A DNA stretch of 64,000 bases from Oscillatoriales cyanobacterium (GTDB taxonomy: Bacteria > Cyanobacteriota > Cyanobacteriia > Cyanobacteriales > Microcoleaceae). The stretch lies in assembly GCA_004293365.1 (NCBI GenBank), contig RDYN01000045.1:62001-126000 (forward strand), in the 5' to 3' direction. A program made the position numbers and the translations under genes. The notes beneath the pieces are model-generated. The model had not been told where the DNA came from and searched no databases. It saw only the letters and a list, made by a program, of their open reading frames with translations. Below, piece after piece: positions 1-64,000 of this stretch (positions are counted from its first letter, which is position 1; every line of letters begins with the position of its first letter).

Positions 1-1
1 A

Positions 2-1960
2 GACTATTTTGCAACCCTTAAAAACCACAGCCAAACCCTCAGCGAAGACCTGACAGTAGTCGGCGCCCTACAGGAATTTAAGACGGCTTACAGCGAACTT
101 GAAAAATCCAAAATACCAGCGAATTTTGACGCAAAAATTGATACCTACTACCGGAAAGAATTTTTAACCAAACTAACGCGCACTAACGAAGGTACACCTG
201 TTCTGGCAGCCTACACGCCAAAAACAGCCGCTGCCCGTTACTTGCAGTACCACTACATCGCTGCTAATCCCAACCCCGTTGGCAAGAAACTTCTCCTTGA
301 TACTCCAGGCGACGCCAGCGCTTACAGCCGCGTTCACGCCCGCTACCACCCTATTTTTCGCAATATAGTTGAAAAATATGGTTACTACGATATGTTTTTG
401 ATCGATCGCGAAGGAACTGTTGTCTACACGGTTTTTAAAGAAGCCGACTTTACCACAAACTTGAGCGACGGCCCCTACAAAGAGAGTAACCTAGCATCTG
501 CGATCGCCGCAGCACGACAAGCAAAGGGAAAGGGGTATGTGAAAATAGTAGATTTTAAGCCCTACAGCCCTTCCTACGGTGCGCCTGCGGCTTTTATCGC
601 TACCCCAATCTTTAACGGCTCGGAATTTATTGGTATTTTGGCCCTCCAGTTTCCCGTTGACAAAATTAACAATGTGATGACGGGTAACAACAATTGGAAA
701 CAAAGTGGTCTGGGCGATTCAGGAGAAACTTATCTGGTTGGGCCGGATTATCTAATGCGCTCTGCATCTCGTTTCCAGATTGAAGACCCAGAAGGTCATG
801 CAAAAATTCTAGCCTCGATCGGTACCGATCGAAAGACCATCAAGAAAATCAAAGAGTTCAATACTACAATCCTCCTGCAGCAAGTGCAAACAACAGGAGT
901 GAAGGAAGCGTTGTTTGGGAAACAGGGCACGCAGGCGATCGACGATTATCGTCAGATTCCTGTTTTGAGTTCTTATGCTCCACTAGATATTGATGGATTG
1001 AGGTGGGTAATCTTGGCGGAGATGGATGTTTCGGAAGCCTACGCCTCTATTCACTCGTTTGAAAAAAACATTGTGATTGCGGCTACTTTAATCATCGTGC
1101 TAATCACGGTTGTTGCCATGTGGCTGACCGCAATTTTTGTCAAACCTATCAAGAAGTTAATCGCTAGCGCCCGCCTGGTGGGGGCTGGGGAATTTGACGC
1201 GGTGGTGAAATCGGGTTCAGAAGATGAATTTGGAGACTTAGCTAAATCATTTAACCAAACGATAGGCCGCCTTCGTGCCGAAACTCAACTAATTCAACAG
1301 AAAAATCGCGAAAATGAAGCATTAGTCTTAAGTATATTTAGTCCCGCAATAGCCAAACGCCTCAAACAGGGCGATCGAGCAATTGCCGATCAGATTTCTA
1401 ATGTCTCGGTTTTGTTTTCCGACCTCCATCGATTTACTAAGCTTTCTCAAACCATGTCAGCTCCCGAAGTTGTCGATCTGCTTAATGAACTGGTAACAGC
1501 TTTCGATGAAATGACCGAAAAATACGGTTTGGAGAAGATTAAAACTATTGGTGACGGTTATATGGCTGTATGCGGCCTGAGTATGCCGCGTTTGGATCAT
1601 GACAAACGCACGGTAGATTTTGCTTTGGAAATGCTGGCGTTTGTTCACCGATTTAATTATGAAAACGGCTTGGATCTAGACGTGGAAATCGGGATTAATT
1701 CCGGAGATGTGGTTGCAGGTGTCATTGGCAAAAATAAATTGCTCTACGACGTTTGGGGTGATACCGTAAATATTGCCAATAGCTTGAAGTCGGCTTGTCC
1801 CCCTGGCGCCATCTTTGTGTCTCAAGACATCTGCGATCGCCTGCACGACCTCTACGATTTTGAGCTGGTTGGTGAAATCCAAGAACCTGGTAAAGAAAAG
1901 CTAATCGCTTGGCAAATTAATAAAAGTTCTAAGCTGACTGTAAGTGTTCCTGAGGCATAA
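2..1960 (+). CDS. Membrane adenylate cyclase, Cache-HAMP-cyclase (5' end outside window)
   Basis: The frame is open to the left edge, so the start lies outside; 652 codons are visible. It reads as a class III adenylate cyclase receptor making cAMP from ATP: an extracytoplasmic Cache-type sensor (about residues 1-350 of the visible part), one membrane helix (about 355-380), a HAMP linker, and a cyclase domain (about 460-640). Cyclase motifs are FSDLHRFT with the first metal aspartate, KIKTIGDGYM, and YDVWGDTVNIA. The Lys and Asp at the purine-selecting positions favour ATP over GTP. Only four bases separate its stop from the ATG of the channel gene that follows, so the two are probably one transcript. 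The sensed ligand cannot be told from the sequence. Confidence 0.93.
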   Translation, partial: DYFATLKNHSQTLSEDLTVVGALQEFKTAYSELEKSKIPANFDAKIDTYYRKEFLTKLTRTNEGTPVLAAYTPKTAAARYLQYHYIAANPNPVGKKLLLDTPGDASAYSRVHARYHPIFRNIVEKYGYYDMFLIDREGTVVYTVFKEADFTTNLSDGPYKESNLASAIAAARQAKGKGYVKIVDFKPYSPSYGAPAAFIATPIFNGSEFIGILALQFPVDKINNVMTGNNNWKQSGLGDSGETYLVGPDYLMRSASRFQIEDPEGHAKILASIGTDRKTIKKIKEFNTTILLQQVQTTGVKEALFGKQGTQAIDDYRQIPVLSSYAPLDIDGLRWVILAEMDVSEAYASIHSFEKNIVIAATLIIVLITVVAMWLTAIFVKPIKKLIASARLVGAGEFDAVVKSGSEDEFGDLAKSFNQTIGRLRAETQLIQQKNRENEALVLSIFSPAIAKRLKQGDRAIADQISNVSVLFSDLHRFTKLSQTMSAPEVVDLLNELVTAFDEMTEKYGLEKIKTIGDGYMAVCGLSMPRLDHDKRTVDFALEMLAFVHRFNYENGLDLDVEIGINSGDVVAGVIGKNKLLYDVWGDTVNIANSLKSACPPGAIFVSQDICDRLHDLYDFELVGEIQEPGKEKLIAWQINKSSKLTVSVPEA

Positions 1961-1964
1961 GTCT

Positions 1965-3416
1965 ATGAGTAATTTAAGATTTTCCAACGACTGGCAGACC
2001 TGGGCGGTAATTGTCGGATTGGGATTCCCACTCCTGGTTGTTTTACTAGGAGAGGTTATTTATCATCTACAGAGGCGCGGTAAACCGTTTGCGACCACCC
2101 TGGTGGTTGTAAAAAACCTTGTTCTGCCCGTCTTAATGCTGATGATTTTTATCAGAAATGTCCTGAAACTAGACGTTAATGATAATTTTTCCAAGCTCGT
2201 TGCAACGCTGTTCTGGATATCTGTTATCTACGCCTTTCTCTCGCTGCTTAATGTGATTTTGTTTGAAGAAGCTGAGGCAAATACATGGCGGGCACGGATG
2301 CCCAAATTGCTGATCGATCTTTCTAAGTTTTTTTTGGTGCTTTTAGGAACTGCGATCGTGCTGGCGGCAGTGTGGGGTGCTGATTTGGCAGGTCTTGCTA
2401 CGGGATTGGGCGTGAGTTCAATTGTGATCGGTTTGGCGCTTCAGGACACACTAGGGAGCGTCATGTCTGGCATGGCGCTGCTTCTGGAACGCCCCTTCAG
2501 TGTGGGTGATTGGTTGCGAATTGGAAATATCGAAGGTCAGGTAGTTGATATAAATTGGCGCTCTGTTCGGCTGCTAACTCCCCAGCGCCAGATGATTATT
2601 GTTCCTCATCAGTTCATTGGAAAAGGAATCATCCATAATTACAGCCAACCAGAACGCATTTATAACCAACGCCTCAATATTGGCTTTTCCTACGATAGCC
2701 CTCCTAACCTCGTGAAGCAGGTACTAATAAGTACAGCATTGGCTACACAAGGAGTATTAGCCGAACCCGAACCAATGATTAAAACCAAATCCTATGATGA
2801 GACTGCAATTATGTATGAGGTGGAGTTCTTTATCAAAAACTTTGAAGATGGGGACCAGATACTCGATCGATTTATGACGCGAATTTGGTACGCAGCGCAG
2901 CGAAACAACCTGACGCTATATCGCTATCGATACTCCTATGCTGTGGAAGCTGCTGATAAGGCAGATAGCGTTTCAAGTAAGTTAGCCCAAAACCTGCACT
3001 CAATTCCCGGATTTATGCCATTAGCTAGAGAACCAAAAAATTTGGATGACTTAGCTAAGGGAACTATTTTACAGAAGTTTGGTGCGGGAGAGAAAGTCAT
3101 CCACCAGGGGGAGCTTGGTAATGCTTTGTACATTATCATTGCAGGTCAGGCTAAGGTAACTATTACAAACAAATTTGGCATGGAGTTAGAGGTAATGACT
3201 ATCTTGCGTGGTGAGTTTTTTGGCGAGATGGCACTATTTAGTGGGGAACCGAGTCCGGTATCAATCGCCGCTGTTGACGATTTGCAAGTTCTTGTCATCT
3301 ACTCCGATGCTGTAAATACGATGATTGAACGTCAACCAAGCTTGGGGCGCGAGATAGGTCAAATTATAGAATCGCGAAGCAAAGCCCTAAGTCGGGTTCA
3401 ACAGGCAGATGTTTAG
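1965..3416 (+). CDS. MscS-family channel with C-terminal cyclic-nucleotide-binding-like domain
   Basis: A 483-residue inner-membrane channel. Four hydrophobic segments lie at about 14-35, 48-65, 80-100 and 115-140; then comes the MscS pore helix and beta domain (ALQDTLGSVMSGMALLLERP, then GDWLRIG). Residues about 365-480 form a cNMP-binding-like domain. This architecture matches the bCNG group of the MscS superfamily. The neighbouring adenylate cyclase suggests cAMP gating. However, the phosphate-binding cassette reads GEMALFSGEPSPVSIAA, with Ser where a cyclic-phosphate-binding Arg is usual after GEP, so cAMP binding is not assured. ATG at 1965 is preferred to an upstream GTG at 1944 that overlaps the cyclase gene. 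Confidence 0.92.
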   Translation: MSNLRFSNDWQTWAVIVGLGFPLLVVLLGEVIYHLQRRGKPFATTLVVVKNLVLPVLMLMIFIRNVLKLDVNDNFSKLVATLFWISVIYAFLSLLNVILFEEAEANTWRARMPKLLIDLSKFFLVLLGTAIVLAAVWGADLAGLATGLGVSSIVIGLALQDTLGSVMSGMALLLERPFSVGDWLRIGNIEGQVVDINWRSVRLLTPQRQMIIVPHQFIGKGIIHNYSQPERIYNQRLNIGFSYDSPPNLVKQVLISTALATQGVLAEPEPMIKTKSYDETAIMYEVEFFIKNFEDGDQILDRFMTRIWYAAQRNNLTLYRYRYSYAVEAADKADSVSSKLAQNLHSIPGFMPLAREPKNLDDLAKGTILQKFGAGEKVIHQGELGNALYIIIAGQAKVTITNKFGMELEVMTILRGEFFGEMALFSGEPSPVSIAAVDDLQVLVIYSDAVNTMIERQPSLGREIGQIIESRSKALSRVQQADV

Positions 3417-3490
3417 TTTAATGCTGAGGTTGATTGCCTGTGAGGATGATGAAAGCGCTCATAATGCAGAGATTTGATTTCAGTTTCAGT

Positions 3491-3642
3491 AATACCAATT
3501 TAATGGGTCGTTGCACCTATCTCGATCCCCCTCGCATCCCCCTGGTTGAAGGGGGACGAAAGAAAAGAATCTTGTCCCCCCCTCCCACCAGGGGGGTTAG
3601 GGGGGATCGGATTCGGGAGCAGCTTCATAAAAAATTGGTATA
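3491..3642. mobile_element. MITE-like element with terminal inverted repeats
   Basis: A segment of about 150 bp bounded by a perfect 10-bp inverted repeat (ATACCAATTT at 3492-3501, its complement at 3632-3641). The inside has C-rich and G-rich arms of the CCCCCCT...AGGGGGG type common in cyanobacterial intergenic DNA. No transposase is encoded. A small open frame across it has no protein-like features. It lies between two convergent genes. Confidence 0.6.
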
Positions 3643-3684
3643 AATTCAATTCTTAGCATAACTATAAGCCCCAAAGTAGGCTGC

Positions 3685-4353
3685 TCAAAACTCCAAAGTA
3701 TCGATCGCCCAATGCCACTTTTTCTCCTGGAGCCGATCGCAAATTTTAACTTTTTCCTTCGCCAAATATTGCTCAAATTGCGGTTTTTCAAGGCCGTTGC
3801 GCCACATGATCGCAGCATCTTCACCTGTGTCGGCGTAGTATCGCTTGCGCCTTCCAGCTTCCTGAAAGCCAAATTTGTGGTACAGAGACAGTGCGACTAA
3901 ATTAGAGGCTCGCACTTCTAAAGTTGCCCTTTCTAACTGTCTGCGGTTTGCCGATTTTAGCAATGCCCAAAGCAGAGCTTGTCCCAAACCCTGACCTTGA
4001 AAGCGCGGATCGATCGCCAAAATGGTAATGTGAGCTTCTTCTAAAATTGCCCACAGACAACCCAAACCGATGAGGGTTGGTAGAAGTTGTAGGGGCGGTG
4101 GATGGTGCGTGCCCGCCACGTTTTGAGGGGTGAGAATATCAACAGGTTCGAGTTCGCTGTCGAATGTTTCTGCAACGCCAGCACCAGTGTCGGATACCCA
4201 CAAACCCAGTAAATCGCTGTTAGGACTGTCTAACTCGCGCCTGTAGCCTTCGATCGTCCAAAGTCCGCCAAAACACAGGCGATCGAGCTCGACTGCACTG
4301 TTGAGGTGTTCGGCGTTGATATGTTTAATTTCTAGAAAAGGCACGGCGGTCAA
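3685..4353 (-). CDS. rimI: Ribosomal-protein-alanine N-acetyltransferase, GNAT family
   Basis: 222 residues with a GNAT acetyltransferase fold. The acetyl-CoA loop is IDPRFQGQGLGQALL (Q/RxxGxG/A type), followed by EVRASNLVALSLYHKFGF, typical of RimI, which acetylates the N-terminal alanine of ribosomal protein S18. The N-terminal third is longer than usual: residues about 75-95 (VAGTHHPPPLQLLPT region) are encoded by a copy of an intergenic repeat that entered the gene in frame, just before the ILAID strand. The gene is divergent from lysA. RimI is a confident family call; effect of the insertion on activity is unknown. Confidence 0.85.
   Translation of the reverse strand: MTAVPFLEIKHINAEHLNSAVELDRLCFGGLWTIEGYRRELDSPNSDLLGLWVSDTGAGVAETFDSELEPVDILTPQNVAGTHHPPPLQLLPTLIGLGCLWAILEEAHITILAIDPRFQGQGLGQALLWALLKSANRRQLERATLEVRASNLVALSLYHKFGFQEAGRRKRYYADTGEDAAIMWRNGLEKPQFEQYLAKEKVKICDRLQEKKWHWAIDTLEF
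4088..4117. repeat. Repeat copy inside rimI
   Basis: These 30 bases are the exact reverse complement of intergenic positions 44178-44207, about 40 kb away. Here the repeat is read in frame inside rimI. It belongs to a short repeat built on the words GGGCGGGCACGCACC and CATCCACCGCCCC. Confidence 0.85.
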
Positions 4354-4451
4354 TTGTACACTAGGAAATAAAGTAGCGATTAAATTTTTTTTGCTATTGT
4401 CAAGTAATTAATCAGTCTCCAGACTTTAGTCTACAGCAGCGACTGTTCGCT

Positions 4452-4479
4452 GCTGACTGAGCAATGCTGACTGAGCAAT
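4452..4479. repeat. Two 14-bp tandem units upstream of lysA
   Basis: GCTGACTGAGCAAT occurs twice head to tail, after a small stem-loop (CAGCGACTGTTCGCTG). This lies in the 156-bp region between the divergent rimI and lysA genes, 31 bp before the lysA start. A regulatory role is possible but unsupported. Confidence 0.5.
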
Positions 4480-4509
4480 GCTGACGCATGAAAATAACCA
4501 AGGAGAGTT

Positions 4510-5919
4510 ATGGCGCCGATAGTATCAACTCAATCTATCACGGCGGAATCTGGACTCGATCGCCCGTCTGAGTATCCAGAATCCCTGAAAAGTCGATCGC
4601 CCAATCAAGAACTTTTACCGCTGACAGCCAATGTGAACGGCGATGTGCTGGAAATCGGAGGCTGCGAGGTGACAGCCTTGGTAGAGCAATTTGGCTCGCC
4701 ACTGTACATTTTAGACGAAGAAACGCTGCGGGCGACTTGCGCCCAGTACCGGGATGCTTTCAAGCATTACTATCCGGGCGAAACTCAAGTGCTCTATGCT
4801 TCTAAGGCTTGGAGTTGTTTGGCGGTTTGCGCGATCGCAGCTTCGGCAGAGTTAGGCATCGATGTCGTATCTGCCGGCGAAATCCGCACTGCACTGCAAG
4901 CTGGCGTTAGCCCTGATAAAATCTACTTCCACGGTAACAACAAGTCCCGCGCGGAACTCGAGCTAGCTGTCGAAAGCGGCTGTGCGATCGTAGCCGACAA
5001 CTGGCACGATTTAGAGACTCTCGCAGCCTTGGGAAGCAGCAAAACCGATCGATCGATACGAGTTATGGTGCGGTTTACTCCGGGAATTGAGTGTCACACC
5101 CACGACTACATTAAGACGGGTCAAATCGACAGTAAATTTGGCTTCGATCCCAATTCGCTCGATGACGTATTTAAGTTCATCAGCAAACAGCCCTGCTTAT
5201 CTTGCGTCGGAGTCCACGCTCACATAGGTTCTCAGATTTTTGAACTGCAACCCCATGACGATTTAGCCGAAGTCATAGTTGAGACCTTGACAAAAGCGCA
5301 GAGTTATGGTTTGCCAGCGACAGAAATTAATATTGGCGGCGGGTTGGGCATTCGCTATACTGAAGCGGACGATCCTCCAAGCATTGAAGATTGGGCTCGG
5401 ACAGTTTGCACCGCAGTGGTAGCAGCTTGCGATCGGCAGCAATTGAAGAAATTACCGAAATTGCTTTGCGAACCGGGTCGATCGCTCGTGGGTACAGCTT
5501 GCGTCACAGCTTATACGGTTGGCTCTAAAAAAGTCATTCCGGGAGTTAGGACGTATTTATCTGTAGATGGCGGAATGTCGGACAACCCGCGTCCCATAAC
5601 CTATCAATCAGTTTATCAAGTCCTCGCAGCCGGCAAAATGTCTGCTGAGTTAACGGAAACAGTGACCATTGCAGGGAAACACTGCGAATCAGGCGATATT
5701 CTGATTAAAGAGGCCAAATTGCCGGAGTGTCAGGCCGGAGATATTCTCGCCGTTACGGCTACAGGAGCATACAATTACAGTATGTCTTCTAACTACAACC
5801 GAGTGCCCCGACCGGCAGCGGTTTTAGTGAAAGATGGGGAAGCTCACACGATTTTAGAGCGGGAAACTGACGAGGATTTGCTGAGGTTTGACCGCCTTCC
5901 TAAAAGACTCGGAACTTAA
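4510..5919 (+). CDS. lysA: Diaminopimelate decarboxylase
   Basis: 469 residues; converts meso-diaminopimelate to L-lysine, the last step of lysine synthesis. Fold-type III PLP enzyme: the Schiff-base lysine is Lys99 in LYASKAW, the substrate/PLP loop is HAHIGSQI, the phosphate loop is INIGGGLG, then EPGRSLVG, the CESGD active-site cysteine segment, and GAYNYSMSSNYN near the end. The start is supported by AAGGAG a few bases upstream. About 50 residues precede the conserved domain. It is the normal reference for the second, lysine-less paralogue at 47659-48900. Confidence 0.96.
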   Translation: MAPIVSTQSITAESGLDRPSEYPESLKSRSPNQELLPLTANVNGDVLEIGGCEVTALVEQFGSPLYILDEETLRATCAQYRDAFKHYYPGETQVLYASKAWSCLAVCAIAASAELGIDVVSAGEIRTALQAGVSPDKIYFHGNNKSRAELELAVESGCAIVADNWHDLETLAALGSSKTDRSIRVMVRFTPGIECHTHDYIKTGQIDSKFGFDPNSLDDVFKFISKQPCLSCVGVHAHIGSQIFELQPHDDLAEVIVETLTKAQSYGLPATEINIGGGLGIRYTEADDPPSIEDWARTVCTAVVAACDRQQLKKLPKLLCEPGRSLVGTACVTAYTVGSKKVIPGVRTYLSVDGGMSDNPRPITYQSVYQVLAAGKMSAELTETVTIAGKHCESGDILIKEAKLPECQAGDILAVTATGAYNYSMSSNYNRVPRPAAVLVKDGEAHTILERETDEDLLRFDRLPKRLGT

Positions 5920-6044
5920 AAGAAAAGTAAGTAAAACATAAAAAGTAAAAAGTAAAAAGTAAGATGATTCATTGGGATTTCTTGATGATTGTTTTTGAAC
6001 TTTTTACTTTTGGCTTGTTCAGTAACGCGATTGGAATAACAACT

Positions 6045-6117
6045 GTTCATGGTTCATGGGTTCGAGTGCATCACGGTTCGCGGTTCACAGGCGGTAGCGT
6101 TCGATGAACCATGAACA
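6045..6117. repeat. Inverted repeat overlapping the cdaA start codon
   Basis: TGTTCATGGTTCAT at 6045-6058 and its exact complement at 6104-6117 flank a 45-base loop. The right arm contains the ATG of cdaA at 6111, so a transcript starting upstream could hide the start codon in a 14-bp stem. No clear ribosome-binding site is visible. Confidence 0.75.
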
Positions 6118-7004
6118 ATCAACAATCTGGCTATGACTTTGGCCTCGTTCAGTCTTTATTGATTCAGGCGATCGATATTGGACTGGTATTTGCGCTTGCG
6201 TATTTGGTGCTCGTCATTGTCGGGGAGCGCCGGACGCTTTGGATGGTACGGGGATTTATTATTTTGATGCTGGCGGCGGCGGTGAGCAACTGGGCTGGAT
6301 TGAGACTGTTGCACGTGGCGCTCAACAGCTTGGTGACGGGTTCTGCTGTGGCAATGGCGGTAATATTGCAGTCGGAGTTTCGCCGATTTCTGGAACAATT
6401 GGGTCGGGGGGAAATTATACAATTGTTTGGACGCGATCGCCGACCAACTCCCGAACCGGACAGCGTAATAGATGAAATTGTGGACGCAGTAAAAGAACTT
6501 TCGCAAAACCGCACGGGCGCTTTATTAATTGTAGAAACAGATTCTCCGATCGACGATCGGGATTTTTCAGTTCCGGGAGTGAAGCTAAATGCGGAAGTAT
6601 CTAAGGAATTGTTGCAGACTATCTTTCAGCCGCAAACTTTGCTCCACGACGGAGCTGTGTTGATTCGAGCTTCGCGGATCGTTTCGGCTGGGGTAATTTT
6701 GCCTTTGTCCGATCGCAGCGCGTCGCGGCAGTTGGGAACCCGCCACCGGGCGGCGATGGGGATTACAGAAAGGGTGCAAGCTTGCGTGTGCGTCGTGGTG
6801 TCCGAGGAAACGGGTTCTATTTCTCTGGCGCAGATGGGCACATTAAATCGACCTTTGACTAGCAGCAAACTTAAGGAATTGCTGGAAGCCAAGTTGTTTC
6901 CGTCGGAGGGAGAAAGAGTTGTGACTCCTATTCCGATCGGCAATTTCGGACGGCAGATAGGATTGAAGGGAGTAACACTATTAAAGCGGATACTGCGCCG
7001 TTAG
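6111..7004 (+). CDS. cdaA: Diadenylate cyclase, CdaA type
   Basis: 297 residues. Condenses two ATP into c-di-AMP, a second messenger for potassium, osmotic and cell-wall balance. About three N-terminal membrane segments (residues 10-90) precede the DAC domain, with HDGAVLI at about 178-184 and [10 protein letters not shown] at about 211; these DGA and RHR motifs are the catalytic signature. The C-terminal tail is short. uppS follows 19 bp downstream, a grouping that fits envelope control. The start lies inside an inverted repeat and lacks a clear ribosome-binding site. Confidence 0.93.
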
Positions 7005-7023
7005 TCGGGAATTGGGAGAAACC

Positions 7024-7770
7024 ATGAGTCAAGGAATTTGCTTGGAAAAGTTGCCTGCGGATCTACAACAAGAACTACTGCCTAAGCACATAGCAGTGAT
7101 TATGGACGGAAACGGGCGCTGGGCTAAGAATCAGGGGTTGCCGCGGATTGCGGGACACCGGCGGGGGGCTAGCGCTCTCAAGGAACTGCTGCGCTGCTGC
7201 AAAGATTGGGGAATTCCAGCTTTAACAGCCTATGCTTTTTCGACGGAGAACTGGGGTCGGCCGGCCGGGGAGGTGGATTTTTTGATGAGTTTGTTTGAGG
7301 GGAAGCTGCGACAAGAATTGCGGGAGATGGTGGACGAGGACGTGCAAATTCAATTTATGGGGAATTTGCAGGCTTTGCCTAAGTCTTTGCAGGCGGAAAT
7401 CGAGCGCTCTGTGACGGCTACTCAGCACAATCGGGGGATTTTGTTTCGGGTGGCGACGAATTACGGCGGCCGCCAGGAGATTGTACAGGCTTGTCGGGCG
7501 ATCGCCACTCAGGTGCAAGAGGGCAAGTTGCAGCCGGAGGAGATTGATGAGGTTTTATTTAAACGCTATTTGTATACTGCTGATGTTTGCGATCCGGATT
7601 TGCTGATTCGGACGAGCGGGGAAATGCGGCTGAGCAATTTTCTGCTGTGGCAAATGGCTTATTCGGAAATTTACATTACTGAGACGCTGTGGCCGGATTT
7701 CGATCGATCGGAGTTTCACCGCGCTTTGTCTACTTATCAGCAGCGCAATCGCCGTTTTGGCAAAGTCTAA
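7024..7770 (+). CDS. uppS: Undecaprenyl (isoprenyl) diphosphate synthase, cis type
   Basis: 248 residues. Adds isopentenyl units to farnesyl diphosphate to build the lipid carrier for peptidoglycan and surface polymers. Motifs: [14 protein letters not shown] with the catalytic Asp, [16 protein letters not shown], and [15 protein letters not shown] near the C-terminus. ATG at 7024 is preferred to a TTG at 7012. Probably co-transcribed with cdaA. Confidence 0.95.
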
Positions 7771-7970
7771 CGATTTTAGATTTGGGATTTGGGATTTTAG
7801 ATTAATTTTTCAGTTTCCAATTAAGGTGATTCTCAAGTGTATTCCTCAATCTAAAATCTAAAAACGATTTTAGATTGGTAATTGGGATTTTGGATTAATT
7901 TTTCAGTTTCCAATTAAGTTGATTCTCAAGTGTATTCCTGAATCTAAAATCTAAAATCGCCAATCTAAAA
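7771..7970. repeat. Two tandem copies of a roughly 95-bp AT-rich repeat
   Basis: Copy 1 begins at 7771 and copy 2 at about 7863. Each opens with ATTTTAGATT words, shares TTTTTCAGTTTCCAATTAAG and GATTCTCAAGTGTATTCCT, and ends with ATCTAAAATCTAAAA, so each copy can also fold on itself. It lies between convergent genes and may act as a transcription end for both. Confidence 0.7.
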
Positions 7971-7975
7971 TCAAA

Positions 7976-8248
7976 TTAGGGGCCGGAGAAAACGGCATCT
8001 TCAATGTCGTGACGCGAGAGCGAGTATTTGAAAGCTCGCTGAATGTCTTGGCCGTCGGCTCCGGCGTCAATGTAGCGGACAGTGAGTTGGTCGATATCGA
8101 GGGAGAGTTCTGCTTTCCAGGTAGGTCGATCGATCTGCCAGCAGTGGAGTTCTCGCCGGTCTTGCTGGCAGCCGCGGCCCCTCAGCCACTGCTCGATTTC
8201 TGGCAGTGGATGGCTGTATAAAGGAGTGTCAGAGGAAGGAAGAGTCAT
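7976..8248 (-). CDS. DUF3143 family small protein
   Basis: 90 residues, soluble, no signal peptide. The pattern YSHPLPEIEQWL...CWQIDRPTWKAEL...DIQRAFKYSLSRHDIEDAVF is recognised as the cyanobacterial DUF3143 family; function unknown. It follows the J-domain gene on the same strand, an arrangement recalled from other cyanobacteria, so the two may work together. Confidence 0.8.
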   Translation of the reverse strand: MTLPSSDTPLYSHPLPEIEQWLRGRGCQQDRRELHCWQIDRPTWKAELSLDIDQLTVRYIDAGADGQDIQRAFKYSLSRHDIEDAVFSGP

Positions 8249-8250
8249 GA

Positions 8251-8296
8251 GGAATTGGGAATTGGGAATTGGGAATTGGGAATTGGGAATTGGGAA
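8251..8296. repeat. Tandem GGAATTG heptamer array
   Basis: GGGAATT or AGGAATT units repeat about six times head to tail between the J-domain gene and the DUF3143 gene. Similar words recur near 55800-55815. A simple repeat prone to slippage. Confidence 0.8.
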
Positions 8297-8333
8297 AACT
8301 GTGGTTAATCTTGCAATTTAGAACTTTTAGTTG

Positions 8334-8813
8334 TCAATTGCCGCGAATTAGCCCGATCGCGATCGCCAGTACCAAGCATCCGACTAAAGTAGCCCCCATG
8401 ATAAATAGAGCAAATATTTCGCCGGGGGACAGGGGGCGATCCGTGGGATCTAGGTAAGCCGAGTTAGAAGTTTTTTTACTCGATCCCGAAACCGGAGTGT
8501 TGAAGCCCGGGGGCGACTGAATCACGTTCAGGCGAGAATAGCCTATTTTGAGGTCGTAGGCGAGGCGACGTTCTGGGTTGCTGAGGGTGGCGTAGGCGTT
8601 ATTGAGCTGCTGAAATTTGGCGGTAGCGACTGCGGGCGGCAAGTCGGTGGTATCGGGATGGTAGAGTTTGCTCAGTTCCCGGTACGATCGCCGAATTTCG
8701 ATGGCTTGGGCTGAAGGATGCAGCCCTAACAAGCCGTAATAACTGGAACCCAAGGGGGTTTTTCCTGGTGTTTTCTGACTTTTGTTTTTTGCAGTTGCCT
8801 CGTTTCCTGCCAC
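8334..8813 (-). CDS. J-domain protein with C-terminal membrane anchor
   Basis: 159 residues. A DnaJ-type J domain at about residues 24-90 (YYGLLGLHP, the HPD triad in LYHPDTTD, then NNAYATLSNPERRLAYD) is followed by a linker and a hydrophobic helix near the C-terminus (about 132-155). It lacks the Gly/Phe, zinc and C-terminal domains of full DnaJ, so it is a tail-anchored co-chaperone likely to stimulate DnaK at a membrane. DUF3143 lies downstream on the same strand. Confidence 0.88.
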   Translation of the reverse strand: MAGNEATAKNKSQKTPGKTPLGSSYYGLLGLHPSAQAIEIRRSYRELSKLYHPDTTDLPPAVATAKFQQLNNAYATLSNPERRLAYDLKIGYSRLNVIQSPPGFNTPVSGSSKKTSNSAYLDPTDRPLSPGEIFALFIMGATLVGCLVLAIAIGLIRGN

Positions 8814-8920
8814 CGAAGCCCCTCTCTGCCGATTGTTAATAATATTTGATTATTTTAGCCCAGAGTTGAGTGTAGCGCCACTGTCTGTGCGATCGAGGGG
8901 TTGAGTGCGGGCGATCGGCT

Positions 8921-9235
8921 CTACCTCCTATCGATAGGTCGCTTTAAGCGTTTATTGTTTAAAGCCTCTCCTCTTTTCAACGCAAAACATTTAAGTTGTG
9001 CGGAGAGCCAAAAGATGCAGGCGAAGAATGCTACTAACAGAAACCCAAGAAATAAAGCTGCAGCAGCGGGCAAATGACCTTTTTGACTTGTGAGTTGCTG
9101 ATAAATCAGGACTAATGGCGATCCTAATGCGCCAAATAGTCCAAGATAATATCCGTAGTCACCTATACGCCAAAGCAATCCCAAGAACCAACTTTGCTTG
9201 CGTAGTTTTTCATATTCAGGATAGTCCAGTGACAT
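8921..9235 (-). CDS. Hypothetical membrane protein
   Basis: 104 residues with two or three hydrophobic stretches (about 27-45, 57-82) and a basic C-terminus (KRGEALNNKRLKRPIDRR). No family recognised. It stands alone between the J-domain and Rpn-type genes on the same strand. Confidence 0.6.
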   Translation of the reverse strand: MSLDYPEYEKLRKQSWFLGLLWRIGDYGYYLGLFGALGSPLVLIYQQLTSQKGHLPAAAALFLGFLLVAFFACIFWLSAQLKCFALKRGEALNNKRLKRPIDRR

Positions 9236-9269
9236 AAAAAATCGAATTTTCCTACCCCATTACTTTAAA

Positions 9270-10133
9270 CTAGGAATCGCTTTCTCGCAGATTCCGTATA
9301 TCCTCAAGGCTCAGCCCTGTGGTTTGGCTGATGGTTTCGTCATCTAGGCGTGAAAGTAGCTGTCGGGCGATTGCGATCGCCTTTTCTCGCTGTCCTTCCT
9401 CTCTTCCTGCTTCTCGTCCTTCCTGAAGAGCCTTAATAATCGCGCCCTGTTGGTCATAAATAAACTGTTCTCTTCTGTCCAAAGCTTCCAATTCTTCTCG
9501 GCTTAAACTGGCTTGATTGGCAATATTAAAAGCTTCATGTATTTCTGGTATGCTATCCATTGTTTCGGGAACTGATGTTAAACTTTTCGCATATTTCATG
9601 AAATAAATCCATTTGTCTGCTAAGGTTTCAAGTTCTTCCTGTCCTTTGGTAAACTTGGGCAACTCTACAAACACTAAATCCAGATCGTTTTCCGGATAAG
9701 TAAAGTTTTTCTTTACTTCTTTGTACACGAATCTAGAAAGGAATTCTTCGCTGTTAGCAAACATTTCAAAATCCGTAATTGTCAAAGCAATCACTGGCTT
9801 CAGCAATCGATATCCTTGTGCTGCTTCCAACTGAAAAGCATAAGTCTTAGCTGCATTGTACAAAACTCGCTTGCCAAAAGATTGGACGTTGAGCACTTGC
9901 ATTTCAATGATTACTAAAGTTCCGTCGTTGAGTTGGGCTTTCACATCCAGATAACTATCTTTTAAGCCTTCAAGTTTGGGCGGCAGATTTGGGTTGATAA
10001 TTTCTAAGTCTTGGATGGTGGGATTTCCTTCATAAATTAAGGCGTTGAGAAAGCTGATTAGGATGTCTGTGCTTTCTGAGGAACCAAAGATTTTTTTGAA
10101 GGCGTAATCTGTTTTTGGGTTGATAAATATCAT
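9270..10133 (-). CDS. Rpn-family PD-(D/E)XK nuclease / putative transposase
   Basis: 287 residues. The opening FINPKTDYAFKKIFG and the nuclease core YLDVKAQLNDG followed by VIIEMQ, then the YNAAKTYAFQL helix, mark the Rpn (recombination-promoting nuclease) family. The acidic pair D...ExQ forms the PD-(D/E)XK site. The C-terminus has a charged GREAGREEGQREKAIAIARQ segment typical of cyanobacterial members. ATG at 10133 is chosen because the frame upstream begins with a TTG and 14 unrelated residues. Often mobile; no IS ends are seen here. Confidence 0.85.
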   Translation of the reverse strand: MIFINPKTDYAFKKIFGSSESTDILISFLNALIYEGNPTIQDLEIINPNLPPKLEGLKDSYLDVKAQLNDGTLVIIEMQVLNVQSFGKRVLYNAAKTYAFQLEAAQGYRLLKPVIALTITDFEMFANSEEFLSRFVYKEVKKNFTYPENDLDLVFVELPKFTKGQEELETLADKWIYFMKYAKSLTSVPETMDSIPEIHEAFNIANQASLSREELEALDRREQFIYDQQGAIIKALQEGREAGREEGQREKAIAIARQLLSRLDDETISQTTGLSLEDIRNLRESDS

Positions 10134-10204
10134 GGTTGCAATATTTAAGTTTTTGGTTATTAGTTTGGTCAGCAAGCAACCGAATTCGATCGCACTTCAA
10201 CCGC

Positions 10205-11779
10205 TTATTTTGTTTCCGACAAAGGCTTGACATCTTGTGGCAAATGTGCATTAGCCATTACTAAGGCTGGCTCCTCGATAATCTCTTCGTCTTCGGTGGG
10301 AAGTTCGCAAGAAATCAGTTCTGTAACAATGCGCTCTCCGAGAACATCTTCCCAATCCTGCAACTGTTCTCGGGCTTGGATCGGCGTATTGACAGCCACA
10401 TCTACGCCCATTTGTTGGAGGTTGAGGCTGTGGGCTGCCGATCGGCGATTCACAAACTCCACCAGCCAAACACTCAATCCGACTGCGGCCATCAAAGGCA
10501 ATACAATCCGGTAATCGCGGGTTAATTCAAACATCAACAGAATGGCTGTCAGCGGTGCTCTAGCGCTACCTGCGAGGACGGCGGCCATACCCACCATGGC
10601 GTAGGCGGCAGGGCCTGCAACGTGTTCCCCCAAAGCCGGCAGCATTTCCAAAAACAGGCCGTAAGCCGAACCCAGAGAAGCTCCTAAAAACATCGCCGGA
10701 GCGAATATGCCGCCGACTAAACCGCTGCCGAGGCTGATTGCTGTCACAGCGAGTTTGACGAATAGCAACAACAGCAGCAAAGACAAGGAAAATTTGACAT
10801 CTTGGAGCATTGCTTGGACTGTTTCGTAGCCCACACCCAAAACTTGAGGCAATTGCAGGGCGACTAAACCGACGATCGCACCGCCGATGACGGGATGAAG
10901 CGGCCGGGGCAGTCGTCCCAGCCAAGCAAATCCTCGGGTTTTTCCTTGAAAACAGCGATCGGCCAATTGAATTGCTTCTGTATAAGCTAAGGACACACAG
11001 CTTGCCAAAAGTCCCAATCCCATGTATAGAGGCAGTTCTAGAGGACTGCGGACATCGTAGATTGGCAAAGCAAAGGCCGGCTGAGCTCCCAAACAAATTT
11101 GAGCGATCAGCGCCGAAACTACGGCGGAGAGCAAAACAACGCTGACTGAGGAAGTGGCAAAGGTGCTGCCGAGCACGACTTCTAAGGCAAAAAAGACTCC
11201 GGCGATGGGAGAGTTAAACCCGGCAGATAAGCCTGCTGCTGCTCCCGCGCCGAGGAGCAAGCGCTGCCTTTCTGGGGAAAGCTGCAAGACTTGAGCTAGC
11301 AGCATTCCGAAGTTGGCGCCGATTTCGACGCTGGGGGCTTCCGGGCCCAGGGAAGCGCCGGTGCCGAGGGATACTGAGGCGGCCACCATTTTGGTGATGG
11401 GTTTGAGCGGGGAGAGTTCTTGCAGCCCCCGCGTCGCGGCAATTAAGGATGACATATTCGGGCCAAAATCGCGAAACCGCCAGCGCATCAGCCCGATGAT
11501 GACTCCGCCGAGGGTGGGTATGCACGCTAGCGTCCAAGATCCCGATCGAGCGATCGCCCCCATGAAGTCTTCCAGCATCACGCTGTGGATCAAGTGGATC
11601 AGGTAGTGAAAGGTGACGACGCCTGCGCCAGTAACTCCCCCGATGACTAGGGAGAGGATGAGCAGGAGGGTTTCTGGGCTCGGATGCAGGCGGTGGAACA
11701 GCGGGCTGAGGCGGGAGGAATGCGGAGTTTCTGCGGTTGGGCCCGGCGGCAGCAGATCCACAGGATGGGTGGCTTTCAT
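10205..11779 (-). CDS. CLC-family chloride channel or Cl-/H+ exchanger
   Basis: 524 residues with about ten or more hydrophobic helices. CLC signatures visible are LGPEAPSVEIG (gating-glutamate motif), GGIFAPAMFLGASLG (the GxFxP ion-binding motif) and ARAPLTAILLMFELTRDY. The helix D GSGIP motif is not obvious. No C-terminal CBS domains follow; the last roughly 80 residues are soluble and acidic. Whether it is a channel or an exchanger cannot be decided by eye. Confidence 0.9.
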   Translation of the reverse strand: MKATHPVDLLPPGPTAETPHSSRLSPLFHRLHPSPETLLLILSLVIGGVTGAGVVTFHYLIHLIHSVMLEDFMGAIARSGSWTLACIPTLGGVIIGLMRWRFRDFGPNMSSLIAATRGLQELSPLKPITKMVAASVSLGTGASLGPEAPSVEIGANFGMLLAQVLQLSPERQRLLLGAGAAAGLSAGFNSPIAGVFFALEVVLGSTFATSSVSVVLLSAVVSALIAQICLGAQPAFALPIYDVRSPLELPLYMGLGLLASCVSLAYTEAIQLADRCFQGKTRGFAWLGRLPRPLHPVIGGAIVGLVALQLPQVLGVGYETVQAMLQDVKFSLSLLLLLLFVKLAVTAISLGSGLVGGIFAPAMFLGASLGSAYGLFLEMLPALGEHVAGPAAYAMVGMAAVLAGSARAPLTAILLMFELTRDYRIVLPLMAAVGLSVWLVEFVNRRSAAHSLNLQQMGVDVAVNTPIQAREQLQDWEDVLGERIVTELISCELPTEDEEIIEEPALVMANAHLPQDVKPLSETK

Positions 11780-12232
11780 TTAGCGGTTAATTCTTCTGTG
11801 AGAAGTTAGATAAATATTACATTTTATTTCTTATTTTCATTTTGAGTGATTTCAGGGGAATTGACAAGTTAATTAAGGCGTATTTTATGGCGGATTTTTG
11901 GGACTGGCGGCTGGGGTGGAATGACCGCTTCTGAGGGTGAGTGAATTTTAGGTGATAATTGTATGCTCAGTGACATTCAAACTCCAATAAACTGAGTGAT
12001 AATCTTAATTAACTATATCTACAGTGTTAGAGGTTCGGGCGATCGCACAATCGCGTCAGTGAGCTTGCACTATGGTAAAAATCCGTGGAACTAAACACTC
12101 CGATTTGAGATATTAGATCAAACAAAAAATCTCAAATCGAAAGTTTGTAGTGAGGACTTCAGTCCTCTCCCCTGAGGACTGAAGTCCTCACTACAAACCT
12201 GTTTTATTGCGGTTATTCGATCGCGCATCATA
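11780..12232. other. Intergenic stretch with two inverted repeats
   Basis: 453 bp with no convincing gene. It contains a 10-bp inverted repeat at about 12101-12140 (GATTTGAGAT ... ATCTCAAATC) and the long palindrome at 12143-12198. The rest is AT-rich and would hold the promoter of the CLC gene. Confidence 0.6.
12143..12198. repeat. Near-perfect 56-bp palindrome, GTAGTGAGGACT repeat family
   Basis: GTTTGTAGTGAGGACTTCAG is followed after a TCCC loop by its complement ending CTCACTACAAAC. It is the cleanest single copy of a repeat family seen at 22483, 23540, 32028, 34030, 34886, 37684 and 44233. Confidence 0.9.
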
Positions 12233-13669
12233 TCAAATCGGTTGTTGCGCGGCCGGGATTCTGGGTCGGGATTTGGCGATCGACATTAGCGGATCGCCTA
12301 TGGTGGCGACTTTCCACGGAGGCGATTCTAGCTGGCGGGCTGCGATTAAAAAGGGTGCACCTCGTTTTAGGCGATCGACCATAATTTTAGGTGGAATAAA
12401 CGCCGATAACAAAGGTTCGTTGACACTTCCCACATAGGCGTAAGCACCATTTTCTAGCCACCGGCCAGCAACGGTACTTGCATCATCGGGATCTGCTGCT
12501 GACCAACTGTGAATCATGTGGATTGCTGCGGGAAATTGCAGTTTTGGTATATCCTCAACTGAGGCATCGCCGTCGCCGACTTGAAATGATTTGGGATAGC
12601 CTTTGGAATTCATTAATATTAAGTCAAACGTCCACGGTTTTGATGCTAAACTCCGCCACTGTTGGAGCGTCGATTCTGGTTTTTGCACTAATTCGACATT
12701 CAAACCTATGGTTTTTAGTCCGCTAGCTGCTGACTCCATTTCATATTTTCCCCAATTTCCTTCTTTTGGGTAACTGTCATACAGCATAACTGTTTCGCTG
12801 TCGAGAAATATGGCGCACATGGCTTGATAGATCGATCGCACTTGGGAACCGTAAATCCAGCCAGCGGCGGCCCAGCGTTCGCCGTTGGGGTGCCGTCCCA
12901 AACCGTCAGTCACAGCTAATTGTTCGTCTTGCTTTTGCGGTGATTGATATTTTACTGCTAGTTGGCGTACAATGGTGATTGTGTCGATCGCGTCTCCGAG
13001 TTGAGAGTAAAAATATCCGGTAGATTCGACAGCCTTTGTAACTGCTGTTTGCAGATTTTTCCACTGTGCGGTATTAAGGTTATCGTTGGGTTTTCCGAAG
13101 TTGCCTTCGAGAAATACTAAAGGTTCCCCGCGGGCCGCTGCTAAGGCAACTGCTGCTGAGCGTGCGGGGTCATTTTCTGATGTGATGACTGCTCCTGGCG
13201 GTTCCCAGCCGAGTTCCCTCCATTTTGCTTTTAAGGTTTCACGATTCGTGGCATTCCAGGCTGCTGCTGTTGCCTTCAGCATTAATTGTTGGAGTTTTTG
13301 ATTTTTGGGGAGTTCCTGTTTGATGCTTGGTAAACGGACGATTTCTTCGGGTTGGAAGCGCTGCAAAAACATCGGTGCATATTTTTGATCTTCGATGAGA
13401 ATGGGCCAGTGTCCTTTGAGGTTCCACTTTTGGATTGCTGCTAAGAATGTGGCTTCGTCGGGGACTAAAACAATGCGGTTGACTGTTGGGATGTTTTCGC
13501 GGATCAGGCCGACTCGCAGGCCTGTTTGCACTGGCCAGGGTTCTTGTTTGGCTGATGGGGGGAGTTGAAAGGGTTTTTTGAGAAGGCGATCGCACCCGAC
13601 AGCGATTATTGCTAAGCTGAGTATAATGGCGATCGCTAGCAATTTAATTTTTAACTGTTTTTTCATCAT
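12233..13669 (-). CDS. Lipoprotein of unknown function
   Basis: 478 residues. A basic start and hydrophobic run end in LAIIAVGC, a lipobox, so the mature protein is probably attached to a membrane facing the periplasm. The body alternates alpha/beta-like segments. The last third has IHMIHSWSAADPDDAS and KVATIGDPLM; the GDPLM ending resembles that of TIGR03790 or gingipain-like proteins, a weak recollection rather than a domain call. No catalytic role is proposed. Confidence 0.7.
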   Translation of the reverse strand: MMKKQLKIKLLAIAIILSLAIIAVGCDRLLKKPFQLPPSAKQEPWPVQTGLRVGLIRENIPTVNRIVLVPDEATFLAAIQKWNLKGHWPILIEDQKYAPMFLQRFQPEEIVRLPSIKQELPKNQKLQQLMLKATAAAWNATNRETLKAKWRELGWEPPGAVITSENDPARSAAVALAAARGEPLVFLEGNFGKPNDNLNTAQWKNLQTAVTKAVESTGYFYSQLGDAIDTITIVRQLAVKYQSPQKQDEQLAVTDGLGRHPNGERWAAAGWIYGSQVRSIYQAMCAIFLDSETVMLYDSYPKEGNWGKYEMESAASGLKTIGLNVELVQKPESTLQQWRSLASKPWTFDLILMNSKGYPKSFQVGDGDASVEDIPKLQFPAAIHMIHSWSAADPDDASTVAGRWLENGAYAYVGSVNEPLLSAFIPPKIMVDRLKRGAPFLIAARQLESPPWKVATIGDPLMSIAKSRPRIPAAQQPI

Positions 13670-13752
13670 GGAACGGGGAAAGCAGCAAAATATTAATTGT
13701 AAATACTATAAATTCTGGGTATATTTTTATACAAAAACCGGATCTGCGAGGC

Positions 13753-14355
13753 ATGAAACGAAGAAAGATGGTAAGTGCGATCGGGATGGCGGCTTTTTGG
13801 GCGATCGGCTTAGCAACTACAGGTTTAATAATTTTCGCAGCCAACAGTTCGTCAGTCAAGCATCAAATCCGACAATTGCTTGTTACCAGAGAATGCCGGG
13901 GGTGCAATCTTTCTGGGGCTAATTTGGGCGCTGTTTTTCTCGAAGGGGTAAATTTAGAAAAAGCCAACCTCAAAGATGCCAATTTGTGGAGTGCAAATTT
14001 GGTAAATGCTAACTTGAAACAGGCAAATTTGGCTGGTGTTTACCTGATAAGCAGCAATTTGGTAGGGGCGAATTTGGAGAAAAGCAATTTAGAAAATGCG
14101 TTTTTAGAAGATGCTTATTTGGGAGGGAGTAATTTGAAAAATTCTAATTTAACAGGTGCTTTTATGAAAGGTGTTTTTCTGGTTAATGCTGAGTTGGAGG
14201 GGGCGAATTTGGAGGGGGCGAATCTGTGGATGGCTAATCTGGAAGGTGCTAATTTGAAGGGTGCTAATTTGAGGAATGCTTTGCTGTTGGATACAAATTT
14301 GACCGGGGCGAATTTAAAGGGTGCGGTGATGCCTGATGGTACGCGGCATGAATGA
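13753..14355 (+). CDS. Pentapeptide-repeat protein with N-terminal membrane helix
   Basis: 200 residues. A hydrophobic helix at about 10-30 precedes RECRGCNLSGANLGAVFL and then about 28 A(N/D)LXX units to the end, predicting a right-handed beta-helix. The helix is followed directly by the repeats, so the repeat domain is probably anchored. Gene is divergent from the lipoprotein. Function of this class is generally unknown. Confidence 0.85.
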   Translation: MKRRKMVSAIGMAAFWAIGLATTGLIIFAANSSSVKHQIRQLLVTRECRGCNLSGANLGAVFLEGVNLEKANLKDANLWSANLVNANLKQANLAGVYLISSNLVGANLEKSNLENAFLEDAYLGGSNLKNSNLTGAFMKGVFLVNAELEGANLEGANLWMANLEGANLKGANLRNALLLDTNLTGANLKGAVMPDGTRHE

Positions 14356-14357
14356 AA

Positions 14358-14400
14358 GTCATTAGTCATCAGTCATTGGTCATTAGTCATCAGTCATTAA
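14358..14400. repeat. GTCATTAGTCATCA simple repeat
   Basis: Degenerate tandem words (GTCATTAGTCATCAGTCATT) directly after the pentapeptide gene. Reverse-complement versions (TGACTAA)n occur at about 29940-29985, 35785-35833 and 55985-56025. Confidence 0.75.
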
Positions 14401-14501
14401 TCAGAGGAGAGGGCGATCGCACCTGCAACCTTCATTTCCCGTTATTTGGTGAGGAGATGAAGGCGTGAGGTGCGATCGGCATCTTAAAAGATTTTACAGT
14501 T

Positions 14502-14714
14502 TTACTGCCCGCGTCCTGGTTTGCAATCTACGAAACCTAATGCCTCTGTGTCGAGAAAACTGGCGATTGCCATCTCAATAACTGCTTCGATCGGGTATTC
14601 AATTTCAGCAGCACGAGCAATTAGAGCGGCTTGAATTCGATCGGGCAAGCGTCCTAAAATGATTTCGGCATCAGCGAGGGAAAGTTGTTCCTGAAGTTTG
14701 GCTTTGCATGGCAT
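14502..14714 (-). CDS. Small hypothetical protein
   Basis: 70 residues, helical, no membrane segment (SLADAEIILGRLPDRIQA... AVIEMAIASFLDTEALGF). Not recognised. It lies 59 bp downstream of the holin-like gene on the same strand and may belong to the same unit. Confidence 0.5.
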   Translation of the reverse strand: MPCKAKLQEQLSLADAEIILGRLPDRIQAALIARAAEIEYPIEAVIEMAIASFLDTEALGFVDCKPGRGQ

Positions 14715-14773
14715 TCACCAATTACAATTTAATATAGCTTGGCTATCGCACCCCTCAACCTATCTTTCAGTCA

Positions 14774-15010
14774 TTAATCACTACTGGGTCTAGAAACCAG
14801 TCGATTGCCAGAATCATTTCTGGGATTTGAAAGAGGAGTTACTTGAGTGCGGGTAAGAAAGGATAGCAATGCAGCAGTGAAAGCATATAAAGTTGCTAAC
14901 TGACTCTCCTGCAACTGAAGAACACCGAAAGCCACTAGCACGGGAAAAAGTGCTTGAATAAGTCCCTGAAATAAAACTGGCTCTTGCCTAATCTGCTTGA
15001 ATAACCACAT
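14774..15010 (-). CDS. Small holin-like membrane protein
   Basis: 78 residues. Residues about 10-55 make two membrane helices (GLIQALFPVLVAFGVLQL and LATLYAFTAALLSFLTR), followed by a polar tail (TQVTPLSNPRNDS...). The short two-helix form and the TRTQVTPL end of helix 2 recall phage-type holins, which make membrane holes that release a cytoplasmic endolysin. The presence of a lysozyme gene without signal peptide 1 kb upstream on the same strand supports this. The call is inferred from architecture only. Confidence 0.5.
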   Translation of the reverse strand: MWLFKQIRQEPVLFQGLIQALFPVLVAFGVLQLQESQLATLYAFTAALLSFLTRTQVTPLSNPRNDSGNRLVSRPSSD

Positions 15011-15316
15011 AACACAGCCTCATATTTTAGATTCAACTCGAACAGAAAACTCTGAAGTACATCTCAACCGAAAGCTAAAGCAGTCGAACTTATAATTTTG
15101 TCGCAGATGCGGTACAATACTTTTCTTAGTCAGGTTATACCGCACATCTGCGGTTGAACTCTGAATAGTCTGAACAAGTTTTGCTTTGACTTAACTCAAA
15201 GAATAAATCACCCCGATCGCCCTGTCGGTGAGAAAAAGTGACAAGCTTTTGTAAAGCTTTGTAAGATCGCACTCGACGACGCCTTTCGCAGCTCGTCATC
15301 AAGGCAATAAAGTCAG
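15011..15316. other. Intergenic region with hairpin and promoter-like direct repeat
   Basis: 306 bp between the SLATT-like and holin-like genes. It holds an imperfect hairpin at 15102-15152 (CGCAGATGCGGTA and its complement with a 2-base bulge) and direct repeat copy A at 15188-15275. No gene is seen. Confidence 0.6.
15188..15275. repeat. Direct repeat copy A flanking the lysozyme block
   Basis: 88 bp closely matching 17443-17528. Shared words include TTCAAAGAATAA or CTCAAAGAATAA, ACCCCGATCGCCCTG, CGGTGAGAAAAAGTGACAAG, CTTTTGTAAA and CACTCG. It is positioned upstream of the holin-like gene, as copy B is upstream of the lysozyme gene, which suits a shared control region or the scar of a duplication or insertion. 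Confidence 0.8.
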
Positions 15317-15784
15317 CTAGCCTTCAGTTTTTGCTGCATCACTTCTTAATAAATAAAACTGAGATTCAATAGCCTTCAATTCTTCTGTACCTTCTACATA
15401 CTTAACATCAGTCAACAAATTATTAGCTTGCGCTTGAAGAATACGATAGGCTCCAGCTCTTTGTTTAACTGGAAATGCGTTTCCAATTGATTGAATAGCA
15501 ACGATAGCTCCGCCTAGAATGCCAGTAGCTATCTTTTTGTCTTGCTCGTCTATTCGATCCCAGGTAGATAACAGGGTAATTACTAAAGTAAGAACGATCG
15601 TGGAAATTGTTAAACCTCCATCCCAGTTCCGATTGATTCGTCTGAGCCTAGTCATTTCTTGAGTTAATTCCTTAACTTCATTCTCTAAATCTTTCCTTTT
15701 GTCCTCAAGTGAATATCGAGTTGATTCTTTAACTTCATCCTTGAAATTGTTTGTTTTTTCTGGAATTAAAGATTGAGGTTGCAT
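15317..15784 (-). CDS. SLATT/DUF4231-like membrane protein
   Basis: 155 residues. A charged coiled coil (about 20-55, SLEDKRKDLENEVKELTQEM) leads into two membrane helices (LTISTIVLTLVITLLS and ATGILGGAIVAIQSIGN) and a C-terminal helical part beginning VKQRAGAYRILQAQANNLL. This layout, with the R-x-YR-x-L helix after helix 2, resembles the SLATT superfamily, proposed to act as pore-forming effectors in conflict systems. AGAGGA precedes the ATG. The 36-codon Cys-rich ORF ends three bases upstream. Confidence 0.55.
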   Translation of the reverse strand: MQPQSLIPEKTNNFKDEVKESTRYSLEDKRKDLENEVKELTQEMTRLRRINRNWDGGLTISTIVLTLVITLLSTWDRIDEQDKKIATGILGGAIVAIQSIGNAFPVKQRAGAYRILQAQANNLLTDVKYVEGTEELKAIESQFYLLRSDAAKTEG

Positions 15785-15787
15785 TTT

Positions 15788-15898
15788 TTATTGTCCTCTC
15801 ATATTTAAATTTGCACCAATTTGAAGTAGATACACCTTATGCTGAAAACAGTCAGTACAACAGATTTTACAAGCACGTCGTCCGGCTGCTTTAATCAT
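15788..15898 (-). CDS. Possible 36-residue Cys-rich peptide
   Basis: An ATG frame of 36 codons encoding a basic start and the cluster CKICCTDC. It ends three bases before the SLATT-like start codon and begins 19 bases after the 19-codon ORF, so the spacing is operon-like. The ribosome-binding site is weak and the frame may be fortuitous. The cysteines could bind metal or form disulfides. Confidence 0.4.
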   Translation of the reverse strand: MIKAAGRRACKICCTDCFQHKVYLLQIGANLNMRGQ

Positions 15899-15917
15899 CC
15901 ATATAACTCAACTTTAC

Positions 15918-15977
15918 TTATTCTTTTTCGTGTTCAGAAGAATTTGCTTGAGTCTCAAGGCTAGAAGAATGTGCCAT
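15918..15977 (-). CDS. Possible 19-residue leader or small peptide
   Basis: An ATG frame of 19 codons (MAHSSSLETQANSSEHEKE) preceded by a near-consensus ribosome-binding site, TTAGGAGGTTAATCAA, the strongest in this block. Polar and acidic, Ser-rich, no Cys. It sits 30 bases after the lysozyme stop. The strong Shine-Dalgarno signal is the main argument for translation. Confidence 0.5.
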   Translation of the reverse strand: MAHSSSLETQANSSEHEKE

Positions 15978-16007
15978 TTGATTAACCTCCTAAATGTTTA
16001 AAAATAC

Positions 16008-17375
16008 CTACAGTCCCCAGTCCACAACTAGGAGGCGTGGATCGTACTGGCGGAGCAATTTCACCAGTTTTTTCAAATCATCAATTGTAGTAGGACACAC
16101 GCATCCTATACTGCCTGGACTGGTACGACTTTGAATCCAGTTCCAATCCCCATGAAAGCCGAATGCATCTCGACAACCAATGCCCTCTCGATCGCAGCTT
16201 CTATGACGCTCTTGCGGTTTAACAAGAGCTACGTATACAGGTCCGAGTCCGTCCCCATTTATCGGGTGTGAGGCATTGTAATTATCTTTGCCACCAGCCC
16301 AGTCGATATCTGAGATGTAGTAATTATCTTGTGGGATAGGTGCCCCATTATTTGGTTGACTTTCAGGATCGTCCCACATTAAAAATCTTTGATCGCTTGG
16401 TGCACCAGAAACAACATTTAATGAATCAACTACTACATTCCCTTGGGGATTTACGAAATCGAGTTTGCACCATTCAAGCCCTTGGTAGGCATCTCCTCCT
16501 GTACGTGTGAGACGGCAGTATACACCTCCATCTATTCCAGATGAATTGACAGATATGTCTCCACGGGCGCGCTTGAGAGCATTCTCTATAGCCCGTCGCG
16601 TCTCTGGACCTACCTTACCATCAACTCGGCTAATAGCTTCGCGGGTTTGAAAAAGCTTAACTGCGCTATCAGTAATCTCAGTAAATTCGTTAGTCTGAGA
16701 ACCTAAACGAAGAAATTTGAGTCCTGCTAAAGCGCAATTAAGTATGTAACAGTCTTCTCCAATATGTCGTTTCTGAAGGGTACGAGTGAACGGTAATGGT
16801 ACGGGAGCAGGTTTATAGGGAAAATCTCCCTTCGGCGGTTGAACCAAATCTTTAGGCTTTGTGACAAAGCCTATTGCTGGATCTAGATCTGAAAAACCAT
16901 CGCGCCGAAATAAAGCTTCTTCATCGTTTCGACGATCGATCAATCCCGGCAGTGGTCTTCTTGTGCCGTTATCTTCACCATGTACCCAACGATCGAATTC
17001 CCTTGCTGCTCCTTGATAATTGCCTTTGTTTAATTCTCGCAACAGAGTTGACTCGCCGAATGCGCCAATGCCGATGTTATAAGTGAAGCAAACCAAGGCA
17101 TCAAACATACACTGTTTGAGTTGAACTTTGCATAAGCGCTCAACATCTTCTGCTTTTTCCCCAACCTCAATCTGTAACCATCGATCTGCTTTTTGTCTGG
17201 TGATAATATCACCCTCTACAATCGGTCTGTTGAGATCCAAATGCTCAATGGAGCCATAACCAATTGTCCAAATATTAACAGGATCTAGGTATGCTTTAAT
17301 CCGTCCATCAGGAAGCTTTTTATGGAGTCCTTCCCACTTTTTGATTAGTTCAAAGCATTCGTTAGAAGGTTTCAT
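16008..17375 (-). CDS. GH24 lysozyme - peptidoglycan-binding - YkuD-like fusion
   Basis: 455 residues, no signal peptide. Residues about 1-165 form a phage-type GH24 lysozyme with Glu15 (KKWEGL), Asp31 and Thr37 (AYLDPVNIWTIGYG); the D-x5-T spacing matches T4-type enzymes but E to D is about seven residues longer. Residues about 195-290 look like a peptidoglycan-binding domain (SAVKLFQTREAISRVDGKVG). The C-terminal part has His408 and SIGC (Cys425) spaced as in the YkuD L,D-transpeptidase motif. It could cut glycan strands and act on cross-links. Lack of a signal suggests release through a holin or cell death. Confidence 0.85.
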   Translation of the reverse strand: MKPSNECFELIKKWEGLHKKLPDGRIKAYLDPVNIWTIGYGSIEHLDLNRPIVEGDIITRQKADRWLQIEVGEKAEDVERLCKVQLKQCMFDALVCFTYNIGIGAFGESTLLRELNKGNYQGAAREFDRWVHGEDNGTRRPLPGLIDRRNDEEALFRRDGFSDLDPAIGFVTKPKDLVQPPKGDFPYKPAPVPLPFTRTLQKRHIGEDCYILNCALAGLKFLRLGSQTNEFTEITDSAVKLFQTREAISRVDGKVGPETRRAIENALKRARGDISVNSSGIDGGVYCRLTRTGGDAYQGLEWCKLDFVNPQGNVVVDSLNVVSGAPSDQRFLMWDDPESQPNNGAPIPQDNYYISDIDWAGGKDNYNASHPINGDGLGPVYVALVKPQERHRSCDREGIGCRDAFGFHGDWNWIQSRTSPGSIGCVCPTTIDDLKKLVKLLRQYDPRLLVVDWGL

Positions 17376-17746
17376 ATTTCTCCTTTAGTGTCAAAATATT
17401 GACTGTGGTTTAAATTTCAACAGTCCGAGCAACTCTTGGTCGGACTTAATTCAAAGAATAAGCCACCCCGATCGCCCTGGCGGTGAGAAAAAGTGACAAG
17501 CTTTTGTAAACTTACGTAAATTCACTCGATCGATTTGAGATTTGACCTCATCCCAAATCCGGGTTCAATACCCCTCTTATTTCTCAGTCCGCGCAGGCGG
17601 ACTTTGTTTGTATAGACGCGGTTTCAACCGCCGAATATAAAATGGACTACCTTGCGGTTAATTCAGTAAATTTGTTTTCTATCCTGAAAAAGAACCCCCA
17701 CTCAGAATATTCGGTGAATATAGTAAATAGTTCAAAATAACAAACT
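17376..17746. other. Divergent intergenic region, direct repeat copy B
   Basis: 371 bp between the lysozyme gene and the NB-ARC gene, which diverge, so it should hold both promoters. Direct repeat copy B occupies 17443-17528 and is about 70 bp upstream of the lysozyme start. The stretch 17590-17640 contains GTCCGCGCAGGCGGACTTTG, a fragment of a common cyanobacterial repeat. No gene seen. Confidence 0.6.
17443..17528. repeat. Direct repeat copy B flanking the lysozyme block
   Basis: 86 bp closely matching copy A at 15188-15275, same orientation. Together the copies bracket the lysozyme, the two tiny ORFs and the SLATT-like gene. Confidence 0.8.
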
Positions 17747-19039
17747 ATGACAGCACAAGAGGCGATCGCCCTAATCGACATTTTGTTACAATCCGCAAAC
17801 AAAAAGCAAAAACTCAATGACATTCAATCCCTCGTCTTTCTGGAAACTTGGGAAGGACATTCTTATCAAGAGATAGCCGATCGCTTACTGTACGAACACG
17901 ATTATATTAAACAAGTCGGTTCGCATTTGTGGCGAACTCTCTCTAAAATTATTGGTGAAAAAGTCTCAAAACAAAATCTTCAAGCTGTCTTGCGCCGCTA
18001 CCAGCACAGCAGCGCACCAGATAACTGCATCCAAGATTGGGGAGAAGCGATCGATATTTCCCACTTTTACAACCGCCAACAGGAACTGGAAACTTTAGAA
18101 ACTTGGATTAGCAGCAATTCTACCCGCGCGATCGGTATTTTTGGAATTGGCGGTATCGGCAAAACTTCTCTGTCTGTCAAACTCGCCCAGCAAATTCAAT
18201 CTCAATTTGAATTCGCGATCTGGCGCAGTTTGCAGCAAGCACCAACCTTAGATGTAATTCTCAGCAATATTTTACCAATTTTAACTAATTCAGCCACCAA
18301 AAATAACTCTATTCACGCTCTCATAGAACAGTTGCGGCAAAAACGCTGTTTGTTAATTTTTGACAATCTGGAGTCGATTTTGCAAGGGGGAAATCGCGGC
18401 GGACAATATCAACAAGGTTATGAAGATTACGGACTGTTATTTGGGCGCATGGCTGACGAACCACACCAAAGTTGTCTGATTTTAACAGGACGAGAACAAC
18501 CGGGCGGGTTTGCTGTGCGATCGGGCGAAAATTTGCCGGTGCGATCGCTCAAACTCTGCGGCCTTTCACCGCCTGTATGCCAGCAAATCCTGGCGGCTAA
18601 AGGATTAAAGGCAACACTACTACAAAGTAGAGATATTGTCAACTACTTTGGCGGTAATCCGCTGGCGATCAAAATTGCAGCCACCACGATTAAAAATATT
18701 TTTGGCGGTGATATTCAGGCATTTTTAGCGCAAGGAAATACTGTTTTTAGCGATTTGTGGGATTTGCTCGATCGCCAGTTCGATCGCCTGTCTCCCCTGC
18801 AACAACAAATCATGTACTGGTTGGCTATTCATCAAGAAGCAGCGACTCCTGAGAAGTTAAAAGCTGAAATTTTGCCCAAAGTTTCTGGACGCGAACTGAT
18901 GGAAGCGTTAGAGGCGCTGGCCGGGCGATCGCTTATCGAAAATCGGCGATCGCTCAATCAGGGTGCATCAACAAGTTTAACGTTACAGCCTGCGATCGTT
19001 GAGTATATCATAGAACGCTTGATTCAAACCGGAATCTAA
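17747..19039 (+). CDS. Short NB-ARC (STAND) ATPase with vMAP-type N-terminal domain
   Basis: 430 residues. Residues about 1-90 match the helix-turn-helix vMAP-type start common in cyanobacterial signalling ATPases (FLETWEGHSYQEIADRL). The NB-ARC core follows: P-loop GIFGIGGIGKTSL, Walker B-like CLLIFDNLE, LILTGRE, and FGGNPLAIKI. The protein stops after the winged-helix part (AIVEYIIERLIQTGI) with no WD40, TPR or other C-terminal sensor or effector repeats, unlike most relatives. Divergent from the lysozyme gene. It may serve as a switch for a partner in trans, or be a shortened copy. Confidence 0.85.
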   Translation: MTAQEAIALIDILLQSANKKQKLNDIQSLVFLETWEGHSYQEIADRLLYEHDYIKQVGSHLWRTLSKIIGEKVSKQNLQAVLRRYQHSSAPDNCIQDWGEAIDISHFYNRQQELETLETWISSNSTRAIGIFGIGGIGKTSLSVKLAQQIQSQFEFAIWRSLQQAPTLDVILSNILPILTNSATKNNSIHALIEQLRQKRCLLIFDNLESILQGGNRGGQYQQGYEDYGLLFGRMADEPHQSCLILTGREQPGGFAVRSGENLPVRSLKLCGLSPPVCQQILAAKGLKATLLQSRDIVNYFGGNPLAIKIAATTIKNIFGGDIQAFLAQGNTVFSDLWDLLDRQFDRLSPLQQQIMYWLAIHQEAATPEKLKAEILPKVSGRELMEALEALAGRSLIENRRSLNQGASTSLTLQPAIVEYIIERLIQTGI

Positions 19040-19044
19040 AACTA

Positions 19045-19560
19045 TTAATAAATTCCTGGAATTAGTTTTTTTACTCGCTGGCGGTATTCTGAATAGTCGG
19101 GATATTTTTGGGTTAACCAGGTTTCTTCGCGATTGGCTTTGATGTCAAAAAATATCAATAAAACTGCGGTGGCTATTAAGTGCGATAAGCTGAATTGAAA
19201 AATTGTCCAGGCGAGGGCTGCAAAGATTCCGCCGCTATACAGAGGATGCCGCACTATTCCATAAACTCCTGTTTGGACTAATTCTCCGCCTGCTTTGGGA
19301 TAGGGTAAAGGTGTGAGGTTTTTCCCTAAATTTATTAGTCCTTTGACTATCAAAATTAATCCGCTTAAGCTGAGGATACTTGCGATAGTCCAGCTAAAAT
19401 AAAGTAGTTGAGTTGATTCGATTTTGAATCCTGGAAGTTGATAAACTGGCAAGATTGTAAATGCTGCAAACAATCCTACTTGCAGCAATACTAAATATTC
19501 GCCGTGGCTGTTGTTACGCAAGCCTTCGCGGGTGAAACCCCAGTCAGTTAATAGTTTCAT
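19045..19560 (-). CDS. Isoprenylcysteine methyltransferase-like integral membrane protein
   Basis: 171 residues with four or five membrane helices. The C-terminal GVYGIVRHPLYSG and REETWLTQKYPDYSEYRQRV are the ICMT/phospholipid-methyltransferase signature, so a SAM-dependent methyl transfer at the membrane is likely; the acceptor is unknown. ATG at 19560 is used; a longer frame runs into the flanking intergenic repeat. The end is convergent with the NB-ARC gene. Confidence 0.85.
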   Translation of the reverse strand: MKLLTDWGFTREGLRNNSHGEYLVLLQVGLFAAFTILPVYQLPGFKIESTQLLYFSWTIASILSLSGLILIVKGLINLGKNLTPLPYPKAGGELVQTGVYGIVRHPLYSGGIFAALAWTIFQFSLSHLIATAVLLIFFDIKANREETWLTQKYPDYSEYRQRVKKLIPGIY

Positions 19561-19744
19561 AGTAATTGGTAATGAGTTTGTAGTAGGGTGCGCACTGCGC
19601 ACCTTACGCGTAGTAATTGGGCGCATCTGGTACTGGTAATGAGTTTGTAGTAGGGTGCGCAGTGCGCATCTGGTACTGGTAATGAGTTTGTAGTAGGGTG
19701 CGCACTGCGCACCTTACGCGTAGTAATTGGGCGCATCTGGTACA
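19561..19744. repeat. Three tandem copies of the GTGCGCACTGCGCACC repeat
   Basis: Units begin GGTAATGAGTTTGTAGTAGG at 19568, 19635 and 19678. The first and third are 67 bp and near identical; the middle one is shorter (43 bp). Each carries the GTGCGCACTGCGCACC palindrome or a variant, also found at 31977, 40110, 44208, 50880 and 51009. Confidence 0.85.
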
Positions 19745-19770
19745 TTATTTGTGGTTGCGCGATTGCGTTT

Positions 19771-19927
19771 AAAGAGCGCCCAAGCGCAACTACGTACCTT
19801 GGAAAGAGCGCTCAAGCGCAACTACGTACCTTGGAAAGAGCGCCCAAGCGCAACTACGTACCTTGGAAAAGCGCCCAAGCGCAACTACGTACCTTGGAAA
19901 GAGCGCCCAAGCGCAACTACGTACCTA
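19771..19927. repeat. Five-copy 32-bp tandem array
   Basis: Units of about 32 bp (GGAAAGAGCGCCCAAGCGCA then ACTACGTACCTT) repeat five times between the methyltransferase and aldo/keto reductase genes. There is no unique spacer between units, so it is not a CRISPR. The unit resembles the core of the element at 57735-57843. Confidence 0.9.
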
Positions 19928-19935
19928 TTAGAAAT

Positions 19936-20895
19936 TTAGTCTCGCCAGGGACGTGTCATTAATTCTAATTGGTTGACTTCATCTTGGCTTAAAGTCCAGC
20001 CTAGGGCGCCTGCATTTTCTTCGGCTTGTTTTGCGGTTTTGGCGCCGGGAATTGGGATGACTCCGTTTTGGGCTATCAACCAGTTTAGGGCAACTTGGGC
20101 GGGGGTACGATCGCGCTTTCTGCCCATTTTCCGCAAGGTAGACATGACTAATTCGATTTTTTCGATGCCGGCTTTGCTGAAGCGGGAGTCCATTTTGCGG
20201 GCTCCTGTAGGTTGTTCTTGGGCGGTATATTTGCCCGTGAGCAATCCTTGGGCTAAGGGGCTGTATGCTAAAATTGTTACTCCCAATTCCGAGGCTGCAC
20301 GTACAATTCCTTGTTTTTCTACTTGCCGCGACAGCAAGGAGTAGCGGACTTGATTTGTTGCTAGGGGAACTCCTCTTGCTGCTAGTATTTTGTGGGCTTC
20401 GCGCATCTGTTCTGCTGAATAGTTGCTGACTCCTACTGCTTGGATTCTGCCTTGTTTGACTTCATCTGCTAAGGCGTTCATCAAGGTTTCTTGACTCAGT
20501 AAAAAAGTGAATGGCCAGTGCACTTGGTAGAGGGCTATTTGTTCTACTTGCAAGCGTTTTAAGCTGGCACTTAAGGCTTCGGAAACTGATTTTCCGGTAA
20601 TCCGCCAAGGTACGGGGCCGAATTTGGTGGCTATTTGCACGGGTTGGCTGGTTTTTTTGATAAACTGTCCCAGCAATTCTTCTGACAAGCCGTTACCGTA
20701 GACTTCGGCTGTGTCGAAAAAGTTGACTCCGGCGTCTAGGGATGTTTTGAATGCTGCTTCTACTTCGGCGGCGCCGTAGTTGCTGCCGTAGTTCCAAAAT
20801 AGTTTGTCGCCCCACGCCCAAGTTCCGACGCACAGGGGAATGACGGCTGGGCCATTTTGTCCTAAGGTAATGGTTGTCACGGTTGGTAAATCCAC
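19936..20895 (-). CDS. Aldo/keto reductase
   Basis: 319 residues, TIM-barrel NADPH oxidoreductase. Catalytic tetrad elements are visible: FFDTAEVYGNG (Asp and Tyr), IATKFG (Lys) and ALYQVHWP (His). The C-terminal PIPGAKTAKQAEENAGAL is the usual cofactor-binding segment. Substrate unknown. Full length for the family. The gene is divergent from the PucC-type transporter. Confidence 0.92.
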   Translation of the reverse strand: MDLPTVTTITLGQNGPAVIPLCVGTWAWGDKLFWNYGSNYGAAEVEAAFKTSLDAGVNFFDTAEVYGNGLSEELLGQFIKKTSQPVQIATKFGPVPWRITGKSVSEALSASLKRLQVEQIALYQVHWPFTFLLSQETLMNALADEVKQGRIQAVGVSNYSAEQMREAHKILAARGVPLATNQVRYSLLSRQVEKQGIVRAASELGVTILAYSPLAQGLLTGKYTAQEQPTGARKMDSRFSKAGIEKIELVMSTLRKMGRKRDRTPAQVALNWLIAQNGVIPIPGAKTAKQAEENAGALGWTLSQDEVNQLELMTRPWRD

Positions 20896-21043
20896 AATTC
20901 TTTATTGTCTATTATTTTTATATAAATAATCGCGATCCTCTTCGAGGGCTTCGCTAACGAGCTTCTAGCCGGAGGAATAATGGTGGCCCGTTGCGATATC
21001 TCAGTTACGATGAATGAGTCGTGCTGTGTTTATTTGAATAGTT

Positions 21044-22477
21044 ATGCCGATCGACCGTTTGCCAGATTCTACACTAACAGATTCCGCGACTGCTGCTATC
21101 AAAAGAGTCAACCTGCTGACTATGTTCCGCCTGGGCTTGTTTCAGATGGGGCTGGGCATGATGTCGATTTTGACCCTGGGAGTGCTCAATCGCGTGATGA
21201 TTAAGGAGTTGGCGATTCCGGCTACTGTGGTGGCGGGTACCCTGGCGATGCACCAGTTTGTGGCGCCGGCGAGGGTGTGGTTCGGGCAAATGTCTGATGC
21301 TAAGCCTTTGTTCGGGCATCACCGCACGGGTTACGTGTGGCTGGGAGGGCTGTTGTTTGTAATTTCGGCTTTTTTGGCGGTGCAGGTGATGTGGCGCTTG
21401 GGCGCTAGTTTGGAGGCTGTGGGGTGGACGACTCCGACTTACGGCTGGGTGGGTTTGCTGGGTTTGGTTTTTGCAGTTTACGGTATCGCGATTTGTTCGA
21501 GTTCGACTCCTTTTGCTGCTTTGTTGGTGGATGTTTCGGATGAGGAAGATCGATCGAAGTTGGTAGGTGTTGTGTGGTCGATGCTGATGGTTGGTATTAT
21601 TATCGGGGCGATTGTCAGCAGCGGTTTGCTGAAGCAGATTGATGGGGATGTACCGCGGGAAGTATTGCAGGCTTCGATTAACGGTTTGTTTGTGAAGGTG
21701 CCGGCGGTGGTTTTGCTGTTGGTGGGGATTGCAACTTTTGGGGTTGAAAAAAAGTATTCGCGGTACAAATCGCGATCGATCGCAGTTAATCGAGAAGATA
21801 AAATTACTTTGGGAAGCGCGCTGCGGATTTTGACTGCTAGTCGCCAAACCGGTTTGTTTTTTACTTTCCTGCTGGTGATGACAATTTGTTTGTTTATGCA
21901 GGATGCAGTTTTGGAACCCTACGGCGGGGAAATTTTTAAGATGCCGATTTCGGAAAGTACGCAGTTGAATGCTATTTACGGTACTGGTGTGCTCATCGGT
22001 TTGAGCGCAACTGGTTTTTTAATTGTGCCGCGAATTGGCAAGCAAAATACGATTAGATTGGGTTGTTTGTCAGTGGCTGCTTGTTTTGGCTTGATTATTT
22101 TATCGGGATTTACTGGTAATCCCATTGTGTTTAAGTCGGCTTTAATGTGTTTCGGGTTAGCTTCGGGAATTACGACGACGGGCGCGCTGAGTTTGATGTT
22201 GGATTTGACTGCTGCGGAAACTGCGGGGACTTTTATTGGCGCTTGGGGTTTGTCCCAAGCGATGGCGCGGGGTTTTGCTACGGTTAGTGGCGGTGCTATT
22301 TTGGATTTTGGCAGGACTTTGTTTGGGGTACCGATGTTGGCTTACGGGTTAGTTTTTGCAGTGCCGGCGGCGGGTATGATTTTCGCTGTGTATCTGTTGA
22401 GTCGGGTAGATGTTGCCGAGTTTCAGGATAATGCTAAAAGTGCGATCGCAACTATCCTTGAAAACGAACTAGACTAA
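21044..22477 (+). CDS. PucC/LhaA (BCD) family MFS protein
   Basis: 477 residues with about twelve membrane helices. The opening NLLTMFRLGLFQMGLGMMS and WFGQMSDAKPLFGHHRTGYV are typical of the PucC/LhaA family, linked in phototrophs to (bacterio)chlorophyll handling or light-harvesting assembly. Cyanobacteria often carry one or more paralogues. No bacteriochlorophyll genes are nearby, so the precise job is open. ATG at 21044 precedes the first helix by about 25 residues. Confidence 0.9.
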   Translation: MPIDRLPDSTLTDSATAAIKRVNLLTMFRLGLFQMGLGMMSILTLGVLNRVMIKELAIPATVVAGTLAMHQFVAPARVWFGQMSDAKPLFGHHRTGYVWLGGLLFVISAFLAVQVMWRLGASLEAVGWTTPTYGWVGLLGLVFAVYGIAICSSSTPFAALLVDVSDEEDRSKLVGVVWSMLMVGIIIGAIVSSGLLKQIDGDVPREVLQASINGLFVKVPAVVLLLVGIATFGVEKKYSRYKSRSIAVNREDKITLGSALRILTASRQTGLFFTFLLVMTICLFMQDAVLEPYGGEIFKMPISESTQLNAIYGTGVLIGLSATGFLIVPRIGKQNTIRLGCLSVAACFGLIILSGFTGNPIVFKSALMCFGLASGITTTGALSLMLDLTAAETAGTFIGAWGLSQAMARGFATVSGGAILDFGRTLFGVPMLAYGLVFAVPAAGMIFAVYLLSRVDVAEFQDNAKSAIATILENELD

Positions 22478-22482
22478 GGTTG

Positions 22483-22675
22483 GTAGTGAGGACTTCAGTC
22501 CGCAGGTTGGTAGTGAGGACTTCAGTCCGCAGGTTGGTAGTGAGGACTTCAGTCCGCAGGTTCGTAGTGAGGACTTCAGTCCGCATTATCTCGGAAAAAA
22601 ACTCACGTTCGTAGTGAGGACTTCAGTCCGCATGATATCGTGGAGAAAGGACTAAAGTCCTTACTACGAACAAAA
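22483..22675. repeat. Tandem GTAGTGAGGACTTCAGTCC repeats
   Basis: Three head-to-tail copies of a unit of about 33 bp (GTTGGTAGTGAGGACTTCAG then TCCGCAG), two further copies with short spacers, and a final complementary arm (GGACTAAAGTCCTTACTACG). It lies between the PucC-type and inositol monophosphatase genes and ends a few bases before the latter's ATG. Confidence 0.9.
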
Positions 22676-22680
22676 TACAA

Positions 22681-23514
22681 ATGCAAGATTTTTGGAATGA
22701 TATTTTAAGTTTTTCTCAGACTACTGTCAAGACAATCGGACAGCAGTTTTTGAAAGATTTCGGTTCTGCACAAGCGGATGAGAAAGATGATGGCAGTTTA
22801 GTAACGAAGTCTGACAATTGGGCGGATGCAGAGATTAGAAATGCGATCGCACTTGCATTTCCCAGTCACGGAATTTTGAGCGAGGAAGGAGAGCACGTTT
22901 TCCCCGATACCGAATGGTGTTGGGTTGTCGATCCTTTGGATGCTACGACTAATTTTGCTCGCGGAATTCCGATTTGGGGGATTTCCTTAGGTCTATTGTA
23001 TCGCGGAACTCCGGTTTTTGGCTGCGTGCATTTGCCACCTCTGAATCAAACTTTCCACGGTTTTTATGCAGATAATTTGGCAGGCGATAACGTATTGACA
23101 AATATGCCTCAAGGTGCGTTTTTGAACGATCGCCCGATTCGGCCGAGTGCTGATAAATTGAGCGGAAATCATATATTTAATTTGTGTTCCCGGAGTGTGG
23201 GAATTGGGGCTCATCTTCCGAGTAAAATTCGGATGTTGGGGATGGCTAGTTACAATTTTTTGATGGTGGCTTCGGGTGTGGCGATGGGAGGAGTAGAAGC
23301 GACTCCGAAAATTTGGGATATTGCCGGGAGTTGGGTAATTGTGAAGGCTGCGGGTGCGGTGTGGCTGCCGCTGGAATCTCAGGCGATTTTTCCGCTGGAA
23401 GTGGGGAAGAATTACGGGAGGGTTTCTTTTCCGACTTTGGTGATGAACCGGCAGGAGTTGGTGTCGGTGTTTTTGCCGTTTGTTGAAGCTTGGAAGAAGA
23501 AGAAAATGGGCTGA
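22681..23514 (+). CDS. Inositol monophosphatase family phosphatase
   Basis: 277 residues. Metal-site motifs are ILSEEGE and WVVDPLDATTNFARG (the DPLDxTTNF box with Ala), and the second motif WDIAGSWVIVKAAGAV near the end. The family includes inositol monophosphatase, 3'(2'),5'-bisphosphate and fructose-1,6-bisphosphatase-like members, so the substrate is uncertain. The start ATG directly follows the repeat array and shows no clear ribosome-binding site. Confidence 0.9.
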   Translation: MQDFWNDILSFSQTTVKTIGQQFLKDFGSAQADEKDDGSLVTKSDNWADAEIRNAIALAFPSHGILSEEGEHVFPDTEWCWVVDPLDATTNFARGIPIWGISLGLLYRGTPVFGCVHLPPLNQTFHGFYADNLAGDNVLTNMPQGAFLNDRPIRPSADKLSGNHIFNLCSRSVGIGAHLPSKIRMLGMASYNFLMVASGVAMGGVEATPKIWDIAGSWVIVKAAGAVWLPLESQAIFPLEVGKNYGRVSFPTLVMNRQELVSVFLPFVEAWKKKKMG

Positions 23515-23943
23515 TATTAATGCCGCCTCGAACCCCATAGGTTAGTAGTGAGGACTTTAGTCCGCAATTGGTTTGTAGTGAGGACTTTAGTCCGCAAGAA
23601 AGAAGGACTGAAGTCCTGACTACGAACCTATTACGAACCTATTACGAACCTATTACGAACCTATTTTATCGTAGTGGAGCGATCGCACAAATTGTACAAT
23701 TATTAAATAAAACTGCATGGCAGGTGTGACGGAGGAGTCTCCCACGCCTGCCATACTGTTTGTAACAAGTATAACCGACCGATGACCGATGGTTAAATTA
23801 TGCTTGCTCTGGTCTATGTATGCCAATGTGCGATCGGGTGGTTTTCTTTTAGGTCGATCGGGTGATGCGGTACTGGTACAATTAGTGGTATAGTTTTTAC
23901 CCGCTATTATCTCTATCAAATAAAATTTCAGTAGGCGATCGGG
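23515..23943. other. Intergenic repeats and a hairpin
   Basis: 429 bp. 23540-23665 carries GTAGTGAGGACTTTAGTCCG copies, a complementary arm and a short ACGAACCTATT tandem. 23717-23754 is a strong hairpin (ATGGCAGGTGTG with complement CACGCCTGCCAT, one mismatch). The remainder shows no gene. Confidence 0.7.
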
Positions 23944-24513
23944 CTAATCAGCATAGCACAATTCTCGCATCCGAGCTGCTGACAGCGGCAGTCCCAATTC
24001 TATCAGCGTTGCCAAATACTCATCCGGCGTTTTTGGCGGATTCTTGAGCCTGATTCTTTGTTTTTCTGCTGCTTTACATACACCTTGCCAGTTTAAGTTG
24101 AGCAAGCGCATAATAAATTCATCTGGATGCAGCGGCTGAATGTTATATTGTGCAAGATTATCAGCAGGAAAATCTCTGAGATTGAAAGTAACGATAAAAT
24201 CCGCGCGAGAATGAATTGCTGCTGCTAGAACATGGCGATCGCCCGGATCGGGAAGTTCCAACTCTGGTATAATTGGCTCATACCCTTGCACCAAGCAATT
24301 TTCAACATTTTCATTCATCAAGTTTTTGGTTCTTGCAAGCTGTTCTGGCGCGATATCCGAACGGTTGAGAATTACATTTCTCGTCCACTCGCTGTGAATT
24401 TCTTCTGTCCAACGGGCATCAACTATTTTGCTAGCTGCTAACTGGACGAAGAAGTCCCGCAGCGGTGCAGAATATAAAATGTTAGCATCATACACAGCAG
24501 TGAAAATAGCCAT
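23944..24513 (-). CDS. PIN-domain protein, probable toxin
   Basis: 189 residues. PIN nuclease fold: Asp9 in AVYDANILYS, a central acidic residue in TEEIHSEW, and DPGDRHVLAAAIHSRAD with FIVTFNLRDFP, giving the acidic metal cluster. Such VapC-like proteins cut RNA and are held by a partner. The start ATG overlaps the stop TGA of the upstream HTH gene, so translation is coupled, as in type II toxin-antitoxin operons. It is longer than typical VapC (about 130 residues). Confidence 0.85.
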   Translation of the reverse strand: MAIFTAVYDANILYSAPLRDFFVQLAASKIVDARWTEEIHSEWTRNVILNRSDIAPEQLARTKNLMNENVENCLVQGYEPIIPELELPDPGDRHVLAAAIHSRADFIVTFNLRDFPADNLAQYNIQPLHPDEFIMRLLNLNWQGVCKAAEKQRIRLKNPPKTPDEYLATLIELGLPLSAARMRELCYAD

Positions 24514-24983
24514 CAATCGTACAAACCTAGTGCTTCTGATTCAGCTACAAGCTCATCCATCCCTTTCATACTTTTTTCGTAACTCTGCTTTTTATATTTC
24601 ATGACATCTTCGTAACGTATCCGACGGCAGCTTTGTACCATTTTGTAAGGAATTTTGCCATCATCTAGTAACTGCCACACATACTCGCGGGACACATTCA
24701 GCAAACCCTCAACCTGCCAGATATCGAGTTCTTTAGTAATGGGAGTCAGCTTGACAGTATTGCCGCTACTTGTCTGTTGCAAAATCGCTAACAGCAGCGG
24801 CAACGCTGCGGCAGGTATCTCAATTGTCTTTCCCTCTTTTTCGTTTAAGATCAATTTGAGGGATTCGTCAGACGGATGATTTTCTAAGTGCGATGCTAAA
24901 GCGCGGCTGCTGGTTTTGGCAACCGCTGCTTCTGCGGCTGTCGGTAAAACAGGTGCTGAATTTGGATCTCCGGTGAATGTCAT
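24513..24983 (-). CDS. HTH DNA-binding protein, probable antitoxin
   Basis: 156 residues. The C-terminal half has an excisionase/MerR-like helix-turn-helix (WQVEGLLNVSREYVWQLLDD with GKIPYKMVQSCRRI). The N-terminal part is helical and Ala-rich. Its overlap with the PIN gene suggests an antitoxin that also represses the operon. ATG at 24983 is chosen; a TTG at 25016 would add 11 residues. Confidence 0.78.
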   Translation of the reverse strand: MTFTGDPNSAPVLPTAAEAAVAKTSSRALASHLENHPSDESLKLILNEKEGKTIEIPAAALPLLLAILQQTSSGNTVKLTPITKELDIWQVEGLLNVSREYVWQLLDDGKIPYKMVQSCRRIRYEDVMKYKKQSYEKSMKGMDELVAESEALGLYD

Positions 24984-25073
24984 GTTAATTTGGGGGTGAG
25001 GATAACAGGCAATCAATTATGATTGTAGCAATTTGAGAATGCGATCGCCAAAATCGAGCAAGGAGGTTAACCT

Positions 25074-25655
25074 GTGGCATACAGCGATTTTACAACTTTA
25101 GCGAAAGTTATAGAATCTTTTAATTTAACCGTAGAAGAACCTTTAGATTTGTTTGGTGATATCCCGGAGGTACAGCCAAGTTCCTATTTGCAAACTACTT
25201 TAACTGAAAACCTGTCTTTAGCTACGGCAATTAATACCGAAAAGGCTCGCGCTGAGTTAATTATTGCTCCAATATTATTGGAAGTCAGGCGGCAATTTAA
25301 TTTTCAAGTTGGTTTTTTCTCTGGTTCAGAATTCAATGTAGATGTAGAAGCAGGTTTGAACGGGTATTGCGATTATATTCTCACTGCATCAAAGGATTCC
25401 TATGAAATTCGCGCCCCCGTAATTACTCTCACAGAGGCTAAGAATGAAAGTATTAAATCCGGTTTGGGCCAGTGTATTGCAGAAATGGTAGCTGCCCAAT
25501 TATTTAATCAGCGCAGCGGAGAGCAAATTGAAAGCATTTATGGGGCTGTGACTGCGGGTACTGATTGGAAGTTTCTTAAATTGAGTGACCGCACAATTTT
25601 CATTGACAAGCGAGACTTTTTTGTTAATGAAATTAGTCGGATATTGGGCATTTAA
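25074..25655 (+). CDS. Putative PD-(D/E)XK nuclease-like protein
   Basis: 193 residues, GTG start with a strong AAGGAGG site ten bases upstream. The core GLNGYCDYIL ... VITLTEAKNES has the D...ExK spacing of PD-(D/E)XK nucleases, and a Gln/Glu-rich helix follows (GQCIAEMVAAQLFNQ). No specific family recognised. Divergent from the toxin-antitoxin pair, which may make it part of a defence-like patch. Confidence 0.6.
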   Translation: MAYSDFTTLAKVIESFNLTVEEPLDLFGDIPEVQPSSYLQTTLTENLSLATAINTEKARAELIIAPILLEVRRQFNFQVGFFSGSEFNVDVEAGLNGYCDYILTASKDSYEIRAPVITLTEAKNESIKSGLGQCIAEMVAAQLFNQRSGEQIESIYGAVTAGTDWKFLKLSDRTIFIDKRDFFVNEISRILGI

Positions 25656-25975
25656 ACAATGCCCTTTCAAGGCTTTTATTCTATGGATCGCACTTGATGC
25701 AGCCAGCCACATAATAAATACCATAATTGGGACACAACAATGTGGTGTCCCTACTGCAAAATGAATTTATCGCCTCGTGCGATTAATTTCGACAGCACAA
25801 TATATCGGAAATGAACCAGATGAGTTGTTCGATTTGTGAGGAGCGGAAATACAGTTAGAGATACGCAAAGATAGAAAACATCAAAAACCCTTAAAAAACT
25901 CTATTTTTCGGATCGGAGGTAAAATCGGATATAGAAAAATGGAATACATCGGGGGCGTCGCAATATCGAGAGGGC
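25656..25975. other. Intergenic region with repeat and upstream region of pentapeptide gene
   Basis: 320 bp. Contains direct repeat copy 1 (25729-25799) with a GGGACAC/GTGTCCC hairpin. The segment 25860-25970 is AT-rich and probably holds the promoter of the next gene. No extra gene seen. Confidence 0.5.
25729..25799. repeat. Direct repeat copy 1, matching the 3' end of the FMN reductase gene
   Basis: 71 bp aligned without gaps to 28204-28274 (about 85 percent identity by eye). The left half is a GGGACACAACAATGTGGTGT hairpin; the right half matches the last codons and stop region of the FMN reductase gene. The two copies bracket the pentapeptide gene. Confidence 0.8.
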
Positions 25976-28105
25976 ATGGGAAATTACAACAGCACACCGA
26001 TGAAATCGAGTCAAGTTTTACAAAAATACAAAGAAGGCAGGCGAGATTTTAAGCGCGTGAGCCTGCGGGGACAGTCGTTTGTCCAGCAAGATTTGTCGGG
26101 AGCGGACTTCAGCCAGGCCGATATCCGAGGAGCGAACTTCAGCCACGCCACTCTGACGGGGACGAACTTCGCGGGAGCTACGGCGGGACTACAACGGCGC
26201 TGGGTGGCGCTACAGTGGCTGCTAGCATTGCTGATGTTGGGTTTGTCAGGAATACTGGCGTTCTTTCCAGGGTTGTTGGCAGCGGCTACGATCGAGTCTG
26301 TTCAGAGCCTGCCACAAAAACTGGTAGTAGAAATTGTTCTAGCGATATTCCTAATTACTATATTTGTTGCGATTGTCCGTCAGGGATTTACCATTCAGGC
26401 AGTTATTTCTATCTCCGTCGCCGTTGCTGTCGCATTCGTCATCGCCGTCGCCGTCTTCGTCGCTGGAGTCATAACCCTCGTCGCCGGAGCCGTCACCGGA
26501 GTCTTCGTCGGAGCCGTCGCCGAAGTCTTCACCGGAGTCGTCATCGGAGTCTTCGTCGGAGCCATCGTCGCATCCATCACCGTCGCCATCGCCGCAGCCG
26601 TCGTCGTCGCCGTCGCCATCGCCGTCACCGTCGCCGTCGCCGTCGTCGGAGGCGGAGCCGTCGTCGTTGTCATCGCCGTCGTCGTCTTCGTCGATGGAGG
26701 CGGAGCCCTCGTCATCGTCATCGCCGCAGCCGTGATCCTTCTCAGCCTCTACGTGGCATCGCGAGCCATGAAAGGGGACGAAAAATTTGCCATTGTGGGC
26801 CTGTTTGCCATCGCCTTTGGTTCCCTCGGCGGCACTTGCTTCTACTCCGCTACCCTCACTGATGCTAACTTCACCGCTGCTACACTCAAAAACTGTAACT
26901 TCCGCGATGCCACTCTCACCCGCACTTGCTGGAAACATACTAAAAAACTCGATCGCGCTCGTCACGGCAACACCCTCCTGGCACAATCTGCGGTGCGCGA
27001 ACTCCTCGTCACCAGTAATGGCTACCAGAAATCCTACGAAGGAGCAAACCTCAACGGTGCAAACTTAACGGGAGCCAACCTAGAAGGCGCGAACCTCAAA
27101 CGCGCCGACTTAAGCCAAGCAACATTACACGGAGCCAACCTAAAAAATGCCAACCTCACTGAAACCCTCGCCATCGGTACGGATTTTACCGCCGCCTACC
27201 TGACAGGTGCGTGCCTGGAAGCCTGGAATATCGACAGCAACCCACAACTAGCGGGTGTCGATTGTCAGTACGTCTTTTTCCTAGAAACAGAAAATGATAA
27301 AGGCAGCCGCGAACGTCTTCCCCACGACCCCGATCGGGTTTTCCAGCCGGGTGATTTTGAAAAGCTCTACACAGAGATGATGAATGTGGTGCAGATTCTA
27401 TTGCGGCATGGCCTCGAGCCCGAAGCGTTTCAGAAAGCATGGCAACAACTGATGGCGGAGTATCCCGAAGCAACATTGCAGGCGACCGAACGCAAAGGCG
27501 AGGACTTATTAGTTACGCTAGAAGTGCCGGAAAATGCCGACAAAAGCCAAGTCGAACGCTGGTTTGTGGAGGCGCATGAAGCCAAATTAAAAGAACAAAA
27601 GCTAGCCGGAATTTTGGAAGGCCAACAGAGCCACGCGCAAGATTTAAAAGAGCTTCTTCTTCAAAAATTATCCCATCCCAATACCATTCACATTAAAAAT
27701 ATCAGTCAAACTATGAACAACAACACAGACAATAACTGCCAAGGAGATACCTACAATCAAAGTGGCAAAATAGGAGTCGGACACATGAGCGGGGGAGAAA
27801 TCCAAAGCGGCGCGAAAGTAGCTGGCGAGTTGCACGAAACCCAACCCAAAACCCTCGCCGAATCAGCCGTCGAAATCCAACAATTGCTGCAAATTATCGA
27901 TCGCTCCTATCCCCCCGACATCCCACTAAAGACACAAGAAATTATCGACGTAGCGGTGAAGGAAATTGATAAAGATCCGCAACTTAAAGAACGAGTCGTC
28001 GGCGCGTTAAAATCGGGAGGCATCGAAGCGCTCAAGGAATTGATGGATAATCCCTACGTGAATATTTTGGTGGCAGCTTATCAAGGATGGCAGCATCCAG
28101 AGTAG
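25976..28105 (+). CDS. Pentapeptide-repeat protein with Val/Ala-rich membrane region
   Basis: 709 residues. Two short pentapeptide blocks (about 45-65 and 345-395) surround a long hydrophobic part (about 75-280) made almost only of Val, Ala, Ile and Gly, encoded by GCCGTC-like hexamers at 26410-26740. A soluble C-terminal third has coiled-coil segments, a glycine-rich GDTYNQSGKIGVGHMSGGEI stretch and a final helical module, recalled as common in cyanobacterial signalling proteins. ATG at 25976 is preceded by GAGAGGG. Function unknown; a membrane scaffold or sensor is possible. Confidence 0.85.
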   Translation: MGNYNSTPMKSSQVLQKYKEGRRDFKRVSLRGQSFVQQDLSGADFSQADIRGANFSHATLTGTNFAGATAGLQRRWVALQWLLALLMLGLSGILAFFPGLLAAATIESVQSLPQKLVVEIVLAIFLITIFVAIVRQGFTIQAVISISVAVAVAFVIAVAVFVAGVITLVAGAVTGVFVGAVAEVFTGVVIGVFVGAIVASITVAIAAAVVVAVAIAVTVAVAVVGGGAVVVVIAVVVFVDGGGALVIVIAAAVILLSLYVASRAMKGDEKFAIVGLFAIAFGSLGGTCFYSATLTDANFTAATLKNCNFRDATLTRTCWKHTKKLDRARHGNTLLAQSAVRELLVTSNGYQKSYEGANLNGANLTGANLEGANLKRADLSQATLHGANLKNANLTETLAIGTDFTAAYLTGACLEAWNIDSNPQLAGVDCQYVFFLETENDKGSRERLPHDPDRVFQPGDFEKLYTEMMNVVQILLRHGLEPEAFQKAWQQLMAEYPEATLQATERKGEDLLVTLEVPENADKSQVERWFVEAHEAKLKEQKLAGILEGQQSHAQDLKELLLQKLSHPNTIHIKNISQTMNNNTDNNCQGDTYNQSGKIGVGHMSGGEIQSGAKVAGELHETQPKTLAESAVEIQQLLQIIDRSYPPDIPLKTQEIIDVAVKEIDKDPQLKERVVGALKSGGIEALKELMDNPYVNILVAAYQGWQHPE

Positions 28106-28203
28106 GAATTGCGTAGAGTTGAGTAGTTGGAAAACACGCCCTAGGATGCTTGTCTGTACAATTTCACTTTCAACATGACTTACGTATATGTATAGCTAGA
28201 ATG

Positions 28204-28274
28204 AGGACACAACATTGCTGTGTCCCAACTCCAAAATAAATCTATCGCCTCACGCGATTAATTTCGACAGCACA
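28204..28274. repeat. Direct repeat copy 2
   Basis: Counterpart of 25729-25799 in the same orientation. Its right half is the authentic 3' end of the FMN reductase gene; its left half is an AGGACAC/GTGTCC hairpin just after that gene's stop. Confidence 0.8.
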
Positions 28275-28831
28275 TTAGACAACTTAGCGCCGAGATTCTC
28301 CACAGACTCCTGCTGTTTGGGATCTTTCATCGTACCGTCAGCATTAAATGCTTCAAAAGCTTTGGGAATTGCTTTCTGATCCGGGAGCACGAACACGTTA
28401 ATATTACCCAAGATCGATCGCAAATGCACCAATCCCCGCAAACCGCCCAATCCGCCGGGGGAAGCGCTCATAATTACCGCTACTTTGTCAGTAAATGCCA
28501 CCAATCCCGGTTCGCCCGCTGCTGGGCGCGATACCCAGTCGATCGCATTTTTCAACACAGGCGTAACCGAACTGTTATACTCGGGAGAAGCTATCAAAAA
28601 CCCGTCATGAGCTACCATCAATTCCTTCAACTTCCGGGCATTTTCTGGCATTCCCTCTCTGGCTTCCAAATCTTCATCAAATAGCGGCATCGGCAAATCC
28701 CGCAAATCTACATAAGTAACTTCTGCACCCGCCGCCATAGCCCCAACCGCCGCAACTTTTACCAGCAGTTTGTTGTAGGATGCTTCCCTGGTACTTCCGG
28801 CAAATGCCAGTATTTTTGGTCTGTTTGTCAT
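28250..28831 (-). CDS. NADPH-dependent FMN reductase-like protein
   Basis: 193 residues, flavodoxin-like fold. FAGSTREASYNKLL is the FMN phosphate loop and ASPEYNSSVTPVLKNAIDW the flavin-ring segment; SASPGGLGGLRG follows. The family includes quinone, chromate and azo reductases, using NADPH and FMN. ATG at 28831 replaces a longer frame that begins in intergenic DNA. It sits 37 bp after the ChaN-like gene on the same strand, so both may be one transcript. Confidence 0.9.
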   Translation of the reverse strand: MTNRPKILAFAGSTREASYNKLLVKVAAVGAMAAGAEVTYVDLRDLPMPLFDEDLEAREGMPENARKLKELMVAHDGFLIASPEYNSSVTPVLKNAIDWVSRPAAGEPGLVAFTDKVAVIMSASPGGLGGLRGLVHLRSILGNINVFVLPDQKAIPKAFEAFNADGTMKDPKQQESVENLGAKLSNVLSKLIA

Positions 28832-28868
28832 GGACTTTTCCTGATAATTGCTTGCGAGTAAAATTGTA

Positions 28869-29750
28869 CTATTCCGAGTGCTGCCAAACAAAGTCAGCCA
28901 TGGGTTTGTCTGCTGACAAAGGACTATCTGTGCGCGAATTGAATAAAACCGATCGCATTTTTACATTTCCGACTCCCAAACGCCTCTCGACGCGGCTGGG
29001 AATGCCGTAACCGTAAATAATATGCCCTTTCCCCGCCAACACTACAACTTGATAGTCGGGGTTGGCTTTGACAAATTGGGCTATGCTTTCCGCCATAGTT
29101 TCATCCCACAAAACTTGGGCTTGCAAAAATCTTTCAAAGGCGGTACTATTTCCCTGGGCTGCCTTTTGGTGCTGTTGGAAAACTTCGAGCAGCATTTGCC
29201 GGTATTCGGCGTTGTCGGTACGAATTTCCGAAATTGGCGGAATATATTTTTTGTCCTCTGCTGTGAGGCTTTCTAAGCCTTGAGAGGCAACTTTTCTCGT
29301 GACTTCGGACGGTGTATTTAAGGCGAGGACTGGCAATTTGTTTTCTTTGGCAAACCGCAAAAATGGGGCGTAATATTCCCAGGGAAAGCGCCACCTGCGA
29401 TCGTACTCTGTTTGCTCGACTAATTGCTCTTCTGTCAGTTTACCACCTAAGTAGTTGTCGATCGCACTTTGAAACGGACGCTGAAACATCTCCATCGCGA
29501 TCGCAATTTTACGATTTTGCCGCTGCATTTCTCGAACAATCTTTAGTTGAGCTTGGTGGTCGGCAACGCTATCGTGGGTTTCACCCAGATACACGACTTT
29601 CGCCTTCACCAACTGTTGCAGAATCTCTTGGTTGGTGTAAGTCTGCTGCGGTTGAGACTTCGCCATCGGTTCCGCTGTCACGACACTGCTACACAGCAGA
29701 AAAATGCTCAGCGATAAGGCGCACAGTTTGATGAGTTTGGTTGTTTTCAT
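28869..29750 (-). CDS. ChaN-like exported protein
   Basis: 293 residues. An N-terminal signal peptide (KLCALSLSIFLLCSSVVTAEP) leads to the ChaN domain: VVYLGETHDSVADHQ, AIAMEMFQRPFQ, LALNTPSEVTRKVA and VVVLAGKGHIIYGYGIP. ChaN-family proteins have been linked to haem/iron binding and belong to the TIKI/EreA-like fold. ATG at 29750 is the start. Likely cotranscribed with the FMN reductase; a redox/iron link is an inference. Confidence 0.88.
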   Translation of the reverse strand: MKTTKLIKLCALSLSIFLLCSSVVTAEPMAKSQPQQTYTNQEILQQLVKAKVVYLGETHDSVADHQAQLKIVREMQRQNRKIAIAMEMFQRPFQSAIDNYLGGKLTEEQLVEQTEYDRRWRFPWEYYAPFLRFAKENKLPVLALNTPSEVTRKVASQGLESLTAEDKKYIPPISEIRTDNAEYRQMLLEVFQQHQKAAQGNSTAFERFLQAQVLWDETMAESIAQFVKANPDYQVVVLAGKGHIIYGYGIPSRVERRLGVGNVKMRSVLFNSRTDSPLSADKPMADFVWQHSE

Positions 29751-30412
29751 ACAGATATTATGCCTGTTTCTCGCAGCAGCAGCCATAGCCAAACTCTACT
29801 ATTTTAGCTGAGCATCCAGAAAGCTCGATGCTTTATTTAACTTCATAATTCATCGTCAATATCTCTACCCATAGAGGATTGTCTTCCCTCTTCCGTCTTC
29901 CTGATGACTGATGACTTATAACTAATGACGTTCGCTCTTCGGGGACAGCGCTAATGACTAATGACTAATGACTAATGACTTCTTGCGACCTTTGTAAAGT
30001 TTAGTTGCAGGTACTTGCGCTTCCAGAAGAAGGTGGTAGATTAATAATATGAAGCAAACAAAAAGCTTCTTCTGACAGATACCATATCCAGATACCGCAG
30101 CGAAGTTCACAATAGAATCTAAGGAGTAAAACGCTGTTTAATCTCACATCTGTCCTCTCAAAAACCAATAGCAGCACCCACCAACAAAGCTGATACTTCC
30201 CCAACTAATAAGAGGGGAGCAATGCAAGTGAATCTGAGGATTTATTGCAACTCCGCATCGAAGTTTAAAAAAGAGGAAATCACTCGGTACCTAGGGCTGG
30301 GTGCTGTTGTTGTTAACAGTAATTTAGGGCGGTTGAGGGTGTTTTGGGAGGTGGAGGCAGAGCCTCTAGACAGGCATTACCAGGCACAGCCTGGTAACTA
30401 GAAACAGCAAAA
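29751..30412. other. Long intergenic region with simple repeats
   Basis: 662 bp without a convincing gene. 29905-29985 carries GACTAATGACTAATGACTA simple repeats. 30349-30405 is a double-hairpin repeat (GGAGGCAGAGCCTC, then ACCAGGCACAGCCTGGT). One open frame at about 30001-30204 on the minus strand is rich in Trp, Leu and Cys with no start signal and is not accepted. Confidence 0.6.
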
Positions 30413-30775
30413 TTACTGAAAAATTGTCTCGTCTTCCTTTCGCCACGCCGGATCGACGATACAAATAAATATTAGCGGTTCTGTGCCGCAGTTGTAAATA
30501 AACTGCTTGGCGTTTGGCGGAATGTAAACTGCATCTCCGACTTCCACGAATTGAGTTTCGCTGTCGATGTGCATTTCCCCAACGCCGCTGATAATGTAGT
30601 AAACTTCAGAAGTTGTCAGGCAGTGCAGCGCCGAAGTTTGTCCCGGTGGCAAAGCGGCATGGGCTAAACTGTAACGCAAATCGACAGCTTGTTTGTCTGG
30701 ATGCAGCAATTCTCGCAGTAGACTACCGTCACCCGCGATAAACTCGTCGCAGCCGTTTAGCTTTTGAACTAGCAT
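30413..30775 (-). CDS. Cupin-domain protein
   Basis: 120 residues, a single small beta-barrel. The cupin motif 1 region (LHCLTTSEVYYIISGVGEMH) and motif 2 region (GDAVYIPPNAKQFIYN) are present, though one usual metal His is replaced. It may bind a metal or small ligand; role unknown. Confidence 0.85.
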   Translation of the reverse strand: MLVQKLNGCDEFIAGDGSLLRELLHPDKQAVDLRYSLAHAALPPGQTSALHCLTTSEVYYIISGVGEMHIDSETQFVEVGDAVYIPPNAKQFIYNCGTEPLIFICIVDPAWRKEDETIFQ

Positions 30776-30870
30776 TCTTTATACACTCCTGAAAATCTCT
30801 TTACCACAACTTAAGTTTAATTCAAAGAGCCAGAAATGTTAAGAAATATGTCAAGGATCGGCCGGATTTT

Positions 30871-31146
30871 TTAACCGTAAGTTCCCGAGTGCGATCGATA
30901 ATCAGGACAGTCGATCGCATCTTCAGATAAAGCTATTGTAGGCCGAACGGGACACTTCAGGTGGTAGTCGCCCGTGAAAAACACGCAGTTAGCACAAGGA
31001 ATTTGGTGCATCCGCTGAGCTCTGTGCACTGAATCGCCGACAGTACGCCCGATACTCGAACACACCAACAAAACTAAACCCCAGGCGCAGACAAAACACA
31101 CGGGCACCAAAACAGGCTGTATTGTCTTCAGCAAAAAGTAAAGCAT
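30871..31146 (-). CDS. Small membrane protein with Cys-rich C-terminal part
   Basis: 91 residues: one strong membrane helix (about 8-32), then IPCANCVFFTGDYHLKC and DAIDCPDY, a four-cysteine pattern recalled from cyanobacterial proteins of unknown function. The cysteines could hold a metal. It lies divergent from the peroxiredoxin. Confidence 0.7.
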   Translation of the reverse strand: MLYFLLKTIQPVLVPVCFVCAWGLVLLVCSSIGRTVGDSVHRAQRMHQIPCANCVFFTGDYHLKCPVRPTIALSEDAIDCPDYRSHSGTYG

Positions 31147-31305
31147 AGCAACAAAATTTAGGGTAAAACTCGCACATACATTACAGTAATGGAATTGGCG
31201 GGCGATCGACCAAAAAGTTTAGAATCATTTACAGCGCGATCGAGAAACCCGGCAATTATGGGATGATAGAGAACCGTCGTTAAATAAAATTAGAGGAAAC
31301 CAGTT

Positions 31306-31944
31306 ATGTCACTGCGATTAGGCGATACAGTTCCCAACTTTACCCAAGCCTCGTCCGAAGGAGAAATCAACTTCTACGACTGGGCAGGCGATAGCTGGGT
31401 CGTATTGTTTTCCCACCCAAAAGACTATACTCCAGTGTGCACCACCGAACTCGGTGCAGTGGCCCGTCTCAAGTCTGAATTTGACAAGCGGGGCGTCAAA
31501 ACCATAGCCCTCAGCGTCGATGATGTGGATTCTCACATGGGCTGGATTAAAGATATTGAGGAAACTCAAAATGTCACGCTCAATTATCCGATTTTAGCAG
31601 ATGGCGATCGTAAAGTCTCCGACATTTACGACATGATTCACCCCAACTCGCTGAACAACTTAACAATCCGCACGGTTTTTGTAATTGATCCGGACAAGAA
31701 ACTGCGTTTGAGCATTACTTATCCTGCGAGCACCGGTCGGAATTTTAATGAAATTTTGCGGGTAATTGATTCGCTGCAACTTACGGACAAATACAGCGTT
31801 GCGACTCCAGTTGATTGGAAAGACGGCGACGATTGCGTCATCGTACCTTCGATTACCGACCCCGCAGAGTTGGCCGAGAAATTTCCTAAAGGCTACACAC
31901 CAGTTAAGCCTTATTTGCGGATGACTCCTCAGCCGAATAAATAG
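31306..31944 (+). CDS. 1-Cys peroxiredoxin (Prx6 type)
   Basis: 212 residues. Reduces hydrogen and alkyl peroxides. The peroxidatic Cys45 lies in DYTPVCTTELG, with Thr and the later Arg of the active site; the long C-terminal domain (PVDWKDGDDCVIVPSI) marks the Prx6/1-Cys class. AGAGGAAAC before the ATG fits a good ribosome-binding site. The family and start are clear. Confidence 0.95.
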   Translation: MSLRLGDTVPNFTQASSEGEINFYDWAGDSWVVLFSHPKDYTPVCTTELGAVARLKSEFDKRGVKTIALSVDDVDSHMGWIKDIEETQNVTLNYPILADGDRKVSDIYDMIHPNSLNNLTIRTVFVIDPDKKLRLSITYPASTGRNFNEILRVIDSLQLTDKYSVATPVDWKDGDDCVIVPSITDPAELAEKFPKGYTPVKPYLRMTPQPNK

Positions 31945-31976
31945 ATTTAACATTCCTGGACGCAGAACCGCCATTA

Positions 31977-32094
31977 TGTAGGGTGCGCACTGCGCACCTT
32001 ACCTCTATAATTCGCGCGTCAAACAAGTTTGGAGTCAGGACTTGAGTCGTTAATCCTGATTTCTGAGGACTCAAGTCCTCACTACAAACAAAGA
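31977..32094. repeat. Two adjacent repeat-family copies
   Basis: 31977-32003 is a GTAGGGTGCGCACTGCGCAC copy. 32028-32094 is a diverged GTAGTGAGGACT palindrome with left arm GGAGTCAGGACTTGAGTC and right arm GAGGACTCAAGTCCTCACTA. Both lie between peroxiredoxin and Uma2 genes. Confidence 0.85.
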
Positions 32095-32140
32095 AATTGT
32101 GCAATCTTGTCTGAACAATTTAGAGTGGAGGAAAGGCAAA

Positions 32141-32722
32141 ATGCTGTCATCAACCATCGTATTGCGAATACCGCCAAAATTGCAAATGACAGACGACGAG
32201 TTTTTCGAGTTCTGTCAAATCAATCGGGATTTACGCATTGAACGCAACAAATCGGGAGAACTGCTAATTATGCCCCCTACTGGCGGAACAACAGGAAATC
32301 GCAGCGGTAGCGTCTTTGGAGAGTTGTATATTTGGTCTCGACAAGATGGAACCGGTATTTGTTTCGACTCCAGTACGGGATTTAAGCTTTCAATGGGTGA
32401 CAAGTCTCCAGATGCCTCATGGATTAAACTGGAACGATGGAACGCTTTATCACAAGAACAGCAAGATAAATTTGCCCCAATTTGCCCAGATTTTGTAGTA
32501 GAACTAAGGTCTGCTTCTGACAATCTCAAGCCCTTGCAAGAAAAAATGCAAGAATATATGAAAGAACCAGGAGTGCGGCTGGGTTGGTTAATAGACCGCA
32601 AAAATCGGAGAGTTTACATCTACCGTCCCGATTTACCAGAAGAATGTTTGGAGAATCCGGCGACAGTCAGCGGCGACCCAGTTTTGCCCGGATTTGTGCT
32701 AAACATGAGCAAAATTTGGTAA
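32141..32722 (+). CDS. Uma2-family putative endonuclease
   Basis: 193 residues. PF05685-type fold: MTDDEFFEFCQINRDLRIERN near the start, KSPDASWI with the first acidic residue, PDFVVELRS with the ExR/K-type residue, and LGWLIDRKNRRVYIYRP. These proteins are very abundant in cyanobacteria, resemble PD-(D/E)XK nucleases and have no settled function. GGAGGAAAGG just before ATG 32141 decides the start over an upstream ATG. Confidence 0.9.
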   Translation: MLSSTIVLRIPPKLQMTDDEFFEFCQINRDLRIERNKSGELLIMPPTGGTTGNRSGSVFGELYIWSRQDGTGICFDSSTGFKLSMGDKSPDASWIKLERWNALSQEQQDKFAPICPDFVVELRSASDNLKPLQEKMQEYMKEPGVRLGWLIDRKNRRVYIYRPDLPEECLENPATVSGDPVLPGFVLNMSKIW

Positions 32723-32784
32723 GCTGCTCGCAATCAATATCAAATTATTGTCATAATTATATAACATACAAATACTCAAAAAAT

Positions 32785-33759
32785 ATGGATATCAAAAACG
32801 GCTTTGTAGGCACAATCGGCAACACGCCACTAATTCGATTAAACAGCTTCAGCGATGAAACAGGCTGCGAAATTCTCGGCAAAGCAGAGTTTCTCAATCC
32901 CGGCGGTTCCGTCAAAGATAGGGCCGCCCTTTACATCATCAAAGACGCAGAAGAAAAAGGCTTGCTGAAGCCAGGGGGCACCGTTGTTGAAGGCACTGCG
33001 GGCAATACGGGCATCGGTTTAGCCCACATTTGCAACGCTAAAGGTTACAAATGTTTGATAGTAATTCCCGACACTCAATCTCAAGAAAAAATCGATGCTT
33101 TGAGAACCTTGGGCGCGGAAGTTCGGACAGTTCCCGCCGTCCCCTACAAAGACCCGAATAATTATGTCAAACTGTCGGGAAGATTGGCTGCCGAAATGAA
33201 AAATGCCGTTTGGGCAAATCAGTTTGACAATTTAGCCAACCGCCGCGCGCATTACGAGACAACGGGCCCGGAAATCTGGCAGCAAACCGATGGAAAAATT
33301 GATGCTTGGGTGGCTGCAACTGGTACGGGTGGAACTTTTGCGGGAGTGGCCATGTTTTTAAAAGAACAGAATCCTGCGATTAAAACGGTGCTGGCAGATC
33401 CGATGGGCAGCGGGCTTTACAGTTATTTCAAAACTGGGGAAATAAAGACACAAGGCAGTTCGATTACTGAGGGAATCGGTACGAGTCGCATCACTGGAAA
33501 TATGGAAAATGCCCCGGTAGATGATGCCTTGCAAATTGACGATGCTGAAGCCGTGCGGGTGGTTTACCAACTGTTGAGAAAAGATGGGTTATTTATGGGG
33601 GGTTCGGTGGGAATTAATGTGGGGGCTGCTGTGGCTTTGGCGAAGCAAATGGGGCCGGGACATAGGATTGTGACTGTTTTGTGCGATGGGGGGGCGCGGT
33701 ATCAGTCGAGGTTGTTCGATCGCGCGTGGTTGGCGGCAAAAAATCTATTTCCAGATTGA
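32785..33759 (+). CDS. cysK: Cysteine synthase A-type O-acetylserine sulfhydrylase
   Basis: 324 residues. Makes cysteine from O-acetylserine and sulfide using PLP. The PLP lysine is in NPGGSVKDRAAL, the substrate loop is EGTAGNTGIGLA (TAGNTG rather than TSGNTG), and the phosphate loop is ATGTGGTFAG; a C-terminal CDGGARYQSRLF follows. ATG at 32785 fits the usual MDIKNGFVGTIGNTPLIRL start; a longer frame covers intergenic DNA. Paralogue choice (cysK or cysM) rests on family resemblance. Confidence 0.9.
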   Translation: MDIKNGFVGTIGNTPLIRLNSFSDETGCEILGKAEFLNPGGSVKDRAALYIIKDAEEKGLLKPGGTVVEGTAGNTGIGLAHICNAKGYKCLIVIPDTQSQEKIDALRTLGAEVRTVPAVPYKDPNNYVKLSGRLAAEMKNAVWANQFDNLANRRAHYETTGPEIWQQTDGKIDAWVAATGTGGTFAGVAMFLKEQNPAIKTVLADPMGSGLYSYFKTGEIKTQGSSITEGIGTSRITGNMENAPVDDALQIDDAEAVRVVYQLLRKDGLFMGGSVGINVGAAVALAKQMGPGHRIVTVLCDGGARYQSRLFDRAWLAAKNLFPD

Positions 33760-34176
33760 TATCGTTGAGTGGCAAAGAAACCGGGTTTTTTGCAGGGTTT
33801 GTTGGTGCAACCGGAGTATTTTGGAAAAAAACCCGGTTTCTGGCGCGACATCAATACCAAAGAAACCGGGTTTTTTGCAGAGTTTGTTGGTGCAACCGAA
33901 GTATTTTGGAAAAAACCCGGTTTCTGCCTCGATGCGAATCGTTGAGTGGCAAAGAAACCGGGTTTTTGTCGGAGTTTGTTGGTAAGTGCGAAAGATTGTG
34001 CAAAAAAACCGGTTCCTGGCTGTTCGATTAGTTTGTAGTGCGGACTAAAGTCCGCAGAATTTTGCGGACTTTAGTCCGCACTACAAACCTTACATCATTA
34101 AAAAATTATGCTTAAAATAGATGTTATATGCTCGCACCTATTCCGATGATAAAAATATAGCATATATTTAGTAAAT
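33760..34176. repeat. AAACCGGGTTTTTT repeat cluster and one GTAGTGAGGACT-like copy
   Basis: 417 bp. From 33773 to 34010 there are three or four copies of a module with AAAGAAACCGGGTTTTTTGC, GAGTTTGTTGGTGCAACCG and AAAAAACCCGGTTTCTGGC, so each can form a hairpin. A related pair lies at 58510-58582. 34030-34089 is a palindrome with GTAGTGCGGACTAAAGTCCG and its complement. No gene. Confidence 0.85.
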
Positions 34177-34524
34177 TTGCAAGTAAAAAAAGTGGAAAAT
34201 TCAGAAATTTCTAAGCGAGTTCTGGTCTGTCAAAACCGCACTTGTCGCAAGCAAGGTTCGGCAAAGGTACTGGCTGCTTTTCAGAAATTGTCCGGTGCAG
34301 AAGTTGAAGTTGTGGCTAGCAGTTGTTTGGGACAGTGCGGTAACGGGCCGATGGTGTTGGTGCTACCAGAAGAGGTTTGGTATAGCGGTGTTTCTGCTGA
34401 AGAAGTTGCGGCAATTACCGATAGACATTTGCGGGGTGGAAAGCCGATAGAGGCGATGCTTTATCGTAAGTTTCACCGCCATTCTGTAGGGGCAGTACCC
34501 CCGAACCCGCCCGCCGGTGTTTAA
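34177..34524 (+). CDS. Thioredoxin-like (2Fe-2S) ferredoxin domain protein
   Basis: About 110-115 residues. CQNRTCRKQG and SSCLGQCGNGP give the four cysteines of a thioredoxin-fold 2Fe-2S ferredoxin, a form found alone in many cyanobacteria. The start is uncertain: TTG at 34177 or GTG at 34192, neither with a good ribosome-binding site. The final residues overlap by four bases the convergent HNH gene. Confidence 0.85.
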   Translation: MQVKKVENSEISKRVLVCQNRTCRKQGSAKVLAAFQKLSGAEVEVVASSCLGQCGNGPMVLVLPEEVWYSGVSAEEVAAITDRHLRGGKPIEAMLYRKFHRHSVGAVPPNPPAGV

Positions 34525-34802
34525 GCTTTTTTGCCGTGTACTTGAATGCGTTTGTCGGTTTTTTGCTTCTTCACCCACGACACAAATTTCTGGAGTTGGG
34601 GGTCATTTTTGAGCTTTTCTAGGGTGTTGAGCTCTTGGGCGAGGTGTTTGTTGTCGAATAGAGAGTGAATCTGGCGGTGACAAGCTGAACAAATGTCGAT
34701 CGTCTGGCTGGGATTTTCGTTTTTGCGCTTGGTGTTTTGTTTGGGGATGAGGTGGTGGGCGGTTAATGCTTCCATTTGTCGATCGCACAATTCGCACTGC
34801 AT
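34521..34802 (-). CDS. Small HNH endonuclease
   Basis: 93 residues. CELC and CSACH pair to bind a structural zinc, with HHLIPKQ and the HRQIHSLF helix forming the HNH nuclease site. Free-standing HNH proteins of this size are common in cyanobacteria; no intron or mobile element surrounds it. Role unknown. Confidence 0.88.
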   Translation of the reverse strand: MQCELCDRQMEALTAHHLIPKQNTKRKNENPSQTIDICSACHRQIHSLFDNKHLAQELNTLEKLKNDPQLQKFVSWVKKQKTDKRIQVHGKKA

Positions 34803-34885
34803 AATTTCCTCAATGCTGGTGGATGGGAGAATTGCTTCTTTTAATTTAGCGTCATTTATGGCGATCGGCCGCCTGGTTTGATCGT

Positions 34886-34933
34886 TTGGACTTTAGTCCG
34901 CATAAATCAGAGGACTGAAGTCCAAACGATCAA
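34886..34933. repeat. Palindromic GGACTTTAGTCC-family copy
   Basis: GATCGTTTGGACTTTAGTCC and its complement ending CCAAACGATC flank GCATAAATCAGA. A variant of the GTAGTGAGGACT family with different outer arms, upstream of the terminator of the cta operon. Confidence 0.8.
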
Positions 34934-34952
34934 ACTGTCGCACTTCCCAAAC

Positions 34953-34976
34953 AATAAAAAACCCCCAACCGGGGGT
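34953..34976 (-). terminator. Rho-independent terminator of the cta operon
   Basis: On the minus strand, ACCCCCGGTTGGGGGT followed by TTTTTATTG makes a six-base-pair GC stem and a U run. It lies about 60 bp downstream of ctaE, in the direction of transcription. Confidence 0.85.
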
Positions 34977-35032
34977 CTTAATTTCAGGTGGGACAGGCAT
35001 CTTGCCTGCCCACTAAGTAGAAAAGCCTACGC

Positions 35033-35659
35033 TCAAATTATGTACAGCAGCACAAACAAAACAATCCAGATCACATCGACAAAGTGCCAATAAATCTCAG
35101 TTGCTTCGATGCCGAAGTGGTGCTCGCTAGAATAGTGATCTTGTAAGCGCGATCGCCAAACGACCCCTGCCATCAGCACCACTCCAAACGTCACGTGCAA
35201 ACCGTGAAAAGCAGTCAAAACGTAAAAGCAACTGGCATACAAATTAGTCGTCAAGCCAAACTCTAAATGAGTGTACTCGTAAACTTGACCGTACAAGAAA
35301 ACGACGCCCATAGCGATAGTCACGAGCAACCAATTTCGCATACCCTTCGCATCATTCTTTTTGATGGCAGTATCGGCATTGTGAATCACAAAACTGCTAG
35401 CAATCAGAATTACCGTATTAATTCCCGGCAGCAATAACTCGCGATCGGGTGTACCTTCAGGCGGCCACATCGGGGCCATCGCCCGATAAATCAAATACGC
35501 GGCAAACATACCCATAAATATCATGCCTTCAGATCCCAAGAATACAAGTACGCCTAGCATTCTATGGTCGGGATGTTCTTCGCCGTGGGCTTCTATTTCG
35601 GCACTGTGGTGGTAATTTAGAGCCGTTTTTTCTGGATCGATCGCTGGAATTTGTTGCAT
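35033..35659 (-). CDS. ctaE: Cytochrome c oxidase subunit III
   Basis: 208 residues, five membrane helices. Motifs: FLGSEGMIFMGMFAAYL, ASSFVIHNADTAIK, TAFHGLHVTFGVV and EIYWHFVDVIWIVLF. The short, five-helix form is usual for bacterial caa3/aa3 oxidases. It stabilises the catalytic core of the respiratory terminal oxidase. Third in a minus-strand ctaC-ctaD-ctaE order, followed by a clear terminator. Confidence 0.95.
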   Translation of the reverse strand: MQQIPAIDPEKTALNYHHSAEIEAHGEEHPDHRMLGVLVFLGSEGMIFMGMFAAYLIYRAMAPMWPPEGTPDRELLLPGINTVILIASSFVIHNADTAIKKNDAKGMRNWLLVTIAMGVVFLYGQVYEYTHLEFGLTTNLYASCFYVLTAFHGLHVTFGVVLMAGVVWRSRLQDHYSSEHHFGIEATEIYWHFVDVIWIVLFVLLYII

Positions 35660-35784
35660 AATAAAAAATTGCTAGTTGGTAATTGATGTTGAAGGAAGAG
35701 GGAAGAGACAGAAAAAAATTATCAGTACATCGCTGCTGTGCTGTCAAAAGTCATTAGTCCAAAATTTTGATATTGCAACGAGCA

Positions 35785-35833
35785 ATAACTAATGACTAAT
35801 GACTAATGACTAATGACTAATGACTAATGACTA
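35785..35833. repeat. TGACTAA heptamer array at the 3' end of ctaD
   Basis: TGACTAA repeats about six times and overlaps the ctaD stop codon. The array separates ctaD and ctaE. Confidence 0.9.
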
Positions 35834-37636
35834 ATCGCCATCGTGACTTTCATCACCAGGAGAATCAACGTTTACCTCTGATTCAGGCTCGACCAAAGTT
35901 GCAGTACCGCCAAAGAAAGTGGAAGCTTGAGCCTCCGCAATCGGAATACCGCGTTTCTCGGCGTTGCGGGTCGCATTTTCCCTCAATTTCAACTTGAGAC
36001 GTTCGCCAGTATTTTGAATTTTTTCCATACCGTAATCGTAAGGCCCGGTTGCCAATACTGGTATTCCTTCAAAATTTTCGATCGGCGGTGGCGAAGTTGT
36101 CATCCATTCCAAACTTAAAGCTTGCCAAGGATTGTCACCTGCTTTCGGGCCGTATCTCCAACTCCAAATCACGTTAATGATAAACGGGATTGTCGAGACT
36201 GCCAGCATATAAGCGCCCACAGTACAAATGACATTAATTGTGGTAAATTTCGGGTCGTACATTGCCACCCGCCGGGGCATTCCTTGCATCCCCAAAGCGT
36301 GCATCGGCAAGAAAGTTACAGTAAAGCCCACATAGGTTAAAACAAAGTGAACTCTACCCCAAAATTCGTTAATCATCCGCCCCGTCATTTTGGGGAACCA
36401 GTGGTAAAAGGCAGCGTAAATTCCAAACACTGAGCCGCCAAACAGCACGTAGTGTAAGTGAGCGACGATAAAATAAGTATCGTGAACGTGAATGTCGAAG
36501 GGTACGGAAGCTACCATGATCCCGGTGATGCCACCGAGGAGGAATGTTGAGATAAAGCCCATCCCAAATAGCATCGCACTGACGAGTCGGAGTTTGCCAC
36601 CCCAAATAGTTGCCAACCAGCTAAATATTTTGATCCCAGTGGGCACGGCGATGATCATAGTTGTGATCATGAAAAACATCCGCAGCCAGCCTGGTGTGCC
36701 GCTGGTAAACATATGGTGTGCCCATACAATCAAGCCTAAAAAGCTGATGGCGAGACTGGAATAGGCGATCGCCAAATAACCAAAAATTGGCTTGCGCGAA
36801 TGCACTGGCAAAACTTCTGAAATCACGCCAAAAAAGGGCATGATCATAATGTAAACTGCCGGGTGCGAATAAAACCAGAATAAATGCTGGTAGACGATGG
36901 GATCGCCGTTACCTGTCGGGTTAAAAAATGCCGTTCCTGCTAACAAGTCAAAGGACAGCAAAATCAAAGCTGCGGCCAACACTGGAGTAGCAATTAAAGT
37001 CAGCGCTGAAGTCGCAATCATCGCCCAACAAAACAAGGGCATTTCATTGAGACTCATGCTCGGAACCCGCATGGTGAAAATGGTAACGGCAAAATTTACC
37101 GCTCCCAAAATCGAAGAAGTTCCCAGGATCAAGACGCTGAGAATCCAGATTTCTTCCCCGGCTTGAGCAGTAACTAAGCTCAAAGGCGGATAGGAAGTCC
37201 AGCCGGCTTGCGGTGCTCCCACCAAAAAACTGCTCAGCAGTAACACGCCGCCTACTGGAATCAACCAAAAGGCAACGGCATTCAGCCTGGGAAATGCCAT
37301 ATCTTTTGCCCCAATCATTAAGGGGATCAAAAAGTTAGCAAATCCGGCACCTGCTGGTACGATCCACAGGAAGATCATTACCGTGGCGTGAACAGTAAAT
37401 AAACTGTTGTAGAGTTCGGGTGCGACCAAATCAGAGTCGGGAGTGGCGAGTTCGGTTCGCACTATCGTGGCCATCACTCCGCCGATGAGATAGAAGCAAA
37501 AAGTTGTGACTAGGTATTGAATACCTATGACTTTGTGGTCGGTATTAAAAGTGAAGTAGTCTCGCCAATGTCTGTCGGCCGGCGCTGTTCCGCGAGCCTC
37601 TATGTTGGCGGTTTCTTGGAACTGTGCTTGTGTCAT
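35831..37636 (-). CDS. ctaD: Cytochrome c oxidase subunit I
   Basis: 601 residues, twelve helices. Binds haem a and the haem a3-CuB site. HATVMIFLWIVPAG, YSHPAVYIMIMPFFG and HDTYFIVAHLHYVLFGG carry the haem and copper histidines. HPAVY replaces the HPEVY proton-channel glutamate, with Tyr-Ser before it, as in A2-type oxidases. ATG at 37636 (MTQAQFQ) is chosen over a longer frame from repeat DNA. The gene is parted from ctaC by a 340-bp repeat array. Confidence 0.96.
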   Translation of the reverse strand: MTQAQFQETANIEARGTAPADRHWRDYFTFNTDHKVIGIQYLVTTFCFYLIGGVMATIVRTELATPDSDLVAPELYNSLFTVHATVMIFLWIVPAGAGFANFLIPLMIGAKDMAFPRLNAVAFWLIPVGGVLLLSSFLVGAPQAGWTSYPPLSLVTAQAGEEIWILSVLILGTSSILGAVNFAVTIFTMRVPSMSLNEMPLFCWAMIATSALTLIATPVLAAALILLSFDLLAGTAFFNPTGNGDPIVYQHLFWFYSHPAVYIMIMPFFGVISEVLPVHSRKPIFGYLAIAYSSLAISFLGLIVWAHHMFTSGTPGWLRMFFMITTMIIAVPTGIKIFSWLATIWGGKLRLVSAMLFGMGFISTFLLGGITGIMVASVPFDIHVHDTYFIVAHLHYVLFGGSVFGIYAAFYHWFPKMTGRMINEFWGRVHFVLTYVGFTVTFLPMHALGMQGMPRRVAMYDPKFTTINVICTVGAYMLAVSTIPFIINVIWSWRYGPKAGDNPWQALSLEWMTTSPPPIENFEGIPVLATGPYDYGMEKIQNTGERLKLKLRENATRNAEKRGIPIAEAQASTFFGGTATLVEPESEVNVDSPGDESHDGD

Positions 37637-38042
37637 AACAACAATATAAAGGCTTCCTAATTTCGCCGTAAAAACTTCAATCCTAGTTTGTAGTGAGGAC
37701 TTTAGTCCTTTCAATCCTTGGGAGACGGACTAAAGTCCGATTCTGCGAACCTTTTTGTAGTAATCATTTTAGTCTTTTTAAGCCTCAGGAGACGGACTAA
37801 ATTCCGATGCTGCGAACCTTTTTGTAGTAATGAATTCACTGCTTTCAATCCTCGGGAGACGGACTAAAGTCCTTACTACGAACCTTTTTGTAGTAATGAT
37901 TTTAGTCTTTTTAAGTCTCGGGAGACGGACTAAATTCCGATGCTGCGAACCTTTTAGTAGTAAGGAGTTCACTGCTTTAAAGCCTCGGGAGACGGACTAA
38001 AGTCCTTACTACGAACCTTTTAGATGAAGGTAGGGACTATTT
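37637..38042. repeat. Tandem repeat array between ctaC and ctaD
   Basis: About five units of roughly 70 bp run from 37684 to 38024. Each contains GGGAGACGGACTAAAGTCC or ...AAATTCC, then ACGAACCTTTT or GCGAACCTTTT and GTAGTAATGA. It belongs to the GTAGTGAGGACT family. Any shared transcript of the oxidase genes must pass through this structured spacer. Confidence 0.88.
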
Positions 38043-39044
38043 TTAGTGATGAGTTGGGTGAAGTTGTTCTAGGGTTTCGGCATTAATTTTTATTTCCCTG
38101 ACGTAGGGAGCTAAAAACTCTCCGTCTGACAACTTATCGGGATTTACTGCAACTGCTTGCTCTAGGTTTTGAGTGCTAGCAATTTGCTGTTCTTTCACCC
38201 AACTGTCGAATTCTTCGGGCGTGTGAACGACTGCTACAGCTTTCATGGCTCCGTGATAACCGCCGCACAATTCTGCACAAACAATTCGATATTCGCCGAC
38301 TTTATTTGCTGTAAATCTCAGTTCGCTCGGCCGCCCGGGAATTGCGTCTTGTTTGAGGCGAAATTCCGGCATCCAAAATGCGTGCAGCACGTCTTGAGCT
38401 GCTATATTTAGCTGTACGTCGCGGTTGGCTGGCATATGCAGTTCGCCGGAACTAACGCCGCTTTCTGGATAGCTAAAAATCCAGGCGTACTGCAAACCCA
38501 TGACGTTTACAACTAAGTCTGCTGGTTTGTCTTCGTTTTCTGGGGAAGCCCCGACGCCTAGAGCAATCCGTTGATCCGACGAAATTTGCGGGGCTTTTTG
38601 GGGTGTATCTGACAGGGTGGCTGCGATCGCACTTCCGCGCATTTTAGAGTGCGATTGCATTGTACCGTGGTCGTGATTACCCATCGGATCGAGGCCGCCC
38701 ATTGAGTTGTAAATCTCAAAACTGTAGACTCCGATACCTAAAATAATCACCGCTGGTAGGGCTGTCCAAAGAATTTCTAAGGGAAAGTTATCATGCCAAG
38801 CTGGCCCGTCTGTATTGTCTCCTTCACGACGGCGGTATTTAATTACAGCAACGATTATCACTCCGTGGACTAGGATGAATAATCCTATGGAAAGTGTCAT
38901 CATTGTGTTGAATAGTCCGTCTATCTGCGATGCTTGAGCCGAGGCGGCGATCGGCATTAATCCATGATTCTGCCCGTACCAGAGACTGATCAGAGTCACT
39001 CCGATGCCGGCGAGCATGGTGAGGATGGAACTTGGAATGTTCAC
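38043..39044 (-). CDS. ctaC: Cytochrome c oxidase subunit II
   Basis: 333 residues. Two N-terminal membrane helices, then a periplasmic/lumenal cupredoxin domain with the CuA ligands in HAFWMPEFRLKQDAIPG and CAELCGGYHGAM. Between helix 2 and the domain a His/Met-rich stretch (MGNHDHGTMQSHSKM) may bind copper. GTG at 39044 (reads MNIPSSILTML) is chosen because AAAGG precedes it; a GTG at 39068 is the alternative. First gene of the cta group. Confidence 0.93.
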   Translation of the reverse strand: MNIPSSILTMLAGIGVTLISLWYGQNHGLMPIAASAQASQIDGLFNTMMTLSIGLFILVHGVIIVAVIKYRRREGDNTDGPAWHDNFPLEILWTALPAVIILGIGVYSFEIYNSMGGLDPMGNHDHGTMQSHSKMRGSAIAATLSDTPQKAPQISSDQRIALGVGASPENEDKPADLVVNVMGLQYAWIFSYPESGVSSGELHMPANRDVQLNIAAQDVLHAFWMPEFRLKQDAIPGRPSELRFTANKVGEYRIVCAELCGGYHGAMKAVAVVHTPEEFDSWVKEQQIASTQNLEQAVAVNPDKLSDGEFLAPYVREIKINAETLEQLHPTHH

Positions 39045-39264
39045 GCTGGTACCTTTTAGTAGCGACACTTCTTCGCTTGAACAATTTAGGGAAGCGCCTC
39101 TGGGTTGTCAATTTTTTATTGTAGGTTGACATTTTGAGGGCAATCCCTATCTTAAGGCTTACTTAAGGCTTAGTATTTTTGGGCGATCGCTTGTTCGCAT
39201 TAATACGGCTTATGTCCCTTGACAAAAATCAAAAAAAATGGTAAGAAATTTGTTTTTTTTGCTA

Positions 39265-40029
39265 CTAAATTTGAGATTGTTTTTCAAACACCATTAAATG
39301 CTGCTGGGGTAACATATCTTTTGTCTCTTTCCATACTAAACCGACGGCGGCCATTTCTTTTTTAACCTGCTTCTGCGTCATTTTGTGCAAGCCTTTGATG
39401 GGGAGCAGCGGATTTTCGCCCCGATACTCGATCGATACGGTGCGGCCTCCGGGTTTGAGGGCTTTGACAATTCCTTGCATCATTTCTCTGGGATAGGCAA
39501 ACTCGTGATAGGCATCCACCATCACAACTAAATCGACGCTGTTTTCCGGCAAGTTCGGATTGTCGATAGTTCCCAAAACTGGCTCAACGTTAGAGATATT
39601 TTTTTCTTGTTTGTTCAACTCAATATAATTGAGCATTTCCGGCTGCACGTCAACGGCTAACACTTTTCCTTGGGGAACTAGGGAAGCGATGCGAAAGCTA
39701 AAATATCCGGTTCCGGCTCCAATATCTGCTACAATGTCTGTTGGTTTTAAATCGAGATTGTTGACTAATCTAGCTGATTTTTCTTCCATGCCGCGGGAGG
39801 GTCTTTCCAGCCAACTGGCGCCTTGATATCCCATAACTTGGGCAATTTCTCTACCCATGTAAAATTTGCCGGTGCCGTCGGGATTGTGGATTGTTCGCTG
39901 CTGATAGATTGTGTCGCTGTTGGTTAGATCGGTTGCTTGTGCTGCTGTGCAAGCGTTGAGTGGCAACAGGCAAAGAATTGTTAGGATTATTACTGTTAAT
40001 GGTTTAATTAATTGTGCGGTCTTTTTCAT
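39265..40029 (-). CDS. SAM-dependent methyltransferase with lipoprotein signal
   Basis: 254 residues. The body is a class I methyltransferase: DIVADIGAGTGYFSFRIA (SAM loop), VLAVDVQPEML, VDLVVMVDAYHEF and KALKPGGRTVSIEY. The N-terminus is a signal with lipobox LLPLNAC, predicting export and lipidation, odd for an enzyme that needs cytoplasmic SAM. It could be a real periplasmic methyltransferase-like protein or a repurposed fold. Gene lies upstream (minus strand) of the cta genes. Family clear, location inferred. Confidence 0.85.
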   Translation of the reverse strand: MKKTAQLIKPLTVIILTILCLLPLNACTAAQATDLTNSDTIYQQRTIHNPDGTGKFYMGREIAQVMGYQGASWLERPSRGMEEKSARLVNNLDLKPTDIVADIGAGTGYFSFRIASLVPQGKVLAVDVQPEMLNYIELNKQEKNISNVEPVLGTIDNPNLPENSVDLVVMVDAYHEFAYPREMMQGIVKALKPGGRTVSIEYRGENPLLPIKGLHKMTQKQVKKEMAAVGLVWKETKDMLPQQHLMVFEKQSQI

Positions 40030-40099
40030 AAGATTTCTGATTTGGTATTTTGTATTTGAATGTTTGCTCGTTATCAGGCTCGGACTAAAAATCTGTCAA

Positions 40100-40290
40100 T
40101 AGAATCTAACCGTATGGTGCGCAATGCGCACCGGCTAATATCGTAGTTTGTAGGGTGAGCAATGCGCACCTGCTAATCTTGTAGCGTGTGTCGAAAAGTA
40201 CCGAAAGAGTCAACCGCTGCGGGAATGGGACACGAAGTCAACTGGTGCGCAGTGCACACCTTACTACTAAGTCAACGGGAGTGTGACAAA
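40100..40290. repeat. Diverged GTGCGCAATGCGCACC repeat copies
   Basis: GGTGCGCAATGCGCACCGGC at about 40114, GTGAGCAATGCGCACCTGC at about 40148 and GTGCGCAGTGCACACCTTAC at about 40243. These belong to the family at 19561, 31977, 44208 and 50880. No gene. Confidence 0.75.
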
Positions 40291-40292
40291 AT

Positions 40293-41306
40293 TTAATTGA
40301 CTGCGGATGATAATAATTTGATTGTACCATAATTTGCGTCGATTTCGACTTCTTTGCCGATCGGCAAAGTGAACTTATCCCGAATGTGCCCTACCATGGA
40401 ACCGTACCAGGCGGGAATATTCAAGGGGCGGATGCGATCGGTCAAGACTTGAGACAAGGTGAGGGACTCTTGCGGTTTTTCGGCCTCGCACTTGGTGCAC
40501 TGTCCGAAAACAAAACCGGATATTTTATCAAGAATGCCTGCTAATTGGAGCTGCGTCAACATTCGATCGATGCGATAAACCTCTTCGCTAACTTCCTCGA
40601 CAAACAAAATACTGTTTTCCCAATCCGGCAAATAAGCTGAACCGATTAGTGTTGAGATTACGGATAAATTGCCACCGATTAGTTTTCCCCTAGCTGTGCC
40701 GCGCCGGATGGTTTCTATCGGCATACTTTTGGAGTTTTGCATGGTCACAGAAGCTCCTTCAAACAAAACTTTTTTGACGTAATCTACGGTAAAGGGACTC
40801 CAACTTGATACACCTAAAGGGCCGTGAAAAGTAACTATATTAGTTTTAGCATGAATTGCCAATAATAGGGCAGTAATATCGCTGAATCCCATAATAATTT
40901 TGGGCTTGTTGCGGATCAGGTTGTAATCCAAAAGCGGCAAGATTCGAGCGCAGCCCCAGCCGCCCATACCGGTAAAAATAGCTTGCACTGAGTCGTCGGC
41001 AAAGGCTGCGTTGACATCGGCGGCGCGATCGGCATCTTTGCCTGCTAAGTAGCCGTAGCGGTCGTAAAAATGCTCTCCTAGTTTAACTTTTAAGCCTAGG
41101 TTATCCAGAACTTTAAAAAATTGCTGCACTTCTTTTGCGTAGTTGAAGGCAGCAGGATTGATTAAGGCTACGGTATCGCCGACTTGCAGGCGGCGCGGTT
41201 GAATAATAGTTCGGGGAAATAGGTTGTTTTGGGCGATCGGTAAAAGCTGAGTACCAATAGCAGTCAGCCCAAAAGTTCTGAGCAGATAGCGGCGGGGGAC
41301 AGTCAT
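40293..41306 (-). CDS. LD-carboxypeptidase, family S66
   Basis: 337 residues. Trims D-Ala from L,D-linked muropeptides or related peptides (LdcA/MccF family). GDTVALINPAAF, TGMGGWGCARILPLLDY, the nucleophile elbow GFSDITALL, TFHGPLG and the later Glu/His region (LFVEEVSEEVYRIDRML, VFGQCTKCE) are visible. The N-terminus PRRYLLRTFGLTAIG resembles a Tat signal. ATG at 41306 is chosen. Divergent from the carotenoid oxygenase. Confidence 0.9.
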   Translation of the reverse strand: MTVPRRYLLRTFGLTAIGTQLLPIAQNNLFPRTIIQPRRLQVGDTVALINPAAFNYAKEVQQFFKVLDNLGLKVKLGEHFYDRYGYLAGKDADRAADVNAAFADDSVQAIFTGMGGWGCARILPLLDYNLIRNKPKIIMGFSDITALLLAIHAKTNIVTFHGPLGVSSWSPFTVDYVKKVLFEGASVTMQNSKSMPIETIRRGTARGKLIGGNLSVISTLIGSAYLPDWENSILFVEEVSEEVYRIDRMLTQLQLAGILDKISGFVFGQCTKCEAEKPQESLTLSQVLTDRIRPLNIPAWYGSMVGHIRDKFTLPIGKEVEIDANYGTIKLLSSAVN

Positions 41307-41379
41307 AGATGTCAAGTGATTTGTGCTATAATTGTATAGCAAAAGTTCTGCTAGCTCAGCTAAAAATTGCCAGTTGCCA

Positions 41380-42813
41380 ATGAAAACAGACAGTAAAATC
41401 TCAGCTAAAAAATCCTGGGCAAAATCTTTAGCCCGTCCTGCTGCGGAGTTTCCGCTGACTCAGCTATCGGTTAAAACTGGCAATATTCCCGAGGGATTGC
41501 GCGGGACTCTCTACCGCAACGGGCCGGCACGTTTGGAACGCGGCGGTGTTGCTGCGGGACACTGGTTTGATGGCGACGGTGCAATTTTGGCGGTGGATTT
41601 TACGGATGTCGGCGCGACGGCTGTCTATCGCTACGTGCAAACAGCGGGCTATCTAGCTGAAGAAAAAGCTAATAAATTTCTCTACAGTAATTACGGCATG
41701 ACAGCACCGGGCCCTGCTTTATTGCGGTGGACTAAGCCTGTTAAGAATGCGGCGAATACTTCTGTGTTAGCTTTACCCGATCGCCTTTTAGCATTGTGGG
41801 AAGGTGGCCCGCCTCACCGCCTCGATTTACAAACTCTGGAAACTCAGGGAACGGACAATTTAGGCAATTTAGATAGTAAATTTTCTTATTCCGCTCACTG
41901 CAAGCGCGACCCGATTACTGGGAATATTTTTAATTTTGGAATCACACCTGGTGTCGCCACAAAATTGAATCTGTATAAAAGTGATTTTACAGGCAAAATT
42001 GTTAAAAAAGCAACTATTTCTTTAGAGGGAATACCTTTGCTGCACGATTTTGTTTTAGCGGGAAAGTACCTAATATTTTTTGTGCCACCAGTGCGACTCA
42101 ATCTGATGTCGGTGTTAGCTGGAATTGGCAGTTATAGCGACTCGTTTGAGTGGAAACCAGAGTTAGGAACTCAGATATTAGTTTTTGAGGCTGATACTCT
42201 TTCTTTAGTGAGTCGCGGCGAAACTGATGCTTGGTTTCAGTGGCATTTTGCTAACGGTTTTGTTAACGAAGATGGTTCGGTAGCGGTGGATTTTGTGCGC
42301 TATGTTGACCTCCAAACTAATCAACGACTGAAGGAAGTAGCGACTGGTGAAACTCGCACTGATGCGGAGGGTACTCTGTACCGAGTGCATCTCGATCCTC
42401 TGACGGGGAAAGTGACAGGAATAGAAGAATTGTTGGATAAACCTTGCGAGTTTCCCATCGTACCTCCAGCCGAAGTAGGACAAGACTCGCGGTATATTTA
42501 TCTGGCAATGAATCAAGAGAACATTGATATTGTAGCGGAACTTTACGGGGCGATCGCCCGTTTGGACACGCAAACCCGAAATCTCACAATTGCCGATATG
42601 GGCGAAAATCGCTATCCCGCAGAACCCATCTACGTTCCAGATATTTCGTCCGAGAAAGGTTGGATTTTGACAGTTGTTTACGACGGCAATTCTGATAGCA
42701 GCGAAGTGTGGATATATGAGTGCGACGGACTTTCCCGCCCGCCTGTTTGTCAGCTAGAATTGCCTGGTGTCATACCTTTGGGCTTTCACGGTACTTGGAA
42801 ATCGGCTGTCTGA
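41380..42813 (+). CDS. Carotenoid cleavage oxygenase
   Basis: 477 residues, RPE65/CCD family, seven-bladed propeller with Fe(II) held by four His. Candidate ligands are in SAHCKRDPI, LLHDFVLAGKY, WHFANGF and the C-terminal GFHGTWKSAV. LRGTLYRNGPARLERGG and WFDGDGAI are the family start. It splits carotenoids or apocarotenoids with O2; the cut position cannot be told. ATG at 41380 is chosen over an upstream ATG in the shared promoter region. Confidence 0.94.
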   Translation: MKTDSKISAKKSWAKSLARPAAEFPLTQLSVKTGNIPEGLRGTLYRNGPARLERGGVAAGHWFDGDGAILAVDFTDVGATAVYRYVQTAGYLAEEKANKFLYSNYGMTAPGPALLRWTKPVKNAANTSVLALPDRLLALWEGGPPHRLDLQTLETQGTDNLGNLDSKFSYSAHCKRDPITGNIFNFGITPGVATKLNLYKSDFTGKIVKKATISLEGIPLLHDFVLAGKYLIFFVPPVRLNLMSVLAGIGSYSDSFEWKPELGTQILVFEADTLSLVSRGETDAWFQWHFANGFVNEDGSVAVDFVRYVDLQTNQRLKEVATGETRTDAEGTLYRVHLDPLTGKVTGIEELLDKPCEFPIVPPAEVGQDSRYIYLAMNQENIDIVAELYGAIARLDTQTRNLTIADMGENRYPAEPIYVPDISSEKGWILTVVYDGNSDSSEVWIYECDGLSRPPVCQLELPGVIPLGFHGTWKSAV

Positions 42814-43340
42814 GGAGATTGTAAAGAAGTGTTGCGGAAGATTTATTAAAAATTGTTGCAGCTTATCGATCCCGTTGTTACTGTGTGTATAGAGATGAAA
42901 AACTCATATCTAGGAGGTATGGAATTATGCTCTATATTGCTCATATATTCTGGGCCAATTGGGACGAGTCCCTGGCGAATATCCTCGGCGAATAAATTCG
43001 CGGCTACACAAGCAAAGTCTGCCTCCGCAGACTGAAGAAGGATAACCAATCCGGCGAATAAATTCGCGGCTACACAAGCAAAGTCTGCCTCCGCAGACTG
43101 AAGAAAGAAGGAAATTAAGCCAACATTGGCGTGATTTCTTACCTTGTTTTCCCATCTCAGGTTTGTCTGCTTGAATGAGGTTGACTTACCAGATTCCTGA
43201 TGAATTTCTGGCAAATCAAAGTTTAGTTCAACTCACGTGTACGTTGCCGATTCAAAAGTCTTGAGTTAACTCCACAAAATTCATAACTCGCAACTTATAA
43301 CTCCGTACACGGTGAGCATCAAAATCAGAGGGTTTAATCT
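42814..43340. repeat. Intergenic region with two tandem copies of a 66-bp repeat
   Basis: 527 bp. Copies at 42986-43038 and 43052-43106 share CGGCGAATAAATTCGCGGCT, ACACAAGCAAAGTCTGCC and TCCGCAGACTGAAGAA. Each has two small hairpins (CGAATAAATTCG; AGTCTGC-CTCC-GCAGACT). The remaining DNA includes the SDR gene promoter. A minus-strand open frame here only reads the repeats. Confidence 0.8.
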
Positions 43341-44165
43341 ATGCAGCTTCAAGGAAAAACAGCTCTTGTTACAGGGGCTTCGCGCGGTATTGGGCGATCG
43401 ATCGCCCTAGAATTGGCCAAACAAGGAGTCAAACGCTTGCTGATTGTAGCGCGCAACCGCTATCAGTTAATGGAATTGGCAGAGGAAATCGATGTTTTTG
43501 GTACAGAAGTGGTGCCGTTAGCATTGGATTTAACTCAGTCAGTGGCGGTGAATATTGCGATCGCCCAAGCTTGGCGAGATTGCGGCCCGATTCACCTGCT
43601 AGTCAACTGTGCCGGCGTCGCGCACCAAGCATCATTTTTGCGATCGCCGCTGCCGTTAATTGAGGAAGAAATCGCCTTAAATTTGCTCGGAACCTACACA
43701 ATTACCAGGTTAGTCGCGAGACGAATGGCCGCGCAAAAAGACGGCACAATCGTCAATGTTTCGAGCTTGATGGGCAAAATTGCTGCTCCGACAATGGCAA
43801 CTTATTCTGCTACCAAATTTGCCATTTTGGGATTCACTCAAGCTTTACGCAGCGAGCTAACAGCCTACAATGTTCGAGTCACAGCTTTGCTACCATCTCT
43901 AACAGATACCGACATGGTACGAGACTTAGAGCAATTCCGGTGGGTAGTACCGACAACTCCCGAAAAAGTTGCCCTAGCGCTTGTTGCGGGATTGCACAAA
44001 GATGCGCCGGAAATCTTGGTAGGATGGCAAAGTCATGTAGCGGTTTGGTGTCACCGAATTGCGCCTTGGTTGCTGGATTTGGTGTTGCGGATGGCGACTC
44101 CACAACTTCGGGATAAATCGCGGGGCGATCGCAAATTGCGGGAGGCTTTGGCTAGCGGGCGATAA
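43341..44165 (+). CDS. Short-chain dehydrogenase/reductase
   Basis: 274 residues. NAD(P)-binding TGASRGIGRSIAL, the NCAGV segment, catalytic Ser in VNVSSLMG and YSATKFA with Tyr and Lys. Classical SDR fold; substrate unknown. The C-terminal part has a hydrophobic helix (HRIAPWLLDLVLRMA), which may attach it to a membrane. It lies upstream of the first Asn-synthetase-like gene on the same strand with about 200 bp of repeats between. Confidence 0.92.
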   Translation: MQLQGKTALVTGASRGIGRSIALELAKQGVKRLLIVARNRYQLMELAEEIDVFGTEVVPLALDLTQSVAVNIAIAQAWRDCGPIHLLVNCAGVAHQASFLRSPLPLIEEEIALNLLGTYTITRLVARRMAAQKDGTIVNVSSLMGKIAAPTMATYSATKFAILGFTQALRSELTAYNVRVTALLPSLTDTDMVRDLEQFRWVVPTTPEKVALALVAGLHKDAPEILVGWQSHVAVWCHRIAPWLLDLVLRMATPQLRDKSRGDRKLREALASGR

Positions 44166-44177
44166 ACTCTCTAATAG

Positions 44178-44306
44178 GGCGGGCACGCACCATCCACCGC
44201 CCCTACAGTAGGGTGCGCACTGCGCACCTTACTCGTTTGTAGTGAGGAATGCGAGTCCTAGGATTTTGATCGGGACTCGCATTCCTCACTACAAACCAAT
44301 TTAATT
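44178..44306. repeat. Three repeat families side by side
   Basis: 44178-44207 equals the repeat copy inside rimI; 44208-44232 is a GTAGGGTGCGCACTGCGCAC copy; 44233-44306 is a diverged GTAGTGAGGAATGCGAGTCC palindrome with its complement ending CTCACTACAAAC. Confidence 0.88.
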
Positions 44307-44362
44307 TAAGTCCTTGGTCTGTTATAATTGATAATATTTAGAATTATAATCAGTCCTAAAAG

Positions 44363-46117
44363 ATGAGCAATAAAAAATCATTTCTAACTTTCAAAGGTAG
44401 CCAGAAAAAAAAATCCTCTCTCCCTCCAAATCCTCTGGTTGAATTTGCCTCAAGTTGGCGAATAGCTTGGGGAAAAATAGATGCGATCGCAGATGATGCA
44501 GCGTGGCGAGAAGGTCAAGTTGCGATTATTTGCTCTAATCCAAGCGTTCAACTCATTCTCAGTCCCTCAGAAAAATTTGTGATTGTTGGCGATATTTGGC
44601 TGAGCAATCGATCGCAATTGCTGGAAAAATTGGGCATTTCTGCGAGTAGTTGGCAGGGGTGCGATCGCCAATTAGTCGCTCAACTGTGGGAAGGCTGGGG
44701 CGCTGAATGCTTGCCGCTGCTGTCAGGTATGTTTGCGTTTGCGGTTTGGGAGAGGGAATCGCAGGTTTTGCGGCTGGCGCGCGATCGCACGGGGGCGCGC
44801 ACTCTCTACTACACTAATGTTGGCGCGATTCGCTGGATTGCGCCTCAACTGCGGGCGATCGCACAATACCACTCAAGGGCGATCGACCTCGTAGCCCTGC
44901 GAGATTACCTCTGCTGTTCCTTCGTTCCGGGCGATCGTACCCTGTGGCAGCAAGTGCGAGAACTGCGCCCAGGAAGCATTTTAAGCTTCCCTGACGAGAC
45001 AATTTCGGCCTACTGGGAACTGCAAGAACAAGTTGTCGAGGCCGAACAATCTTTGGAATGGCACGGCGCGAGATTGCGCTCTCTTTTAGATGAAATTGTC
45101 CGAGAATATTTGCCGGAAAATCAACCTGTAGGCGTGTTTCTTTCCGGCGGGTTAGACTCTAGCTGCATCGCGGCTTTAGCTGCTCAATTTTGCGATCGGG
45201 CAATTCACAGTTACTCAATTCATTTTGGGGAAGAATGCGCCAACGAATTAGAATTTTCCAGTCTAGTCGCCGAACACTGTCAAACTGAACACCACATTTT
45301 AGAAATTAGCTTTCGGGATATGTGGAAAAAGTTGCCAGAAACTATGGGTTACTTAGACGATCCGATCGGCGATCCGCTAACAGTGCCAAATTTGCTATTA
45401 GGAAGAATGGCGCGAGAATCCGTCGAAGTAATTCTCAACGGCGAAGGTGGCGATCCCTGTTTTGGCGGCCCCAAAAATCAACCAATGTTAATGAACAGCT
45501 TGTACAATTCTGTCACTAATTTGGATGCGCTGCCAGCATATTTGCTGTCATTTCAAAAGTGCGCGGCGGATTTACCTCAACTTTTAAAACCGGAAATTTG
45601 GGCAGCGATGCAAGCAGAACCTTCGGTATTTAGTGCGGATTTGAATGCTAGCGGCAATTATCTGAATCGATTAATGGCGTTAAATATCAAGTTTAAGGGG
45701 GCAGACCAGATTTTGACCAAAGTGAACAACTTGACTCAAGCTGCGGGCTTGCACGGGCGATCGCCCTTGTTTGACCAGCGAATCGTGGATTTGAGTATGA
45801 CGATTCCGCCTGAGTACAAATTGTCCGGGGTTGTGGAGAAAGCTGTGCTCAAACAAGCGGTGGCAAATTTACTGCCGGCTCAAATTTTGGACAGGCCCAA
45901 AAGTGGGATGCTAGTCCCGGTACAGCTAGGGTTTAAGAAGTTTTGGCAGCGGGAAGCCAGGGGTTTGCTATTGTCAAGAAGAGCTGCTATTGCTCCTTAT
46001 TGTAATCAAGCTTTAATTGCACAATGGTTAGATTATGAGGGAGATACTTGGGGCCGTTATGGCGTTAAGCTGTGGTTATTGACGAGTTTAGAACTTTGGC
46101 TGCAAGGTAATAAGTAA
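44363..46117 (+). CDS. Asparagine-synthetase-like ATP-PPi enzyme lacking the glutaminase Cys
   Basis: 584 residues. The N-terminal half follows the class II glutamine amidotransferase fold, but the essential Cys2 is missing (MSNKKSF), so ammonia from glutamine is unlikely. The second half has the AMP-forming PP-loop VFLSGGLDSS at about 265, with NGEGGDPCFGG where the usual motif is GEGxDE; here Pro replaces Glu. RPKSGMLVPV keeps the family Lys. It could join a carboxylate to an amine as in beta-lactam or peptide-cyclising relatives. Convergent with the minus-strand operon carrying a second such gene. Confidence 0.85.
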   Translation: MSNKKSFLTFKGSQKKKSSLPPNPLVEFASSWRIAWGKIDAIADDAAWREGQVAIICSNPSVQLILSPSEKFVIVGDIWLSNRSQLLEKLGISASSWQGCDRQLVAQLWEGWGAECLPLLSGMFAFAVWERESQVLRLARDRTGARTLYYTNVGAIRWIAPQLRAIAQYHSRAIDLVALRDYLCCSFVPGDRTLWQQVRELRPGSILSFPDETISAYWELQEQVVEAEQSLEWHGARLRSLLDEIVREYLPENQPVGVFLSGGLDSSCIAALAAQFCDRAIHSYSIHFGEECANELEFSSLVAEHCQTEHHILEISFRDMWKKLPETMGYLDDPIGDPLTVPNLLLGRMARESVEVILNGEGGDPCFGGPKNQPMLMNSLYNSVTNLDALPAYLLSFQKCAADLPQLLKPEIWAAMQAEPSVFSADLNASGNYLNRLMALNIKFKGADQILTKVNNLTQAAGLHGRSPLFDQRIVDLSMTIPPEYKLSGVVEKAVLKQAVANLLPAQILDRPKSGMLVPVQLGFKKFWQREARGLLLSRRAAIAPYCNQALIAQWLDYEGDTWGRYGVKLWLLTSLELWLQGNK

Positions 46118-46141
46118 TATCTTTCCGCACGCGCTTTCTCA

Positions 46142-46266
46142 GAGTCCGGCAGGGGTTAAAACCCCTGCCTCAAAGCTAAAGTCGTCTGAAGACGACTAAT
46201 GAGTTCTTCAGTCCTCTTTGAGAGGACTTTCGCTATTAGACAGGGGTTTCAACCCCTGGCGGACTC
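46142..46266. mobile_element. 125-bp MITE-like element with 26-bp terminal inverted repeats
   Basis: GAGTCCGGCAGGGGTT... at 46142-46167 is complementary to 46241-46266 with two mismatches by eye. Inner parts fold too (GTCGTCTGAAGACGAC; CTCTTTGAGAG). It lies between convergent genes and could end transcription from both sides. No coding capacity. Confidence 0.75.
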
Positions 46267-46349
46267 GCGGGTCTACTAAAGGACTTGGCGGGCTGACAAA
46301 TTAAGTTGACGTTGACACAAATGGACAATACCACATACCCCCACAAACC

Positions 46350-47642
46350 TCAACCAAAACTGTCAACAACATAGATAGAACTATCCGTACCGCCTAGCAG
46401 AATTAAACTACTATCATCGCTACCTATATCTCGACTTCCAGCAATTCCTCGATTCAGAATTTGAATCAGTTTCTGAGGACTAAACGATTCCAATTCCACA
46501 TAATTACCAAATTCCAACCACTGCAATTCCTCAGCGGATAAATCTTGGCGAATCTCTGCTGATAATTGTTTAGCATCTTGTGCATTTTTCTCGGAACTTA
46601 GAACAAACATACTGCCGCCACCCGCCAGAATTTGCTTTGGTAACAATCCGATATCAATAATGATCGCACTGTTATCTCGGAACCAATTAGGACTCGTGCG
46701 TAGGTGGTGAACTAAACCAATTCCTTTGGGACTGCAATCGTGCAAAGCGTACACTCTTAAGTCGGGATTGCGGCGCAGCATTTCCATAGTTGTGTTGAAG
46801 ATACTTTGAGGATATCCGGTAATACTAAGGACTGCACAGTTGTTTTCAAAGTGAAAATTGTTGGCGATTAAAAATTGGGCAATTTCCGGGCGATCGCACA
46901 CCACCAATCTGTCGAAACTGTAAGCGCTGACATCGGGATTGACGACCGCATTTTTATTTGTATCGCGGGGAGGCGGTAGCATTTTTGCGATCGAGGAGTT
47001 GATTTCTGTCCACTTATTAATCCAGTATTGAAACAGGTTGAATGTAAGAATAACTTCTTGAGTTAGTTTAGGAATTTTTAGGCTTCCCAAATAGATAGAT
47101 AGGATTCCGATCGCAAAACTAGCGAAAAACACTTCGGAGGAATATAACAACTGACTCAAGCCGATCCCGCAGAGCATAAATATTCCTCCCCAAATTTGCA
47201 AAGCTCTTGCAAAAGTCTGCCGTTGTTTGTACGGATATTTGCGAGAACGGCTCTTCACAAAAAATATCGCTAACAATAAAATATTTACTGCCAACATGGC
47301 GTAAATAAGTTCATTTGTCATTCCCGCAGATAATAAAAACAATCCACCAATAAAAAAGCACCAGAAATTATAAAACATACACTGATAAACCAAGCCAAAC
47401 AAATTCTCATTTTGGGTTCTCGATCGCTGATCTAAAAAGTAAAATAACTGTCGGGGAGTAAAAAACAGCGTATGGTTCACAGAAACATCGGCGATCGCCT
47501 TAGCAAACATGGGGTCAGTTATTTTTAAATTTGTCATTAGAGTTGGTTCAAAAGCAAACTGATGGCTGCATTTTTTACAGCGATAGCTATTGGCTCTGCG
47601 CTCTTTTAACTTATTGTCAGTTTGGCACTTGATGCACTTCAT
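46350..47642 (-). CDS. Membrane protein with N-terminal zinc ribbon and C-terminal Toprim-like domain
   Basis: 430 residues. CIKCQ and CKKC at the N-terminus form a zinc ribbon. Four hydrophobic helices lie at about 90-220. The C-terminal soluble part (about 245-430) has RLVVCDRPEIAQFLI, LSITGYP and VYALHDCSPKGIGLVHHL, resembling the Toprim fold of topoisomerase VI/Spo11-type proteins (DxDPxG-like loop), a by-eye inference. It starts 16 bases after the stop of the decarboxylase-like gene with TAGGAGA before the ATG, so it belongs to that operon. Confidence 0.7.
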   Translation of the reverse strand: MKCIKCQTDNKLKERRANSYRCKKCSHQFAFEPTLMTNLKITDPMFAKAIADVSVNHTLFFTPRQLFYFLDQRSRTQNENLFGLVYQCMFYNFWCFFIGGLFLLSAGMTNELIYAMLAVNILLLAIFFVKSRSRKYPYKQRQTFARALQIWGGIFMLCGIGLSQLLYSSEVFFASFAIGILSIYLGSLKIPKLTQEVILTFNLFQYWINKWTEINSSIAKMLPPPRDTNKNAVVNPDVSAYSFDRLVVCDRPEIAQFLIANNFHFENNCAVLSITGYPQSIFNTTMEMLRRNPDLRVYALHDCSPKGIGLVHHLRTSPNWFRDNSAIIIDIGLLPKQILAGGGSMFVLSSEKNAQDAKQLSAEIRQDLSAEELQWLEFGNYVELESFSPQKLIQILNRGIAGSRDIGSDDSSLILLGGTDSSIYVVDSFG

Positions 47643-47658
47643 AAAAATCTCCTAGTGA

Positions 47659-48900
47659 TTATTCAAAAACTTGATTTGCTAACAAAACGCTGTAATCTTC
47701 TCTCTCACGAATTAGCCGATGTCCGCCATTTTCTAACAGCACTTCCGCAGGTTTGGGGCGGTGCAAAAAGTGCGAGGACATCGCATATCCGTAAGCTCCC
47801 ACATCTAAAATACCGAGAATTTCTCCAACTGTCAAAGCCGGAAGTTGACAGTTTTTCCCCAAATAATCCCGCGAATAAGTCGTATTGCCACAAACATCAG
47901 TAAAATGTAGAGCATCCCGGCAATTCCAGGTATAAATCTCTCGATAACCGCCGTGAACCGACGGTACTGAAAGATTGGCAACAGTCGTATCTACACCGAC
48001 AATTTGTTTGGCTTCCTGCCATTTTGTGGAAACAACTTGAGCGAGCAAAGTAGCACATCCCGCTACAACCGATCGCCCTGGTTCAATTATTAAGTCAATT
48101 GGGCGGTCTAGTTGACAAATTCTGCTGGTCAATTCTGCCCCAAACAGTTCCCAGTCAAAGGCTGTACCTCCGCTGTGGTAAGGATAGCCAAAACCCCCGC
48201 CAAAATCGAGATACTCCCAATCTGGCAATTGCTGGGCTGCGGCAATTATCGTATCAATTACTTGAGTAAACGCTGCGGTGGAATTGGTGCCGGTACCGCG
48301 ATAAAAATGCAAGCCCCTAAGCTTTAATCCGGCTGTTTTTGCGATCGCAATTGCTTGTGGAAATTCGGGCGATCGCACTCCTATGCGACTTTCCCCCGTT
48401 AATTCGGGCAAATTCAGCCTCAAACCCAGACTGGGCGGTTCTAAAACCTGCTGGTTTTCCCTAAGAGATTGGTACACTTCGCAGCACAACTGCAATTGAG
48501 CGAGACTGTCGAAATTAAGAGTTTTGACACCCCATTTGAGAACTTGTTCCATCTCATCTCGGTGCAGATTACTGCCGCTGTAAACAATGTTTTCCGGCGC
48601 AAAACCCGCCTTAATTCCCAAATAAATATCTCCCGGTGTATTCGCGTGCAATCCCCACCCGCAAGCTTGAAATATTTGCAGCAAGGCGATGTTGCCGTTG
48701 GTGACGCTGGCAAAACAAAATTGAGTTTGCGGATAAGAAATAGCGTTAGTAATGCGGGCGATCGTCCGCTGCAAAACATCGCTTTGATAAACGTAAAGCG
48801 GCGAACCGTAAGTCGCTAATAACTCTTTCGCTAAGTCAAAAGTAAAAGGCTCTTCTTTCAAAATCGAGTTGCTAGTATCAATTGTTTGCATAAGTATCAA
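47659..48900 (-). CDS. Fold-type III PLP decarboxylase-like protein lacking the Schiff-base Lys
   Basis: 413 residues, related to LysA. Retained parts are the phosphate loop DFGGGFGYPY, EPGRSVVAG, and the C-terminal GAYGYAMSS. At the cofactor-lysine position, however, FASVTNG (Val66) aligns with YASKAWS of the lysA protein in this window, and the HxHIGS loop is HFYRGTG. It therefore cannot form the usual internal aldimine, unless another Lys serves. It may bind a PLP-linked substrate, use a different cofactor, or be a binding protein. Middle gene of the minus-strand operon between the second Asn synthetase and the zinc-ribbon protein. Confidence 0.85.
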   Translation of the reverse strand: MILMQTIDTSNSILKEEPFTFDLAKELLATYGSPLYVYQSDVLQRTIARITNAISYPQTQFCFASVTNGNIALLQIFQACGWGLHANTPGDIYLGIKAGFAPENIVYSGSNLHRDEMEQVLKWGVKTLNFDSLAQLQLCCEVYQSLRENQQVLEPPSLGLRLNLPELTGESRIGVRSPEFPQAIAIAKTAGLKLRGLHFYRGTGTNSTAAFTQVIDTIIAAAQQLPDWEYLDFGGGFGYPYHSGGTAFDWELFGAELTSRICQLDRPIDLIIEPGRSVVAGCATLLAQVVSTKWQEAKQIVGVDTTVANLSVPSVHGGYREIYTWNCRDALHFTDVCGNTTYSRDYLGKNCQLPALTVGEILGILDVGAYGYAMSSHFLHRPKPAEVLLENGGHRLIREREDYSVLLANQVFE

Positions 48901-49010
48901 GTAGATGTTTATTTAATTAACAATTATCCCAAAACCGTTGCGATCGAAAACTCCTCGTCTCCCTCCTCTTTCCCCTCTGCGCCCTCTGCGCCCTCTGCGG
49001 TTCGATCCTC

Positions 49011-50843
49011 TTATTCCTGCCACCTCTGACGATAACTCCAAATCGATCGAGACAACCAAAACGGATGATTCCAAGATTTATATTTCACCTCCTCACCTAA
49101 AACTTGCGATCGCCAATTTTGCCACATCACCAACAGCCAAAGTATCTCGCCAATGCGCCGCCCTTGAATTCCGGCTGCGAATTTGCCGGACATAAGTTGA
49201 GCCGCTAAATCCGGTTTCCAGTGTTTCTCTGACAGCAAAACGGCAGGATTCAACCAGTCGCCGATGTCATGCCAAAATTCATTAAAACACCACGAAGTTA
49301 AGGGCACACCCATACCGCGCTTTTCCCGCCACACTATGTCCGCAGGCAGCCAATTTTCCACCGCCCGTTTGAGGATGTATTTCTCGCAAGCGCCCCGCAA
49401 ACACAGTTCTCCCGATAGTTTAAATGTCCAGTCTGTGAGGGCAAAATCGCAAAAGGGCGATCGGACTTTTAGACCAAAAGCCAAAGCCAAATTAGCAGCG
49501 CGCGGATGGATGTTCTGCGCCCCTTTCAGCATCAAACCCGCGCGGCGGAGGCGATGCAGCAAAGACGCGCCCACCGCAGGATTAAGAGCCTCTAACAGCC
49601 AATCTTGAGGCTGCACATTCTGAATTTCCGTGTAAAATTCTGGCTGATAAACTTTAGATTCGTATCCCCAAAGGCGGTGAAAAGTTCGCAAATATTGCAA
49701 GGCAAAAGTTTGGTCTCCGGCGGGATTTGCTGCTTGATAAACAGCCGCTGCAATCAGGGGTTTATTCGTCCAGCCTGCAAATAATTGATCGCCACCTTCG
49801 CCGTTAAAAACGATCGCACATTCTTGACTCGCAGCCTCATTTAACAGGTACAGCGGGACTGTAACTCCGTCGCCAAAGGGCAAATCTAAAGCTTTCACAG
49901 CAGAATGCAAAACTTGTTTAATCCGGCGCGGCCTAGAATCTACTTTTACTAAAGGAATTTTCAGCGAATCGGCAACTTTTTGGGCCCAAGGATATTCGGG
50001 AATTCCGGCATCGCCGAAGTCGAGAGTATAAGCGCGGACTTTGACTCCGGCTTTGACTAATAAGGCTGCGACTACTGAGGAATCTAAACCGCCTGATAGA
50101 AATACTCCGACAGTTTCATTGCTATTGATATCGGAAATCTGACGTTCTACGGCATCTTTAAGTAAGTTTTGCAATTGTGTTATTGCTTCTGCTTCGTCTT
50201 GTATTTCTTCTGAACTTTCCCGCCATTGCAACAAGCATTTTGATGGATTGTTCAGAATGACACCGCTATCTCGATCGCACTCCCAAGTTAATTCGGTTCC
50301 GGCGGGAACTGCGAACACATTTTTTACAGGAGTTAAGGGAGTTGGGACGTAGGAAAAACAGCTATAACCGTACAAACCGGGAATGCTGACATCGGGTTTT
50401 TCGCAAATATTTAACAGCAGTTGCAAACTCGATGCAAACCAAATACTCTGCTCAATTTGCGTCCAGTAAAGCGTTACTCGCCCGAAGGGTTCTCGTCCTA
50501 AAATCAGGCAATTTTCGCGGACGTTTGCCCAGGCATCAGGTAACAGCAAACCGTTGGTTGATGGATAAGTAGATACTCCAGAGGCTGAGAGGGCGGCGAT
50601 TTGCAAAGTACGGCTTTTTTTTATTGGCTGGTTTGGCGGGCGATCGCATTCGGTGCTGGCTACGTTCCAAATAGGATAATTTTCGTCAACTGCGGTGGGG
50701 AAATTGGCAGAATCTTCGATTTTTTGAATTGGGATTTCGCTGAAAGACTTGGCGATCGTTGTCGCTAGTAGGGCTTCCAATTTGTGGTGAGAATCGCAGC
50801 CCCAGTATCCTACAAATTGACGCGGTTTGTTGGTAATTTTCAT
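49011..50843 (-). CDS. Second asparagine-synthetase-like enzyme lacking the glutaminase Cys
   Basis: 610 residues. Like its neighbour at 44363 it has no Cys2 (MKITNKP) in the N-terminal domain. PP-loop VFLSGGLDSS at about 250, NGEGGDQLFAG (Gln for the usual Glu) and REKRGMGVPLTSW follow. The two paralogues share the GMxVP ending of the last motif. First gene of the operon with the lysine-less decarboxylase-like protein and the zinc-ribbon membrane protein. The start ATG and first nine codons are copied upstream in the leader region. Confidence 0.88.
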   Translation of the reverse strand: MKITNKPRQFVGYWGCDSHHKLEALLATTIAKSFSEIPIQKIEDSANFPTAVDENYPIWNVASTECDRPPNQPIKKSRTLQIAALSASGVSTYPSTNGLLLPDAWANVRENCLILGREPFGRVTLYWTQIEQSIWFASSLQLLLNICEKPDVSIPGLYGYSCFSYVPTPLTPVKNVFAVPAGTELTWECDRDSGVILNNPSKCLLQWRESSEEIQDEAEAITQLQNLLKDAVERQISDINSNETVGVFLSGGLDSSVVAALLVKAGVKVRAYTLDFGDAGIPEYPWAQKVADSLKIPLVKVDSRPRRIKQVLHSAVKALDLPFGDGVTVPLYLLNEAASQECAIVFNGEGGDQLFAGWTNKPLIAAAVYQAANPAGDQTFALQYLRTFHRLWGYESKVYQPEFYTEIQNVQPQDWLLEALNPAVGASLLHRLRRAGLMLKGAQNIHPRAANLALAFGLKVRSPFCDFALTDWTFKLSGELCLRGACEKYILKRAVENWLPADIVWREKRGMGVPLTSWCFNEFWHDIGDWLNPAVLLSEKHWKPDLAAQLMSGKFAAGIQGRRIGEILWLLVMWQNWRSQVLGEEVKYKSWNHPFWLSRSIWSYRQRWQE

Positions 50844-51040
50844 GTTATATCTATCTATAGGCGAGTTTTTTAGCTATGTAGGGTGCGCACTGCGCACCTT
50901 ACTGACGCGGTTTGTTGGTGATTTTCATGTTATAGTGATTTTCATGTTATATCTATCTATAGGCGAGTTTTTTAGCTATGTAGCGCACTGCGCACCTTTA
51001 GCTATGTAGGGTGCGCACTGCGCACCTTACAAATTTTAGG
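50844..51040. repeat. Duplicated 5' region of the Asn-synthetase-like gene with repeat copies
   Basis: The stretch with GACGCGGTTTGTTGGT, the ATG complement CAT and TATATCTATCTATAGGCGAG occurs twice (about 50819-50877 and 50904-50972, with an inserted ATGTTATAGTGATTTTC variation). GTGCGCACTGCGCACC copies lie at about 50882, 50983 and 51012. The duplication makes a short upstream frame at 50899-50928. Confidence 0.8.
50899..50928 (-). other. Possible upstream ORF copied from the Asn-synthetase-like gene
   Basis: ATG plus eight codons identical in meaning to the real gene start (MKITNKPRQ), then TAA supplied by the GTGCGCAC repeat. It would be translated before the true start if the transcript begins upstream. 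Purely sequence-based. Confidence 0.5.
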
Positions 51041-51057
51041 ATCGCGATTATATAAAA

Positions 51058-51681
51058 TTATTTAACTTGGAAGGATGTACTGCCGATCGCCCGACTTTCA
51101 AGAAACATTTTAACTTGCCAATTTCCGCTAGCAGCAGCAGTACCAATTTGGTGGCGGCATTGAGTATTCCAGACTGGTTTGTCGATTTCGCGAGTTTGAT
51201 AGCGGTTTTGTTTGACAACTTGACCGCTGGGGTCAATCCAATCGCAAGTTACCGACAGTTTCTTGCCTAAAGGTGCATCTTTTAAGGTGGTACGGTAAAA
51301 GATTTCTGGATTGTTTTGGCGGGAAATAACAGTCAAATTGCCGCCATCATCCTGCACGGAAGTTATGCGGTTTTGTTGAACTGAAATGCGATCCAGGGCC
51401 TGTCGGCTTTGTTGGATGAAAAATCCGGTAAGTGCGATCGCCCCCACAGCAGCCGCAGCCACTCCTCCAGCAATCCACCGATTTCTGCGTTCCTGCTGGG
51501 CCAGTGCTTCCCGGCGCTGCAACTGGATTAAAGCCTCATCTAGCAACTCAGTCGGCAAGCCCAATTCCTGCAAAATTTGTGTAACTTCTGCGGAACTAAG
51601 TTCAGCTTCCCGGAGGTTAGAAAGGCGTTGTACTTCCGCTACTATTTGCGTTAGTTGAGTTTGAGTCAGTCGATTTTCCAT
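51058..51681 (-). CDS. Conserved single-pass membrane protein, unknown function
   Basis: 207 residues. A helical cytoplasmic part (about 1-65, LTQTQLTQIVAEVQRL) leads to one helix (RWIAGGVAAAAVGAIALTGF) and an outer beta-rich domain (LSVTCDWIDPSGQVVKQNRY) with two Cys that may pair. No family named with certainty. Confidence 0.7.
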   Translation of the reverse strand: MENRLTQTQLTQIVAEVQRLSNLREAELSSAEVTQILQELGLPTELLDEALIQLQRREALAQQERRNRWIAGGVAAAAVGAIALTGFFIQQSRQALDRISVQQNRITSVQDDGGNLTVISRQNNPEIFYRTTLKDAPLGKKLSVTCDWIDPSGQVVKQNRYQTREIDKPVWNTQCRHQIGTAAASGNWQVKMFLESRAIGSTSFQVK

Positions 51682-52120
51682 ATCTTAAAAGATCCTAGTT
51701 TTTTTTAATCGACATACTAACATTAGTTGGTTAACATTGTATAACAAGCTGAGCTTAGAGTCAATTCATAAAAATCATAATTTTGAGTTCATAAAAGTCA
51801 TAATTCATTTTTCACCCTCAGAAATGTAAGTTTGGTTGAGGAAGGAAACCAAACATTCATCCAATATTGAGGAAGAAAACCCAAGGCTCTCCTGAGTTTG
51901 TGGTGATAAACAAACCGCATATCCTTGACTCCGAGGGCATCACAGAATCGCGAACAGTTGTGTCTGATACCGTATCCACCATGCCCGCTTAGCGGAGCAA
52001 TATCTACTTTTTATGCTGTTGAGTCTTGCTGGGAGTTCCCCCCAACCAAGAAATTGCTAAAATGAGCTTGTAGCGCGATTAAGAGCGGGATAGCTACGCA
52101 CGCACGTACTTTTGCCTAAA
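51682..52120. other. Intergenic region with a possible gene remnant
   Basis: 439 bp. On the minus strand, about 51798-52008 reads VDIAPLSGHGGYGIRHN...RFCDALGVKDMRF...KLRRALGF, a protein-like stretch of about 70 codons with no usable start and a stop at 51798. It may be the end of a lost gene. The sequence around 52020-52040 (GGGAGTTCCCCCCAACC) looks like the tail of an old element. Confidence 0.35.
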
Positions 52121-52384
52121 ATGACCAACAGCCTAATCGAGTCCAATTCGATAAACACCCACTGGGATTGCCCTGAGTGCGAAGGCACAGGCGCAGTCAA
52201 CGGAGAAACCTGCCCCGAATGTCTCGGAGCAAAATACATTGATATCGATGCAGTAACTAGCTGGATGCTCAATTTTATGGAATCTCGCGGCTGCAATCCC
52301 GATGAAATCGACCAATTGCGAACCGAAAACCCAGACCCGCTGACATTAACATTTTGCCTCGAACTTTGTCTCGCCCTTAAATAA
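52121..52384 (+). CDS. Small zinc-finger-like protein
   Basis: 87 residues. CPECEGTGAVNGETCPEC is a DnaJ-type CxxCxGxG pair able to bind one zinc; a helical acidic C-terminus follows. No J domain. Function unknown, possibly protein-protein contact. ATG at 52121 is preferred to a TTG at 52112. Confidence 0.75.
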   Translation: MTNSLIESNSINTHWDCPECEGTGAVNGETCPECLGAKYIDIDAVTSWMLNFMESRGCNPDEIDQLRTENPDPLTLTFCLELCLALK

Positions 52385-52402
52385 ACAACTAAAATTTATG
52401 TT

Positions 52403-53278
52403 ATGATTTATGGAATCAAATCAATAATCCAAATTTTCCGAGAGATGAGCATGACAAAATCAGCAGGACAAAAACAATCAATAAAAAATACTTATAAAAG
52501 TTTTACTTTTGAACAGCACAAACATTTGGGGCAATACATTAAACAGCGGAGATCTGAAGCACTAAACCTGAGTGTTATATCTAGTTGGTGCTACAGGAGA
52601 GCCTCAAAAGTTGGCAGGCTTGCTACCAATATTGATAGTGTATTGTCAACTCTCCAGTTTAGCCTAGATAACATCGTTTGTGGTGAAGTACCAGCCAATT
52701 ACATTCTTTTCAAGGACGGCTACAAAGCTGAACTTGACCCAGTAAAGTGCTACTACGGGGAAAATGAGTTAGCTGATAAGTGGCAAAATGAGTTGCTCGC
52801 GGGGTTTAGAGAAGAATTTCATCAACAACCGTCAGGAGGACTTTATCCACCGCACAATCTATCCAGACGACGTAATGGCTTCACGCTCGACGAACATCGC
52901 CACGTAGCTAAGATTATGCGTTGTCATATTAGGCAGTCAGCAATCACAACGATCCTGATTTGGAATGCTTATGGAACCAATTCTAAGGCAACCAAGGCAG
53001 CTTACAAATGGTGGAAAGTGGCAATTGCCCTAATCTCGGAACTTAATAAAGCCTCAGGTAAGATTGGTATATATGACACAACATATCCTAATGATGAAGC
53101 CAATCGATTCGAGGTAGAAATTGTTGCCGATCAGAGCTTTGCTGAACCGCTGATAATGCCATTGCAAAAAGCTCTCCTTCAAAAGGCTGTGGTGGCTAAT
53201 GTCGGAAAAGTCACTAACGATACGTACAACTTGGATCTCGGATTGGATTGGCTAAAAGTCAACATCACTTATCCCTAA
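52403..53278 (+). CDS. Hypothetical protein with internal duplication
   Basis: 291 residues from the first ATG; ATG codons at 52445 and 52451 are better placed after CCGAGAG and may be the true start. Two similar segments are visible, FTFEQHKHLGQYIKQRR (about 34) and FTLDEHRHVAKIMRCHIRQ (about 160), each followed by a helical ISSWCYRR/ILIWNAYG-like region, suggesting a duplicated helical domain. No family recognised, no membrane helix. Confidence 0.7.
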   Translation: MIYGIKSIIQIFREMSMTKSAGQKQSIKNTYKSFTFEQHKHLGQYIKQRRSEALNLSVISSWCYRRASKVGRLATNIDSVLSTLQFSLDNIVCGEVPANYILFKDGYKAELDPVKCYYGENELADKWQNELLAGFREEFHQQPSGGLYPPHNLSRRRNGFTLDEHRHVAKIMRCHIRQSAITTILIWNAYGTNSKATKAAYKWWKVAIALISELNKASGKIGIYDTTYPNDEANRFEVEIVADQSFAEPLIMPLQKALLQKAVVANVGKVTNDTYNLDLGLDWLKVNITYP

Positions 53279-53295
53279 TTCCCAATTCCCAATAT

Positions 53296-54033
53296 TCATT
53301 TTCCCTGCACGGGATGTTGCCCGTAATAAGGCAAAGCATCCCACCAATCAGGGCGAATTCCTTGTTTCCACTCCAAATAAGCCAATTCCAACACACCAGA
53401 AACCGACGAACCCAACTCGCTGCCAACTTCAATCAACTGATAGGAATTTTCCCAACTTCCCAACTTTTCCTGCCAAGATTCCGCCGTCATTACCGTATCG
53501 GAAAACAACTCAGTTACACCAGAATTACTGTTAACTGAATAAACAGCGCCAAACAATTGCCCCCGCTGTGCAGGCATTTGCAGCGCAATATCATCTCTCA
53601 AAAGCCCCCCCGAAGCCTGGGGGACTTCCTCACTCAAAAGCCCCCCCGAAGCCTGGGGGGGTTCTAATTCCAAAAGCCCCGAAGCCTGGGGGGGTTCCAA
53701 CCAAGCCACAGCCGCCAAAGTTGAAATAGTAAAAACCGGAATATCCAACTGTTGAGCCAAAGTCCGCGCCGTCACCATACCCATGCGAGTCCCCGTAAAA
53801 CCTCCGGGCCCCTTCGCCACTGCAATAAAAGCCAAATCCGCCCAAGTTTGCGGCCCTATAAACTCTACTAAATGCTGGTGCAAATCCGTTGCTAAACTGC
53901 GGCCCAAATTCCAAGTTTGGCAGCGAGAATCGCCGGAAAAATTGCTGATTGCTAAACCTAATTCGGGTGTTGAGGTGTGCAAGGCTAAACCGTATTTTTT
54001 AACTGATGTTCCGTCGGGGGAATTGCTATTCAC
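53296..54033 (-). CDS. tsaB: tRNA threonylcarbamoyladenosine biosynthesis protein TsaB
   Basis: 245 residues. Partner of TsaD in making t6A37 of ANN-decoding tRNAs. YGLALHTSTPELGLAI, AVAKGPGGFTGTRMGM and RTLAQQL mark the family. Between about residues 113 and 148 the protein carries an insert with PPQASG repeated three times, encoded by a G/C-rich palindromic repeat, placed after TISTLAAVA. GTG at 54033 is the start. It begins two bases after the stop of the membrane protein upstream, so the genes are coupled. Confidence 0.9.
   Translation of the reverse strand: MNSNSPDGTSVKKYGLALHTSTPELGLAISNFSGDSRCQTWNLGRSLATDLHQHLVEFIGPQTWADLAFIAVAKGPGGFTGTRMGMVTARTLAQQLDIPVFTISTLAAVAWLEPPQASGLLELEPPQASGGLLSEEVPQASGGLLRDDIALQMPAQRGQLFGAVYSVNSNSGVTELFSDTVMTAESWQEKLGSWENSYQLIEVGSELGSSVSGVLELAYLEWKQGIRPDWWDALPYYGQHPVQGK
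53590..53700. repeat. Palindromic CCCCCGAAGCCTGGGGG repeat inside tsaB
   Basis: Three copies of a unit AAAAGCCCCCCCGAAGCCTG (second arm GGGG), period about 45 and 40 bp, each able to hairpin. It stays in frame in tsaB, giving PPQASG or VPQASG each time. Confidence 0.85.
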
Positions 54034-54035
54034 GA

Positions 54036-54347
54036 TTACTGATAATTTTCCTTTACAAAAAACAGAGGCAATGCTACAACTAAGCAACCCAAAAGGACGC
54101 CGAATATTCCCGTGTTTAAAATCCTTGAATTGCCCATGCCACCACTTATCAGAAACAGCACTACTAAACTGGCAAATAAATTCTTATTTGCAAATTCTTT
54201 GTTTTGGGAAACTTGATATTTGACGACCATAAAACCGGAGGCAACTATGAGCGCGAACCAAGAATTAAAGATGACTATTTGAGAGCCAAAGATGAACCAA
54301 ACTAAAGCAAATATGAGCGAATCGAGCCAGAAATCCTGATTTTTCAA
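54036..54347 (-). CDS. Small polytopic membrane protein
   Basis: 103 residues with three or four hydrophobic helices (about 8-40, 55-75, 80-98). Not recognised. It lies between the kinase (15-bp gap) and tsaB (2-bp gap) on one strand, so it is part of that transcript. Confidence 0.7.
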   Translation of the reverse strand: MKNQDFWLDSLIFALVWFIFGSQIVIFNSWFALIVASGFMVVKYQVSQNKEFANKNLFASLVVLFLISGGMGNSRILNTGIFGVLLGCLVVALPLFFVKENYQ

Positions 54348-54362
54348 CTTTGGCAGCCAAAA

Positions 54363-55745
54363 TTATTGGGTAGCAACTGGGGCAATTTTCTTGGCTAAGT
54401 GATTGTGTTGCAGCCGCACGAGTTTGTTTTTTAATTGAATTTTGGGATCGATTTGCAATACTTCCTTCCACTCGGGGACGCGAGAATTGTTGACTCTTCC
54501 CAATATCTTAACGGCTGTGACTTTATTTAACTGCAAAGCGGTGAGTCGGGTGGCAATTATTTGGGATAAGTGCGGATAGTGAACGGGATTGTTTTCGGTT
54601 CTGTTGATGACGATATTGAGCTTTTGCTTGGCTTGACTGATTTGGATTGTAACATTGTACGGGGCGATCGCCTCTTGTAAAGCTTCCTGAATTTCGGCTT
54701 GCTGTTCCCGACTCAAAAATCCAGGTGCGGCTGCCAGTGCAGGCTTCGATTCTGCGCCTGTTTCCGGTGCATCCAGCACGGGCTGCGCGTCTAAATAGAC
54801 TGGCTTGGGGTTTAACTGCTGGATGACTGCGGAGGCTGAATTGTAGCGCCGGTTGGTGGCACTTTGGAGCATGGTGTCGAGGATGCGGCCGAAATCGTCG
54901 CTAACAGCACTCTTCAAATAATTTCGCCAAGCCCAAGAATCCTCGGCGCTGTCGAACAAGTCGAAGGGAGGAATGTGAGTCAGCAAGTGAATGCAAGTAA
55001 CGCCCAAACTGTAGATATCGCTGGCAAAAACTGCTTTTCCCATCAATTGTTCTGGGGCTGTATAAGCAGCACTGCCGATAATTGTACCTGTTTGCGGCAA
55101 TCCGGTTGCTGTTACTTTTTTTGCTGCACCAAAGTCTACTAAAACGATATCTTTTTGGAATGGAGAGGGTTGATAGGAATTTTCTAAGGCGGGTAAAGGG
55201 GCTGGAGATAGGCGGCGGCGAATGATATTTTCGGGTTTGATATCGCGGTGAATGACTTTGGATTTGTGGACAAAGTGGAGCACGGGCAATAAATCGTTGA
55301 GGATTTGCCGAATTTGAGTTTCGGTGAATGCTCCTTTTTGTTCTAATTCTCGGGCTAGGTTTTTGCCGTCGATAAATTCTTGTACTAAATATTGTCTGCC
55401 GTCTTGTTCAAAATGTGCGATTAATTCGGGAATCTGGGGATGTTTCCCCAAGGTTTCTAGCTGGGCTGCTTCTTGGTGGAAGAGTTGGGCGGCTTTTTCG
55501 GCTGCGGTGTTTTGCGGCAAAGATTGCTTGATGACGCACTGCGAAAAAGTCTGGGGTTTGGTTTCGTCAACTGCTAGAAATGTTCTGCCAAATCCTCCTT
55601 GGGCGATCGGCTTTATGGTACGGTAGCGAGATGCTGATGGGGATTGTGCGTTAGTTAACAACAATTTTGAGCCGCAACTTTGGCACAATTCTGCATCACC
55701 GGGGTTTTGCGGATTCTGACAAGTTGGGTTTAAGCAGTAGGACAT
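54363..55745 (-). CDS. Serine/threonine protein kinase with zinc-ribbon N-terminus
   Basis: 460 residues. CLNPTCQNPQNP and CQSCGSK form a zinc ribbon. The kinase domain spans about 42-300: GGFGRTFLAVD (P-loop), VIKQSL (Lys), VIHRDIKPENII (catalytic loop), LVDFGAAKK (DFG) and YTAPEQLMG. The C-terminal region has an LSREQQAEIQEALQEAIAPY helix and a repeat-like alpha/beta module of unknown fold. No membrane helix. Substrates unknown. First gene of a kinase - membrane protein - tsaB operon. Confidence 0.93.
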   Translation of the reverse strand: MSYCLNPTCQNPQNPGDAELCQSCGSKLLLTNAQSPSASRYRTIKPIAQGGFGRTFLAVDETKPQTFSQCVIKQSLPQNTAAEKAAQLFHQEAAQLETLGKHPQIPELIAHFEQDGRQYLVQEFIDGKNLARELEQKGAFTETQIRQILNDLLPVLHFVHKSKVIHRDIKPENIIRRRLSPAPLPALENSYQPSPFQKDIVLVDFGAAKKVTATGLPQTGTIIGSAAYTAPEQLMGKAVFASDIYSLGVTCIHLLTHIPPFDLFDSAEDSWAWRNYLKSAVSDDFGRILDTMLQSATNRRYNSASAVIQQLNPKPVYLDAQPVLDAPETGAESKPALAAAPGFLSREQQAEIQEALQEAIAPYNVTIQISQAKQKLNIVINRTENNPVHYPHLSQIIATRLTALQLNKVTAVKILGRVNNSRVPEWKEVLQIDPKIQLKNKLVRLQHNHLAKKIAPVATQ

Positions 55746-56031
55746 TGGATTTTAGATTTTAGATTTTAGATCTAAGATTTTAGATTTTAGATTTTAGATT
55801 TAGGAATTGGGAATTGGCCAAACAGGGCATCGGCCAAACAGGGCATCGGCCAAACAGGGCATCGGCCAAACAGGGCATCGGGCATCGGGAATGGAGAATT
55901 GGTTATTGTTATGAATAATTGGTTATTGTTAATGAAGAATTGGTTATTTGCCGCCTCAAGCGATTAACAAATAACCAATAACTAATAACTAATGACTAAT
56001 GACTAATGACTAATGACTAATGACTTCTTCC
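55746..56031. repeat. Mixed simple-repeat region
   Basis: 55750-55800: ATTTTAGATTTTAGATT array. 55816-55880: four copies of a 16-bp unit (GGCCAAACAGGGCATC). 55905-55955: ATTGGTTATTGTTAATGAAG partial duplicates. 55985-56025: TGACTAA array. No gene. All lie between ycf34 and the kinase gene, both on the minus strand, so the kinase promoter is likely here. Confidence 0.85.
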
Positions 56032-56280
56032 TCAAGTCGGGACGAGTTCGCCCGGCCGCAATTTTGCCCATTTGCCGGTCTCTTGCTTGAAACTTGCACA
56101 CCCGACTACATCCCATTCCATTTCTACTTCGTCTTGGCGGGGGCGAATGTTGACGTTGATGGTGGGTTCTACGGGGTCGAAATCGGGTGTTTCGGTGAGG
56201 TGGATTTGTTCGTGCTGTCCTTCTACGGCGTGGTAGGTGAAGCAGCGGTCTACATAGTGGCAGTTAATACAAATACACAT
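56032..56280 (-). CDS. ycf34: Ycf34 family protein
   Basis: 82 residues. MCICINCHYVDRC, with four cysteines in thirteen residues, is the Ycf34 signature; Ycf34 of cyanobacteria has been described as an iron-sulfur-binding protein needed for photosynthetic electron transport. YHAVEGQHEQIHLTETPDF and EWDVVGCASF follow. Full length for the family. Confidence 0.92.
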   Translation of the reverse strand: MCICINCHYVDRCFTYHAVEGQHEQIHLTETPDFDPVEPTINVNIRPRQDEVEMEWDVVGCASFKQETGKWAKLRPGELVPT

Positions 56281-56388
56281 TCTTGATATCCTCTGTGCAT
56301 TTCAAAAAGATTGGTGAATTTCGAGCTTTCTGTTAATCTAGCGTAGCAAGAGTTTAATTGTTTGTAAGGAAAGTAGATTTTTGTTGCG

Positions 56389-57642
56389 ATGCCGATGAAT
56401 TTGCCACCTGCGCTATCTCCTGAGACTTGGCCGTTTGATTTGGAACTGCTGACACCGCCTGTTTATTTGGTGGGCGGTGCGGTGCGAGATGCGCTGCTGG
56501 GCCGCCGATCGCACTATTTTGATTTGGATTTCGTTATGTTAGCACGGGCGGTGAAAACTGCTAGAAAAATTGCCGATCGCACGAAAGGTGGATTTGTGTT
56601 GTTGGATGCGGAAAGACAGATTGCGCGGGTGGTGTTTGCGGGCGGTACGGCGGATTTTGCACAGGCTTTCGGGGGGAGTCTGGAGGGGGATTTGCACCGC
56701 CGGGATTTTCGGATTAATGCGATCGCCTGCAATCCTTTTACTGGAGAAATCATCGATCCTTTGGACGGTCAAACTGATTTGCGCTTGGGTTTGCTGCGGA
56801 TGATTTCGCGATCGAATTTAGAGGACGATCCGCTGAGGTTACTAAGAGCTTACCGCCAAGCGGCACAGTTAGGTTTTGCGATCGAACCGGAAACTCAATC
56901 TGCGATTCGGGAATTGGCGCCGCTGTTGAGTCGGGTGGCGGTGGAACGGGTGCGGGCGGAATTAGGTTATTTGTTGAGCCACAATCACGGTGTTCCTTGG
57001 ATTTGTAGGGGTTGCGAAGATGGGTTGTTTTCTATTTGGTTTGCAAGTGCGATCGACCGTTTCGATATCTTGACAAAAATTGACTTTTGTGCTGCTGATT
57101 TGGCGGCAATTTATCCGGAGTTGGGGACAGAGTTTGGGCGATCGATTCGAGATACAATTAAAACGTCCTTGTTGGCGATCGGGAAGTTGGCTGTTTTGGC
57201 AAATTCCGACCCGACAATCGCTGAAACCGAGTTGCTGCGGTTGAAGTACAGCAATGCAGAGATTAAAAGTGCGATCGAGCTTTTGAAATATTTGCCAAAA
57301 CTTCAAGCACAACCGATTGCAGAAATGTCCTTACGAGAACAGTATTTTTTGTTTCGGGATGTGGGGATAGTATTTCCAATTTTAGCAGTTTTAGCCGTGG
57401 CTGCGGGAGTTGCGGTTGAGGAGATTGCGCTGTTAATTAATCGCTATCTCGATGCCGGTGATATAGTCGCCCATCCCACACAATTAGTTAGCGGCAATGA
57501 GTTAATGGAATCTTTGAATTTGCCGAGAAGTCCGCGCATCGGTCAATTGTTAATGGAGATTCAATTAGCGCGGGTGGAAGGGAGAATTGCGACTCGCGAA
57601 GATGCGCTGAAATTGGCGTCCGACTTGGTTAATGTTGAGTGA
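56389..57642 (+). CDS. cca: CCA tRNA nucleotidyltransferase / poly(A) polymerase family
   Basis: 417 residues. VYLVGGAVRDALLGR, HYFDLDFVML (metal aspartates), GDLHRRDFRINAIA and DDPLRLLRAYRQAAQLGF are the class II nucleotidyltransferase core. It adds or repairs the CCA end of tRNA, or part of it if an A-adding and a CC-adding enzyme are separate. The C-terminal half is helical. Start at 56389 or 56395. Confidence 0.9.
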   Translation: MPMNLPPALSPETWPFDLELLTPPVYLVGGAVRDALLGRRSHYFDLDFVMLARAVKTARKIADRTKGGFVLLDAERQIARVVFAGGTADFAQAFGGSLEGDLHRRDFRINAIACNPFTGEIIDPLDGQTDLRLGLLRMISRSNLEDDPLRLLRAYRQAAQLGFAIEPETQSAIRELAPLLSRVAVERVRAELGYLLSHNHGVPWICRGCEDGLFSIWFASAIDRFDILTKIDFCAADLAAIYPELGTEFGRSIRDTIKTSLLAIGKLAVLANSDPTIAETELLRLKYSNAEIKSAIELLKYLPKLQAQPIAEMSLREQYFLFRDVGIVFPILAVLAVAAGVAVEEIALLINRYLDAGDIVAHPTQLVSGNELMESLNLPRSPRIGQLLMEIQLARVEGRIATREDALKLASDLVNVE

Positions 57643-57734
57643 TATTTGCGAAATATTGCAACACAACAATCGCTTCCATTTTTTTAACAATCATCACTAT
57701 ACGACTTTCATACCTCGTTCATTCTTAAGTCTGC

Positions 57735-57843
57735 CTATAGCCTTTCAAGCGAAAGATGAGGTACGTAGTTGGGCTTGGGCCCTCTGAGTTTATTGGTTCT
57801 ACAAGCTGTCAGCCATACCTCATCTTTCTGAAAACCGCTATAG
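57735..57843. mobile_element. 109-bp MITE-like element with long terminal inverted repeats
   Basis: CTATAGC...GAAAGATGAGGTA at 57735-57763 faces its complement at 57816-57843, with a short gap. The inner words GGTACGTAGTTGGGCTTGGG resemble the unit of the tandem array at 19771-19927 in reverse orientation. No coding potential. Confidence 0.7.
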
Positions 57844-57897
57844 ATGAAAGTTTGTTTAGGATAGGTTTAAACCGCAGATTTATCTTTTAGCCCCGTG

Positions 57898-58389
57898 TTA
57901 TTTGAGCAACTCAACAATCTCCGAAGTGGATGATTTGTCAGCAATACTTAAAGCAGTGACACCATTTTTATTTCGAGCGTTCACATCCGCACCCTTTGAA
58001 AGAAATAACTTCACTAATGCAGGTCTTAATTGCGGAGAAATACCAGTATTGGGTTGCACAATTCTCATCAACAGAGTGGTATTATCGTAAGGATCGGACT
58101 CGTTGACATCAGCACCGCGATCGATCAATAATTTAACAAGATCGATACCTCCACGCGACACTGCACTGTAGAGTAAGCCTGATGGTACTTGGGCTTGATT
58201 CTTGAGAAGTAATTCAATTATCTCTTGCTTCGTTTTTTCAGATTCAAACCTATTTATTACAGTAAAAAAAGTGTTGTCATTGACCTTAGCGCCTCGATTA
58301 ATTAAGGCTTTCATTGCTTGAGAATTGCCGCTTTCTGCTGCGATCTTGAGTGCTGTTTGTCCGTATTCGCTGCGATCGCCCGCCAACAC
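57898..58389 (-). CDS. Ankyrin-repeat protein, probably N-terminally truncated
   Basis: 163 residues, about four or five ankyrin repeats (YGQTALKIAAESGNSQAM, LVKLLIDRGADVNESDPY, NGVTALSIADKSST). No signal, no other domain. An in-frame stop lies just upstream and the frame begins with GTG, TTG codons inside an ankyrin repeat, so the gene is likely the end of a longer one broken by rearrangement. Confidence 0.65.
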   Translation of the reverse strand: MLAGDRSEYGQTALKIAAESGNSQAMKALINRGAKVNDNTFFTVINRFESEKTKQEIIELLLKNQAQVPSGLLYSAVSRGGIDLVKLLIDRGADVNESDPYDNTTLLMRIVQPNTGISPQLRPALVKLFLSKGADVNARNKNGVTALSIADKSSTSEIVELLK

Positions 58390-58509
58390 CAGTTCCTATC
58401 TCCCATTCCCAAAGTTAAAATAAAAGTGCTATAGGTTCTGGTTTTCAGTTGCTCAGTATGGTATATTAATTTCACAGGTTTAATGCTAACAGGAGTTACG
58501 CACGGGGGT

Positions 58510-58582
58510 GCCAAAAACCCGGTTTCTGCGTCAATATTTCTCGAAAAAAGCGACTAATTTTGGAAAAAACCGGGTTTTTTGC
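58510..58582. repeat. AAAACCCGGTTTCTGCG repeat pair
   Basis: CCAAAAACCCGGTTTCTGCG and its complement-like GGAAAAAACCGGGTTTTTTG flank a 35-bp middle. Same family as 33773-34010. It lies just upstream of the FIST gene. Confidence 0.85.
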
Positions 58583-58623
58583 GTCCAGGACTAGCTAAGC
58601 AATATAATTATTGGAGTAAACCC

Positions 58624-59778
58624 ATGTTAAAAACTGTGGTTGGTCATAGCAACGATCCTGACTCTCTCTCGGCGATCGCAGAGGTACTAGAGCAATGTCA
58701 CCAATCCCTGTCAGGATTATCTCCTCAAGCGGGTATATTGTTGGCTGCCATTGACTTTGAACATAATCTTATCTTAAATCAAATTAATCAGACTTATCCA
58801 GGAATTGAGCTAATTGGTGGCACAACCGATGGAGAGATGTCTTCTATTTTAGGATTTGAACAGGATTCACTCACTCTGATGCTATTTTGTTCGGACAACA
58901 TCGCAATTCGTGCTGGAATTGGACGAGACATTTCCGAGGACTTGAACAGCGCCATTCAAACCGCTATTCTTCAAGCAACAACAGGTCATACAGAACCAAT
59001 AAAACTCTGTATTACTTTGCCAGAAAGTCTCACCACCAGCGCCGCTTTTATTTTAGATAGCTTGAATAAAGCTTTAGGGGAAAAAGTACCTATTTTTGGC
59101 GGACTGACGGCGGATAGGTGGCAGTTCAAACAAACCTATCAGTTCTACAAAATAGAAGTTTGTAGCGATGCAATTCCCATTCTCTTATTCTCTGGGTCGA
59201 TTATCTTTTCTCATAGTGTTGCTAGCGGTTGGAATCCCATTGGTAAGCGAGGTAAAGTTACCAAAGCTTCTCAAAACGTAGTCTACGAAATCGACGGTCA
59301 ACCCGCCCTAGAGTTTTATCACCACTATTTGGGAAAAAGGGTGCCATCCGCAGAATATCCCCTAGCGGTGTTTGATATCAATGAAACTAATTACTATTTG
59401 CGAGCGACCAACGGAGTTTACGATCCAGCCGTTGGTAGCGTGACCTTTTTTGGGGATGTTCCAGAACAGGCGATCGTTCAAATTGCCGAAACTACCCATG
59501 ACAGTATTCTATCTGCATCTCGAACATCTATGATGCAAGCCTTAGAAAATTATCCTGGTAAAGAACCTGTCGCTGCTTTGTATTTTTCCTGTGCGGGGAG
59601 GCGACAGATTCTAGGTACTCGCACTAAAGAAGAATATGCACTAACTCAAACCTGTTTTACCGAATCATTGCCGAGTTGTGGTTTTTACACCAATGGCGAA
59701 ATTTCCCCCCTAGAACAGCAGAAAATCTCTTATTTTCACAATCAAACATTTATCACTTTGCTACTAGGAGAAGCCTAA
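58624..59778 (+). CDS. FIST-domain sensory protein
   Basis: 384 residues. FIST_N (about 15-215; IELIGGTTDGEMSS, IFGGLTADRW) and FIST_C (about 225-375; VYEIDGQPALEFYHHYLG, ALYFSCAGRRQILG) domains, thought to bind small ligands such as amino acids. No membrane helix. ATG at 58624 is preferred to an earlier codon in repeat DNA. The histidine kinase starts one base after the stop. Confidence 0.93.
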   Translation: MLKTVVGHSNDPDSLSAIAEVLEQCHQSLSGLSPQAGILLAAIDFEHNLILNQINQTYPGIELIGGTTDGEMSSILGFEQDSLTLMLFCSDNIAIRAGIGRDISEDLNSAIQTAILQATTGHTEPIKLCITLPESLTTSAAFILDSLNKALGEKVPIFGGLTADRWQFKQTYQFYKIEVCSDAIPILLFSGSIIFSHSVASGWNPIGKRGKVTKASQNVVYEIDGQPALEFYHHYLGKRVPSAEYPLAVFDINETNYYLRATNGVYDPAVGSVTFFGDVPEQAIVQIAETTHDSILSASRTSMMQALENYPGKEPVAALYFSCAGRRQILGTRTKEEYALTQTCFTESLPSCGFYTNGEISPLEQQKISYFHNQTFITLLLGEA

Positions 59779-59779
59779 G

Positions 59780-60862
59780 ATGGAGTCAGAACAAATAGAT
59801 GCTCTGGCAATAATTAAGCAGCTTGAAAAAGACAATCGCATTTTGCGAAAAAAGTTAGAGCGAGCGGAGACAACTTGCCTAGAGCTCGAGCAAATGAATC
59901 AAAAAAAAGAGTATTTTCTCCGACAAATCATCAATGAGCTAGAAGATTCACAAAATGAAGTCAAAGAAAAGCGTCAGTTAGAACAGACTCTAATTGAACT
60001 TAAACAAACCCAAGCCCAACTCGTTCATGCCGAAAAAATGTCCAGTTTAGGGCAACTTGTCGCGGGTGTAGCCCATGAAATTAATAATCCAGTGAACTTC
60101 ATCCACGGCAACCTAACATACCTTGAGGAATATTCTCAAAATCTGCTGAATATGGTGCAACTTTACCAGCATCACTACCCCAATGCGGTAGCTGAAATTC
60201 AAGCGCAGGCAGATGCTATTGACCTATATTTTTTGCATAAAGACTTACTCAAAATTCTCAATTCTATGAAGCTTGGGACAGATCGCATTCGGAACATTGT
60301 GCTGTCCCTCCGCAATTTCTCCCGCACTGACGAAGTTGATATTAAACCAGTCAACATCCATGAAGGAATCGACAGCACTCTGATGATTTTGCAACACCGC
60401 CTCAAAGCTTCCTCAGAAAGACCGGAAATTCAGGTGATTAAAAACTACGGCGCTCTACCGCTGACTAGATGCTATGCAGGCCCGCTGAATCAAGTGTTTA
60501 TGAATATTCTCTCCAATGCCATTGATGCTTTGGAAGAGAAGAGTGCGCGCCTTAACTACCAGGAAATTACTGAAAATCCCAGTCAAATTAGGATCCGAAC
60601 CTCTGTAATTGATGCCGAGTGGGTGGAAATTGCGATCGCCGACAACGGTTCGGGTATACCGAAAGAACTCCGTCAGCGCATTTTCGAGCCTTTCTTCACA
60701 ACTAAACCGGTTGGCAAAGGAACTGGCATGGGGATGTCGATCAGCTATCAAATTGTTACTGAAAAACATGGAGGACAACTGGACTGTTTCTCTATTCTGG
60801 GTGAGGGAACCGAGTTTTCGATCAAAATTCCGGTTCGACATAAAATTGACCGCGCTAGCTAA
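59780..60862 (+). CDS. Sensor histidine kinase, cytoplasmic
   Basis: 360 residues. An N-terminal coiled coil (about 10-85) leads to the dimerisation helix with phospho-His in VAGVAHEINNPVNFI (about 109), then N box ILSNAIDALEE, G1 ADNGSGIP, F box FEPFFTTKP and G2 GKGTGMGMSI. No membrane or PAS domain. Its gene is fused in transcription to the FIST gene, so FIST probably supplies the ligand signal. No response regulator is next to it. Confidence 0.94.
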   Translation: MESEQIDALAIIKQLEKDNRILRKKLERAETTCLELEQMNQKKEYFLRQIINELEDSQNEVKEKRQLEQTLIELKQTQAQLVHAEKMSSLGQLVAGVAHEINNPVNFIHGNLTYLEEYSQNLLNMVQLYQHHYPNAVAEIQAQADAIDLYFLHKDLLKILNSMKLGTDRIRNIVLSLRNFSRTDEVDIKPVNIHEGIDSTLMILQHRLKASSERPEIQVIKNYGALPLTRCYAGPLNQVFMNILSNAIDALEEKSARLNYQEITENPSQIRIRTSVIDAEWVEIAIADNGSGIPKELRQRIFEPFFTTKPVGKGTGMGMSISYQIVTEKHGGQLDCFSILGEGTEFSIKIPVRHKIDRAS

Positions 60863-61297
60863 GCTGAAGGAAGTTCGGCAACGGATTCTTTAACCTATTT
60901 AACTGATGGATGGAAGTTCGGCAACGGATTTTTTTAACCTATTTAACGGATGGAGGGAAGAAGCAAGTTTTGCCAGGGCGCAAATTGTAGCCGTCGCAAC
61001 ATTAGCATTGCCAGCTAAAAATATAAAGAAATAAAGTTAATTTTGCTCGAAAGTTGGGATTAGGGTGTAGTAACTTGCGTTAAAAGTCGATCGCGCTTTC
61101 CTCAATACAGGAGTTTGACAATTCGTCTTTTGACGCTGCGATAAATTAAGCACTATGGTATTTTATGGGAAATGTACGTTAGCATAAAAAAGTACATTTC
61201 CTCATATTGTATACAAAAAGACACATTTTACGTTGTCTTTAGAATTGCATCACTTGTCAACTTTCCTAGGGAAATCATTCCTGTTTTAGTAAACCTT
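60863..61297. other. Upstream region of the cbb3 oxidase genes, with a 44-bp tandem pair
   Basis: 435 bp. 60868-60954 has two copies of GAAGTTCGGCAACGGATT... TTAACCTATTTAAC. The rest, including 61140-61297, is AT-rich and probably carries the ccoN promoter; no clear FNR-type palindrome is seen. A short upstream start at 61172 reads through non-conserved residues and is not accepted. Confidence 0.6.
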
Positions 61298-62764
61298 ATG
61301 ACCTTAACTCAGACTAATTCAGATAGAACTACCCAAACCAACCTTTTATCTACTCCCAACTCTGGGCCGAATCCCTTCCGCATTCACGCCCTTGAACGTA
61401 GCGATCACGCGATGCAGGTGTGGCTGTTTTCGGGCTTGTTTTGGCTGACAATTGCAATGATTGTCGGGATAATTGAAGCAGTAAAACTATTTTATCCAGA
61501 GTTCTTGCAAAGCATTCCAGCCCTTGCCTATGGGCGATTGCGTCCAGTTCACGTCAATATCGGTATCTTTGGCTTCATGAGTATGGGATATTTGGGAGCC
61601 GCCTTTTATATGGTTCCTCGCCTCACTCAAGCCCCATTATTCTCAGAGTCACTGGGTTCATTAACCGCTTGGGGATGGAATTTCAATTTACTCGGTGGTT
61701 GTCTGGCGATCGTGATGGGTTTCAGCAAAGGCAAAGAATACTCAGAGATTCCGTTTCCGTTTGATATGGGATTTGGTTTGCTAGAAATCGCTGTCGCAGG
61801 TAATATCTTCTCTACCTTTGTGCAGCGGCGCGAACAACGGCTATATGTTTCTTTGTGGTATATTTTGTTGGCGATTATTCCATTCCCTATTTACTACACT
61901 TTGGGTAATGCGAATCGATTTAGCGGCATCGAAGATGCGATCGTTAACTGGTTCTACAGTCATAATTTGTTCGGCATTTGGTTGACCACTTTGGGATTGG
62001 CGACGCTCTATTATATTGTGCCAAAGCAGGTGAAAAAACCGCTTTACAGTCACACAATTTCCTTTGTGGGTTTCTGGACATTAGCTGCTTTCTATCCCTG
62101 GAATGGCGGGCATCACGTGATTTGGGGGCCTGTACCCATGTGGGTAATGTCTGCGTCGGTTACGGCTTCCTTGGCGATGTTTGTGCCGGTGTTTGCGACG
62201 ATCGTCAATTTCGGCGGCACAGCCCTCGGAGCGCTGTCTGTGCTGAAGACTGACGTGAGCTATCGTTTTAGCATCTTGGCGTACTTGGGATATGCTGGTG
62301 CGTCTCTGTGGGGTAGCTCCTTGGCGATTATGTCCTTCAATGCCAAAATTCATTTTACCTACATGACGATCGCCCACGTGCACTTAGGATTCCTGGGATT
62401 TGGGATCGCTGGATTGGTAGCATTTACCTATTTCTATCTGGAAAAATCCCGCAAACTATCATACTCGCAATCGTTGGCAGAATGGCATTTCTGGCTGACT
62501 GTGTTGGGGATTGTGGCCTACGTTGCTTCAATGGCTGCGATCGGCTTAATCGAAGGTAACGAATGGGAAATGGGAAATTCTCCCACTGGAACCATGATGC
62601 TGCGTACACCCTACAACATTGTGCGCGCGATCGGCGGCGGTATGTTGTTAATCGGACAAAGCGTGTTTATTTGGAATATTTGGCAAACGCTGACGACATC
62701 CCCAGCATCTGCTGAACAATCATTATTACCAGAAAATCGTCAATTAGAGGTGGCACAAAAATGA
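61298..62764 (+). CDS. ccoN: cbb3-type cytochrome c oxidase subunit I
   Basis: 488 residues, about twelve helices. C-family haem-copper oxidase catalytic subunit. HVNIGIFGFMSMGYLG, WFYSHNLFGIWLTT (His for CuB), FWTLAAFYPWNGGHHV with the helix VII Tyr and two His, and HFTYMTIAHVHLGFLGFG (haem ligands) are visible. The Tyr marks an O2 reductase rather than a NO reductase. ATG at 61298 gives MTLTQTN. The stop overlaps the next start by ATGA. High-affinity respiration is implied. Confidence 0.93.
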   Translation: MTLTQTNSDRTTQTNLLSTPNSGPNPFRIHALERSDHAMQVWLFSGLFWLTIAMIVGIIEAVKLFYPEFLQSIPALAYGRLRPVHVNIGIFGFMSMGYLGAAFYMVPRLTQAPLFSESLGSLTAWGWNFNLLGGCLAIVMGFSKGKEYSEIPFPFDMGFGLLEIAVAGNIFSTFVQRREQRLYVSLWYILLAIIPFPIYYTLGNANRFSGIEDAIVNWFYSHNLFGIWLTTLGLATLYYIVPKQVKKPLYSHTISFVGFWTLAAFYPWNGGHHVIWGPVPMWVMSASVTASLAMFVPVFATIVNFGGTALGALSVLKTDVSYRFSILAYLGYAGASLWGSSLAIMSFNAKIHFTYMTIAHVHLGFLGFGIAGLVAFTYFYLEKSRKLSYSQSLAEWHFWLTVLGIVAYVASMAAIGLIEGNEWEMGNSPTGTMMLRTPYNIVRAIGGGMLLIGQSVFIWNIWQTLTTSPASAEQSLLPENRQLEVAQK

Positions 62765-63282
62765 GATACATTCGAGTTTTTCCGATTATTATTGGGTTAT
62801 CCATCTTGTTTGGATTAGCCTTTAGCGGTTTAGCCGTCGCACCCGCATTTACATCATCGATCACTGTGCCCAGCGTGGGCTTGGTAGCTTACACACCATC
62901 GGAATTAAAAGGGCGACATATTTATACCAGAGAAGGCTGTGTTTACTGTCATTCTCAGCAGGTACGAAGTGTGAAAGCAGATGAAAATTTAGCATCGACG
63001 TTCGGGATTTCTAAATCTGGTGACTATTATTACGATCGCCCTCACCTTCTAGGAACCGCCCGCCAAGGCCCGGATTTATCCAATGAAGGGCAGATTTGGA
63101 GGAGGGACATTGGCGATCCCGCACGGGATTACTTAATCGGACACTTTAAGAATCCGCGTGATTATAACCCAATGTCAATCATGCCCGCCTACAATTACCT
63201 ATCCGAACAAGAACTATCTGATTTAACTGATTACATTCAGTCTTTAGGGGCTTGGAAATCACCAGTAGAATCATCATCATAG
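62761..63282 (+). CDS. ccoO: cbb3-type oxidase mono-haem cytochrome c subunit
   Basis: 173 residues. An N-terminal anchor helix (about 5-27) is followed by a c-type haem domain: REGCVYCHSQQVRSV (CxxCH) and the axial methionine region MSIMPAYNYLSEQE. RRDIGDPARDYLIGHFKNP is typical of CcoO. It passes electrons to CcoN outside the cytoplasm. Shorter than the usual 200 or more. Start overlaps the ccoN stop. Confidence 0.92.
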   Translation: MRYIRVFPIIIGLSILFGLAFSGLAVAPAFTSSITVPSVGLVAYTPSELKGRHIYTREGCVYCHSQQVRSVKADENLASTFGISKSGDYYYDRPHLLGTARQGPDLSNEGQIWRRDIGDPARDYLIGHFKNPRDYNPMSIMPAYNYLSEQELSDLTDYIQSLGAWKSPVESSS

Positions 63283-63292
63283 GTTAAACATC

Positions 63293-63541
63293 ATGTTCAA
63301 TCAATTCATAGTTTATACACTTTTACCATTGCTGACTGCGATCGAGCAAATGACTAAACAAGTAGTCATGCACAGTAGTTGGTTTGGCGTGGGAGACGGT
63401 ACGGTAGTGATGTGGTCGCTGGTTTGGGTGCTGCTTCCGATTAGTTTGTTTGTGATTTTTGGTTTGTTGTGGGCTGCTAAAGCAGGGCAATTTCAAGACA
63501 TTGATGAAATTGCTAGACGGCAGCTTGATATAGAAGATTAG
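63293..63541 (+). CDS. CcoS-like small oxidase assembly or subunit protein
   Basis: 82 residues. The second half, LLPISLFVIFGLLWAAKAGQ then FQDIDEIARRQL, resembles CcoS (one helix then W-x-x-KSGQFxD), an assembly factor for cbb3 oxidase. The N-terminal half adds a hydrophobic segment. It sits 10 bp after ccoO. CcoQ is the alternative. Confidence 0.7.
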   Translation: MFNQFIVYTLLPLLTAIEQMTKQVVMHSSWFGVGDGTVVMWSLVWVLLPISLFVIFGLLWAAKAGQFQDIDEIARRQLDIED

Positions 63542-63556
63542 GAGTGAATTGAGAAA

Positions 63557-64000
63557 ATGAAAATTTTAGTCGCCGCTGATATTTCCCCGAATTCGATCGC
63601 GATTGTGGAGTTTTTGAAGGTTTGGTTGAAGGGAAGTCAAGTTCAGGCTCAAATGACGATTCTGCATATCACTGAACCTGAGTTAGATTATGCAGAATCT
63701 GCTCCCAGTCACGAAACTGCACCGAATTCAATGAGTAAAGAAGAACTCAAAGAACTTTTTCATCCGCTAGAATCCCTCTGCGAACTGAATTATGTAATCA
63801 CGAATGAAGAGTTTGGGGATAGCATTTTGAAGCGATCGGAAAATGTCGATATGATTGTGATGGGGCGACGCAAGCGAGATCAGTTACAAGAAATGTTGCT
63901 GGGTAGTTTGAGCCAATTTATTCTACACCGCGCCACCTGTCCGCTGTTGATTGTTCCAGAGCCCGATCGAGCAATTGCTCCGGTTTCTGTGCCCAATCCT
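63557..64000 (+). CDS. Universal stress protein, UspA family (3' end outside window)
   Basis: 148 codons are visible with no stop at the right edge. KILVAADISPNSIAIVEF opens the fold; VDMIVMGRRKRDQLQEMLLG followed by SLSQFILHRATCPLLIVP is the ATP-binding G-x2-G-x9-G-S/T region. It starts 15 bp after the CcoS-like gene, so it is probably in the same transcript; Usp proteins often accompany low-oxygen respiration genes. A ccoP gene, if present, would be downstream. Confidence 0.9.
   Translation, partial: MKILVAADISPNSIAIVEFLKVWLKGSQVQAQMTILHITEPELDYAESAPSHETAPNSMSKEELKELFHPLESLCELNYVITNEEFGDSILKRSENVDMIVMGRRKRDQLQEMLLGSLSQFILHRATCPLLIVPEPDRAIAPVSVPNP

Follow-up and report, generated by a model that had tools for sequence, protein, structure and literature searches.

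A conserved set of five genes associates a membrane protein ending almost invariably in Phe-Gly (MEM) with two asparagine-synthetase paralogues lacking Cys2 (ASN1 and ASN2), a decarboxylase-like protein lacking its PLP lysine (the PLP-fold protein) and a fifth protein of 207 residues (D207). On the best reading of our analysis, the carboxyl end of the MEM tail would be the substrate or carrier end of the ASN1-type ligases. The set as a whole may be a membrane-anchored tail-ligation system in which the C-terminus of MEM is read by its partner enzymes, a tentative proposal that we regard as plausible and somewhat short of probable.

The set was investigated in a window of 64,000 nucleotides from an Oscillatoriales cyanobacterium, and its features are collected in Table 1. 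The open reading frames called in an earlier note on this DNA were confirmed. That note did not mention D207, the Toprim domain and FG tail of MEM, or the loss of the Cys-Glu pair of the decarboxylase.

Table 1. Position of the genes of the set and of their main features in the window.
Feature	Positions	Strand	Remarks
ASN1, asparagine-synthetase paralogue without Cys2	44363-46117	+	ORF; PF00733 (Pfam Asn_synthase) E 5.7e-69
MEM, zinc ribbon, four predicted membrane helices, degenerate Toprim, acidic FG-ending tail	46350-47642	-	
MEM C-terminal Phe-Gly codons	46353-46358	-	
MEM tail, last 32 residues	46353-46448	-	D/S/G-rich, lysine-poor, low model confidence
MEM Toprim-like domain, residues 245-330	46653-46910	-	
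MEM helices, residues 81-187	47082-47402	-	AF2 model: 81-105, 109-132, 138-166, 169-187
MEM zinc ribbon, residues 1-33	47544-47642	-	C3, C6, C22, C25
PLP-fold protein, diaminopimelate-decarboxylase-like, PLP lysine missing	47659-48900	-	TTG start; ATG at 48891
Val63 codon at the Schiff-base lysine site of the PLP-fold protein	48703-48705	-	2p3e alignment; numbered from the ATG at 48891
ASN2, asparagine-synthetase paralogue without Cys2	49011-50843	-	PF00733 E 3.4e-53
D207, fifth gene of the set	51058-51681	-	Conserved upstream of ASN2

The search for all four originally described families together in other genomes was strongly positive, both in named contigs and in Cyanobacteriota genomes, and the scattered neighbourhoods that would have spoken against a cluster were not found. 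Among 79 named contigs carrying MEM, the PLP-fold protein is present in 75, ASN2 in 67, D207 in 64 and ASN1 in 43. In a survey of 291 Cyanobacteriota genomes, ASN1 was detected in 27 of the 28 genomes containing MEM versus 3 of the 263 without it (Fisher p 1.3e-33, uncorrected for shared ancestry), the PLP-fold protein in 25/28 and ASN2 in 24/28 of the MEM genomes. The most constant partner of MEM is ASN1, rather than the decarboxylase-like protein, which is missing at the threshold used from three MEM genomes (G004, G018 and G038). ASN1 is unlinked to MEM in five genomes (G097, G123, G151, G172 and G229). Three of the 30 genomes with ASN1 gave no MEM match: ASN1 is broken in G011 and carries GGL for GGP in G114; it looks intact in G085, and a credible FG-tailed ORF is absent from the 19 kb examined there. 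The set occurs in many filamentous cyanobacteria and in other lineages of the phylum, beyond the class to which the window belongs, and it is partly plasmid-borne in Gloeothece and Streptomyces.

Gene order is conserved across loci, which at sequence level supports the operon with ASN2 proposed earlier; promoter and terminator scans gave no excess over shuffled sequences. The neighbours in 32 compared loci (31 fetched and the window) include no constant transporter, protease or tailoring gene and no constant longer ORF beyond D207, whose cluster is present in 18 of them; the other recurring clusters are mostly shadow or short ORFs. Two loci from outside the class, L060 and L061, have further neighbours in common that are taken as local, identified in L060 only as a 2OG oxygenase, a MOSC protein, a GT41 and an amine oxidase. 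The 55 pattern stretches obtained from viral_contigs contained no MEM relative. A known anti-phage defence system was rejected as an identity, PADLOC having matched QueC-type models to the ATP loop only, in five proteins (best E 6.6e-6). A literature search by title or abstract start, whose coverage largely excludes subscription papers, found nothing on the locus.

By their sequences, ASN1 and ASN2 are members of the asparagine synthetase superfamily, with an SGGxDSS ATP/PPi loop and PF00733 scores of 233.9 and 182 bits for a cut-off of 21. The absence of Cys2 claimed at the outset holds for the family. The frames of 67 ASN1 and 91 ASN2 sequences (63 and 86 distinct) were extended to the preceding stop in search of a cysteine hidden by the choice of start, and an MCGxxG-like N-terminus was found in 0/158. 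A [MVL]-C-[GAS] triplet occurs anywhere before the SGGxDS loop in only 11 of these sequences. Four of the triplets precede, by a short distance, the first ATG/GTG/TTG in the open frame, so that no common start codon could begin the protein at that point, and the other seven are at residues 21 to 244. An odd case is the ASN1 of locus L128, with Leu-Cys-Gly at residue 21 of its longest ORF. SGGLDSS is indeed kept in both window proteins, with SGGLDSA in one ASN2 and SGGIDSS in some sequences of the family. The alteration of GEGxDE reported earlier is a family trait as well: all 67 ASN1 carry NGEGGDP-x-F-x-GP and all 91 ASN2 carry NGE-x-x-DQLF-x-GW. Relative to AsnB GEGSDEVFGGY, the Glu and Tyr are replaced by P365 and P370 in ASN1 (1ct9 alignment up to the second Gly, the next residue being read from the sequence) and by Q353 and W358 in ASN2 (1ct9 alignment). 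A glutamine-hydrolysing AsnB can be rejected on the missing Cys2 and on scores of 245.2 (ASN1) and 166.2 bits (ASN2) with TIGR01536, below its cut-off of 267.1; the glutaminase fold itself is retained in ASN1 (GATase_7 E 2.2e-16). The aligned sequences retain SGGxDS(S/A) and the GEG glutamate and, where the C-terminal region is not truncated, a K/R-x-K-x-GM motif close to the end, which suggests that both proteins use ATP.

The PLP-fold protein matches PF02784 (Orn_Arg_deC_N, E 2.4e-23) and scores 238.3 bits on the LysA model TIGR01048, whose cut-off is 297.9. It shares the fold family of diaminopimelate decarboxylase and its GGGFG, EPGR and GAYG motifs, and differs from it at the catalytic residues. 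As the earlier note had seen, the lysine is gone: the YAxKAN-motif lysine is Val in 25/25 aligned sequences and in 75 of the 76 copies from named contigs, the last one being unmatched by the search pattern. In addition, the Cys-Glu of CE(S/T)GD is aligned with the Thr-Tyr of GNTTYSRD (2p3e alignment). Without the Schiff-base lysine and the catalytic Cys and Glu, this protein is no decarboxylase. A match at E 1e-60 in the MEM-less genome G035 was discarded, as its YACKANSN motif designates an ordinary lysine-bearing decarboxylase.

The zinc-ribbon membrane protein described between the two synthetases was also recovered: the four cysteines of MEM, predicted to bind zinc, are present in 29/30 aligned sequences, the remaining one lacking the region, and the helices of residues 81-187 are probably membrane-spanning, judging by eye from their hydrophobicity. 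The Toprim-like domain matches PF21180 under its cut-off (E 4.2e-4) and Topo VI-A 1d3y by Foldseek (E 7.7e-5, probability 1.00). MEM shares this fold with Topo VI-A/Spo11 and, unlike them, has membrane helices and lacks the metal-binding acids; membership was rejected, since in all 30 aligned sequences the Glu is replaced (Cys249) and the second Asp of DxD is S/T/N, the motif reading D/N/S-x-S/T/N. D207 is predicted to contain a helix pair, one hydrophobic segment and a C-terminal beta-sandwich (AF2 mean pLDDT 67.9, mostly >85 for residues 100-206), with Foldseek matches to generic Ig-like/Wzt-type beta-sandwiches (best E 4.3e-6).

The C-terminal tail of MEM combines a fixed end with a variable linker. 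An FG end is present in 116 of 117 copies (110/111 distinct sequences) and in all 59 representatives at 75% identity, the tail closing mostly as (D/E/Q)SFG-COOH. Among these representatives, entropy is zero at positions -1 and -2, position -3 is Ser in 47, position -4 is E/D/Q in 55 and position -7 is Tyr in 43, and positions -8 to -30 mostly show 2.1 to 3.7 bits. In the AF2 model, pLDDT falls below 50 at residues 408-410 and 415-423. Lysine makes up 0.08% of the last 32 residues versus 4.4% of the body. The end is encoded with either Phe codon, any of the four Gly codons and any of the three stops, and this variation indicates that conservation acts on the protein end.

A similar tail was found on another protein at a single Streptomyces locus, L065, where none of three MEM-like ORFs ends in FG. 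Between these ORFs and ASN1 lies a 179-residue protein with one hydrophobic segment that ends GDWDAGWNNDDGAWSDDDFG, closing as DDDFG; its codon-position GC (0.69/0.53/0.93) is Streptomyces-like. Of the 9430 ORFs of at least 40 residues in the fetched loci and the window, eight other than MEM end in [DENQS]xFG, and only the L065 protein was judged by eye to bear such a tail. The plasmid collection yielded no Streptomyces-type locus beyond one. In the genome of the window, the pattern SANKMNTTYGGNTRR gave 88 matches versus 60 for its reversed control, and another FG-tailed long ORF was not seen in the 20 of the 88 that were picked by their codons and read, the preceding open stretch being at most 82 codons; this is a weak negative, since the pattern misses AGY serine, including that of MEM itself.

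On these observations, MEM would present a flexible, acidic tail with almost no lysine, and the partner enzymes would recognise its free C-terminal Phe-Gly. ASN1, and ASN2 too in cyanobacteria, would adenylate a carboxylate with ATP and without glutamine, the likeliest carboxylate being the C-terminal glycine of the tail. This glycine would then be joined to an amine, either to build a small molecule on the tail as a carrier or to link it to another protein. The PLP-fold protein, with its phosphate cup kept, would most likely bind the amine partner; alternatively, it may hold PLP or PMP non-covalently or act as a regulatory subunit. Placing the complex at the membrane would fall to D207 and MEM. 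The small-molecule or peptide-modifying pathway first suggested for the locus is thus partly supported: both are possible, and the evidence leans to the peptide or protein side because the MEM C-terminus is almost invariant and ASN1 is its most constant partner.

Several characterised systems resemble parts of this scheme. In the text available of PMC13060819, the asparagine-synthetase-like PesC adenylates a C-terminal peptide carboxylate with glutamine as ammonia source, the C-termini of the TsrC and ScdTA substrates are amidated, and a Glu363-Tyr368 dyad is conserved in PesC, AsnB, AsnO, TsrC and ScdTA, Tyr368Phe being inactive. A PesC-type adenylation of a ribosomal chain may be proposed for ASN1 and ASN2 from the conservation of the tail. 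They share the fold of these RiPP enzymes and, unlike them, lack Cys2 and the dyad, whose positions, matched by spacing and alignment to that account, would be P/P in ASN1 and Q/W in ASN2; the candidate substrate, moreover, is a 430-residue membrane protein instead of a short precursor. These substitutions point to a different carboxylate pocket, so that these enzymes would not necessarily adenylate a peptide C-terminus, and the absence of the dyad counts against simple amidation. LysW, as described in the accessible part of PMC10433800, is a small protein with four zinc cysteines to whose C-terminal EDWGE amino acids are joined, LysX loading the side chain of the terminal Glu in a known pathway. 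MEM resembles LysW/ArgW, as far as that account goes, in its four-Cys site and acidic-aromatic-Gly end (DDFG/ESFG for EDWGE) and differs in ending at Gly, without EDWGE and the loaded Glu; Pfam does not link it to any family of this kind, and no homology is claimed. In the Pearlin/PEARL system, according to the portion consulted of PMC9303977, the C-terminal carboxylate of a carrier is likewise activated and the product grows there; PEARLs phosphorylate it and use aminoacyl-tRNA, whereas the activating family proposed for MEM is that of asparagine synthetase. Matches were obtained to 1jgt and 1q15. Lasso peptide cyclase, beta-lactam synthetase and CarA, the analogy drawn in the earlier note, are related to asparagine synthetase, as ASN1 and ASN2 are, and make amides with no need of free ammonia; a lasso cyclase was nevertheless rejected, with 176.6 (ASN1) and 50.6 bits (ASN2) on the cyanobacterial model NF033535 for a cut-off of 525.

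The conservation of the tail fits a docking motif equally well. In this serious rival to tail ligation, if on balance an unlikely one, the FG tail is an arm that binds a pocket, for example the one left over from the glutaminase in ASN1, and brings the two synthetases and the PLP-fold protein together at the membrane, where a small molecule is made from free substrates. An end that stays fixed while the low-confidence linker before it varies resembles a tethered docking motif, and the retained glutaminase fold and the missing dyad agree with it. Docking accounts less readily for a decarboxylase without catalytic residues, for the lack of constant transporter or similar product genes, and for the genomes with MEM and ASN1 from which the PLP-fold protein or ASN2 is missing, where the pair must have some function of its own. 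A distinctly improbable reading is that the set forms a pseudoenzyme complex with a sensor or envelope role, in which ligands are bound, with little or no catalysis, by the zinc ribbon, the dead Toprim domain, the decarboxylase fold without its lysine and the synthetases without glutaminase activity: hallmark catalytic residues are gone from four protein families, and PspA-type envelope operons include zinc-ribbon membrane proteins in the part available of PMC11237479, but the retained ATP-site motifs suggest otherwise and a PspA-type gene was not noticed beside the cassette. Highly improbable, finally, is the reading that the tail is recognised by a protease or chaperone that acts on C-termini and has no relation to the synthetases, which would make an independent metabolite; C-terminal motifs are common protease recognition signals, but MEM accompanies ASN1 across genomes, the tail does so even on another protein (L065), and none of the 20 matches read in the window genome is another tail-bearing long ORF.

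Tail ligation, in its most specific form, would be a bacterial conjugation system. An enzyme of the asparagine-synthetase type would take the place of an E1, ATP-grasp or tRNA-using enzyme, activate the C-terminal glycine of a membrane-bound protein and link it to an amine on another molecule or protein, and the decarboxylase fold without its lysine would present the acceptor; this version is a long shot. Should the MEM tail prove to be loaded or conjugated, the synthetases would be an unrecognised activating-enzyme family for carrier-tail or protein-conjugation systems. This would account for a PLP fold that keeps its phosphate cup without the lysine, and would provide a defined substrate, a short peptide ending in SFG or DDFG. 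The spread of the set over filamentous cyanobacteria, other lineages and plasmids makes its study possible in several hosts, and the system, if real, would open a new route to molecules or protein marks made on a ribosome-made tail.

The constant pair of this gene set is ASN1, an asparagine-synthetase-like protein without Cys2, and an acidic tail ending in Phe-Gly (FG), carried in the window by the zinc-ribbon membrane protein MEM. The ORFs of ASN1, its paralogue ASN2, the diaminopimelate-decarboxylase-like protein PLP and MEM were found where the earlier note had placed them, in a 7.3 Mb genome (G000). By MEM sequence, the named contigs nearest to it come from Oscillatoriales (89% identity), Lyngbya (86%) and Microcoleus (69%). 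D207, a conserved 207-residue protein, completes the set.

Open reading frames of the five-gene set in the window
Protein	Position	Strand	Arrangement
D207	51681-51058	minus	
ASN2	50843-49011	minus	after D207
PLP	48900-47659	minus	after ASN2
MEM	47642-46350	minus	after PLP
ASN1	44363-46117	plus	facing the minus-strand genes

The D207-ASN2 spacer (window 50818-51030) contains repeats of 49 nt and 32 nt that are copies of the ASN2 start region, at 98% and 97% identity respectively; it also includes a 34-nt element, GTGCGCACTGCGCAC, which occurs again at 44199. A 57-nt unit is present twice, 66 nt apart and 98% identical, at 42986-43108, downstream of a carotenoid-oxygenase-like ORF. The in-frame repeated peptide PPQASG-x-LL/VPQASGGLL is found in an ORF at 53296-54087, which we take to resemble TsaB.

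The families proposed as a cluster also occur together elsewhere, the order D207-ASN2-PLP-MEM, with or without ASN1, dominating in 79 named contigs drawn from the 189 relatives found; ASN1 lies within the fetched stretch, sometimes a short one, in 43 of them. Among 291 cyanobacterial genomes, 31 gave MEM matches and 28 were retained after exclusion of G119 (a 50-residue fragment), G036 (27% and not ending in FG) and G178 (84 residues long, E 8.7e-4). ASN1 (E <=1e-75) was detected in 30 genomes, 27 of them within these 28 (Fisher p 1.3e-33, shared ancestry ignored). The only MEM genome devoid of ASN1 is G121, whose cassette, with ASN2 and PLP joined in one ORF by an apparent deletion (locus L053, 11102-12958), is a decayed or decaying copy. 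Three genomes possess ASN1 without MEM: in G011 it is split into two ORFs with others between, as by insertion (L211, 6841-9537); in G114 it has a GGL motif; in G085 it is apparently intact, and no MEM-like or credible FG-tailed ORF was found in 19 kb. ASN1 is far from MEM in five genomes, including G172, where ASN2 is also unlinked. ASN2 was found in 24 of the 49 genomes searched (which include all 28 MEM genomes), all 24 being MEM genomes, and PLP (E <=1e-60) in 26 of 291, namely 25 of the 28 and G035, whose match carries the lysine and was rejected as a member of the set. The five genes reside in Gloeothece verrucosa PCC 7822 on a plasmid typed as conjugative (NC_014534.1), adjoining a gene annotated as a protelomerase. 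Outside the window's class, L060 and L061, both from one genus, have additional genes in common around MEM-ASN1; those of L060 are a 2OG-Fe(II) oxygenase, MOSC, GT41 and a flavin amine oxidase.

Phe-Gly terminates 116 of 117 MEM proteins of at least 300 residues (111 distinct; named contigs supply 87, and the others come from further genomes, the window and a plasmid, with some strains seemingly represented twice). The exception, L115, has QKC as its C-terminus, and the fetched stretch runs on for about 100 bases beyond it. FG is also found in 59/59 representatives at 75% identity, with Ser at -3 in 47, E/D/Q at -4 in 55 and Tyr at -7 in 43, most other positions back to -30 exceeding 2 bits. 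The terminal codons vary (Phe TTT 99, TTC 17; Gly GGT 80, GGG 18, GGC 10, GGA 8), as do the stops (TAA 60, TGA 33, TAG 23). Lysine falls from 4.4% to 0.08% in the tail, and 114 of the 117 tails are lysine-free. Tandem MEM copies in named contigs likewise end in FG (3/3 in L129). Two or three copies occur in 8 of the 79 named loci (L067, L129, L131, L136, L139, L092, L116, L069); in L067 the last 34 residues are identical on otherwise differing proteins, which suggests homogenisation of the tail.

In one locus such a tail is borne by another protein. On plasmid NZ_CP108509.1 of Streptomyces sp. NBC_01237 (L065, unannotated in the record), three successive MEM-like ORFs lack an FG end; two of these, together with L063, which also lacks it, had been left out of the 117 as distant. 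Next to the three MEM-like ORFs comes a protein of 179 residues with a single hydrophobic segment, the C-terminus GAWSDDDFG and the codon-position GC of its neighbours, then by ASN1 (from near 9380, about 40% identical to that of the window). PLP, ASN2 and D207 gave no match in this 16.6 kb stretch. This single locus uncouples the tail from MEM yet leaves it beside ASN1.

An AF2 model of MEM (28 sequences, mean pLDDT 84.1) begins with a zinc ribbon and continues with four long helices, presumed to span the membrane, a Toprim-like domain and a low-confidence terminal tail. The domain resembles Topo VI-A by Foldseek (1d3y, E 7.7e-5, probability 1.00), in agreement with a Pfam match below threshold (E 4.2e-4). 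In 30 aligned MEM proteins, Cys always replaces the Toprim Glu; the first Asp is kept in 23 and gives way to N in 6 and to S in 1, and S, T or N always stands in place of the second. Two of the Streptomyces proteins (L065, 5477-7725) show HDAD where cyanobacterial MEM has HD/N-x-S/T/N; their Toprim may be less degenerate, since this motif is kept.

SGGLDSS is present in both synthetases, as the earlier note had read, and the missing Cys2 withstood a survey of 67 ASN1 and 91 ASN2 (63 and 86 distinct): with frames extended to the previous stop, no MCGxxG-like N-terminus was found, and 11 proteins, L128 among them, have another Cys triplet upstream or deeper in the chain. The altered GEGxDE motif was likewise recovered by alignment with GEGSDE of E. 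coli AsnB (1ct9), the Glu after Asp being replaced by Pro (ASN1) or Gln (ASN2), with the Glu within GEG retained. The Tyr five residues further is Trp in ASN2 by alignment and Pro in ASN1, the latter read from the sequence, as the printed alignment ends just before. The Pro/Pro and Gln/Trp states are invariant across the survey. By spacing and alignment, we equate these positions with the Glu363-Tyr368 dyad of PesC, described in PMC13060819 as conserved in five characterised enzymes, with an essential Tyr. The Pfam asparagine-synthase model gave two full matches in the whole of G000, both in this cassette, and two partial ones (28.3 and 21.8 bits); as no full-length member was found outside the cassette, asparagine is presumably made on tRNA.

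The closest solved structures to PLP are diaminopimelate decarboxylases (2p3e, E 2.8e-45). Its lack of the lysine was upheld, Val63 aligning with the Schiff-base lysine of 2p3e; Val occupies this position in 25/25 aligned copies and 75 of 76 further ones, the last being unmatched by the pattern. Cys-Glu of ICETGD aligns with Thr-Tyr of NTTYSRD, and GGGFG, EPGR and GAYG are retained. Judged from these residues, the protein should be dead as a decarboxylase; since the phosphate cup is retained, it could plausibly bind PLP, PMP or some other phosphorylated ligand without a covalent link.

Since ASN1 and the FG tail are constant, and precedents exist in three papers, our tentative preference is that the end of the tail is ligated to an amine. 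PesC, of the asparagine-synthetase family, adenylates a peptide C-terminus, and TsrC and ScdTA amidate C-termini (PMC13060819); LysW is a carrier whose zinc-binding body and acidic-aromatic-Gly end (PMC10433800) recall the zinc ribbon and acidic FG tail of MEM; PEARLs activate the C-terminus of a carrier (PMC9303977), as proposed here for the tail end. The tail C-terminus would be joined to the amine by an asparagine-synthetase-type ligase, ASN2 and the PLP fold probably being additions that make a second bond or present the acceptor. Against this ligation stand the absence of the Glu/Tyr dyad from ASN1 and ASN2, the orphan ASN1 of G085 and the fact that the split tail comes from one locus. 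A further point against it is that a tail serving as a docking arm, a serious rival that we consider somewhat less likely, would be conserved in the same way.

A full-text literature search found nothing on this locus, and ASN1, ASN2, PLP and MEM each depart from the defining features of the nearest named family among those tested. We rate the set as probably a new form of a known theme, the activation of ribosomal tails by ligases; that it represents a new kind of conjugation is less likely.
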